IMG/VR virus record: IMGVR_UViG_3300033388_005972
Span: 1-38,812 of that record
Direction: 5' to 3' (one strand)
DNA length: 38,812 nucleotides
Source: a virus
Shown: in pieces, positions 1 through 38,812 of the stretch
How the letters are laid out: the number at the start of each line of letters is the position of its first letter
Numbering within the stretch: position 1 is the first letter of the stretch
Position numbers and translations under genes: made by a program
Notes under the pieces: generated by a model
Database searches by the model: none
What the model was told of the DNA's origin: nothing
Seen by the model: the letters and a program-made list of their open reading frames with translations, nothing else

Positions 1-191
1 TGGTCCGACAGATCAAAACCAAAATGGACGACCCACGCAAAAACCCTCCGGTTTGCGCGGTAGTCCGTGACCCGCGTTGGCTGGCGCAATATGCTCAAAA
101 TTTCCATGGTACCAAGATCCTAAGCCATAAGGATATCGATGCGCAGCTGCATAACCCAAGTGGATTGTGCCGCATCTTCGAAACCAACTAA
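1..191 (+). CDS. C-terminal end of an unrecognised protein (5' end outside window)
   Basis: An open frame runs in from the left edge (first full codon at 3) and stops with TAA at 189-191, giving the last 62 residues of a protein. The segment is basic and polar, with VRDPRWLAQYAQNFHG near the middle and LCRIFETN at the end. I see no catalytic motif, membrane segment or Cys/His cluster and do not recognise a family. It is probably co-transcribed with the next gene, whose start lies 32 bases downstream. That the frame is coding is inferred from its openness to the edge and the well-placed downstream gene. Confidence 0.5.
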   Translation, partial: VRQIKTKMDDPRKNPPVCAVVRDPRWLAQYAQNFHGTKILSHKDIDAQLHNPSGLCRIFETN

Positions 192-223
192 GCCACCAAA
201 AACACAAAAGAAAAGAGAGCGCA

Positions 224-969
224 ATGAAAACCCTAAGAGATCTCATGGCGAACACAAGCAAAACAAAAAAGAAGAGCACGCCCAAAGTAGGTGGGTGGAT
301 ACTTTACGAGGGCCCGTCTCAATTAGATGGGAAGCCCGTCGCGTCGTCGTGATAGCCACGCGTGGAAGCAAGAATTCTAAAACGGGTGATATGGTTCAAA
401 CTTGGATCCTTAGATCTGACGTGAAACCAACCGAAGCCGTAAAAACTGGAGAGGATGAAAGCATCTGCGGGGACTGCCCCCACCGTCACTTCCTTTCTGG
501 CGCGTGTTATGTTCAACCGTTCCAGGCGCCTAGATCTGTATGGGAAAAATACAAGCGGGGTGGCTATAGACACGCGACGGAAAGCGATTTTACCGAGCTT
601 AAAGAAATGAAGGTAAGAGCCGGATCTTATGGGGACCCTTCTGCGGTACCGCTTTGGGTTTGGGTGTCGTGCGGCGTGTCAACGGGATATTCGCGACAGT
701 GGCGGAATTTCACGGAACAATCACATTATTTAATGGCAAGCGTTATTTCAATCCGAGAGAAACGGGAGGCTAACGCGCTAGGGTTCAGGACGTTTCGCAT
801 GGCAAGCCCCGAAAGCCCTGTTGATCATGATGAAATAATTTGTCCTAGCGCTAGTGGGGTTTCATGCTTTGATTGTGGGCTATGTGCTGGATCTAGAATA
901 GGCGCGAAAAATATTGTAATAGAGGTTCATGGGGCAAGATCTAAAAGGGCCCTCGAAATCATCCAGTAG
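224..969 (+). CDS. Conserved phage Cys-rich protein of unknown function, interrupted by a frameshift
   Basis: Translation probably starts at ATG 224, after the purine-rich AAAAGAGAG. The frame encodes MKTLRDLMANTSKTKKK then VGGWILYEGPSQLDGKPV and hits TGA at 350-352. The expected continuation, VVVIAT then NSKTGDMVQTWILRSDV, is in the -1 frame from about 343 and runs to TAG at 967-969. Together they match my recollection of a widespread phage protein with the order WILY-GPS-LDG-P-IAT-NSKTGDM-TWILR followed by ICGDCPHR and CFDCGLCAG. The paired cysteines suggest zinc binding. The break lies in a GTCGCGTCGTCGTG tract with no X-XXY-YYZ slippery heptamer, so a sequencing error or a real lesion is likelier than programmed frameshifting. 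Function is unknown. Confidence 0.6.
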
Positions 970-973
970 CCAA

Positions 974-1022
974 GAGGGGGGAAGGGGGGACCTTTCCCCC
1001 TTTTCCCTTTTTCGATTTTTTG
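974..1022 (+). terminator. Rho-independent-type terminator
   Basis: Directly after the TAG at 969, a G-rich arm (GGGAAGGGGGG) is followed by CCTTT and a complementary CCCCCTTTTCCC arm, then T-rich sequence ending in a T6 run. This is the expected form of an intrinsic terminator for the plus-strand genes to its left. Confidence 0.55.
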
Positions 1023-1063
1023 TTTAACCCTCACAAAAATCACACACCAAATTTTGAGATGGG

Positions 1064-1127
1064 CTCCCCGCTGTGTAAGTTAGGGGAGGTTGCACTCGCG
1101 ACCTGGCGCGTTCCCATGCCAGATGGG
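1064..1127 (+). other. Structured leader with three short hairpins
   Basis: Three inverted repeats precede the 68-aa gene: CTCCCC (1064-1069) with GGGGAG (1083-1088); AGGTTGC (1087-1093) with GCGACCT (1098-1104), loop ACTC and one G-U pair; and CCCAT (1113-1117) with ATGGG (1123-1127). The first two share two bases, so they may compete. There is no following T run. It does not fold as a tRNA. It could be a structured 5' leader or a small RNA. Confidence 0.3.
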
Positions 1128-1147
1128 GACAGACGAAGGTGACGATT

Positions 1148-1354
1148 ATGATGGTGAAAATCTGCCCTATTGGGGTGGAGCCTGAAGAAGACGGAGACGG
1201 GTGGCGGGTGCAGCTTTATATTCACAGTAGTGTGGATGCTCGCTTTCTGATGGCACACTTGGGCAAAGAGCTGGCCTTATCATTTCCCCAAAGGACGCCT
1301 GCGGAGGTTCTGAATGTGATCGACAGTCACGTTGTGAACCCGGAGGATTTATAG
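1148..1354 (+). CDS. Small protein of unknown function upstream of the phosphoesterase
   Basis: This gene encodes 68 residues if started at ATG 1148, which sits 5 bases after AAGGTGA. ATG 1151 and an upstream GTG at 1139 are alternatives, but GTG 1139 overlaps the ribosome binding site itself. The sequence reads as a mixed alpha/beta small domain (MVKICPIGVEPEEDGDGW, then VQLYIHSSVDARFLMAHLG) with no membrane segment or metal cluster. It abuts the phosphoesterase gene: its TAG ends at 1354 and the next ATG starts at 1355, implying coupled translation. I do not recognise the family. Confidence 0.6.
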   Translation: MMVKICPIGVEPEEDGDGWRVQLYIHSSVDARFLMAHLGKELALSFPQRTPAEVLNVIDSHVVNPEDL

Positions 1355-2521
1355 ATGGGATGGCATAGGGCTGGTGAAGCGGCCCGTTTGCTTGGTGTTT
1401 CTTCTACGGAAGCACTGCGCAAGCGTGGGCGGCGTGGAACGACGGAGCGGAAGTGGGACAGTGTCAGGGAGTGTTACGTTTACTATGTGGATGATAACAA
1501 CCGGGAATCGGTGCTGGATGACATAGAGCTACTGCACAGGCAGGATGAGGAGGAGCGGACAAAGGACATTGGGCATTACGACGCCCAGCGTGATGTGTAT
1601 GTGATCAAGACGGATAAGCGCAGGCCCCGCATAATCGAGGGCTGGATATATAGGCACATCCGGCAGATAGAGGGAGACCGTCTTCCCATCCAGGATTTGC
1701 GGGTAGAGGCTCCTACGAGGCTCCCGCGTCTTCGACTTAAGAGCGATGAGGACCAAGACCCGTTTGCGGTGGTTTGTACTCCGACGGATTTCCACTACGG
1801 CAAATACGGCTGGGTGGTTGAGACAGACACGGGTTACTCTCGGGATGAGGCGCGGCAGTTATTGATGGAGCGGACGGATGATTTGCTCTCTTTGATTGCG
1901 CGGTACGGGCAGCCGGAGCAGATGTATATTGGGGTTGGCAGTGATTTTTTCCACATAGACACGGACCACAATACGACCACGAAGGGGACCCCGCAGGATT
2001 CAGACGGGACGTATGCCCAGATATTTTCCGAGGGCTGCCAGCTCTTTGTGGACTTCGTGGAGATGGTGCGGTCTTTTTGCCCTAGGGTGAACTTGATGTT
2101 CATGCCGGGCAACCATGACCGGACGTCCAGCCTGGGGCTGATGACACTGCTTTCGCATATGTATAAGGACGTGGACGATGTGGCCACGAGCAATCCTTTA
2201 ACGGAGCGGCAATACGTCACCTATGGGACAAGTCTCATCTGCCTGACGCATGGTGACAGTTGCCGGAGTACGGACCTGCCGGGCATCATGGCTTATGAGG
2301 CGGCAGCCGACTGGGGCACGTGCGAGCACCGGATGGTCTTCTCTGGGCATTTGCACCACCAGCAAGTCAAAGAGCACAAGGGTGTGATGCTTTATCAGAT
2401 GGGGAGCCTGTCTGGGACAGACCGCTGGCACCACCGGAAGGGTTACGTGGGTAGCAGGCGGGTGCTATCTGCATACTTGATAGACAAAGAGCGCGGGTGC
2501 ATCGGGCAGCTCAACGCATAA
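1355..2521 (+). CDS. Calcineurin-like metallophosphoesterase with N-terminal HTH-like domain
   Basis: The 388-residue product carries the full metallophosphoesterase signature: TDFHYG (144-149, the D-x-H metal ligands), GSDFFH (195-200), GNHD (252-255), HGD (299-301) and GHLHH (331-335). This fold uses two divalent metals to hydrolyse phosphodiesters, and phage members are often annotated as DNA repair exonucleases or phosphatases. Residues 1-45 (GWHRAGEAARLLGVSSTEAL) resemble a winged or MerR-like helix-turn-helix, suggesting DNA targeting. Residues about 50-130 form a basic linker. The substrate is unknown; a nuclease role in replication or packaging is inferred only from family and neighbourhood. 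The start abuts the upstream stop. Confidence 0.85.
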   Translation: MGWHRAGEAARLLGVSSTEALRKRGRRGTTERKWDSVRECYVYYVDDNNRESVLDDIELLHRQDEEERTKDIGHYDAQRDVYVIKTDKRRPRIIEGWIYRHIRQIEGDRLPIQDLRVEAPTRLPRLRLKSDEDQDPFAVVCTPTDFHYGKYGWVVETDTGYSRDEARQLLMERTDDLLSLIARYGQPEQMYIGVGSDFFHIDTDHNTTTKGTPQDSDGTYAQIFSEGCQLFVDFVEMVRSFCPRVNLMFMPGNHDRTSSLGLMTLLSHMYKDVDDVATSNPLTERQYVTYGTSLICLTHGDSCRSTDLPGIMAYEAAADWGTCEHRMVFSGHLHHQQVKEHKGVMLYQMGSLSGTDRWHHRKGYVGSRRVLSAYLIDKERGCIGQLNA

Positions 2522-2551
2522 AAAAACCCCACCCGATGAATTCAGGTGGGG
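2521..2551 (-). terminator. Terminator for the leftward lysis block
   Basis: CCCCACC (2527-2533) pairs with GGTGGGG (2545-2551) around an 11-base loop. On the minus strand the stem is followed by six T (A6 at 2521-2526), so it is a classic intrinsic terminator for transcription coming leftward from the genes at 2734-4021. Read on the plus strand it lacks a T tract. The 182 bases between it and 2734 hold no gene I can support. Confidence 0.7.
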
Positions 2552-2733
2552 CCAAACACAGAAAAGAGAGAAACATGTAAAGAGAGGTCACATGCACTCG
2601 CTGTGTGCTAATAATATCCGCAGCTTCCGTCGTTTGCAACTTTTAAATAAAAACCAATGGTCCGTGTATTTTGCAATGTGTCAGGAACCTCACCTGCTGC
2701 TAGATTTCGTATGCGTCCGTAACGGCCCACCTC

Positions 2734-3270
2734 CTAGGTCCTAAGTAGTATTGTTTTTTCGCAAAGGGTGATTTCTCGGTCTTGCTTTTTGCTGGGCTTG
2801 GTGTCCACTGGTTTATAGGTCCGCCATCCTGCCATCTCGACGTGAGTATATGCCCAGCCGATGCCTTCTTTGGATAATGGTTTCCAGTTGCCGCCCCAGA
2901 CTAGGCCGCACTTATCTACTTCATCGCCGAAGCGTCTCCAGGTAGCAACGGCCCTGGGGGATTGGCAGTCGAAGTGGAATGGGACCCATCGGGACGAACC
3001 GCCCTCGGCGTGCCACACCATGCGGCCCGTTTCGCACCGCTCGGAGTCGATTACGAAGTCTGCCCCGAAACCAAACTCATGTGGTGATTCACCAGGCTCT
3101 GCTCTGCTGGAGCCGCCTTCGAACATGAAGCGCTGCCTTTGGGCGGTGCGGCCAGTTTCCCATAGTAGGACCGGGATGTTTTTTTCATCCAGCCGGTGCC
3201 TGAGCCAGATAATTGCAGATCTAAAAGGCTCAGATAACGTTGACAGGGTAGATAGGCGCTGCTCATCCAT
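2734..3270 (-). CDS. M15-family peptidoglycan peptidase (endolysin)
   Basis: The product has 178 residues. It matches zinc D-Ala-D-Ala carboxypeptidase / L-Ala-D-Glu endopeptidase folds (M15, as in T5 endolysin): SPHEFGFGADFVI supplies H64 and D71 as zinc ligands, and GLVWGGNWK followed by WAYTHVEM (137-146) supplies H143 and a nearby acidic residue E145. Earlier, WETGRTAQRQRFMF is the typical substrate-groove segment. There is no signal peptide or cell-wall-binding domain, so release probably depends on a holin. AGGAG lies 6 bases before ATG 3270. It follows the membrane/coiled-coil gene by 9 bases. The enzyme would cut peptide cross-links of host peptidoglycan at the end of infection; virion-associated use is also possible. 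Confidence 0.85.
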   Translation of the reverse strand: MDEQRLSTLSTLSEPFRSAIIWLRHRLDEKNIPVLLWETGRTAQRQRFMFEGGSSRAEPGESPHEFGFGADFVIDSERCETGRMVWHAEGGSSRWVPFHFDCQSPRAVATWRRFGDEVDKCGLVWGGNWKPLSKEGIGWAYTHVEMAGWRTYKPVDTKPSKKQDREITLCEKTILLRT

Positions 3271-3279
3271 GGGTTGCTC

Positions 3280-3561
3280 CTATAGGCGGCCACGCGACAA
3301 ATCTTTGATGCTCTCTTTTAGCTCTTCGATTTTTTGGTTGAGGCTTTCTTCAAAGCGGTCGATGCGGTCTTCAAAAGCGTTCATGCGTTCAGTGCTCGCC
3401 TTGGTGGACTTTATCTCGTCTATCTGGTCCTTTACGCTTTCAGTTATGTCTCTCAGGTGAAGGGAGTTCTGCTCACACCTGGACCGCAGTGTCCCGAATG
3501 CAATCCCTATCAGTACCAGGCTGGCCCCGCTGCTGACGATCAAAGATATCCATGGTGTCAC
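3280..3561 (-). CDS. Membrane-anchored coiled-coil protein, candidate holin or spanin-like
   Basis: Translation starts at GTG 3561, 7 bases after GAGGAG, giving 93 residues. Residues 5-24 (ISLIVSSGASLVLIGIAFG) form one transmembrane segment. Residues about 30-90 are charged heptad-like sequence rich in E, K, D, I and L (ESVKDQIDEIKSTKASTERM), predicted as a long coiled coil. It lies directly before the M15 peptidase gene and shares its strand, so a lysis accessory role (holin, antiholin or inner-membrane spanin) is a reasonable inference. The one-segment topology does not match the common two- or three-segment holins. It has no lipobox. Confidence 0.6.
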   Translation of the reverse strand: MTPWISLIVSSGASLVLIGIAFGTLRSRCEQNSLHLRDITESVKDQIDEIKSTKASTERMNAFEDRIDRFEESLNQKIEELKESIKDLSRGRL

Positions 3562-3594
3562 GAGAATGCTCCTCTTCCTTAATACTTATTATTA

Positions 3595-3858
3595 TTAAAC
3601 CATCTTGTCCGTCCCTATTGCCAGGGAAAACGTGTCGCAAGCATTGTCGGTGGCGTGGTAGTCGATGGGCTCCCCCGTGATTGGGTCCGGGCGACCGTCA
3701 AGGACGAAGCGTACCAAACGGGCTGAGATGCCAAGGCGAACGGCAATAGACAGCACACCTGTCTTTTGCTCATACAGCCTAAGTATCTCCGGGAGGTGTT
3801 TTTTTATCACCCACTCCGATGCTGGTTTCTTCTTCGTCACTCGGAACCCCACCATCAA
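3595..3858 (-). CDS. Small helix-turn-helix protein
   Basis: The product has 87 residues. The segment LPEILRLYEQKTGVLSIAVRLGISARLVRFVLDG reads as a tri-helical HTH with the turn at RLGIS. It could be a regulator or a terminase-small-subunit-like DNA-binding protein; no small terminase is visible elsewhere and the large subunit starts some 200 bases away on the other strand. Start choice is uncertain: ATG 3858 has a weak upstream signal, and GTG 3840 follows GGTGGGG. Either choice overlaps the neighbouring zinc-knuckle gene by 60-80 bases in another frame, which is unusual here. Confidence 0.5.
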   Translation of the reverse strand: MMVGFRVTKKKPASEWVIKKHLPEILRLYEQKTGVLSIAVRLGISARLVRFVLDGRPDPITGEPIDYHATDNACDTFSLAIGTDKMV

Positions 3859-4021
3859 TATCGCCCCCTACTATTATCCGCATGTCACTGGTAAACCTGG
3901 GTTTATTCTCCTTCGCCCGTACTGTTTCTCCGCAGGTGTCGCACCGGAACACCTTTCCTTCTTTGTGACGCCCAATTTGTTTATAGACGTGTATGCATTT
4001 ACCATTGGTTTCATATGGCAT
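3779..4021 (-). CDS. Small zinc-knuckle protein
   Basis: The product has 80 residues. The N-terminal half contains CIHVYKQIGRHKEGKVFRC followed by DTCGE, i.e. C9, H11, H19, C27 and C30, which resembles the small phage zinc-ribbon proteins with a C-x-H start and a closing C-x-x-C. The C-terminal 35 residues are acidic and low in complexity (DGGVPSDEEETS) and overlap the HTH gene's coding sequence in another frame. The ribosome binding site before ATG 4021 is poor (AAGAA), and a candidate promoter -10 box sits directly upstream, so translation may be nearly leaderless. It is the first gene of the leftward block. Function is unknown. Confidence 0.5.
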   Translation of the reverse strand: MPYETNGKCIHVYKQIGRHKEGKVFRCDTCGETVRAKENKPRFTSDMRIIVGGDIDGGVPSDEEETSIGVGDKKTPPGDT

Positions 4022-4074
4022 ATGTTCTTATACAGTTATAACCAGCCATAAGGCAAGACAGGGGAAAACACGGT
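4022..4074. promoter_or_regulatory. Divergent intergenic region with candidate promoters
   Basis: This 53-base gap separates the leftward block from the terminase operon. On the minus strand TTGCCT (4056-4051) and TATAAG (4032-4027) are 18 bases apart. On the plus strand TATAAC (4037-4042) could be a -10 box about 30 bases before ATG 4075, but no good -35 is present. Both are consensus-based guesses. Confidence 0.3.
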
Positions 4075-5469
4075 ATGCAACTAAACAAGAGACAAGTATT
4101 AGAACTACAGGAAAAGCCAGAGCTTTTTATCGAGCACGTTCTCGGTGCGAAGCTTTGGGAGAAGCAGATCCAAATCGCTAACGGGCTAAAAGACCACCGC
4201 ATTGTGGCTGTCCGCAGTTGCCATGGGAGTGGCAAGACTTTCCTTGCGGCGCAGCTCGCTCTATGGTGGCTTTATACAAGACCATTCTCCACCGTTATAA
4301 CGACGGCCCCAACGGGTCGGCAGGTGACGGACCTTTTATGGAAGGAGATACGGAAGTCGCACAAAAGGGCGGAGCAGATAGTCGGAGGACCTGGCCTCGG
4401 TGGTGAGCTGCTTCCAAAAGCGCCCCGGCTGGTGGTGGACGATGAATGGCTGTGTGTGGGCTTTTCAACGGATGACCCCACGAGTTTCCAGGGGTGGCAT
4501 AGCCCTGGCGGGATTTTGGCCATTTTCGATGAGGCCCCAGGTATCGCGCCGGATATCTGGGATGCGGCTCGCGGCGTTATCGTGGGAGAGCACGACCGCT
4601 TGATGTGCATCGGGAACCCCACGGAAGCATCCGGGCCATTCTACAATCTCTTTAAGACGGACTCCGAAAACATAGCGAAGTACCACATCAGCGCTTTCGA
4701 TGTGCCCAATGTGAAGGAGGGCAAGTCGCTCATACCTGGATTATGTACCAAGGACTGGGTGGATGAACGCAGAGCTGAATGGGATGAAAGCACACCCATG
4801 TGGCAAAGCCGCGTGATGGGTAACTTCCCAGAGGCCTCTGATTCTGTGGTCGTGCCGCTGTCCTGGGCTGAAGCCGCTATGTCCAGGCACGAGAACAATA
4901 AAATAGGCAGCACCAAGAGACTGGTCATGGCTGTGGACGTCGCGAGGTTCGGGGCGGACCATACCGTATTCGCGTTTGCCAACGAGGACGGTGTAAAGGA
5001 AATCGTCCGCGCCCCAAAGGCAGACACCATGGAGACGGTCGGGCATGTTATCAAGGCCTTTAACGATAAAGGTGCGTTCCAAAATGTGGATGAAATACGG
5101 GTGGATGCGGACGGCCTGGGGGCCGGGGTCTACGATAGGCTCAAAGAACAGCTCGGGAACGTGGTGGTGGAAATGCGGGGCGGAATGAGGGCCACAGAGA
5201 ACGAGCGCTACCTAAACAAGAGGGCGGAGTGGTACTTCACAGCGAGGAAGAAGTTAGATCCCAATGGCGATCACCGGGTGTTCCTCCCCAGCTCCCAAAC
5301 GCTGCTCGCGCAGATAACAGCCATCCGATTTAAAATAAACTCGCGTGGTCTCCTCCAAATAGAGTCCAAAGAAGACATGAAGAAACGGGGCGTTAAGTCG
5401 CCCGATGAGGCAGACGCAGTGGTCATGGCCCTGGCGGATGAAGGCGTAAACGAGTTTTTCTTCGTATAG
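4075..5469 (+). CDS. terL: Terminase large subunit
   Basis: The product is the 464-residue DNA-packaging motor. The N-terminal ATPase shows Walker A SCHGSGKT (48-55), Walker B ILAIFDEA (147-154) and a coupling motif CIGNPTE (178-184). The C-terminal RNase H-like nuclease shows AVDVARFGADHT (D288), VDADGLGAG (D344/D346) and SPDEADAVVMAL (D444/D447), the usual acidic residues for cutting concatemeric DNA. Length and domain order are normal for the family. The start ATG has a modest AGGGG upstream. No small subunit precedes it on this strand; the HTH protein at 3595-3858 on the opposite strand is the only nearby candidate. Confidence 0.95.
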   Translation: MQLNKRQVLELQEKPELFIEHVLGAKLWEKQIQIANGLKDHRIVAVRSCHGSGKTFLAAQLALWWLYTRPFSTVITTAPTGRQVTDLLWKEIRKSHKRAEQIVGGPGLGGELLPKAPRLVVDDEWLCVGFSTDDPTSFQGWHSPGGILAIFDEAPGIAPDIWDAARGVIVGEHDRLMCIGNPTEASGPFYNLFKTDSENIAKYHISAFDVPNVKEGKSLIPGLCTKDWVDERRAEWDESTPMWQSRVMGNFPEASDSVVVPLSWAEAAMSRHENNKIGSTKRLVMAVDVARFGADHTVFAFANEDGVKEIVRAPKADTMETVGHVIKAFNDKGAFQNVDEIRVDADGLGAGVYDRLKEQLGNVVVEMRGGMRATENERYLNKRAEWYFTARKKLDPNGDHRVFLPSSQTLLAQITAIRFKINSRGLLQIESKEDMKKRGVKSPDEADAVVMALADEGVNEFFFV

Positions 5470-5552
5470 GCCCTTGTACAGTGTTCTGACAAAAGTAATA
5501 ACAATGTTCTTCTTTTCTTGTATTTGGGATTTTTGCCCTATAGGTTAAATTC

Positions 5553-6944
5553 ATGGCGAGTTTTCTTGACAAATGGAAAAGCTGGTTTTCTATGGGGGGA
5601 GGCTCAGGGCAAAAGGCCCTTCCTTCGCCAAACGAAGCGGGATACGGACTTATATCCTCCGCGATGCAATACGGAACGGCCCCAAGAAGAGGGAGCCCGG
5701 AGCTGCTGGCATCATATAGAACCCTACCCTGGCTTAGGTCTGTGGTGGATAGGATATCCAATGCGACCGCATCAACTAGGTGGGTGGTTATTGATGATTC
5801 TATCCCAGGGATGAAGCGGCGCTTAAGGATGGCTGGAAGCCCCGAAGAGCGCCAGAATATTATCAAGGATTATATGGTGGGCCACGCCCACCTTATTGAT
5901 ATGGAAAACCCCATGTCGCGTCTGCTCTGCGAGGGCAACCCGACAATGACCGGGCGGCAAATCCGGCTTTTATGCCAAACGCACCTTGAGCTAGTGGGCG
6001 AGACTTTTTTGCTCATCGAAAGAGACGCAAGTGGCACGCCGGTTGAACTGTGGAACGTCCCTCCCACCTGGGTATCTGATGTTCCGAATGGCGATAAGCC
6101 ATATTACACGGTCCAGTTCCGCACCTTGGATATGACCGTAGAACCGCAGGACATGCTGTGGCTTAAGATTTGCGACCCATCGAACCCCTACAGTCGCGGC
6201 ACTGGCGTCGGCGAATCCCTTGGTGATGAGCTTGATGCGGATGAGTTCGCGGCCAAGCATGTGAAGAGCTGGTTTTACAACCGCGCAACCCCAGACCTCC
6301 TTGTTGGAGTTAAGGGTGCGTCGGAAGACCAGCTAAAGGGTGCGAAAAGCTCGTGGGAGGATAACCACCGTGGGTTCAAGCGTGCATACGGATCTCATTG
6401 GCACTCGGGGGAACTGCAGGTGACGCAGCTTGGGCAAAGCTTTGCCGACCAGCAACTTGTACAGTTCCGCGAGTTCGAGCGTGATATTATTGTGAACACC
6501 TTTGGTGTGCCGCCCGAAATACTAGGTATCCTAGAGAACAGCAACAGGGCCACCATTGAGAGCGCCGATTATCTTTTTACAAAATGGGTCATTGTCCCGC
6601 GTCTTGAGTTCTGGCGTACAGAGCTGCAAAAGAACCTGGCACCGATGTTTGGTGACGACGTCATTATTGAGTACATCAACCCGGTTCCAGATGATAAGAC
6701 ACACGACCTTAATGTGGCTAAGGCATTTCCATTCGCTTTTACCATAAATGAAATACGCGGGATGGCATCCCACGCCCCACTCCCCGGCGAGGAAGGCGAG
6801 ACGCACTGGGTGCCGCTTAACGGTGCTCTTACACCAGAGCTTAGCGAGTTGACTCCCCCTGAAGAGGCGGAGCAAGAATACCTTGAAGAGGAAGCCGATG
6901 AAGGCGAAGACGAACCTTTGGAGGAAGACTATGAGATGGCTTGA
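5553..6944 (+). CDS. HK97-family portal protein
   Basis: The 463-residue protein forms the ring at the capsid vertex through which DNA enters and leaves and on which the tail is attached. The family pattern is clear in the centre and C-terminal half: RDIIVNTFGVPPEILGI, then SNRATIESADYLFTKWVIVP and a downstream VIIEYINPVPDD. The last 40 residues are strongly acidic. It follows the terminase after 83 AT-rich bases, and its C-terminus overlaps the protease start by 14 bases. The ribosome binding site is weak (TAGGT). Confidence 0.92.
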   Translation: MASFLDKWKSWFSMGGGSGQKALPSPNEAGYGLISSAMQYGTAPRRGSPELLASYRTLPWLRSVVDRISNATASTRWVVIDDSIPGMKRRLRMAGSPEERQNIIKDYMVGHAHLIDMENPMSRLLCEGNPTMTGRQIRLLCQTHLELVGETFLLIERDASGTPVELWNVPPTWVSDVPNGDKPYYTVQFRTLDMTVEPQDMLWLKICDPSNPYSRGTGVGESLGDELDADEFAAKHVKSWFYNRATPDLLVGVKGASEDQLKGAKSSWEDNHRGFKRAYGSHWHSGELQVTQLGQSFADQQLVQFREFERDIIVNTFGVPPEILGILENSNRATIESADYLFTKWVIVPRLEFWRTELQKNLAPMFGDDVIIEYINPVPDDKTHDLNVAKAFPFAFTINEIRGMASHAPLPGEEGETHWVPLNGALTPELSELTPPEEAEQEYLEEEADEGEDEPLEEDYEMA

Positions 6945-8451
6945 TGTTTCATCAAAAAAACAGGAACTGGAAAACGCCGAGGACTACCAAAAAGAGGTGG
7001 CATCCTCAGACGGTGTGCGCAAGTTTATGGACATCTCCATAGACGGACAGGACGACGACGCTGCGGAAGAAGATGGCCTCAAGTTGTTTTTTACGATTTC
7101 CACGTCTCATGTGGACCGCGATGGTGACATCATCGACCAGGGTGGATGGGACCTAGATGAATATAAAAAGAACCCTGTCGTCCTATGGGCGCATGACTCA
7201 ACTGCTCCACCAGTGGCTAGAGCAAACTCGACTTACCTTGCTCCGTCTACTGCAAAGGATGCGGACGCTGAAGCTATACACCTCATGTCCGTCGCTGAAT
7301 TTCCATCCAGGGATTTATATCCTTTTGGCAATATGGTTGGACGCCTGTACAAAAACGGTTTTCTTCATGGGGCGTCAGTAGGCTTCTTGCCGGTCGAGTA
7401 TGAAATCAGCAAAGATAAAGACAGAGAGGGCTTCGCCCCTATCGACTTTAAGAAGCAGCGTCTTCTTGAGTGGTCTGCGGTTCCTGTCCCAAGTAACCCT
7501 GAAGGGTTGGTCCAGGCACGCAGCGCAGGGATTGACCTGTCTCCGATGGTGACCTGGGCAGAAAAAATCCTAGACGGCGAGGGCTCCCTAGTCCTCCCCC
7601 GGCACTTGCTCGAGGAAGTTAGAAAGAACTCCTCGTCCAAGGTTTTCATCCTGGACAAGAAGTCTGGCATCCAGCTCGATATGTTCAGGGCTGAGGAGAG
7701 CTTCTCGGAGAAGGTTGAAGAGCAGGTGAAGTCTTTTACGAAAGATGCGCACGAGCACTTTACACATGATCACGACAAGCTGGAGGAAGAGTTTGGTTGC
7801 AAGGATTTCGTTCAGGATAAAACAGTTATTAGTTACCGTTCAGCGCACCCGGATGGATCTGCAAAGGCACCAGAGGATGAAGCATGGGATGGCCCGAAAT
7901 ATGTAGCAGAAGCAGACGTGGGTGAGCTTTATGACATGTCCACCTACTACAGTGGCGACGGGGAAGACAAAGGCGACTACAAACTGCCCCACCATAAAAC
8001 CGATGGAACCGTTGTGCTCCGAGGCGTCCAGGCCGCAATGGCAGCGCTTCTCGGTGCTCGTGGGGGTGTAGACGTCCCATCGGATGAGCGCAAGGGCATC
8101 TACAACCATTTGGCTGAACATTACCGGGCATTCGACAAGGACCCGCCAGAGTTTAGAGCCGCAGTTATCGAAGAAGAAAAAGGCCATGTCACCACTGAGG
8201 AACCAGCCGAGGTGGACGCCGAAGCTCAGGAAGAGTGGCCCGGTGACGACGACGATCAGGCCGTAGAAAAACAACCAGATCTAAAACCCGACGTAAGTGG
8301 GGCAGAGGAAGCCGAGTCGCAAGACGAGGTAGAGAAAAACGATGACGATTTGCGACGATTAGCGAAGGCTACATTCGAGCGAAGAGTCTTATCTTTAACC
8401 CATGAGCTGAAGGACCTTGTCGGTCAAATCAGCAGAGGAGTAGACCGATGA
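6931..8451 (+). CDS. HK97-type prohead protease with long scaffold-like C-terminus
   Basis: ATG 6931 is chosen because GGAGGA lies 6 bases upstream; earlier in-frame ATGs lie inside the portal gene. The 506-residue product has an N-terminal U35/HK97 serine protease domain with WAHDS (H88), GASVGF (S149) and LLEWSAVPVPSNP (180-190). Residues about 290-395 hold a separate conserved phage domain (KLPHHKTDGT, LLGARGGVDVP, KGIYNHLAEHYRAF) seen C-terminal to phage proteases. The final 110 residues are acidic and end in a helical segment. The size suggests a fused protease plus scaffold, and no separate scaffold gene is present before the capsid gene. It should cleave the capsid N-terminal arm during maturation. 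Confidence 0.88.
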   Translation: MRWLDVSSKKQELENAEDYQKEVASSDGVRKFMDISIDGQDDDAAEEDGLKLFFTISTSHVDRDGDIIDQGGWDLDEYKKNPVVLWAHDSTAPPVARANSTYLAPSTAKDADAEAIHLMSVAEFPSRDLYPFGNMVGRLYKNGFLHGASVGFLPVEYEISKDKDREGFAPIDFKKQRLLEWSAVPVPSNPEGLVQARSAGIDLSPMVTWAEKILDGEGSLVLPRHLLEEVRKNSSSKVFILDKKSGIQLDMFRAEESFSEKVEEQVKSFTKDAHEHFTHDHDKLEEEFGCKDFVQDKTVISYRSAHPDGSAKAPEDEAWDGPKYVAEADVGELYDMSTYYSGDGEDKGDYKLPHHKTDGTVVLRGVQAAMAALLGARGGVDVPSDERKGIYNHLAEHYRAFDKDPPEFRAAVIEEEKGHVTTEEPAEVDAEAQEEWPGDDDDQAVEKQPDLKPDVSGAEEAESQDEVEKNDDDLRRLAKATFERRVLSLTHELKDLVGQISRGVDR

Positions 8452-9671
8452 GCATCGAGACTAAAGATGATGTGCAATCGATTGTGGATGAGGCTGTTGA
8501 CAACACTGATGTTGTCGCGCAGCTCAAATCCCTCAAAGAGGAAGTAGAAACCCTCGCTAAAAGCAACAAAGAAAAAGCAGAACGTAAATATACGAACTCT
8601 TTTATCGGTAAGGAAGAGGCACCTATGATTAAGGGTCGAGAGCAAGAAAAGGGCATTATGGCCGCCCGCTATCTTCGTCTTTTAGCTGCAGGCAAGGGTG
8701 ACCCCGAGCGTGCATCTAAGATCGCAAAAGGATGGGGCGACAACTACATGGCGAAAAGCTTAAACGAAAGTGTTTTTGCTGCCGGTGGTGCGCTCGTTCC
8801 AGAGGAGTTCATGAATGAATTGATCCCTCTGCTTCGCGCCAAGACTGTTGTGCGCTCCCTTGGAGCAACCAGCATCCCCATGAATCGTGGTTCATTGACG
8901 ATGCCGTTTCAAAACGGAGCGTCAACTGCCAACTACATCGGTGAACTTCAGAACATTCCAGCTAGCCAGCCTGCTTACGGTCAACTCGCGTTGTCCGCCA
9001 AGAAGCTTGTTAACTTGGTGCCTATTTCCAATGACCTACTTCAGGATTCTTCCTTTAACGTGGATTCATTGGTTCGTGATGACATGGTTCGAACTATGTC
9101 TCTTCGTGAGGACATTGCTTTTATCCGTGATACGGGTGCTGCAAACACTCCTCGTGGTATGCGCTTTTGGGCTCCGGCTGCCAACATTCTCCCAATGACG
9201 GCTCCTGTGACCTTGGCGACTATCACTGATGATTTGTTTAACGCGATTCTCCTCCTTGAGAATGGAAACATTCCTCTGGACCGCGCTGGATGGATCATGA
9301 CTCCTCGAACCAAATCCGGTTTGATGAGGCTTCGTGACTTGAATGGCAACTTTGTTTATCGGGACGAAATGCTCCGAGGACAATTGCTGGGCTTCCGCTA
9401 TGAAACCACTACTCAGATTCCGAACAATCTGGGCGGCGGCGCAAATGAAAGTGAAGTTTACTTCGCAGATTTCTCTAGCTTGGTGATTGCTGAAAGCAGC
9501 CAACTTCAAGTTAGCGTCTACGAAGGCGGAGCTTTCAACGACGGTGCCGGTGTGGTCTCAGGTATTAGTACCGACCAGACTGTCATTCGAGCAATCGCAC
9601 GGCACGATTTTGGCGCACGTCAGCGTGGTCAGGAAATCGCAGTCATCACCGGAGTGACCTGGGGCACCTAA
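8448..9671 (+). CDS. HK97-fold major capsid protein
   Basis: The 407-residue protein begins with a coiled-coil delta arm (about 8-48, VVAQLKSLKEEVETLAKS) followed by a linker and a typical mature start region around SLNESVFAAGGALVPEEF (104-121). Later motifs such as VRSLGATSIPMNRG, LVPISNDLLQDSSF and GWIMTPRTKSGLMRL are typical HK97-family capsid strands and helices. The protease would remove roughly the first 100 residues; the exact site is not visible. GAGGAG lies 7 bases before the ATG, and the start overlaps the protease stop as ATGA, so the two are translationally coupled. Confidence 0.93.
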   Translation: MSIETKDDVQSIVDEAVDNTDVVAQLKSLKEEVETLAKSNKEKAERKYTNSFIGKEEAPMIKGREQEKGIMAARYLRLLAAGKGDPERASKIAKGWGDNYMAKSLNESVFAAGGALVPEEFMNELIPLLRAKTVVRSLGATSIPMNRGSLTMPFQNGASTANYIGELQNIPASQPAYGQLALSAKKLVNLVPISNDLLQDSSFNVDSLVRDDMVRTMSLREDIAFIRDTGAANTPRGMRFWAPAANILPMTAPVTLATITDDLFNAILLLENGNIPLDRAGWIMTPRTKSGLMRLRDLNGNFVYRDEMLRGQLLGFRYETTTQIPNNLGGGANESEVYFADFSSLVIAESSQLQVSVYEGGAFNDGAGVVSGISTDQTVIRAIARHDFGARQRGQEIAVITGVTWGT

Positions 9672-9710
9672 TAGGTAGCTTTGGATTCCAACTTTAAGGA
9701 GTAAAAGAAA

Positions 9711-10211
9711 ATGACAAGTATCCCACATGTACACGACACTGGAGCTGCTCTCACTGCTACCAGTCTTCACAATCAGCAAGTTGATAACGCCACTGGCGCT
9801 GTGGACGGGGCTTCTCTGGATTCAATCCCGACGAACTCCCAGCAGCTTGGCTCTGCTCAGATCTATTGTTCTGGGGACGCCAATGGCAACATCGCAGGCG
9901 TTCAGGTGGCAACCCTGGCCATCACCATTCAGGATGCACCTGATGACGGTGGTGTTCCTGGTGTTTTCGCTGACGTTGCTGCTGACGTTTTAATGGGCGC
10001 GGCGGACGGGGCTGATGGCCTCCCCACTAACCCCGTTATTACATTAACAGGTGGCGGCGTTGAGGCTGACACTTTCACGATGAATCTTCCTCTTCATCGT
10101 TTGCGACGACACGTCCGGGTTGTTTCCCAGTGGACCGTGGTCGCAGGTGATACGGTGGATTATTCTTGCTCGGCACACTGTGGCGGCAACGTGATTACAC
10201 CAGCGGAATAA
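9711..10211 (+). CDS. Probable capsid decoration or head-associated protein
   Basis: This gene encodes a 166-residue, beta-rich, Ala/Gly/Asp-heavy protein with a strong ribosome binding site (TAAGGAG). It starts MTSIPHVHDTGAALTATSLH and ends with VVSQWTVVAGDTVDYSCSAHC. No catalytic motif is visible. Its place directly after the capsid gene and the excellent translation signal fit a cement or decoration protein made in high copy. The assignment rests on position and composition only. Confidence 0.5.
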   Translation: MTSIPHVHDTGAALTATSLHNQQVDNATGAVDGASLDSIPTNSQQLGSAQIYCSGDANGNIAGVQVATLAITIQDAPDDGGVPGVFADVAADVLMGAADGADGLPTNPVITLTGGGVEADTFTMNLPLHRLRRHVRVVSQWTVVAGDTVDYSCSAHCGGNVITPAE

Positions 10212-10241
10212 ATGAAATAGGATAAGCAAAGGGGATCAGAG

Positions 10242-10538
10242 ATGGCGAAGACAGTATCTATTCAGTTTATTAGAAATTGCTCACCGTACAACGAAGGAGA
10301 CAAGGCTGGTTTCGACCAGGCGGTCGCCGACAAGTACGTCAAGCGCGGCATAGCAAACTATGTCACTACGGCAGTGGCGCAAGCCCCTGTGGTTAAATTT
10401 CAAAGGCCTGAGTTCGATGTTGTCGAGCCGTCTGCCCCTGATGCTGAGGTAGAGGTGGACTCTGTGAAAGCAGGGCCACCGAAGCCTGCGGCGAAGAAGA
10501 AGAAAAAGAAAGCCCGAACCAGGAAAAGAGCTGAATAA
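10242..10538 (+). CDS. Small head-region protein with Lys-rich tail
   Basis: The product has 98 residues. Residues 1-40 (VSIQFIRNCSPYNEGDKAGF, then VADKYVKRGIANYV) form a compact domain common in small phage head-region proteins encoded between capsid and connector. The C-terminal 25 residues are almost wholly K, R, A and P, suggesting nucleic-acid contact. The stop overlaps the next start as TAATG. Its role is unknown. Confidence 0.55.
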   Translation: MAKTVSIQFIRNCSPYNEGDKAGFDQAVADKYVKRGIANYVTTAVAQAPVVKFQRPEFDVVEPSAPDAEVEVDSVKAGPPKPAAKKKKKKARTRKRAE

Positions 10539-11233
10539 TGCCCTTGGCCTCGAATGCGTTGACAACCCTTCAGGATGTTAAGCTTGAGCTTGACATCTCG
10601 AGCACGGATGTGACGAACGACCGTTACCTTATGACGGTTATAAATTCGACCTCTTCTCAAATCGAGACCTTCCTAAACAGGAAGCTCGAAAGAGTAACGG
10701 CATTTGAGGAAATGGTACCGGGATACGGACTCTACAAACTTAGGGTGAGCAGAACGCCAGTCTTGACTGTCACTGCAGTCGAGATGATTCAAACGGCAAC
10801 ACCTCCGGTTTACTACCCATTCGACATTGACGATCTCCAAATAGAAAACCCTGAAGCGGGAATCCTTTACTACCCGGCAGGGTGGCCATGGACAGCTCCG
10901 CTCACATCAGGGACCATTGTTGCAGATCCCATTGCTGGCCAAGAATGGCCCGCAGTGAAAGTTACATATGACGCTGGCTATGATTTACCATCAGCAGCAA
11001 CACCAACGCTGCCAGCAGATATCCAGCGTGCATGCACCATCGCCGTCATGACCAACTTTAGGAACCGTGGAGCAGACCGCACCATAAAGAGCGAGCACCT
11101 GATGTCCTATCAGGTCACATACGACAAAACTGGTATGGGCGAAGCCACGTTACATAAACTCTACCCGGCCTCTCCGTTTTCATCAGAAATAACTCAAATG
11201 CTAGTGCCCTATCGGCACATACCGGGGGCCTAA
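10538..11233 (+). CDS. Head-tail connector (adaptor) protein, HK97 gp6-like
   Basis: The 231-residue product starts with TLQDVKLELDISSTDVTNDRYLMTVINSTSSQIETFLNRKLE, the helical N-terminal signature of phage connector proteins that bind under the portal. This is followed by a beta domain (YKLRVSRTPVLTVTAVEMI, VKVTYDAGYDLP) and a helix with AVMTNFRNRGAD. The position after the head genes and before a stopper-sized protein matches HK97 gp6 or SPP1 gp15. It would form a ring bridging portal and head-closure protein. Confidence 0.8.
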   Translation: MPLASNALTTLQDVKLELDISSTDVTNDRYLMTVINSTSSQIETFLNRKLERVTAFEEMVPGYGLYKLRVSRTPVLTVTAVEMIQTATPPVYYPFDIDDLQIENPEAGILYYPAGWPWTAPLTSGTIVADPIAGQEWPAVKVTYDAGYDLPSAATPTLPADIQRACTIAVMTNFRNRGADRTIKSEHLMSYQVTYDKTGMGEATLHKLYPASPFSSEITQMLVPYRHIPGA

Positions 11234-11557
11234 ATGTCGTTCGCGGGGATGCTTACCCAGCAGATATCAGTGCAGGCCTACTCTGGACGGAACAGCTTTG
11301 GAGATCCGCAGTATTCTGCAACCACAAATGATCTCAAGGCCCGCGTCGAGTCCAGCATGGAAGTCATAAGAGATAAGAACGGAGAGGAAAGAGTGAGCGA
11401 GACCCAGGTTGTCACGGGTGTATCCGTTGGCCTTTATGACCGGGTGTGGCTCCCAGGCACCGACACGACTAAGGACGAAGAATCTTTGACGCCGATGAAC
11501 GTCAAAACAGCCCAGACCCCAAGCGGAAGCTTGGTTATTTACCACTTGTATTTTTAG
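11234..11557 (+). CDS. Head closure (stopper) protein
   Basis: The 107-residue beta-rich protein starts directly after the connector stop. The opening MLTQQISVQAYSGRNSFGDP and the following ARVES segment are typical of small head-tail joining proteins (SPP1 gp16 / HK97 gp7 type) that plug the portal channel after packaging. Gene order (connector, stopper, gp10-like, tail terminator) supports this. No catalytic features are present. Confidence 0.7.
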   Translation: MSFAGMLTQQISVQAYSGRNSFGDPQYSATTNDLKARVESSMEVIRDKNGEERVSETQVVTGVSVGLYDRVWLPGTDTTKDEESLTPMNVKTAQTPSGSLVIYHLYF

Positions 11558-11565
11558 AGGAAGAT

Positions 11566-12036
11566 ATGGCTAAGTCATATGTGGACAGAAAAGAACTTGG
11601 AGAGCTAATGGACTACGTGTCTATGCTCGGAGACAAGGCTGTGTCCGCCCTGAAAAGTGAAATATACGAGGACGCGGTGAAGGTTTTCCAGGAAAGCCAA
11701 GAGCAGGTGCCGGTGCGGTCTGGTGACCTGCGGTCCTCCGGCACCCTCGAAGTGGACGAGACGCCCAATTCCACCAGGATTGAAATATCCTACGATGAGA
11801 ACTATGCCATGACTGTTCATGAGAACGTCAAGCAGTATACCTTTAAGCACGGGAAGCTCAGCCATTATCTGGCCAGACCGTTTAGGGCTATCTTCGAGGC
11901 CCCTGGGTACGATGATGACCTGGCGGACAGAGTCCTCAAAAGAGCAAAGAGCGGGAAGCGAAAAACGGCTGCCAGGGGAATGAAGGGCAAGCCTGGTCCA
12001 CTTGCCGATCCCAGCAAGAGTAGGCACAGCCGATGA
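11566..12036 (+). CDS. HK97 gp10-like neck / tail-completion protein
   Basis: This gene encodes 156 residues. VPVRSGDLRSSGTLEVDE and the later YAMTVHENVKQYTFKHGK match the HK97 gp10 family (VPV-TG-LR-S followed by YA-VHE) found between stopper and tail terminator genes. AGGAAG precedes ATG 11566. The last 30 residues are basic (RAKSGKRKTAARGMKGKPG). Its stop overlaps the tail-terminator start as ATGA. Confidence 0.8.
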   Translation: MAKSYVDRKELGELMDYVSMLGDKAVSALKSEIYEDAVKVFQESQEQVPVRSGDLRSSGTLEVDETPNSTRIEISYDENYAMTVHENVKQYTFKHGKLSHYLARPFRAIFEAPGYDDDLADRVLKRAKSGKRKTAARGMKGKPGPLADPSKSRHSR

Positions 12037-12764
12037 CCGTTCAGCCAGACCTCGATGTCGCAACATATTTAAGCGCGACGCTCCCCCAGCTAACAACAGG
12101 AGACAATCTGTTTGTTGGCCCCATGCGCCCGTATGCCAACACGGCACAAGGCGGCGGCATGCCGAGGAACGCTATATTCTGCATCCAGCTTGAGGGCAGA
12201 AGGCCCCAGACGTTCATGAATTGCTCCAGTGCTGGCTACCAGTGGCACGCTTTAAGGTACCCTAACGTACAGATATCCATAAGGATGGACCCGTATAAGT
12301 TTGCATACGGCAGGAACCTTGGCTTTCTCATCGTAGGGGCACTGCAGCGAAACACCTTTAATGACCTATATGTTGACTCTCAGATAAATGATGGCTCTCC
12401 CAACTATCTGGGCCAGGACGAAGATGGAGACCACCTGTGGTCCATCAACGTTGAGCTGACTTACGAGTTTTTCAACAGGTATGTTTATTTTGGCATTGGC
12501 CCAACTGGGAGCAGCGGCGCTGCCTTCATCGAGGCACTTGCCAGCAAGGACTACAGCGGCTTTCGAGATAGAACCTTCACTCTTGTTACAGGGGCGGGAG
12601 AGAAGATGTACTATGCGTTCCCAGAGTCATTTGCCGATATCGGCACATTGGCCTTCAGCACGCCTTTTTCTTTAACTTCAACCGCTACTGTAAACGGCAT
12701 ATTGTACAATCTGTACGAGTCGGATGCAGAAGCACTTGGATCTGTGACGGTAAACGTTACATAG
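12033..12764 (+). CDS. Tail terminator fused to a fibre-type beta module
   Basis: This is a 243-residue protein. Residues 1-145 follow the phage minor-capsid / tail-terminator pattern: FCIQLEGRRPQTFMN, then RYPNVQISIRMDPYKFAYGR, which forms the ring stopping tail-tube growth and joining head. Residues about 150-243 form an extra domain (YVYFGIGPTGSSGAAFIEAL, MYYAFPESF, YNLYESDAEALGSVTVNV) that resembles a beta module seen in phage tail fibres and is also recognisable at the C-terminus of the fibre gene at 32548-33315. Terminators of this type are normally about 130-150 residues, so the fusion nearly doubles the size. The extra domain would decorate the head-tail neck. Confidence 0.72.
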   Translation: MTVQPDLDVATYLSATLPQLTTGDNLFVGPMRPYANTAQGGGMPRNAIFCIQLEGRRPQTFMNCSSAGYQWHALRYPNVQISIRMDPYKFAYGRNLGFLIVGALQRNTFNDLYVDSQINDGSPNYLGQDEDGDHLWSINVELTYEFFNRYVYFGIGPTGSSGAAFIEALASKDYSGFRDRTFTLVTGAGEKMYYAFPESFADIGTLAFSTPFSLTSTATVNGILYNLYESDAEALGSVTVNVT

Positions 12765-12771
12765 CATTTTG

Positions 12772-12861
12772 CCTAGGAAGTGGGTTTCTGCTTTGCTAGG
12801 TTAAACTTGGGGTGTTGGTCGTCCCCCCCTGTCGGCCAGTGCAGCATTCTGCTGCCACCCC
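12772..12861 (+). other. Two inverted repeats before the tail tube gene
   Basis: The 165-base gap between tail terminator and tail tube genes carries CCTAG (12772-12776) with CTAGG (12796-12800), then GGGGTG (12809-12814) with CACCCC (12856-12861), the latter enclosing a small GCAG-CATT-CTGC hairpin. There is no T tract, so they are not typical terminators. A leader structure or processing site before a highly expressed gene is possible. No convincing promoter was found. Confidence 0.35.
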
Positions 12862-12929
12862 ATCTTCATTACAGTAGGGGATTTTGTCCTTAGACAACTA
12901 TGGGGATAGGACCCCGAAGGAGATTGAAG

Positions 12930-13520
12930 ATGGCAGCTATAGCAGGACGTTTTGGAGAATTTTGGGCATCGTTTAACTACAGCGGAGGGCCGCCCTTAAC
13001 CACATTCGAAAGCGTGACGGCGGGGGCAACATCGGGCTTAACCTTTAACAACCCAACGACGGCAACCCCGGTTATCCCCGGTATTGTCGAGCCTCTTTGT
13101 TCACTAGTGGATGTGTCTGTTTCAGGAAACGTCGACGAGCTTGAGACGACAGTTCACAATGATTGCACGTTTACAGCAGGCGCAAGTGGCGGCACTGGAG
13201 TGGCACCTACCCACGGAACGGCGAGAACCTATATCTCGAATTTCCATGATGAGACAGCAGATGTTTCCTGTAGGTACGACGAGGCAGATGAGTGTCAAGA
13301 GTATTTGCTTATCGCAGCGTTCAACAGCCTGTTGTTTCATTTTTGGTATATTCCAGATTCGTCGACATCGGTATTGTTAGGCACGCAGAAGGTTATCTGG
13401 GGAGATGCGTTCTCCACCAGTTTCAGCCCGTCAAGTCCGCTTGATGACACTACGTCGGTTGATTTTTCATTCCGTCTAAGTGGATCACAGTACGCAACCA
13501 TGTCTGCAGCGGTAGACTAG
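12930..13520 (+). CDS. Major tail tube protein
   Basis: ATG 12930 is taken because AAGGAG lies 7 bases upstream; the in-frame ATG at 12900 lacks a ribosome binding site. The 196-residue product is beta-rich with the tail-tube pattern VDVSVSGNVDELETTVHND, RTYISNFHDETADVSCRYDE and a final VDFSFRLSGSQYATMS. The position before the chaperone genes and the strong Shine-Dalgarno support the hexamer-ring tube subunit. It lies between structured gaps on both sides. Confidence 0.8.
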   Translation: MAAIAGRFGEFWASFNYSGGPPLTTFESVTAGATSGLTFNNPTTATPVIPGIVEPLCSLVDVSVSGNVDELETTVHNDCTFTAGASGGTGVAPTHGTARTYISNFHDETADVSCRYDEADECQEYLLIAAFNSLLFHFWYIPDSSTSVLLGTQKVIWGDAFSTSFSPSSPLDDTTSVDFSFRLSGSQYATMSAAVD

Positions 13521-13540
13521 GTAGGCTATTGCGTTTTCGT

Positions 13541-13567
13541 GGTCTGGTGTTTATCATGCACCAGGCC
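13541..13567 (+). other. Stable hairpin between tail tube and chaperone genes
   Basis: GGTCTGGTG (13541-13549) pairs with CACCAGGCC (13559-13567) as a 9-bp stem (one G-U) with a 9-base loop. It starts 20 bases after the tail-tube stop and is not followed by a T run. It may protect the tube mRNA 3' end or reduce read-through to the chaperone gene. Confidence 0.45.
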
Positions 13568-13622
13568 ATGGGAACTTGCTGTGTTGGTAATATTCTCAAC
13601 AGGGGGCCTGTTGGAGGTAGTG

Positions 13623-14063
13623 ATGGGAAAGAAAAAAGTATTAGAAGAGAAAAACAAGCCAAGGGGTATCGCAAAGATTCATCTTGGTGGTCAAACTAGA
13701 ACGCTCCGCTTTCGTACTGCTGAGATAGCAGCGCTTGAGGGGCGTTTTGGTTGTGGCATTACGAAGATTTTGAATGAAGAACAGATGGGTCTTCGTTTCC
13801 TTATGGAGGCACTCATGGTCGGCGTGGCGCATGAGTTCAGCGGCAAAAAAGGCAAAGAGGCCAAGCTGTCTACCGCTAAGGTGGCACGATGGATCGATGA
13901 TTCAGGCGACTTTACCGAGCTTCTTCAGGTTGTCATCGAGACAATCAGTGATGGCTTGCCAATGAACGTCGAGCAATACTCTGATGATGACGACGAGGGC
14001 GACGACGAAAACCCTTTCGTCCCAAGCCAGGACACCAGCGATTCGACTTCGACGAGCTTGTAA
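13623..14063 (+). CDS. Tail assembly chaperone, short form (lambda G-like)
   Basis: ATG 13623 follows GGAGGT by 4 bases; the longer in-frame start lies inside the hairpin region. The 146-residue short form has the helical chaperone domain (GIAKIHLGGQTRTLRFRTAE, then LEGRFGCGITKILNEEQMG and ALMVGVAHEF) and a very acidic tail (YSDDDDEGDDENPF). Such proteins bind the tape measure during tail assembly and are absent from virions. The stop is reached only without frameshifting; a -1 shift at 14009-14018 yields the long form. Confidence 0.82.
   Translation: MGKKKVLEEKNKPRGIAKIHLGGQTRTLRFRTAEIAALEGRFGCGITKILNEEQMGLRFLMEALMVGVAHEFSGKKGKEAKLSTAKVARWIDDSGDFTELLQVVIETISDGLPMNVEQYSDDDDEGDDENPFVPSQDTSDSTSTSL
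14009..14018 (+). promoter_or_regulatory. Tandem -1 ribosomal slippery site AAACCCTTTC
   Basis: In the chaperone frame the codons are GAA AAC CCT TTC. Two X-XXY-YYZ heptamers overlap: A AAC CCT (14009-14015) and C CCT TTC (14012-14018). A -1 shift at either gives the same peptide, N-P-F-R-P-K. The -1 frame is opened by stops just upstream (TGA TGA TGA ending near 13987) and has no ATG, GTG or TTG start before 14132. Confidence 0.8.
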
Positions 14064-14500
14064 AGATAGCCTGCGAGATCGGTCTTCATCCTGAGCAATT
14101 TTGGGGCCTGCCGGACCAGATAGGGACCGGCTTGACGTTGAAGGAGTTCAGGGTGATGGTCGAAGCGCACGAAGAAAAATCAAAGCGAGACATGGAACTC
14201 CTGGCATGGACGTGCGCCAACCTCATGAACTGTTGGGTTAAGAAGAAGATTAAACCCAAAGACCTTCTTCCTAGAAATTTCAGGAAACCTGAATCGATTG
14301 AGTCGAACGAGTATGTGCAGTCTCGGTTCCGAGATAGTCAGTCCTTGGGCGACTTCAAGGCAATGATGCGGGCGCGCCAGGAAAAAGAAGAAGAAAACAT
14401 CGGCATTCCCATCGAGGAAGAAGATGATTCGGTCCTGATTGTTCTGGACCGTGAGATTGAGGACTTCCTACCTGATGAGGGGGTCTACGATGACGACTAA
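14015..14500 (+). CDS. Tail assembly chaperone, frameshift extension (lambda T-like)
   Basis: This is the -1 frame entered at the slippery site and read to TAA 14498-14500. The fused product (13623-14500) would have about 292 residues. The extension opens FRPKPGHQRFDFDELVKIAC and continues EIGLHPEQFWGLPDQIG, the typical start of the second chaperone domain, followed by a helical region and an acidic end. Translating it only from the TTG at 14132 would lose the conserved FDELVKIAC portion, so frameshifting is the better reading. The tape measure start overlaps its end by 11 bases. Confidence 0.8.
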   Translation, partial: FRPKPGHQRFDFDELVKIACEIGLHPEQFWGLPDQIGTGLTLKEFRVMVEAHEEKSKRDMELLAWTCANLMNCWVKKKIKPKDLLPRNFRKPESIESNEYVQSRFRDSQSLGDFKAMMRARQEKEEENIGIPIEEEDDSVLIVLDREIEDFLPDEGVYDDD

Positions 14501-17500
14501 CGCCACAATTGAAATAGTCGCCAAGGCCAATCTGAAGGCGCTCCAGCGAGTTGTCAAAACGCTGGACGCCATCGATTCACGGATGGCCCATGTTTCCCAG
14601 GCGCTGGAGAAGATGTCGTCGGGGTTCAGCAAGGCGGACGGCAAGGTCGCCAAGACCGGCAAGCAGGTCGACAAGACGAAGAAGTCGGTTAAGGGGCTAA
14701 GCGCCGCGCTGAGCGATGCGGAGAAGAACCTTCTTAAAAGCGTTTCCTCGAACCTTAAGGCCGTGCAACAGATAGACAAGGCGGCGGTCAAGGAGAGGGC
14801 CAAGCTCGCAAAGTCCAAGGCTGCGCTGGACAACAAGCTCCTCAGGGAGAAGACAGCAGCGGAGAAGAGGGCAGCCAGGGAAGCTTCAGCCCTGCGAAAG
14901 AAAGAGATCGCTGAGGAAAAGGCCGCCCACCGTAAAAAAGCAATGATGCTCAAGCAGCGCATGGCTTTGATCCGAAACAGCAACCGCGCAGAACAGGCTG
15001 CTCACAATGCCAGGAGGGCGAGACTCTCCGAAATGAGTGGGGCGCTCAGTGGTGTGAACCAGCACCTTAAGAGCCTTTCACGTGGCTTTGCGGTGATGAG
15101 CATCGCGTCAACCGCTGCAATCCTGGCCGTCACAAAGGTCTCCAAGGACTTTGAGGCATCCCTGGTTCGCTCGGCGACAGTTGCAACGGGCACAAGCAAT
15201 GATTTCGAGAGCAACTTCTCTCGGATGTCGAAGTCCGCCATAGACCTAGCAAACCAGACAGAGCATACGGCAGCAGCCGTCGGCGAGGGCATGAACTTCA
15301 TGGCTATGGCCGGGTTTAATGCCAGCGATATCATATCAGCGATGCCCACGGTGGCCAAACTTGCAACGGCAGCCAACCTGTCCATGGCGGATTCCGCCAA
15401 CATCGTCACCAATGCGATGGCTGGGTTCGGCATCACATCAGACAAGATAATGGAGGAGTTCGAGGCTGATACCGGCAAGGTTATGTCCAGGACCAGGGCA
15501 ACAGAAATCCTCGCCCAGAAAACCAAGGATGCCGCTAACGTCCTTGTCGGTGCGTTTACATCATCGAACGTCAGCCTAACGGACTTGAACGAGTCTCTGA
15601 AGATCGCTGGCCCGGTTGCCAAGCAGCTCAATATCCCAATCGAAGACCTCGCTGCGACCATTGGCCTTCTGGGTAACGTGGGTGTGCGCGGCACGGCCGC
15701 TGGCACTGGCCTTAAGCGAGCCATGGTCGCGATGGTTAAGCCATCGAAGCAGGCCGCTGTCGCTATGGGCAAGCTTGGGATATCTTCCGACATGGTTTCC
15801 GGGAAGGATGGCTTTCTAAAGGTTGTTGCGGCCCTTGAGGCGCAAAGAGACAAAATGAAGGAGACAGGCCGGGAGGCACTGTTCCTTAGCCGCGTGTTCA
15901 AGGTGTTCGCGGAAAGGGCTGGCCCGCAAATGGCAGCCCTCGTGGCCCAAGGCACGCAGTCTCTTGTCAGTCTGTCCTCCGGCATAGAGAAAGCCAAGCA
16001 AGAAGACCTTGCAAGCATTATCGAAGAGAGGCAGCTCAACACTTTGAGCGGCGCACTCAACAAGCTCGTGAGCAACATCAGGACGTTCGCGAAGGAACTT
16101 GGGGACACGTTGCTCCCTGGGATAAAGGAGCTTGTTAAAGACTTTGAGGACGCTGCCGTAGGAGCCAGGAACCTCGACGACAGGATTAAAGACTTCATGG
16201 TGACTGCTGCCAAGGTTGGAGCATTCGGCGGAGGCATGGGGTTTGTCGCAGTTAAGATCCTTGACGTTGCGGCGTCGTTAACCATCGCTAGCCTTGGGTT
16301 CCAGCAGTTAGCCCACGTGACCAAGATGACTAAAATGGCCATGGTCGCCGTTGCCGCGAAGGGTGTCCTCGCTGGAGGCATTCTTGTCGGAGCGTTCGCT
16401 GGTACTCTCGCGATAATGGAAGATGTTTCAGGAAAAACCTACGACATCGCAGGTGCCTTTGAGAACGCTTTCGCTGAGTCGACCGAGAGCATTAAGAACA
16501 TGTTCATCAACCTGTTCCAGTTTATAGCGAGCATGATAACATGGGTGCTCGCCCCGCTTAAGCTCTTTGGCCTGGACCTTGAGAAGAGGCTTAACGACTT
16601 CCTCCTGGACACAAAAGACCTCGTCATCGATGTAACAATAGATGACGCCAAGCTTAATGCTGTGATGAAGGAAGGGGTCCTTGGAGAGCTGCCCAAGGAC
16701 AAAGAGGAGGCCAAGAGAAAAGCCCAGGATATAGTCACGGGGGGCATGGTCCAGAACGCCAAAAAAGCTCTTGAGCTATCGATTGCAATCGACAAGGAAG
16801 ACGTCGCTGGAATAGCTAAGCTACAGAAAAAGATAGCGGGCTTGGCTAAAAAAGTGGCGAAGGCGGAGCATAAGGGGCAAAAGAGTCGCAAAAAGCAATT
16901 GGACGCTGAGCTTGATTCTACAAGAAAGCAACTTAAGGCAGCCTTAGCGCTGAGAAAGGTTCGTCAAGCTGAAGCAAAGCAAAGGATGAGCGCAGAGGCG
17001 CTCAGCGCAGAGGCCCTAAGCAGGGCGAAGAAATCACTCTTCGACAAAGAGGGAAGGGCGAAGGGGGAAGTCAGGACAAAATTGTCCGCTGGCGGCGCGG
17101 TTGTAACTACTACATCTGGAGCCGAACTCTTCGCCAACCTAGAAAAGGCGATCCCGGCTCAAGCCGAAGCTCTGTCGCGCCAGATAACACTGCAGGCTGA
17201 ACTTGCAAGGAAGGGAGACGAAAAAGCCAAGCCGAAGGTGGAGGTCCCAGACTTCGTCGCCGCCGCAGAAGATGCCACAGCAAAGCTCAAGTCGCTGGCC
17301 AAGGAGCTAGAGAACCTCACCAATAAAATAGCTGACTCAATCCGGGCCTACGATAAATCATTCCTTGCCTTCGAAAACAGCGCAAAGTCCCTTGACCTGA
17401 AACTCAGGATGGAGGGGTCAGAGTTTAAAGCGGTCAACCAGGAGATGCTCAAGCTCATGGGTGACATTGAGGGCATTGCTTCAGGTAAGGATAACCTGAA

Positions 17501-17963
17501 GGCGATGGCCAAGCAAATCCGAGCGCTCCAGCTTAACGAGATAGAACTCAAGAGAAACACCCTTGCACTTCAGAAAGACAAGCTGACGCCCGAAAAGGAA
17601 GAAGAACTCAACAAGGAGAGAAGCCGGGTAGATGATAACTATACGACGAGGATGGACGAGGTCGATGAGGAAGCCAAGAAACTCGCCGGAACCTTCGTAG
17701 ACTTAAGGATTGAGGGTCTTGCCGAGAAGCTCTCAAAGGTGGAAGCGAGCAAAAGGTCCGAGGCGCTTGCAGAGGCATTCGAGTTCCTTCAGGAGACATT
17801 GAAAGAGACGGACATTGAGCTTAAAAAGAGCAAGCTAGTAGAGGCCATAGCCGATACGGCCAAGAAGGCGGACGAGGCTGCGCTTGAATGGGATAAAGTC
17901 AAGGTAATAGACCCGCAGGTTGAGATAAAAGGAGTTCTTCAAGGGCATGGAGCAACCCGTTAA
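14490..17963 (+). CDS. Tail tape measure protein, N-terminal part
   Basis: ATG 14490 is chosen over two upstream in-frame ATGs because GAGGGGG lies just before it. The 1157-residue product is Lys/Ala-rich coiled coil at the start (AEKRAAREASALRKKEIAEE), then a TP901-type tape-measure core at about 215-430 (FEASLVRSATVATGTSNDFE, MNFMAMAGFNASDIISAMPT), a hydrophobic segment near 590-650 and a long coiled-coil C-terminal half with a small SAEAL tandem repeat. It sets tail length. It stops at 17963, where a second ORF with strong tape-measure character has already begun, so the tape measure appears split. Confidence 0.88.
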   Translation: MTTNATIEIVAKANLKALQRVVKTLDAIDSRMAHVSQALEKMSSGFSKADGKVAKTGKQVDKTKKSVKGLSAALSDAEKNLLKSVSSNLKAVQQIDKAAVKERAKLAKSKAALDNKLLREKTAAEKRAAREASALRKKEIAEEKAAHRKKAMMLKQRMALIRNSNRAEQAAHNARRARLSEMSGALSGVNQHLKSLSRGFAVMSIASTAAILAVTKVSKDFEASLVRSATVATGTSNDFESNFSRMSKSAIDLANQTEHTAAAVGEGMNFMAMAGFNASDIISAMPTVAKLATAANLSMADSANIVTNAMAGFGITSDKIMEEFEADTGKVMSRTRATEILAQKTKDAANVLVGAFTSSNVSLTDLNESLKIAGPVAKQLNIPIEDLAATIGLLGNVGVRGTAAGTGLKRAMVAMVKPSKQAAVAMGKLGISSDMVSGKDGFLKVVAALEAQRDKMKETGREALFLSRVFKVFAERAGPQMAALVAQGTQSLVSLSSGIEKAKQEDLASIIEERQLNTLSGALNKLVSNIRTFAKELGDTLLPGIKELVKDFEDAAVGARNLDDRIKDFMVTAAKVGAFGGGMGFVAVKILDVAASLTIASLGFQQLAHVTKMTKMAMVAVAAKGVLAGGILVGAFAGTLAIMEDVSGKTYDIAGAFENAFAESTESIKNMFINLFQFIASMITWVLAPLKLFGLDLEKRLNDFLLDTKDLVIDVTIDDAKLNAVMKEGVLGELPKDKEEAKRKAQDIVTGGMVQNAKKALELSIAIDKEDVAGIAKLQKKIAGLAKKVAKAEHKGQKSRKKQLDAELDSTRKQLKAALALRKVRQAEAKQRMSAEALSAEALSRAKKSLFDKEGRAKGEVRTKLSAGGAVVTTTSGAELFANLEKAIPAQAEALSRQITLQAELARKGDEKAKPKVEVPDFVAAAEDATAKLKSLAKELENLTNKIADSIRAYDKSFLAFENSAKSLDLKLRMEGSEFKAVNQEMLKLMGDIEGIASGKDNLKAMAKQIRALQLNEIELKRNTLALQKDKLTPEKEEELNKERSRVDDNYTTRMDEVDEEAKKLAGTFVDLRIEGLAEKLSKVEASKRSEALAEAFEFLQETLKETDIELKKSKLVEAIADTAKKADEAALEWDKVKVIDPQVEIKGVLQGHGATR

Positions 17964-20235
17964 GGAGGGGCTGGCGAGTGGACTGAAGACTGCTCTCTCC
18001 AAGGCAAGTGGCGAGATAGGTGGAGCCGTTTCCGGGCTGCTTGGCAGCGTGGGCACCATGATCGGGACAGCGTTATCCCCTTGGCTTAAGGGCCTGCAGC
18101 CAATGATACAAAACTTCCTTGGGAATGTTGGCGCTGCGTTGACTTCGGGCTTAGGGCCATTGGCCTTCTGGGGGGGGGTCCTCGGCACTGCCCTCGGCTT
18201 CATCATCACGGAATACGCCCCCATTATTGGTGCGGCGATTGGCACGCTGGTTGGGGCGGTCGTCGAGATGGTGCCGATCCTAGGCGAGGCGATAAACAAA
18301 GCCGCCAAAGCCATTGTTGACGGTGCGAAGAAGACTGCCAGAGCTATATTTGACAGCACTGCCGGTGCGTTCAAGAAAATGGCCGACTCCCTGGCCGACC
18401 AAATGGACAAGGTGGTTGAAGACCAAAGGCTTTCCGACGCGGTAAGGATGGGTGGGCAGTTTAGCCTTCCGGCAGGGGCGATACTCGGCGTAGTGGCAGC
18501 TATTTCTGCAGGTCTTGCGGGCCTCGGTATGATCCTTCTATGGCCGCTAGTAGATGCCATCAACTTGCTGATGCTGACCATGGGCTTTTTAGTCAGCTCG
18601 GCCGCAGCCAATGTGGTAAGCGCCATTGGAATGGTTGCAAGCGCCGCTTTCACTATTGTATTCTTTCCCATTATCGTAGCGATTGGGTTCATGGTGGTAT
18701 CCATTGCTAATGCGATATATCAGTTGGCGACAGTTATCGCCACACCAATCGCCGCCATAGTCACTGTCATCGCCGCTGTCATCGGAGGCATCGCCACTTT
18801 CATCGGAGGCCTTGCAACTGTAATACTTGCTCCGGTCCTGCTTCTTTTCGCTGCCATTGCCATGGTCATCTTTGGTGTCGCAGGAGTGGTTCTAGCCGGT
18901 CTCGGTGTCCTTACTGCTGCGCTCGGTGGATTCTTTGCGGCTCTCTTGTTCAAAGACCCCAAGTTTGCTGATGATGATTATGTGTCTCAGCGCGGAAGGG
19001 CGCAAGATGCGCTTTCCGTGTCTATTGATAAGATCGTCATGGCTCTTGACCCGCTGTGGGAGGCTGCGATGCCTCTGGTCGGGTTGTTTGACTACTTGGT
19101 AGATGTTCTTCTCCCCTTGGCGGACTCATTTGCGGGCGGCTCTAGCATGTCAACCGTTCTCTTCGAGGGCTTCAAAATGCTGGCAGTCGGAATCGGGATG
19201 CTGCTTCTTGGAATTGGGTATTTCGTGACGGGGCTTTTGGATATCCTCGTCGGAACGCTGGGCAATCCGCTCCACCAGTTCATGGGCAACCTCATGCAAG
19301 CCATAGCGCAGGGCGTGCTCGATACCATTGCTATGATGATGCGCGGGCTTGCGGACATGTTCACCAAAATAGACGACCTAATACCGGGGTCAGCTATTTT
19401 TTCGGACGTAACGACTGGACTAAACAACGCAGCAGATGACGCCGAAGCTGCAGCCGACGGCCTTGTTCCAGACTTCGATGAGTTAAACCAATCTATCATA
19501 GACGGGCTCGAAGGGATGAAGCCAGACCTTGACGGTATGCACGCAGCCTTCCAGGAGCTTCTTGCCCTATCTGAAGAAGACGCCAGGGCAAGAGGCAATG
19601 CTCTTGCTGACCAGGCAGAGACGGACAAAAACGCGAAAGAGTTCGGTGAAAGCCTCTCCAATGTTCCCTCCGGGTTCAAGGTCGCTCTCCACAGGTTTAA
19701 GGCAATGGATGCAGCGGGCGGAGTGTCGATGGGTGGGAGGGGCAACATCCTCGACCTGTCCAACAATGAATACTTTGGCCGCATGTCCAACGCGTTTTCT
19801 GCGGCCATGTCCGGTGCTGGCATTTTCGGAGCTACGCCAACTGATGACGTGCTAGATAAGCTAGCAGAAGCAACGGACCCTCAAAGGTGGAGTTCCGTGC
19901 TGGACGGGGTTGCCGCTACGTTCGGAGAGGCCGCAAGGGAGGTGGCCGACCTGGCCAAGCGCATGCTGGACCCCGATGCGATGCCTGGAGGAAGTGGACC
20001 GCTGGGCACAGCGTTCATGGGCAAGAGCCGGGCCACTGAATCTCTAATGGGCGGCAACAGCATGGTCATCAACATCAATGAAATGAGCATTGCTGATGCT
20101 ACAAACCCAGAGCAGCTTGCGAACATGATTGCAGAAAAATCTAGCCGTGACAGAATGGCCCAAGCTGGTACACCGTTCCCAAGTCATCAGTCAGGCTCTG
20201 GCTGGTGGGGCGGAAACGAAGGCGGGAGGGGGTGA
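17947..20235 (+). CDS. Tail tape measure protein, second ORF with hydrophobic domain
   Basis: This ORF encodes 762 residues from ATG 17947, overlapping the first tape-measure ORF by 17 bases in the +1 frame. AAGGAG lies 12 bases upstream, a long but usable spacing. Residues about 70-115 and 175-335 are long runs of hydrophobic helices (VVEMVPILGEAINKAAKAIV, LSAYL-free stretches of A, I, V, G and L), like the membrane-inserting part of tape measures that helps pass DNA across the inner membrane. The remainder is helical and acidic. There is a run of nine G at 18170-18178. Either two coupled proteins, a +1 frameshift fusion or an assembly indel would explain the split. Confidence 0.8.
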   Translation: MEQPVKEGLASGLKTALSKASGEIGGAVSGLLGSVGTMIGTALSPWLKGLQPMIQNFLGNVGAALTSGLGPLAFWGGVLGTALGFIITEYAPIIGAAIGTLVGAVVEMVPILGEAINKAAKAIVDGAKKTARAIFDSTAGAFKKMADSLADQMDKVVEDQRLSDAVRMGGQFSLPAGAILGVVAAISAGLAGLGMILLWPLVDAINLLMLTMGFLVSSAAANVVSAIGMVASAAFTIVFFPIIVAIGFMVVSIANAIYQLATVIATPIAAIVTVIAAVIGGIATFIGGLATVILAPVLLLFAAIAMVIFGVAGVVLAGLGVLTAALGGFFAALLFKDPKFADDDYVSQRGRAQDALSVSIDKIVMALDPLWEAAMPLVGLFDYLVDVLLPLADSFAGGSSMSTVLFEGFKMLAVGIGMLLLGIGYFVTGLLDILVGTLGNPLHQFMGNLMQAIAQGVLDTIAMMMRGLADMFTKIDDLIPGSAIFSDVTTGLNNAADDAEAAADGLVPDFDELNQSIIDGLEGMKPDLDGMHAAFQELLALSEEDARARGNALADQAETDKNAKEFGESLSNVPSGFKVALHRFKAMDAAGGVSMGGRGNILDLSNNEYFGRMSNAFSAAMSGAGIFGATPTDDVLDKLAEATDPQRWSSVLDGVAATFGEAAREVADLAKRMLDPDAMPGGSGPLGTAFMGKSRATESLMGGNSMVININEMSIADATNPEQLANMIAEKSSRDRMAQAGTPFPSHQSGSGWWGGNEGGRG

Positions 20236-20241
20236 TTCTCG

Positions 20242-21219
20242 ATGCAGTTCCTGATACTTAATGGCATAAACATCCCCATCGTGATGAATCAGTGCAGCCG
20301 GGGTGAGGATAAGATACAAGGCGTCAGTCGTTCTTTCGGCGGACAGCTTCGCAACGCCGGGCGTGGATACCGGCGCACATGGGAAGCGACCGCACTTTTC
20401 CAAGACTTCGATGTGGCGGATGGGTTCATTAATCTGATCAATGGCGAAGGCCATTATTGGTCCTTTAGGGACGGCCCGACTTCAGACACTGGGTTGTCCC
20501 CGGTTCCTGGGTACATGGGGCGCAGCCTTGACCTTTCCCTGGGCACGGAATTTTTGAGCTTCTCGGGTGTGGGTGGTGATTACTGGTCAGACGGATGCCT
20601 CGACGTGATAATGGGAACAGGGGCCGGATCCTATTTGGATATGTTCGCATGGGACTGCCAGCTTGAAGACGATAAGTGGACCGCAATGATGTTGGTCGAT
20701 GACGGGGCTGGATACAGCCCGGTCTTTTTCAGGTCAGATGGGGTGGTATATGTCGCGGGAGTTAGGGAAGATTATGACAATACAAGCGTCAATACTGTTA
20801 AGTACATTACCGTTGGCAGTGTTGGCTATTCTGGTCGGGTCCGTGAAGGGGTTTTTTACTTAAGCCTTGAGGCAAACGCCGCAGCCACTGCAAAAATATC
20901 GGACATGTTCATTGTCCCATATGTGATGCCAGATTATTTCATTGAGCAAATAAGCATTGTGGGCGGATACGACACGAGCGATAACCCAAGTGTTCCCGTG
21001 AGCGGAGAAGTGACTTCAATTGCGTATATGCAAAAACCAGGGTCGAACAATGCGAAAACCGTATCGTTCAAGCTTGCGGAATACCTTCCGGGCTACAAGT
21101 ATGACCCGGATGCGCCCAGTCCAGTCTCACCGTTCAACCTCCCCATCCTCCGCCTTGGTGGCTCTGTGCTATCCGAGGGTGAAGGCGAGCTTACCCGATA
21201 CCCGGAGGCTCTCCCGTGA
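20242..21219 (+). CDS. Distal-tail-like protein A
   Basis: The product has 325 residues. The N-terminus (FLILNGINIPIVMNQCSRGE, then RSFGGQLRNAGRGYRRTWEA, LFQDFDVADGF and GHYWSFRDG) follows the pattern of distal tail / baseplate proteins encoded after the tape measure. The centre (about 85-240) is a beta-rich insert, and the C-terminus (SGEVTSIAYMQKPG, FKLAEYLPG) appears to close the core fold. It is clearly homologous to the next gene in both the N-terminal and C-terminal parts. It would form part of the tail-tip ring. Confidence 0.7.
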   Translation: MQFLILNGINIPIVMNQCSRGEDKIQGVSRSFGGQLRNAGRGYRRTWEATALFQDFDVADGFINLINGEGHYWSFRDGPTSDTGLSPVPGYMGRSLDLSLGTEFLSFSGVGGDYWSDGCLDVIMGTGAGSYLDMFAWDCQLEDDKWTAMMLVDDGAGYSPVFFRSDGVVYVAGVREDYDNTSVNTVKYITVGSVGYSGRVREGVFYLSLEANAAATAKISDMFIVPYVMPDYFIEQISIVGGYDTSDNPSVPVSGEVTSIAYMQKPGSNNAKTVSFKLAEYLPGYKYDPDAPSPVSPFNLPILRLGGSVLSEGEGELTRYPEALP

Positions 21220-23504
21220 CATTTTTCAACATTAACGGCTGGAACGTGCCCATTGTGAACGGCGGGATGTCTGAAGCATCTACTCCATATGGAAACTCTG
21301 GCAAGTCTTTCACCAACAAGCAGCTCATACGCAGGCGGATGGTCCCACGGTCGTGGACAGGCAGCATGCTCTTTCAGAGCCCCTCCGTGGCCGATACGGT
21401 TGAAGGCTTGTTGATGGGACGCGGGCACCACTTTTCGTTCGACAAGGGCTTCTGGAGCGACTCTGGGGTAGCCCCTGCCACCCTTTCGGACCTGAATGTG
21501 TTCCAAGGAGGCGGAGAGCAGAGGTTTGGAACTGGTTACGCCAGGTTCGACGGCACTGCCTTGGTAAGCGTATCGTTCAATGTTGATTTCCCCACCAATA
21601 AATGGACCGTTATCGTATGGGGAGACGATGCCGGAGGCGGGGACTGGCATCAATACGCCGAAAAGGCCAACGGTGACACTTATATTGATGGCGAGCTTCA
21701 GGACCCGGCCTTAACTTCATTCGTGTCTGTCTCTGACGGCGTGCTGACCATAAATCAGGCAAATTTCCCTACGGGGGCGGCGGTTTTGGGGAAAAAGTTA
21801 GACGACCTCGTACTGCTTCCCTTTAACGTGGACGATTCATTTATCGCTGACCTATACGCATGGCAGAACGGTAACGATATTGCTATGCAGTGCCCATTCA
21901 ACTATCCGGGTGACTTTGTGGACCGGGTGGGCGGCAGGGAGCCAAGCGCTGCGATTCCTGCGAGCGTTGCATCTGGAGACGGGATTCGTAAGTCGGGCGA
22001 AGGAAGCCTTTTGTTTACCGCTGCGGCTGACGAGCTTGTGTACACCGCCACAGGCCCCTTGCAACTCGATAACGCAGAAAGCCAAACGATCTGCTTTTGG
22101 GTTAGGCCAACCAGTACATCCGTGGGCGTTGGAACATTCTGGGTCGCCTATCAAGGAACAGGGGCCGCAAGCAGTTGGCTTATGCGCTTTGAGGCTGGAA
22201 TAATGAAGGCACTCAGGAGGCTTGGCACCGATATTACGCTTGTGGATAACCAGGCCGCAACGGCAGACGAATGGGTTCACTATTCAATGGTGTATACAAC
22301 GGACGGGGCTTCAACCTCCTCCCTGTCTCTTTACAGAAACGGAGGACTGGTGTCCTCTGGAACAACTGCCTACGCTGCGGGTACAAGCGGCATTCAGGTA
22401 AAAATTGGCAACGCGGGTAACTCCGTCACTGGAAGCATTGATGACTTCCGTTACTATAAGTCTGCCCTTACCGCCACGCAGATTGCCGATATCTACAACC
22501 AAGGCTCATACGGCTACGACTACATTCCGCCACAAGACCGAGCCTTCTCAAAGCTCCCGCGCCTGCTGGTGTCCGGTGACTGCATCGGCAGCCAACACCC
22601 TAAAGAAGTGATAGGGAGTGTTTCCTCAGAGGCCTACGTTCAGCACGGCGGGCCGTTCTCGCCCAATGACCGATCTATTGAGATTTCGCTAGAGGAAGTG
22701 TCTCCTCTTCGCGAAGAGGGAATACCCTCTCCAGACGGCAACTTTATACTTTCGCCTGAGTTTATCATCGACAATAATGCCGCTCAAATACAGCGCGAAA
22801 GTTGTTCCGGTGGATACCAATATCAGGACATGGCGTCTGCTCCCACTTTAGATTATGACTCGGATGATTCGTTTGGGTTCTGTTTGGATTTTGACGGGGT
22901 GGGTGACGGCATTGAACTCCCAGTTGATACTTCTGGTGGGTCCAATATATCTTCAGACCTTGGCGGGAGACATGCGGTGACGGTTGGAGCCTGGATTAAC
23001 CCTGCAGCCATTGGTTCTTCAATGTCTGTTTTGAGTATCCCCAACACGACCATGGGAGGGTTCTCTAAGGTCTTCTTTGACGTGACAGGAGGCGGCCACC
23101 TTCGATTTGGCGGACGAGATGTAAGCAGCGCGACCCTTTTGGACCTTACGACTACTGCCTCTGCGCTTTTTGCCTCGAACTGGTATTTCATTCTAGGGGT
23201 CATGGACCTCCGTGCAGAGTTCATAACCATATATGGAAACCTTGGCGCGACCCCAACCCCCTATATCATGCAGCTTGGTACGAAAACCACTTCGACAATT
23301 CCCCCGCTGCCATCGCCCTCACAAAACTACTTCTCCTCCGAGAACGGAGGGGGGGCCCGTTTCAGTCGGATTGGAATAAACGGAGCCGGAAACCAGCCGT
23401 TTGAAGGCAAGATAAAAAGCGTAATGATCTGGAAAAGAGCCCTGGATAAAGACGAGATTGTTACAACTTTTCGCAAGGGGTATGAGAGAAGAATTTTTAG
23501 ATAG
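21216..23504 (+). CDS. Distal-tail-like protein B with two LamG-type domains
   Basis: GTG 21216 overlaps the previous stop (GTGA). The 762-residue product begins with the same core as its upstream neighbour (FFNINGWNVPIV, GKSFTNKQLIRRRMVPRSWT, LFQSPSVADT, GHHFSFDKG). It then has a LamG/concanavalin-like domain at about 250-430 (ICFWVRPTS, EWVHYSMVYTTDGASTSSLS, GSIDDFRYYKSALTATQIAD), a core-closing segment (VSGDCIGSQHP, SEAYVQHGG) and a second LamG-like domain at about 545-760 (VTVGAWINPAA, GKIKSVMIWKRALDKDEI). LamG-like domains often bind carbohydrate, so surface glycan recognition at the tail tip is inferred. Confidence 0.72.
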   Translation: MTFFNINGWNVPIVNGGMSEASTPYGNSGKSFTNKQLIRRRMVPRSWTGSMLFQSPSVADTVEGLLMGRGHHFSFDKGFWSDSGVAPATLSDLNVFQGGGEQRFGTGYARFDGTALVSVSFNVDFPTNKWTVIVWGDDAGGGDWHQYAEKANGDTYIDGELQDPALTSFVSVSDGVLTINQANFPTGAAVLGKKLDDLVLLPFNVDDSFIADLYAWQNGNDIAMQCPFNYPGDFVDRVGGREPSAAIPASVASGDGIRKSGEGSLLFTAAADELVYTATGPLQLDNAESQTICFWVRPTSTSVGVGTFWVAYQGTGAASSWLMRFEAGIMKALRRLGTDITLVDNQAATADEWVHYSMVYTTDGASTSSLSLYRNGGLVSSGTTAYAAGTSGIQVKIGNAGNSVTGSIDDFRYYKSALTATQIADIYNQGSYGYDYIPPQDRAFSKLPRLLVSGDCIGSQHPKEVIGSVSSEAYVQHGGPFSPNDRSIEISLEEVSPLREEGIPSPDGNFILSPEFIIDNNAAQIQRESCSGGYQYQDMASAPTLDYDSDDSFGFCLDFDGVGDGIELPVDTSGGSNISSDLGGRHAVTVGAWINPAAIGSSMSVLSIPNTTMGGFSKVFFDVTGGGHLRFGGRDVSSATLLDLTTTASALFASNWYFILGVMDLRAEFITIYGNLGATPTPYIMQLGTKTTSTIPPLPSPSQNYFSSENGGGARFSRIGINGAGNQPFEGKIKSVMIWKRALDKDEIVTTFRKGYERRIFR

Positions 23505-23512
23505 GAGACGAC

Positions 23513-23746
23513 ATGTCAGGAATAAGAAAGCCAATCAAACGGCTCATCATTGAAGTTGACGGAGACCTAGATTTTCCATCGCCCAGCAGCGGGTTCATAG
23601 GACAGATTGTGTCCGTGTCCCTTGAAGATCCCAGCGTATCGGGGTTTAAAGCTTCCATGACAAGGGGCTCATCATCCGAGGTGACAGTGAACATAAAATG
23701 CAAAACCGCAACGATTGAAATCGCTGAAGGACAAGGAGACATTTAG
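23513..23746 (+). CDS. Small tail-tip region protein, unknown
   Basis: The product has 77 residues, with AGGAG 5 bases before the ATG. It is basic at the N-terminus (SGIRKPIKRLIIEVDG) and then beta-rich (FIGQIVSVSLEDPSVSGF, VTVNIKCKTATIEIAEGQ). It has no recognised motif. It is encoded between distal-tail-like protein B and the hub protein, with the stop overlapping the next GTG by one base, so it is probably a baseplate component or assembly helper. Confidence 0.6.
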   Translation: MSGIRKPIKRLIIEVDGDLDFPSPSSGFIGQIVSVSLEDPSVSGFKASMTRGSSSEVTVNIKCKTATIEIAEGQGDI

Positions 23747-26700
23747 TGAGAATGCCACCCACTAGACGCGGAGCGCATCCAAAGCAGAGATCTTCATCTC
23801 TGCGGGCGTGGTTTTTCGATGAGACCACAGGCGAATACTCTCCGTGCGTGTGGGGGTCATCCGGGCCAACGCAAGAAACCCACGCCGCATCTGGTAACGC
23901 CATTGCTCCCTACATAACGGATTCTCCCGTCGGGATGGGTAAAAGGTTTATATCTGGTGACCTGACGGCAATGTCTGCTGGCTCATCGGCTGATAGCGGG
24001 TCTATTTCCGTGTTCCACACCCAGAATGCCACCGTTGCCACCTGGATGAAATGCACATCTCTTCCAGCAGGAAGGGGGTGCGTGTGCTCACTGGTTTCCG
24101 ATTCCTCCACCGACACCGGACCCACCTATGATGATAATTTTCTGTTCACGATTAGCGTAAAATCCAATCAAATCTTTGAGGTGGTGACAGAATTTGCGGG
24201 AGGGTCGAACTCCATTGCTCGGTCAAACTATGTTTTTCCGATGAAGGAATGGGTTTACGTCTGCATCGTAAAAAGGCCAGACGGCGGGTCCGATGTTTTC
24301 TATGACCTTTATGTGAATGGCAGATTTATAGAGACGATGACAAGGTCCAGCGGCACGGGGCAAAACGCCACACTTGGCGCGGACGCATACTGGCAGGTTG
24401 GCGGAGAGTATAACGGCACAGCAACTCCTGGCAACCTGTTCACCGGAAGCATCGGCGGCCTATACGTTTGGGACGAATCTCTTGGCGCAGCGGAAATAGA
24501 GGAAGACTACCAGCGTGGGCTTCTGCTCCCATTCCACACGAGTCAAAACATTCGCGTTACGGTTGAAAAGCCCGACTTTATGAGCAGCAGCTTTTTCTAC
24601 GACGCCACGCAGCTTGATGGGCTGGACTTTGTGTCAAGTTTAAACACCTCAAACAGCCCGGACAATGCCTGCGTTGCGGGGACGGTGAAGCTTTTAAGGG
24701 AGCAGGAAAACCTGTCCCTGGCATATCTGAAAAACGATACGCGCCTCAACCTTCTTGATCCCACCGACACCCTTGGGACGGTGGAGAGGTTCCTCGAAAT
24801 AAACCGTGGCCTTAAAATATATACGGGGACGACTCCGCTCGGGATAAAAGCCAGCGGTCGCGACTACTGGCAGTTCCTAGACGGCACCATCGACGGCATC
24901 GACTGGGGGTCAGAGGAGACCTCCGTTATGTTTCGGGATAAGGGCGGGGTGCTTATCGATACGTTCATTGAAGCCGATGCGTTTTACGGTAACGAGCCTG
25001 ACGCTGTCCCCCCCCTCAAATACGCCGCTGAGATAATGGGGGAGATACTGACGGCCAATGCCACGCCCGCCAAACCAAACTCGTATGATGACCCCGGTGC
25101 GCCCGTGTCTCTTGTCGCTGCTCCCTATGAGTGGGCAGTAAACAAGTACAATCAAAAGCGAGAGCCCGTCATGGTGGCACTTCGCACCATTGCAGGGCAA
25201 TTCGGACACGATGTAAAATACCGATGGGACGAGGAGACAGAGTCGTTCAAGCTTGTTCTTTTCGAGCCGGAACGTGACTCTATTACAATATCATCCCTCT
25301 TTGGGGCCCAGGACATCAAGTCAGTCTCCAAGGCAGAGATAGCCGGGCAGCGCATCCGAAATGTGGTGCGCGTCTCCTACGACTCCGCAGAGGCCAATAC
25401 AACAGATCAAAAAACCGATCCGTCCACGGGTATCGACCAGATAACATTCTCGACGCCCCCCGTGACTCTAAACCCTGCGCCCGACGGCCACAATGTTAAC
25501 GGAACAACGACACCGGGACCAGGGGAAGGGGAAGCGGAAGAGACCCCGGGCTTCGTAGAGCTTGAGCATACCGTGTCGATGTCGTCCTACGGTCGCAGGT
25601 TCATGGAGGTGCAGGAGTCCTCAACAAGCCAAATAAACACCGGCAAGGAAGCGGCGAAGATGGCTTTGTCTATGCTTTTAGACCTCGCGGAGCCTGAGTT
25701 CGACCACTCCGTCACCGTCCCGTTGATGCCGACGCTCGACATTTACGACATCATCGGCTTCCAGCCAAACAGCTACCTCTACACTGAGTCACAGTACCTG
25801 GCCGTTGCCAGCGTTGACCACAGCTTCCAAGAGGATGCGACTACAACCATCTCCCTTCGAGGAAAGCCCAACCTTGGGTTTAAGAGATGGCTTGCGATGG
25901 AATCTAGGGGCGCTCCCAATCCGGCGAACAGCCCAGAGGATGCATCCGGCAGCCTCACGAAAATGCAGAAGCTTCAGCCGCTTCAATCTAATGCGTTTAC
26001 GACCTGGGCAGACGGGAGATTGAATCCGCCGACTTCGTGGCGCGTGCTTGACGGGACTGGGAGCTGGGACAATGTCACGGTTATGAACTCTGGTGTCTCT
26101 CTCACTGGTGCGCTTTCGGTCGCGTTGCTTCCATCCGCTCCGTTCATAGAAAGCGACCTTATACCGATAGCGGGAGGGATAAACACTTCCTACGGAGTAG
26201 AGATAACCTTTCAGCGGAATGCAAGCTGCGTGGGCACGACCGACCTCCCCTTCTGCCGGATTATGTTTTACAAGGCAGACGGGTCCGCTGCAACCCTGAC
26301 ATCAACGGGGACCATCGATGTAGCAAGCGGGTCGGGGGTGCTCGGAGAGTGGATAACCTATAAGAGTGCAGGGTATTTCACCAGCAATGGTGTGGTAGAC
26401 GATGCGAGATATGCGCGCCTTCATTTTTGGCGCATTGGGGCTACCGCGAACAGCGAAATTTACATCGACAATTTCTCCATTTATCCGGCGGAGCCTGCGA
26501 TAAAGGCGCTCTTTGACTTTTCAACTCCGCCCAATCCACCAGCGACATGGCTCAACAAAGTGGACCCTGTCGCAGATCCTTCAGATGTTACTACTTGTGC
26601 CAATATACTGTATCAAGACACGGACCCTCCAGGGTCCGACCCCGAAAATGACGTATCCTACAACACAACGGACGGTGCTCACTTTACAGCCCCATCGACC

Positions 26701-27168
26701 GGGAATTATCGCGTTTCATGTCGGTGCTATGTGTCGCTAACCAATAATTCGGGCGAAACAATCATCGCCACCACGGGCGCACCCACCCCTGATAGCAATG
26801 CTCCGGTGCAGGTTAGCATGGACATCAGAAGCAACGCCGAATACGATACCGCGACCGGATTTATCGACTCCGCCACCACTGTGTCTGGGACAGTGAAGGC
26901 TACCTCCCCCTTCCTTCGCCTGGAGTTTGATGCAGTGCCAGACGCCACCACGATTTCCTTTGATGAGCCCGTCGCAATGGATGCTACGGTATTTCTTTTT
27001 GCTGGCGACAAGGTGTCCATAGTTCTCCGACCCGACAATTCGACTATAATAGACGACGTAGGGGGCACATTGCTTGTGGGTGAGGCGTTTATCAACATGC
27101 TATCTGAAAGCCCGTCTATTACCGGCAACTTATCTTACTTAACCATTCAAAGGCTGGAAGACAGTTGA
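23746..27168 (+). CDS. Tail hub / tail-associated protein with LamG and jelly-roll domains
   Basis: The product has 1140 residues. GTG 23746 is preferred, with AAGGAG 7 bases upstream; ATG 23752 is possible. A LamG-like domain occupies about 80-265 (ATVATWMKCTSLPAGRG, EWVYVCIVKRPDGGSDVFYD, GSIGGLYVWDESLGAAEIEE). The middle (about 275-690) reads as the hub fold of siphovirus tail proteins (RLNLLDPTDTLGTVERFLEI, KYAAEIMGEILTANATP, MVALRTIAGQFGHDVKYRW). After that come a carbohydrate-binding-like beta domain (about 765-915, YIDNFSIYPAEP) and a C1q-like jelly roll to the end (HFTAPSTGNYRVSCRC, SYLTIQRLEDS). It probably caps the tail channel and anchors fibres. Confidence 0.72.
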   Translation: MRMPPTRRGAHPKQRSSSLRAWFFDETTGEYSPCVWGSSGPTQETHAASGNAIAPYITDSPVGMGKRFISGDLTAMSAGSSADSGSISVFHTQNATVATWMKCTSLPAGRGCVCSLVSDSSTDTGPTYDDNFLFTISVKSNQIFEVVTEFAGGSNSIARSNYVFPMKEWVYVCIVKRPDGGSDVFYDLYVNGRFIETMTRSSGTGQNATLGADAYWQVGGEYNGTATPGNLFTGSIGGLYVWDESLGAAEIEEDYQRGLLLPFHTSQNIRVTVEKPDFMSSSFFYDATQLDGLDFVSSLNTSNSPDNACVAGTVKLLREQENLSLAYLKNDTRLNLLDPTDTLGTVERFLEINRGLKIYTGTTPLGIKASGRDYWQFLDGTIDGIDWGSEETSVMFRDKGGVLIDTFIEADAFYGNEPDAVPPLKYAAEIMGEILTANATPAKPNSYDDPGAPVSLVAAPYEWAVNKYNQKREPVMVALRTIAGQFGHDVKYRWDEETESFKLVLFEPERDSITISSLFGAQDIKSVSKAEIAGQRIRNVVRVSYDSAEANTTDQKTDPSTGIDQITFSTPPVTLNPAPDGHNVNGTTTPGPGEGEAEETPGFVELEHTVSMSSYGRRFMEVQESSTSQINTGKEAAKMALSMLLDLAEPEFDHSVTVPLMPTLDIYDIIGFQPNSYLYTESQYLAVASVDHSFQEDATTTISLRGKPNLGFKRWLAMESRGAPNPANSPEDASGSLTKMQKLQPLQSNAFTTWADGRLNPPTSWRVLDGTGSWDNVTVMNSGVSLTGALSVALLPSAPFIESDLIPIAGGINTSYGVEITFQRNASCVGTTDLPFCRIMFYKADGSAATLTSTGTIDVASGSGVLGEWITYKSAGYFTSNGVVDDARYARLHFWRIGATANSEIYIDNFSIYPAEPAIKALFDFSTPPNPPATWLNKVDPVADPSDVTTCANILYQDTDPPGSDPENDVSYNTTDGAHFTAPSTGNYRVSCRCYVSLTNNSGETIIATTGAPTPDSNAPVQVSMDIRSNAEYDTATGFIDSATTVSGTVKATSPFLRLEFDAVPDATTISFDEPVAMDATVFLFAGDKVSIVLRPDNSTIIDDVGGTLLVGEAFINMLSESPSITGNLSYLTIQRLEDS

Positions 27169-27221
27169 CAAAATTATGAGATTTCACCTTTCGATTTGAT
27201 AGATTATTTTTGGAGGATTAA

Positions 27222-28967
27222 ATGCCCACAGCAGGACTACTACAAAGAACAGGGAACACCCTGTGGGTGGATGAGGTAAACGGGGACGACTCCACCGCTG
27301 CTTCCGGCGACCCGCTCCAGCAGTACGCCACGATAACCGCAGCGATTGCCGATGCCGTATCTGGTGACGTTATCGAGGTGCGTCCGGGTAGCTATGACGA
27401 GTCATCCCTGGTTATACCCGATGATGTTTCGCTCGTCGGTGTTGACCGATTGCGCTGCATTATTGCACACACCACCCTGGATAATACAACTGTTGTCACG
27501 ATGGGGGCAAACAGCTCGGTTGAAAGCCTGACCATCGAGGCTGGGACCGCAGGCGGAAGAGCCCTTATATCGTTTCCGGGCGGCACTTCAGCCACGTCTC
27601 TTGCACGAAACTGCGTACTGAACGGTACTGCAGGAAACGTAAGCGGCATCAGCATTGCGGGGGCTGGCACATCGTTGCAAAACTGGGTAACGGTTGACCA
27701 CGTCGACATCAAGGGCACTGGCGTTTCAAACGGAATTCTGGCGAACGGCTCTGGGTTCTTTGTTGCCCGCGACTGCATCTGCTACGGACTTGTTGGGTTC
27801 TCGGCGGCATCGGGAACAATGGAGCTTCAGGACTGCAAAATTACCGGCTTGATCGGACTGAACATTGCCGCTGGCGCAAGTGTTTATGTAAACCAATCGA
27901 CTCGATGGAACAATCTCACAAACCTGGGAACCCTGGGTTCTGCCGGTTTGTACCTGGAGCCAACCGCGCCGCCACTTCATGCCCTGACGCACGAGCTTGG
28001 CGGCAGCGACCCAATAGATGTGACCGGCCTATCGGGAGTCCTGGCAGATCCTCAAGTGCCAGATCTTCACGCCCCGTCTCACCAAACAGGCGGGGCAGAC
28101 GAAATAGATGTGACTGGCTTAATGGGAATCTTGGCAGATCCCCAACTTCCCGATTTGCACGGGTTCAGCCATGAATCCGGCGGCGCAGACGAGATCGACG
28201 TAACCGGACTCATGGGCGTCCTGGCAGATCCACAGGTTCCAGACGTTCACGCCCTTACGCATCTCTCCACTGGGGCCGATCCCATTGACACGTTTATTGG
28301 AGCAACTGCAGTCACCGATGGACTTGATGGACTCGTAATCCCACCCCTGGCAGGAGAAGAAGGCTTCTTTTTAAGGGGCGATGGCTCATGGTCGCCTGGG
28401 TCCGGTGGAGGAATCACTGGCCCTGGCGTTACCATTGACAGGGGAGTTGTCGTTTGGGATGGAACTGGCGGAGCCGCAGTGGACGATGCTGGCGTCAGAA
28501 ATTATGGCGCAGACGTCGCCGATCCTGCGCTGCCTGTCCCCTCGGATGGAGACACCTATTACAACAGCCTAAACAGTATGCAAATGATTTACGACGGCAC
28601 TCGCAGCAAGTGGCTTTCTACCGAAACTGCAGATCTTTGGTTTGGTCGAAACAATAACACGGGTGCCGGGGCCTATTATCGTGGCCCTGGCAATAAACAG
28701 TATTCGTCTACGATTGGCCGAAACGCTGAGTTCAACGGGACGATTGTTTCGATAACCTATACGAGATCAGATACCGACGCTGCAACCTTTGAGGTGACCG
28801 CAGGTGGCGTGGCGATAGCCACTCTCGCGTCGGCTGCCGTATCGGGTCAGGATTTGACGATTGACGCCGACTTTTCCCAGGGTGATATCCTTGGCGGTAG
28901 AAACCAGTCGGGCGGAAATACCACATCTAACGTCCATGCATGGGCAAGAATCCGGTGGCGAACATGA
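27222..28967 (+). CDS. Tail fibre with beta-helix and His-Gly-Gly repeats
   Basis: The product has 581 residues and a strong GGAGG before the ATG. Residues 15-230 form a right-handed beta-helix (WVDEVNGDDSTAASGDPLQQ, AIADAVSGDVIEVRPGSYDE), as in pectate-lyase-like tail spikes. Residues about 250-355 are four 30-residue repeats (H-x3-H-x2-GG-x-D-x-IDVTGL-x2-LADPQ-P-D). The last 115 residues (LWFGRNNNTGAGAYYRG, ITYTRSDTDAATFEV, VHAWARIRWRT) match a common phage fibre C-terminal beta domain. No active-site residues for a depolymerase are evident, so binding is likelier than cleavage. Confidence 0.75.
   Translation: MPTAGLLQRTGNTLWVDEVNGDDSTAASGDPLQQYATITAAIADAVSGDVIEVRPGSYDESSLVIPDDVSLVGVDRLRCIIAHTTLDNTTVVTMGANSSVESLTIEAGTAGGRALISFPGGTSATSLARNCVLNGTAGNVSGISIAGAGTSLQNWVTVDHVDIKGTGVSNGILANGSGFFVARDCICYGLVGFSAASGTMELQDCKITGLIGLNIAAGASVYVNQSTRWNNLTNLGTLGSAGLYLEPTAPPLHALTHELGGSDPIDVTGLSGVLADPQVPDLHAPSHQTGGADEIDVTGLMGILADPQLPDLHGFSHESGGADEIDVTGLMGVLADPQVPDVHALTHLSTGADPIDTFIGATAVTDGLDGLVIPPLAGEEGFFLRGDGSWSPGSGGGITGPGVTIDRGVVVWDGTGGAAVDDAGVRNYGADVADPALPVPSDGDTYYNSLNSMQMIYDGTRSKWLSTETADLWFGRNNNTGAGAYYRGPGNKQYSSTIGRNAEFNGTIVSITYTRSDTDAATFEVTAGGVAIATLASAAVSGQDLTIDADFSQGDILGGRNQSGGNTTSNVHAWARIRWRT
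27978..28292 (+). repeat. In-frame 90-bp tandem repeats in fibre gene
   Basis: Units start at 27978, 28068 and 28158, with a shortened one at 28248. Each encodes 30 residues of the form HALTHELGGSDPIDVTGLSG followed by VLADPQVPDL. Copies differ at the DNA level but keep the H-x3-H and GG-x-D positions, typical of trimeric fibre stalk motifs with His-bound metal. Confidence 0.75.
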
Positions 28968-30418
28968 CAACTATTATCGCTAAAAATCAGACTGTAGGCG
29001 CGCTGGCTTTAAACCAGCTTCCTGTGCCGGACAACGAAATCCCGGCAGGAGTTGGTGCAACAGTCACACTAACCGACTATGCCACCGTTTCAGAAATCCA
29101 AGATGACGTAGACCTTATCGCTCACATCACGGCTGGAGACTGCATCCTTAACGATGGTGCTTCAGATCTTACGCAGGCACAAAGCCTAGCTGTAACCAGC
29201 ACCGTGACGGCAACCCTTGAAGGCACTGCAGTCATGGAGAGCCTGGTGGACGCGAAGGGCGACCTCGTTGCGGGAACCGCAGATGACGAGGTGGAACGCC
29301 TTCCCGTTGGGGCTGATAGTCAGGTCTTGACGGCGGACAGCGTTCAGACTTCAGGTCTCTCCTGGGTTGATCTGCCAGAAGCCGCGTTCGCAAATTACTA
29401 TCACTCTGTCTCTTACGCCGGGATAACCACCTCGGCCAGCACGTTACCGTTCAACACTGCAAGAATAACCAACGCCGCATTTACTTTGGACGGCTCCTCG
29501 GAACTTACCGTCAACACGGACGGATCTTATCGGGTAGATTTCGGCTGCTCCTCAAGCGAGTCAAGCAACAACGACGCCACAATAGATATGTGGATCGAGC
29601 TGGATACGGGCGGCGGCTTTGGCGAAGTTGGGGGAACTCGATCAAGATGGTTTCATGACTCTAGTGACGAGGAAGGCGGCAATTCCGGCTTTGCCATTCT
29701 AGACCTGGATGCGGCGGATGTTATCCGTATTAGGGGTCAGGTTGTTGATGGTAGCGACACGATGAACACGCTGGCAGACAGCCTTCGCCTAAGCATCCAA
29801 ACAGTTGGAGCGAACGGAGCAGCAGGAGCGACGGGGCCACAGGGTCCAACGGGCTCTGGCAGTAGCGTCATTGTTGAGGACGAAGGCTCTGTAGTCGCGG
29901 GCGGACCTCATACGAGTCTCGATTTTGTTGGCGATGCGGTCACCGTAACGGATGCCGGGAGCGGGGTGGCCAACATTGCAGTCTCTGGCTTTACCCCCAA
30001 CGTATCTCAGTACCGACAGACCGGAAATCTAACCATCAATACAACAGCAACAACAGTGGTCTTGAACGCCAATGACTTTGAGGACTCAAACTATACCCGA
30101 TCCGGCGAAAACGTAACGATTGACACTGCTGGTGTATATCGTATTTCCTATAATATTTATTTTGATACCAATACAAATGCTCGAAGAACCGTTGATGCCT
30201 GGGTGGAGAACAACACAGTCGAAATCATTCCGTCGAGATCTGCATCTTATTCACGGAACACGACTGATGACACTGCCAGCAGCGGCACTGCGTTTTTGGT
30301 CCAGCTTGCCGCATCTGATGTCGTTCGCCTGAGATGTCAGTCAACAGGGACAAGCGGCACGGCGATTGGCCAGGGCAACAGAATGTGGCTAACCCTTGAA
30401 TTTGTGAGGTCCCCCTAA
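28964..30418 (+). CDS. Tail fibre with two C1q-like jelly rolls and a collagen-like link
   Basis: ATG 28964 overlaps the previous stop as ATGA; the longer in-frame start lies inside the upstream gene. The 484-residue product has an N-terminal stalk with LVDAKGDLVAGTADDEVERL, a motif very common in phage fibres. Then follow a jelly-roll domain (about 140-285), a short collagen-like stretch GAAGATGPQGPTGSG and a second jelly roll (about 340-484; VTIDTAGVYRISYNIYF, WLTLEFVRSP). C1q/TNF-like folds trimerise and bind ligands, so this is likely a receptor-binding fibre. Confidence 0.72.
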   Translation: MTTIIAKNQTVGALALNQLPVPDNEIPAGVGATVTLTDYATVSEIQDDVDLIAHITAGDCILNDGASDLTQAQSLAVTSTVTATLEGTAVMESLVDAKGDLVAGTADDEVERLPVGADSQVLTADSVQTSGLSWVDLPEAAFANYYHSVSYAGITTSASTLPFNTARITNAAFTLDGSSELTVNTDGSYRVDFGCSSSESSNNDATIDMWIELDTGGGFGEVGGTRSRWFHDSSDEEGGNSGFAILDLDAADVIRIRGQVVDGSDTMNTLADSLRLSIQTVGANGAAGATGPQGPTGSGSSVIVEDEGSVVAGGPHTSLDFVGDAVTVTDAGSGVANIAVSGFTPNVSQYRQTGNLTINTTATTVVLNANDFEDSNYTRSGENVTIDTAGVYRISYNIYFDTNTNARRTVDAWVENNTVEIIPSRSASYSRNTTDDTASSGTAFLVQLAASDVVRLRCQSTGTSGTAIGQGNRMWLTLEFVRSP

Positions 30419-30579
30419 TGGCAACTAAAATGCTTTTTCTTTGTTCGTGTGGCGAATCTTTCGATATCGATAACTATGCAGGGATGGACGAACACCTTGA
30501 TGCGAATGTGGACCACACGGTCTCTGAGGAATATGTCCATTCATCGGTGAGTGCGTCAAACGGAGGCGGTAATGATTGA
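30418..30579 (+). CDS. 53-residue C2H2-like zinc-finger protein
   Basis: Read directly from the sequence: ATG 30418 overlaps the previous TAA as TAATG, with GAGGT 7 bases upstream, and TGA is at 30577-30579. The product starts MATKMLFLCSCGESFDID and contains DEHLDANVDH, giving C-x-C followed by H-x6-H after about 17 residues, a C2H2-like arrangement. The next gene starts 8 bases before its stop behind GGAGG, so all three genes are coupled. No family is recognised. A zinc-binding structural or assembly protein is possible. Confidence 0.6.
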   Translation: MATKMLFLCSCGESFDIDNYAGMDEHLDANVDHTVSEEYVHSSVSASNGGGND

Positions 30580-32548
30580 AGTAATTACGGGGGATATAGT
30601 TTTATTGGAGCTGGTCCTCGTTAATGGAGACACTAGCCGTTTTCCGCAAGCTGAAATATACGATGACGCAGGGGCTGCTATCGGTGCAAGCCCTGTCGAT
30701 TTGTCCTCTGTTTCGGGTGGTCTTTACCAGGGCACTTTTGTGGCCCCAGCAGTCGGAAACTACAGCATCATTTATATTACTTATGGCGACGTCGCACACA
30801 CCATTGTGGTCGCTGGTATCGAGCGTGTATCTGAACACATGCGTGTTACAAATCTTGTGCAGGAGGATATCTGGAACGAGATTCTTCCTGGGGCATATGG
30901 GGTCGGGACGGCAGGCTCATACCTAGACGACATGGTAAGCAGCCGTGCAGCACCCTTGGATATCCTCAGTGATTTGATCCCATTTCCTGGGGCCGACATC
31001 GACGCTAGCATCAGCTCTAGAAGCAGTCACACCGCAGCCGACGTAGATGCTATTCTGTCTGCTGTTCACGGTGCCGGCAACTGGGAGGGAGATACCATTA
31101 CGCAGCAGGATGTGCGTGATGCTATGAAACTGGCACCCACGGCTGGGGCACCGGCAGCGGGCTCAGTCGATACGCATCTGGATACGATTGAAACCGACAC
31201 TGCGGCAATGGAGCCCCTGGTTACGACAAATTTGGACGCCACGATATCCAGCAGAGGGACTGCAGATCCCGGTGACAACATGGGCCTTACGGCTGCGGGT
31301 GTTGACGCGGTTTGGGACGAACTCTTAGCGGGCCATCTTGGTGTCGGCAGTGTTGGCGAGGCCCTGAATGACGCATCTAGTGGAGCAGGCGTTGACTGGA
31401 CAGTATCAGAGCGAAGTCAGATGCGGCAGGCATTGGGCATTACGGGTGCTACACTGGCCACCGCAGCCGGTGAGCTTCAGGATGTTCTTGCTGATACGGC
31501 AGCAATAGAGCCCCTGGTCACGGCGAATGTTGACGCGACCATTAGCTCTCGGTCCACATTGGTCCAGGCGGATATTTTATCCGATGCCACCCCGTTTCCC
31601 GGTGCGGATATTGACGCCAGCATTTCTTCAAGAAGCAGCCATACGGCTGCGGACGTAGATGCTTTGGTTACAGCCAGTCATGGCGCAGGATCTTACCAAA
31701 CGGCTACAGGATTTGCGGTTGCCGGTGACAATATGGGGTTAACAGCAGCCGGTATCGACGGTATTTGGGATGAGGCCCTTGCCGGACATCTTGGCGCGGG
31801 TTCGACAGGAGAAGCCCTGGACAACGCGAGCGCTGGGGGATCTACCCCGGCAGCTATATCAACAGCAGTCTGGTCCGAGGCAATACCCGGAGCGTTTGCA
31901 GCCGGGCAGGCTGGGCAAGTTGTTGGCAATAACCTGGATGCAACCATTGCGTCGAGGGCAGCCCCGGCAGATAACATGGGTCTTACGGCAGCAGCCACTG
32001 CTGCAGTAGACGTAGAGCTTACCGCGACACATGGCGCAGGTGCATGGACCGGCGGAGCTGGTCTCACCCAGCAGAACGTTCGGGATGCTATGAAACTCGC
32101 CCCAACGGCAGGTGCCCCAGCGGCAGGGTCAGTAGACACGCATTTGGATGACATCGAAGCGGACACTAGCGCGATGCAGCCAACAATCGCCACCAACCTG
32201 GATGCTACGGTTTCCAGCAGGGCGACACCTGGGGATGCAATGAGCATTGACGCGGCTGGTGTGGATGCGATTTTCGACGAGTCCCTTGCTGGCCATCTTG
32301 GCGCAGGCACTGCGGGTCAAGCACTTGCTGCCGCATTCGGAAACGCAGGGGGTAACGTCAGAGATGACGCTCTCACCTACGATGCCAACAACAGACCGTT
32401 GACCCTCAGAAGACGCATCTTTCCAGATGCAGCTACAGCCAACGCCTCCACACCTGGGGGTGCTGGCGAGGGTGAACTCATCACAGTCACCATTTCGGCA
32501 ACGCAGATTGATGCAGCGAAGTGGGAGACACTGCTAAGGACGATCTAA
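30572..32548 (+). CDS. Repeat-rich tail fibre protein
   Basis: ATG 30572 follows GGAGG by 5 bases; the longer in-frame start lacks one. The 658-residue product opens with a small beta domain (IEVITGDIVLLELVLVNGDT, SGGLYQGTFVAPAVGNYSII). It continues with Ala/Gly/Asp-rich helical repeats: LDATISSR segments, NMGLTAAGVDAVWDELLAGH with LGAGS-GEAL, and DAMKLAPTAGAPAAGSVDTH. It ends with NRPLTLRRRIFPDAATANAS and a short beta tail. Such repeats occur in long fibre shafts of phages. No enzymatic motif was seen. Confidence 0.7.
   Translation: MIEVITGDIVLLELVLVNGDTSRFPQAEIYDDAGAAIGASPVDLSSVSGGLYQGTFVAPAVGNYSIIYITYGDVAHTIVVAGIERVSEHMRVTNLVQEDIWNEILPGAYGVGTAGSYLDDMVSSRAAPLDILSDLIPFPGADIDASISSRSSHTAADVDAILSAVHGAGNWEGDTITQQDVRDAMKLAPTAGAPAAGSVDTHLDTIETDTAAMEPLVTTNLDATISSRGTADPGDNMGLTAAGVDAVWDELLAGHLGVGSVGEALNDASSGAGVDWTVSERSQMRQALGITGATLATAAGELQDVLADTAAIEPLVTANVDATISSRSTLVQADILSDATPFPGADIDASISSRSSHTAADVDALVTASHGAGSYQTATGFAVAGDNMGLTAAGIDGIWDEALAGHLGAGSTGEALDNASAGGSTPAAISTAVWSEAIPGAFAAGQAGQVVGNNLDATIASRAAPADNMGLTAAATAAVDVELTATHGAGAWTGGAGLTQQNVRDAMKLAPTAGAPAAGSVDTHLDDIEADTSAMQPTIATNLDATVSSRATPGDAMSIDAAGVDAIFDESLAGHLGAGTAGQALAAAFGNAGGNVRDDALTYDANNRPLTLRRRIFPDAATANASTPGGAGEGELITVTISATQIDAAKWETLLRTI
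30978..32160 (+). repeat. Diverged intragenic repeats in fibre gene
   Basis: Three repeat types recur inside the gene: PFPGADIDASISSRSSHTAA near 30978 and 31591; DAMKLAPTAGAPAAGSVDTH near 31117 and 32085; and DNMGLTAAG-DxxWDExLAGHLG near 31276, 31728 and a variant near 32239. Protein copies are nearly identical while codons differ widely at silent positions. Confidence 0.7.
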
Positions 32549-33315
32549 TGGGTGTAAGCGGAATAGTCACAGGCGGAACGATTGTTGATCCATCGACGGT
32601 CACAGTGGAGACTTGCGTCCAAGAACAGATCTCTGGCATCATCGCCGCAGACCCGAACCTGGTCGGCACCATCATTGAGGACTGTGCAGCCCCAGCCTTC
32701 GATATCACATCGTTCTCAGCCCTGGTCGTCTCATCGCTAGAGGTGGGGGATTCTGCTATAACGCCACCCTTCACCGCTTCGTACAACAGGTCTCCCACAA
32801 GTGCAGTCCTGACAGACGACGACGGAACACCGGCAAAGGACGTGACGGCAACTCCGCTATCGTTCAGCTCTGACGGCACCTTCACCAAGACGGCGAACAA
32901 CGCTACCGTGACCTTCACCCTAACGGCAAGCGATGCGGGCGGTCCCGACACAGCGCAGGCGGTGTTCACCTGGAGACCCTTGGTCTTCACGGGCATTACC
33001 GCTAACGCTGGACCATACACCGAAGCAGACGTTGAAGCGCTCATCACCCAGAACCTTGCGGCGACATCCGCATTCTCTGGCACGGTTGCTCCAGTCAACC
33101 AGTACATCGTCCATGCGTATCCGGCCAGCTATGGGGCATTGCTGCCCACCAACTTTGAAATAGGCTCCTTTGGCCCTGGCGACATGACCGAAGTGCAGGT
33201 GGCGCTTTCCGTTACGAACGCATTTGGAAACACCCAGGACTATCGCGTTGCACGTTCAGATAACCTTATTGACACAACCATCACCGGGCCGCTGGCCTTC
33301 ACGGTTATCCCCTAG
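32548..33315 (+). CDS. Tail fibre / structural protein with a C-terminal beta module
   Basis: ATG 32548 overlaps the preceding TAA (TAATG) and AAGGA lies upstream. The 255-residue product has an N-terminal segment (VSGIVTGGTIVDPSTVTVET), an Ig-like beta domain at about 45-150 (FDITSFSALVVSSLEVGDSA, ATVTFTLTASDAGGP) and a C-terminal module at about 155-255 (LVFTGITANAGPYTEADVEA, YIVHAYPASYG, VTNAFGNTQDYRVARSDN). The last module resembles the extra domain of the tail terminator. It is probably part of the fibre assembly. Confidence 0.62.
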   Translation: MGVSGIVTGGTIVDPSTVTVETCVQEQISGIIAADPNLVGTIIEDCAAPAFDITSFSALVVSSLEVGDSAITPPFTASYNRSPTSAVLTDDDGTPAKDVTATPLSFSSDGTFTKTANNATVTFTLTASDAGGPDTAQAVFTWRPLVFTGITANAGPYTEADVEALITQNLAATSAFSGTVAPVNQYIVHAYPASYGALLPTNFEIGSFGPGDMTEVQVALSVTNAFGNTQDYRVARSDNLIDTTITGPLAFTVIP

Positions 33316-33324
33316 GAGAATGTT

Positions 33325-34800
33325 ATGCCCACATTTGCAGGAGAACTGATTAATGCTGCCGTCGGCGTCGCATCCCTGAATGACACTGCATTGCGCGGAG
33401 GATATCGCGTCGTTGCTAACCTGGCGGAAAGAGATGCAATTGTCGGGACAGACTTCGATAAGACCGGCTGCCTGGTCCATGTTCAAGCGAACAAGACATC
33501 CTATGAGAGAACAGCAACTGGATGGGACGTGAAGGCGCAGGCTCCTCAGACGATGACATCCATCTATTACGGTACGGCAGGGGACGACGGGACTGGCGAC
33601 GGCACAACCGGAAACCCGTTTGCAACCCCCGCAAAAGCAGCCTCTACTGTCGCAGACGGCAGCGATGGGATCTTTTTAATCCGCCCTTTGGACGATGGAC
33701 CGTTTCCGGTCCCAGGGATAGTTAATATAACGCCAGCCCCTGGCGGGAACATCCAAATTGTTTTCATTGGAAACATCGAACAAACTCCAACAACGACAAT
33801 CCCTCTTCCCGTGTCAGCCTCAAAAGTTGCAGGGAAGCAATCACAATGGGAGGTGACCACCTCCGGTTTCACCGACCCCGTCACAACGGGATCTCACTGG
33901 TCCATAGATGGAGTTTCCGGGGCCGTTGATGATGATCTGCAGTATGGCTTAACCGGATTATCGCTTCCGAGTGTAAGTCCGACGCTGAAATGCGTCACGC
34001 GGTTCGGAGGGTTCCTTGGGTTCGGAGCGTATGATTTGCCCGTCTACCCGTTGTCAACGGTGTTTGAAACCGACGGGGAGAATACAGTCATTGGATCAAC
34101 GAACGAAGCAGTTAGAATAAAGTTTGTAGGCGTAAAGTTTGAAGATTCGCCAGGTCCAGCGACAAGTATAAAAAATTCAAAAGCCAATATGTATTCTGTT
34201 GACACCGTGGGGCTGCTTGGGAGTTTATCCGTGGTGGATTCGACCGCGTTTGTTCACGGAAATGTTGTCATCCCAGGATCGGCAGGTGGGAACGGGGGGC
34301 AGGTTGGGGGGATAGTTCGATTCATCAGCACGGGAGCAGGAGACTCCTATGTTTCTCGCGCAACGATTCAGCGAGATGTGACCGCTATATTTTCGCAGCA
34401 TATTTCACTGAGCAAGGACAGCGTTCTCCAAATTGGAGACACTGACTTTGAGAACGACGGAACCTATTGCATCCGTGCCGACAGGGGCAGGCATCGTGTT
34501 CTTTTCCTTGGTGATTCATCGATTGACCCGGCTGCATCCATACTCACATTTCTATTGGCAGGTCGGGCGTCGGAAGTGAATATTGAGATTTTAGCAGGAA
34601 CGACGTTGACGGGAGCGGTGACCCAATTTGGATTCGCCCTTACTGGACGGTCCTACCTGTCAGGGTCGGTGGCGGGGTCTTCGATTGTCGCCGGAGTTGC
34701 CGACGTGCGAGTTGGCGGTGCGGGAGACTTCGCCTATGCGTCGTTACCACAAAACGATTTTGCCGCCATCACGGGAGTTGGCGCAGTTGCGGAGACTTGA
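33325..34800 (+). CDS. Tail spike-like beta-helix protein
   Basis: The product has 491 residues, with AGGAG 7 bases before ATG. The N-terminal 70 residues (GYRVVANLAERDAIVGTDFD, SYERTATGW) form the small adaptor-type domain seen at the start of fibres. From about 75 a parallel beta-helix begins (IYYGTAGDDGTGDGTTGNPF, GIFLIRPLDDGPFPV) and runs to near the end with many short V/I/G repeats. No clear catalytic acid pair for polysaccharide cleavage is visible, though beta-helix spikes often have one. It is likely a second surface-binding or degrading appendage. Confidence 0.65.
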   Translation: MPTFAGELINAAVGVASLNDTALRGGYRVVANLAERDAIVGTDFDKTGCLVHVQANKTSYERTATGWDVKAQAPQTMTSIYYGTAGDDGTGDGTTGNPFATPAKAASTVADGSDGIFLIRPLDDGPFPVPGIVNITPAPGGNIQIVFIGNIEQTPTTTIPLPVSASKVAGKQSQWEVTTSGFTDPVTTGSHWSIDGVSGAVDDDLQYGLTGLSLPSVSPTLKCVTRFGGFLGFGAYDLPVYPLSTVFETDGENTVIGSTNEAVRIKFVGVKFEDSPGPATSIKNSKANMYSVDTVGLLGSLSVVDSTAFVHGNVVIPGSAGGNGGQVGGIVRFISTGAGDSYVSRATIQRDVTAIFSQHISLSKDSVLQIGDTDFENDGTYCIRADRGRHRVLFLGDSSIDPAASILTFLLAGRASEVNIEILAGTTLTGAVTQFGFALTGRSYLSGSVAGSSIVAGVADVRVGGAGDFAYASLPQNDFAAITGVGAVAET

Positions 34801-34801
34801 T

Positions 34802-35002
34802 ATGGAATTTGACGGAAGACTTTTTACGTTAATGAGACACCTTTCGCCCGTCCCCGCTGTTGGGCGTGAGAATTTCATTGCATGGCTGGATGGCATTATC
34901 GCTCTGAGTGAATCACCGTCAGGGGTCCCCGAGGAAGACTTCTACGACGCAAAAGAGCAGGCCAAGGCCATCAAGCACCGGCTCGAAGGAGTAACCCCAT
35001 GA
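34802..35002 (+). CDS. Small protein of unknown function
   Basis: The product has 66 residues. ATG 34802 follows GGAG by about 8 bases and the upstream stop by one base; the longer in-frame extension overlaps the tail spike gene and is discarded. It appears helical (FTLMRHLSPVPAVGRENFIA, DAKEQAKAIKHRLEG) with no metal site or membrane segment. The stop overlaps the next start as ATGA. Its role is unknown, perhaps a fibre assembly helper. Confidence 0.6.
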   Translation: MEFDGRLFTLMRHLSPVPAVGRENFIAWLDGIIALSESPSGVPEEDFYDAKEQAKAIKHRLEGVTP

Positions 35003-35592
35003 CGGATTTAAGTATTGTTCGAGGCGACTCGCGCAATTATAACGTGACGATATACGAAAGCGACGGGTCAACGCCCATAGACATCACCGAGGCTGTACTG
35101 CGCTTTGCGGTAAAGGGAAGCATGTACGACGACAACAGCCGCGCCATAATCCTAAAGCAGTCTTATTACCCAGCGCAGCTTCAGGTCACCGTGCCAGCCA
35201 GTGGGGAGTCGATCATAAAGTTACTCGTAGGAGATACGCTTACGGTTACGCCGGGACAATATTATTGGGACCTTGATGTCAGCCGTAAGGGCGACCTCGC
35301 GACCTCGGCAGGGACGTTCGCCGTGACCGCAGGGAGCGGGGTTTTGACGGGCACCGGGGTGGATTTCACTGCCATCGGGCTTGGCCAGGTCATCGAACTC
35401 ACCAGCGGGTTCCCGCAAAACAACCTGCTTGTGGTCATCACGGACTTCGACGCTGCCGCAGAGACAGTCACCGTTGGCTATACGGGCTTTGTGGATGAAG
35501 CTGGCATCACGCATTCGACTTACCAGGGGAACCGAAAAACACCAACCGGACTCAGCGGACTCTTTTCCGTTGGGGCCGATATCGTGGAGTAA
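34999..35592 (+). CDS. Phage tail/baseplate accessory protein
   Basis: The product has 197 residues, with AAGGAG 8 bases before ATG. The first 95 residues (LSIVRGDSRNYNVTIYESDG, PIDITEAVLRFAVKGSMYD, GQYYWDLDVSRKGD) form a beta sandwich of a type common in phage baseplate upper proteins. A second beta region follows (VTAGSGVLTGTGVDFTAIGL, VTVGYTGFVDEAG). It is the last structural gene before the lysis-type block. It is likely an appendage attachment protein. Confidence 0.62.
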   Translation: MTDLSIVRGDSRNYNVTIYESDGSTPIDITEAVLRFAVKGSMYDDNSRAIILKQSYYPAQLQVTVPASGESIIKLLVGDTLTVTPGQYYWDLDVSRKGDLATSAGTFAVTAGSGVLTGTGVDFTAIGLGQVIELTSGFPQNNLLVVITDFDAAAETVTVGYTGFVDEAGITHSTYQGNRKTPTGLSGLFSVGADIVE

Positions 35593-35594
35593 TC

Positions 35595-35867
35595 ATGGAA
35601 AACCTTGCCGAATATGCCAGCGTCGTCGTTGAGCTTCTTGGAATAGTGATAGCCGTTGTTTTTGCTGTTGTCCCCGTTATTATCTGCCGAGTGCAAACCG
35701 GCAAGTTCGACCTCATGAAAACGCTGGAGGCTGCTGAGGACGTAGCACATGCGGTGGAGGACTTGGACGAAGGCATAAAAAAGATCGAAGAGCTTCGCGG
35801 GAAGAAGCTATCCAAGAAAATGAAGCGAAAGGCGAAAGCCCGGATGGCGCGAATCACGGAAGACTAA
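35595..35867 (+). CDS. Single-span membrane protein, candidate holin-like
   Basis: The product has 90 residues. Residues 8-31 (VVVELLGIVIAVVFAVVPVI) form one transmembrane segment, followed by an acidic helix (LEAAEDVAHAVEDLDEGIKK) and a very basic C-terminus (KKLSKKMKRKAKARMARI). It is encoded shortly before an amidase endolysin, so a lysis role is possible. It has the same layout (N-terminal span, charged tail) as the protein at 3280-3561 in the leftward block, without obvious sequence identity. Confidence 0.58.
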   Translation: MENLAEYASVVVELLGIVIAVVFAVVPVIICRVQTGKFDLMKTLEAAEDVAHAVEDLDEGIKKIEELRGKKLSKKMKRKAKARMARITED

Positions 35868-35886
35868 AACTAAAGAGGAGGGTGAC

Positions 35887-36108
35887 ATGGACTTGATTAG
35901 TTGGGGCGCAGGCCGCATTGGTGACGCAGACAAAGACGGAAACCTGGAGTTAGAAATTAAGGGCGTGAAGGTGCTGGGGATGTTTACAGCTCCAGACCTC
36001 AAGGTAGAACTCCCCACGGCGATGATCGCATCGGGCCTCGTGGCACTGGGCCAGACCGCTGCGGCGAAGGCACCATGGGCACACGCTCTCGGGAGAATCC
36101 TAAAATGA
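35887..36108 (+). CDS. Small protein of unknown function before the amidase
   Basis: The product has 73 residues, with a strong GAGGAGGGTGAC before ATG. It starts with MDLISWGAGRIGDADKDGNL, continues with a beta segment (LELEIKGVKVLGMFT) and ends in a helix (AMIASGLVALGQTAAAKAPW). It has no clear membrane span. Its stop overlaps the amidase start (ATGA), implying coupled translation. Function is not recognised. Confidence 0.55.
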   Translation: MDLISWGAGRIGDADKDGNLELEIKGVKVLGMFTAPDLKVELPTAMIASGLVALGQTAAAKAPWAHALGRILK

Positions 36109-36692
36109 GCGTCATCGAACGGATTCCGGCGAGCATTAACCGCCCCGTTCGAAAGACGACAACAAGCATCATCCTGCACCGCATCAAGATTGGTAATGTG
36201 GTGGATGATGTGCATGCGTTTTTCACGGAAGACCCGGAAGGTGTCGCCACCGTCACCATAGGAAACCTTGAAGACCGTCTGGATGCAATCCGGGACTGGA
36301 GGAAGTATGGCGTGCCAGACAAATACCAGAAGCTCGCATACGTGCCCTACCACTATATCATCAGCCGCAAGGGAGATGTGTATCAGTATCTGCCTGAAGA
36401 AGCCAAAGGTGCCCACTGTGCCGGAAGCAATAGCTCTTCTGTTGGGGTTGCATGCTTTGGGGATTTTCGTCGTTCGAAGCCGACGTCTGCTCAAGTCTTG
36501 AAGGCGAAGTACCTTTGCCGGGACTTGTGGATGCGCCATCCCGATGTGCGCGGGGTATATGGTCACGACGACATCCTGGCGATGCGCAACAAGAAACCAA
36601 AACAATGCCCAGGACCAAACTTCCCTGTTGAGGAGGTCCAATCCTGGGCATCGACTGCCGTTAAGAACGTGACAAGTAACAACAGATTTTAG
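36105..36692 (+). CDS. N-acetylmuramoyl-L-alanine amidase (endolysin)
   Basis: ATG 36105 overlaps the previous stop (ATGA). The 195-residue product has the type-2 amidase/PGRP pattern: SIILHRIKI (H25), YHYIISRKGDVYQYLPEEA (81-99), GAHCAGSNSSSVGVACFGDF (102-121), GHDDI (H154) and KPKQCPGPNF (K166, C168), corresponding to the zinc ligands and catalytic lysine of T7 lysozyme. It cleaves the amide bond between muramic acid and the stem peptide. There is no signal peptide or binding domain. It is a second, unrelated lysin in addition to the M15 peptidase. Its 3' end overlaps the convergent gene by 32 bases. Confidence 0.85.
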   Translation: MSVIERIPASINRPVRKTTTSIILHRIKIGNVVDDVHAFFTEDPEGVATVTIGNLEDRLDAIRDWRKYGVPDKYQKLAYVPYHYIISRKGDVYQYLPEEAKGAHCAGSNSSSVGVACFGDFRRSKPTSAQVLKAKYLCRDLWMRHPDVRGVYGHDDILAMRNKKPKQCPGPNFPVEEVQSWASTAVKNVTSNNRF

Positions 36693-37089
36693 CGTGTGGT
36701 TCCTGGTGGGTTTTTTGCTCCGTAGTTTCACCTCCCTTCATTTTTTCTCTTTCGAGGTGTCGCCTTTCCAGCTCTTCCATGCCAAGGGCTGCAGCAACCC
36801 TTATTACATCAGTCCTGGTGGGGGTCACAAAGTGGCGGAATTCGGGATGGTCGCTACATGTAAGTCGGACGTGCTCTATCTCTCGGATCATAGATTTCTT
36901 CAGCCGGATTGGATAGTTGATGGCTGCGGTTTCCATCATGTGATGTGCGTGTGTTTGCAATTCTTCGACGTTAATATCCCGACCGTCGCTTTCTTCAACC
37001 ATCATATGGATGGTCGCCATTATCTCTGCCTTTTTCTTGTCCCAAAAGTTATCCCAGTATTCAGGTGCATCTATGATTTTTTTAGGCAT
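36661..37089 (-). CDS. Helical protein of unknown function
   Basis: The product has 142 residues; AAGGAGGAGGACA lies just before ATG 37089. The middle reads YPIRLKKSMIREIEHVRLTC, then HPEFRHFVTPTRTDVIRVAA and LGMEELERRH, which resembles a ribbon-helix-helix or related small DNA-binding fold. A comparable pattern is seen in the neighbouring 92-residue protein. The last 25 residues, polar and basic, overlap the amidase gene on the other strand. Function is unknown. Confidence 0.55.
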   Translation of the reverse strand: MPKKIIDAPEYWDNFWDKKKAEIMATIHMMVEESDGRDINVEELQTHAHHMMETAAINYPIRLKKSMIREIEHVRLTCSDHPEFRHFVTPTRTDVIRVAAALGMEELERRHLEREKMKGGETTEQKTHQEPHAKICCYLSRS

Positions 37090-37103
37090 TGTCCTCCTCC
37101 TTC

Positions 37104-37382
37104 TCAGAATTCATCAAAGTGATCGATGTCGATCCCTTCCTTTTCGGCATAGTCTCGAATGCGGTCCATAAGGTCAGACACCCCTATGCCCAGGCAGACG
37201 CGCATTATGTGCATACTTTTCACTTTACTAAGAACGCCAAACTCGCTTTGGAAATAGGCCCAGTCGGGGTTCTCCTTGCAGAAGACTTCTATTTCGTCCA
37301 TGCGCCTCTTGAGGTGGCCCGCAATGGATACGTGTATCTTCACCGGCTCCATATGGCCTTCGTCGGCTTTGTCTTTAGGCAT
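37104..37382 (-). CDS. Small, possibly ribbon-helix-helix, protein
   Basis: The product has 92 residues. VKIHVSIAGHLKRRMDEIEV resembles a beta strand plus helix of a ribbon-helix-helix, followed by SMHIMRVCLGIGVSDLMDRI, which aligns loosely with the equivalent part of the downstream gene. The upstream signal is AGGGTGGTG. It begins 3 bases after the upstream stop, so the leftward genes form one operon. A regulatory role is speculative. Confidence 0.52.
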   Translation of the reverse strand: MPKDKADEGHMEPVKIHVSIAGHLKRRMDEIEVFCKENPDWAYFQSEFGVLSKVKSMHIMRVCLGIGVSDLMDRIRDYAEKEGIDIDHFDEF

Positions 37383-37385
37383 TAG

Positions 37386-38015
37386 TCACCACCCTGTATC
37401 CTTGAACCCCGTAAACTTGCACATCACGCCCTCCTCTTCCAGCCAAAATTCATCGTCAATCCACCGCCCCATTTTCTCCACTGGGGGCAGTTTCTCCTCG
37501 AAGAGGGTTTGAAGGTTTTCTCTCATTTTATCCCTCGCTTCTTCCGTACTCTTTCGGTTATCGCTGATGCTCATGTCGTCCACGGACTCATAATTGCTAC
37601 CAGTGGGCGTATCCAAGACGGAGACACAGAGTGCCGGATTGTTCTTGTAGAATTTTGCGAAAACATTGTGCGCCTTCCCGGTCTCCATGTCCATATCCTG
37701 CTCTAGCACCACCACATGTTTAAGTGGCAGACTGGTCACCAGGGCCGCTTCCTCCTCGTCTAAAGTAAACGAGCCGGACGCTTCCTTAATGCAAACTGCC
37801 TGTAAATACAGTATAAGCCTCACTGAATACGGGCCCTCCTCGCCCGCTGTGATAGTGAATATCTGTCGATTCATCTCGGCCTGATATTCCATCTCACTCA
37901 TCTCGTCCGGGTTTTTGATGTTGATAGAATACTTTTTACCATTGGGGAACGTTATTTCCCCGCTCGTGTGTCGCTTGTTTTTGCTCATCTTAGACCCCTT
38001 CCCATTTTCTTGCAT
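37386..38015 (-). CDS. Unrecognised protein of the leftward operon
   Basis: ATG 38015 is chosen because AGGAGG lies 5 bases upstream; ATG 37988 behind AAGGGG is an alternative and would avoid overlapping the HNH gene. The 209-residue product is polar and acidic, with a short beta-like segment (GEITFPNGKKYSINI), a middle region (GPYSVRLILYLQAVCI, LPLKHVVVLEQDMD) and a Trp-rich end (GRWIDDEFWLEEEGVMCKF). I see no catalytic or metal motif and do not recognise the family. Confidence 0.6.
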   Translation of the reverse strand: MQENGKGSKMSKNKRHTSGEITFPNGKKYSINIKNPDEMSEMEYQAEMNRQIFTITAGEEGPYSVRLILYLQAVCIKEASGSFTLDEEEAALVTSLPLKHVVVLEQDMDMETGKAHNVFAKFYKNNPALCVSVLDTPTGSNYESVDDMSISDNRKSTEEARDKMRENLQTLFEEKLPPVEKMGRWIDDEFWLEEEGVMCKFTGFKDTGW

Positions 38016-38529
38016 TCCATCCTCCTTTTTCGCCGTTTTTCCTCGGCTCTTGTTTGCCACGCAATGTGACGTAGTAACAAGCATGCGAACAAAACTTGTG
38101 GTCCTGTCCCCGCTGCCTTGTGAATTTCTTATTGCAGATTTTACAGTTTAATGTTTGTGCGCCACCGTGTTCATTCAGGTGACACGTCCGGCAAATCCAC
38201 TCGACGTCAAGCGGTTTGTCGTAGTCGTGGTGGTGGCCATGGATCTCTCGTGAGACGTGTTTCTTGTTACACTTCTCGCACCGGTCTGGCTTGTCTATTT
38301 CCCCACGCTTCACCGCTCTGTCGAGCTTCCCGTGGGCTCTCTTCTTCTTATTGTGAAGCTCTCTTTCCTCGTCGGTCATTCTTGCCGCACGTTCTCTTCT
38401 CCTCGCGGTATCCATCTCGTACTTACACGGCTTGCACCACGAACTCAGACCGTCCGTCGACGCCTTCTTCTTGTGGAAGTCAGCATGTGGCTTGTCCGCT
38501 TTGCATTTTGAACATTCCTTTGTTTTCAT
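37990..38529 (-). CDS. HNH-endonuclease-like protein with several zinc knuckles
   Basis: Start uncertain: ATG 38529 gives 179 residues beginning right at the zinc ribbon; ATG 38541 adds four. Paired cysteines occur at C6/C9 and C32/C35, C84/C87 and C113/C116, C129/C132 and C147/C151. The core is IHGHHHDYDKPLDVEWICRT with H117 and H121 following, typical of phage HNH proteins (His-rich strand then C-x2-C-H-x3-H). Such proteins nick or cut DNA and may be mobile or involved in packaging. It starts close to the stop of the helicase gene and overlaps the following gene by 26 bases. Confidence 0.68.
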   Translation of the reverse strand: MKTKECSKCKADKPHADFHKKKASTDGLSSWCKPCKYEMDTARRRERAARMTDEERELHNKKKRAHGKLDRAVKRGEIDKPDRCEKCNKKHVSREIHGHHHDYDKPLDVEWICRTCHLNEHGGAQTLNCKICNKKFTRQRGQDHKFCSHACYYVTLRGKQEPRKNGEKGGWNARKWEGV

Positions 38530-38534
38530 GTCTT

Positions 38535-38812
38535 CTACCATTTCTCTATACTGACGAGTTCCAGCGTGCTCTTGGCCCTTGTTACCGCGACATACTCCAT
38601 GTTTTTTTCCTGCATCATCTCCCAGTCCTGGGTCGCCCATTCGGACGGCATGAGGTTCCACCCCCACACGATGACGGTGTCTGCCTCAAGTCCCTTGGCC
38701 TTGTGGATGGTGGAAATCCTGAAGACGCCCTTTTCATACGGGTCACCTGCTTTATGCACCGGGATAAACTTGTCTATATATCCTGGTATCCTAGTTTTAC
38801 CCTCAAATCCTC
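38535..38812 (-). CDS. UvrD/PcrA-type helicase, C-terminal fragment (continues beyond window)
   Basis: The frame is open to the right edge and encodes at least 91 residues ending SIEKW. It shows superfamily 1 helicase motif V (RISTIHKAKGLEADTVIVWG) and motif VI (EYVAVTRAKSTLELV), with the arginine and the T-x-A-K arrangement of UvrD/Rep/PcrA enzymes. These use ATP to unwind DNA 3'-5'. The N-terminal Walker motifs lie outside the window. It probably acts in phage replication or recombination and heads the leftward gene set seen here. Confidence 0.82.
   Translation of the reverse strand, partial: GFEGKTRIPGYIDKFIPVHKAGDPYEKGVFRISTIHKAKGLEADTVIVWGWNLMPSEWATQDWEMMQEKNMEYVAVTRAKSTLELVSIEKW

Follow-up and report, generated by a model that had tools for sequence, protein, structure and literature searches.

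The window, the whole 38,812-nucleotide stretch of viral DNA analysed here (IMG/VR record IMGVR_UViG_3300033388_005972), carries an ORF at 12033-12764 (+) encoding 243 amino acids, in which a tail-terminator domain is followed by a C-terminal module of about 95 residues. The boundary between the two lies at about residue 145-150. The fibre ORF at 32548-33315 encodes 255 residues. An earlier sequence-only reading had described the first ORF as a terminator fused to a fibre-type module; the coordinates of this ORF and every motif quoted were confirmed in the sequence, and the motifs quoted for the fibre are present too. The features are as follows.

11566-12036, + strand: HK97-gp10/Neck1-like gene (phrog_5 and PF04883, weak), with a 4-base overlap with the fusion gene
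12033-12467, + strand: tail-terminator domain, residues 1-145 (end of the PF12691 stretch, element order in the AlphaFold2 model, Foldseek matches to known terminators, gene order)
12468-12761, + strand: C-terminal fibre-type module, residues 146-243 (fibre profile, E 5e-6; hhalign without the resident fibre family, E 8.5e-9; A5 profile; common BFVD neighbours)
12545-12929, + strand: approximate mosaic island, covering the 3' part of the module and the tail-tube gene's leader; phages with diverged neck and tube genes are near-identical here
12930-13520, + strand: tail-tube slot gene, with start and leader conserved in relatives and function assigned by position only
32698-32967, + strand: stretch before the fibre module, beta-rich and possibly Ig-like (low-confidence model), apparently missing from the terminator fusion (alignment)
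32968-33312, + strand: C-terminal module of the resident fibre, the window's other copy (fibre-side profiles, fibre model)

Genes in the window are ordered terminase, portal, protease, major head protein, head-tail adaptor, stopper/connector, gp10-like, fusion, tail-tube slot, chaperone-type tail gene and tape measure. The fusion gene, between the gp10/Neck1-like gene and the tail-tube gene (the latter assigned by position), is therefore where a tail terminator is usually found.

For the tail-tube slot gene, the probable start is 12930, preceded by AAGGAG; the start given by the ORF caller (12900) makes the product ten residues longer. One related phage has two similar adjacent genes at the tail-tube position (L025:210-809 and 819-1343, minus strand). 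Tape-measure similarity in the window (14439-20235) runs across two overlapping ORFs, 14439-17963 and 17947-20235.

PF12691 matched the fusion ORF, and no other, in each of four related records (per-genome E about 3e-4 to 3e-6). In the window E was about 2e-4, and relatives reached 3e-6; the match in the window stops at base 12467, the end of residue 145. Scores were 16.4 bits in the window and up to 22.9 in relatives, below the curated cut-off of 23.8, so the fusion protein is not filed as a PF12691 member. In an AlphaFold2 model of the fusion, made with nine relatives in the alignment (mean pLDDT 61, modest confidence), residues 5-141 form a helix, three strands, a helix and two strands, like gpU-like terminators; the gpU-like fold of residues 1-145 is a predicted one. 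Foldseek searches of the PDB with this model gave weak matches (E > 0.1) that were enriched in terminators, with terminators among the top ones. Matches in BFVD were clear and included both fibre-type proteins and extension-free terminators and tail completion proteins of 117-146 residues (E 8e-5 to 1e-3), such as the terminator of Arthrobacter phage Wheelbite (TMt 0.61). As these terminators lack the extension, the C-terminal part has been added and is no normal part of the fold. The fit of the first 145 residues to a tail terminator, as first read from the sequence, is borne out by gene order, the predicted fold and the exact end of the PF12691 match.

Direct comparison of the fusion protein with the resident fibre by BLASTP gave nothing meaningful, and hhalign of the two small families alone gave a probability of 0.1-0.3%, which is not significant. 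However, with a fibre-module profile built without the terminator, the terminator C-terminus was the only other ORF matched among the window's 389 (E 5.4e-6; next best 0.64). When the resident fibre family (P0002) was left out of the fibre modules, hhalign with the terminator-module profile gave a probability of 95.7% (E 8.5e-9, score 49.7). In controls against the full fibre set, 200 column shuffles peaked at 18.2 and the terminator domain itself scored 10.3. Profile searching thus places the homology of the module with fibres above both shuffles and window decoys.

Structure prediction of both C-termini agreed with this. The order of elements is equal in the two predicted modules, with a long strand on EKMYYAFP in the neck and QYIVHAYP in the fibre. 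The fibre model is of modest confidence (mean pLDDT 54), and the likeness was judged by strand order and structural neighbours; of the 17 fibre-model BFVD matches with E below 0.1, 14 were also within the top 50 of the fusion model. Profile homology, matching predicted secondary structure and common structural neighbours uphold the proposed fusion of a tail-terminator domain to one that is a homologue of fibre C-termini. The more specific proposal, that the module lines up with the C-terminus of the resident fibre, holds as homology via a wider family, beyond chance, but not as a pairwise alignment. On profile evidence, the neck module is a divergent member of a widespread C-terminal module of phage fibres (motif YxAYPASYG), and the resident fibre (32548-33315) is another member.

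Searching with tblastn led from the fibre to a gut phage protein and from there to gp28 of Tunturiibacter phage Tunturi_5, annotated as a tail fibre protein. A DNA pattern search for YxxxAYPASYG found 17 contigs, about 10 of them with the module, which in each case closes a fibre-like protein. It likewise comes last in 13 of 13 distinct fibre-type proteins, and the neck module has the same C-terminal location in the terminator fusion. The label 'fibre-type' is right insofar as all fibre-like proteins found to contain the module end with it.

The YxAYPASYG module (window 32968-33312, loci L035-L055) is widespread in phage fibre-like proteins including, by structure matches, those of crAss-like and jumbo phages. 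It is covered by no family in Pfam, PHROGs or NCBIfam, and no carbohydrate-binding or Ig family in these collections matched it; the Pfam phage Ig-like domains (Big_2, I-set, fn3) did not match. Solved structures searched by sequence included none matching the module or the fusion. A widespread fibre module, as yet unnamed by Pfam, PHROGs and NCBIfam, is thereby brought to light.

All 13 related contigs found in databases have the fusion intact, at 88-100% and about 50% identity, and it is therefore no assembly artefact. These contigs fall into two clades with about 50% protein identity. Tblastn against annotated phages gave no match to the fusion and one chance-level match only to its second-clade version. 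Bacterial genomes yielded no relative, and the terminator domain was unmatched in genomes with other fibre modules that were searched for terminators. The fusion is fixed in this small uncultured phage group. The sequence-only reading would have been refuted by an extra domain universal in the terminator family and devoid of fibre relatives; the domain is indeed present in all terminators found in this small family, but its fibre relatives are many.

Within each clade, the last 60-70 codons and the leader are about 86-100% identical in DNA, whereas most pairs have diverged in the terminator domain before this island and in the tube gene that comes next. Between the window and contig L003, dS was 0.04 in the adaptor, 1.78 in the connector, 2.23 in the gp10-like gene, 1.18 in the terminator domain, 0.22 in the module, 1.77 in the tube and 0.08 in the next tail gene. 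Until about base 550 of the gene, L003 tracks another contig, L005; beyond that point it tracks the window (99:3 versus 2:22 informative sites). The crossover, near 12583 (Fisher p 3e-19, computed at the best-fitting breakpoint), lies at about residue 170-185, off the exact domain boundary. It is clear that recombination took place inside the module. The dN/dS of the module (0.07-0.19) is low, indicating that it is kept functional.

Two other readings of these patterns were discarded. Synonymous constraint alone was dismissed as an explanation of the island, as L003 and L005 match each other over the terminator domain and not over the island. Stronger selection was rejected as the reason for the higher amino-acid identity of the module (58% versus 45%) because synonymous differences within clades are lower too; much of the extra identity is thus due to recent recombination.

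The leader (12765-12929) resembles a conserved structured RNA. It has a junction with a C7-loop hairpin, whose loop can base-pair with a run of G further downstream; a GGGG-CCCC hairpin lies immediately before the ribosome-binding site. All 41 of the proposed pairs form in each of four clade-2 sequences, with 7 further pair types (slid controls, approximately 50%). Covariation support is thin, as both partners change in one pair alone and the structure does not stand out from letter shuffles. A promoter/terminator scan of the leader and Rfam gave no match. Its 3' motif was detected solely in this phage group.

The stopper, terminator and tube touch each other in other phages (PMC10276861, PMC13033339). 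Here, the stopper, gp10-like, terminator-domain and tube genes diverged together and the 3' half of the module did not. A near-identical module end amid diverged neighbour genes is apparently outside their co-varying interfaces. This pattern of divergence suggests that the module is peripheral to the stopper-terminator-tube interfaces, and from the intragenic recombination it behaves as a separable appendage.

Terminators form a six-fold ring atop the tail tube, so that six modules would stand around the neck, pointing outward. The reading we favour, and consider rather probable, is that a tail terminator acquired, at its C-terminus, a module found at the C-termini of fibre proteins of other phages. 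Less certainly, the modules may form a peripheral decoration making weak contacts with glycans or another common component of the host surface, and the choice of receptor would stay with the tail-tip fibres. Our best guess at what the module does is weak adhesion; lactococcal and mycobacterial phages offer an analogy that makes glycan binding plausible. As a counterpoint to adhesion, the module is conserved and not hypervariable, and this is no less compatible with a structural role than with receptor binding. With a fibre-tip module at both ends of the tail (tip fibres and six-fold neck terminator), the virion might even attach along the cell surface at two points before ejection, a speculation that we think unlikely.

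Because the module is conserved (dN/dS 0.07-0.19) and not hypervariable, the main rival is a structural adaptor or brace, which would stabilise the head-tail joint or act as a protein docking platform. Its job in the fibre would be the same, namely to hold the spike protein encoded next (33325-34800). Both copies of the module, in the neck and in the resident fibre, are under strong purifying selection without hypervariability, a spike-like gene lies directly after the fibre gene and the module always sits at the C-terminus, a place open to a docking partner. Nevertheless, we take a brace to be a possible rather than a probable role, since the 3' half of the module recombines independently of the adjoining neck and tube genes, which is unexpected for an interface-fitted part, and related terminator structures work without the module.

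It has been argued that many phage Ig-like domains are of little or no benefit. That the module is likewise a promiscuous passenger, a mobile accretion domain, is improbable: a dN/dS of about 0.07-0.19 and retention in both clades mark it as maintained, despite its occurrence in very different phages and proteins, its intragenic recombination and the precedent of shuffled neck domains (PMC10684548).

The closest fibre module found is in a protein on the contig of another phage (L055), which matches the neck module over approximately 105 residues (E 1e-11) with a profile holding no neck sequence. L055 was retrieved by a pattern derived from the neck module, and the GExxYYAFP motif common to both is hence biased. 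In the module tree, neck modules group with the L055 fibre (support 85/85). An AU test does not reject a clade of neck and resident-fibre modules (p-AU 0.195) and is thus compatible with a recent internal duplication, in which the resident fibre gene of the same genome supplied the copy that became the neck module. Such copying is unsupported, as the closest module is from the fibre of another phage, to which the best tree joins the neck module, and as direct similarity between the neck and resident modules is insignificant; we regard it as very improbable. The chance that the last 95 residues are merely part of the terminator is negligible, for although pairwise scores on their own are not significant, this is already contradicted by profile scores far above shuffles and all window decoys, by structural neighbours common to both modules and by known terminators stopping where the module starts.

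The favoured reading, a terminator decorated with a fibre-tip module, concerns one of the most conserved and size-limited parts of the tail. Modular exchange of likely adhesion domains would reach the neck ring itself, with recombination within the module. Decoration of the virion has precedents. In mycobacteriophage Douge, Ig-like domains on the capsid and tail tube bind the host surface (PMC13033339); in lactococcal 936 phages, both the neck and the major tail protein bear carbohydrate-binding modules (PMC6669499). Host glycans are the ligands of such accessory neck and tube domains in both cases. The adaptor of marine phage R4C carries an Ig-like domain (PMC10276861), and neck proteins were already known to shuffle domains (PMC10684548). 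Neck decoration and neck-domain shuffling were therefore known beforehand. Literature searches in an open-access library turned up no earlier account of a fibre module on a terminator (one elsewhere is possible), and this terminator placement of a known kind of decoration is real and apparently unreported.

The fusion resembles tail terminators (lambda gpU, SPP1 gp17; PF12691, Phage_tail_terminator_6) in gene position, the predicted fold of residues 1-145 and a weak profile match there. It differs from them by the extra 95-residue C-terminal module and a score below the curated Pfam cut-off. With the C-terminal modules of fibres (Tunturi_5 gp28, crAss-like and metagenomic phage fibres) the neck module shares profile, YxA(Y/F)P motif, strand order and C-terminal position; it is, however, fused directly to a neck ring protein, the usual preceding domain is missing and the loop after the motif is shorter. 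The neck passage structure of lactococcal 936 and TP901-1 phages likewise places surface modules around the neck. In contrast, that structure is a separate protein of 500-900 amino acids with a BppU-like ring and a trimeric stalk, and the fusion, with its module on the terminator, does not have this architecture of separate protein, BppU-like N-domain, coiled stalk and carbohydrate-binding module. The decorations of the Douge capsid and tube, the 936 major tail protein and the R4C adaptor are, as here, accessory domains on a ring or tube protein of the virion, but their fold families and the ring proteins that carry them are other than those of this phage group.
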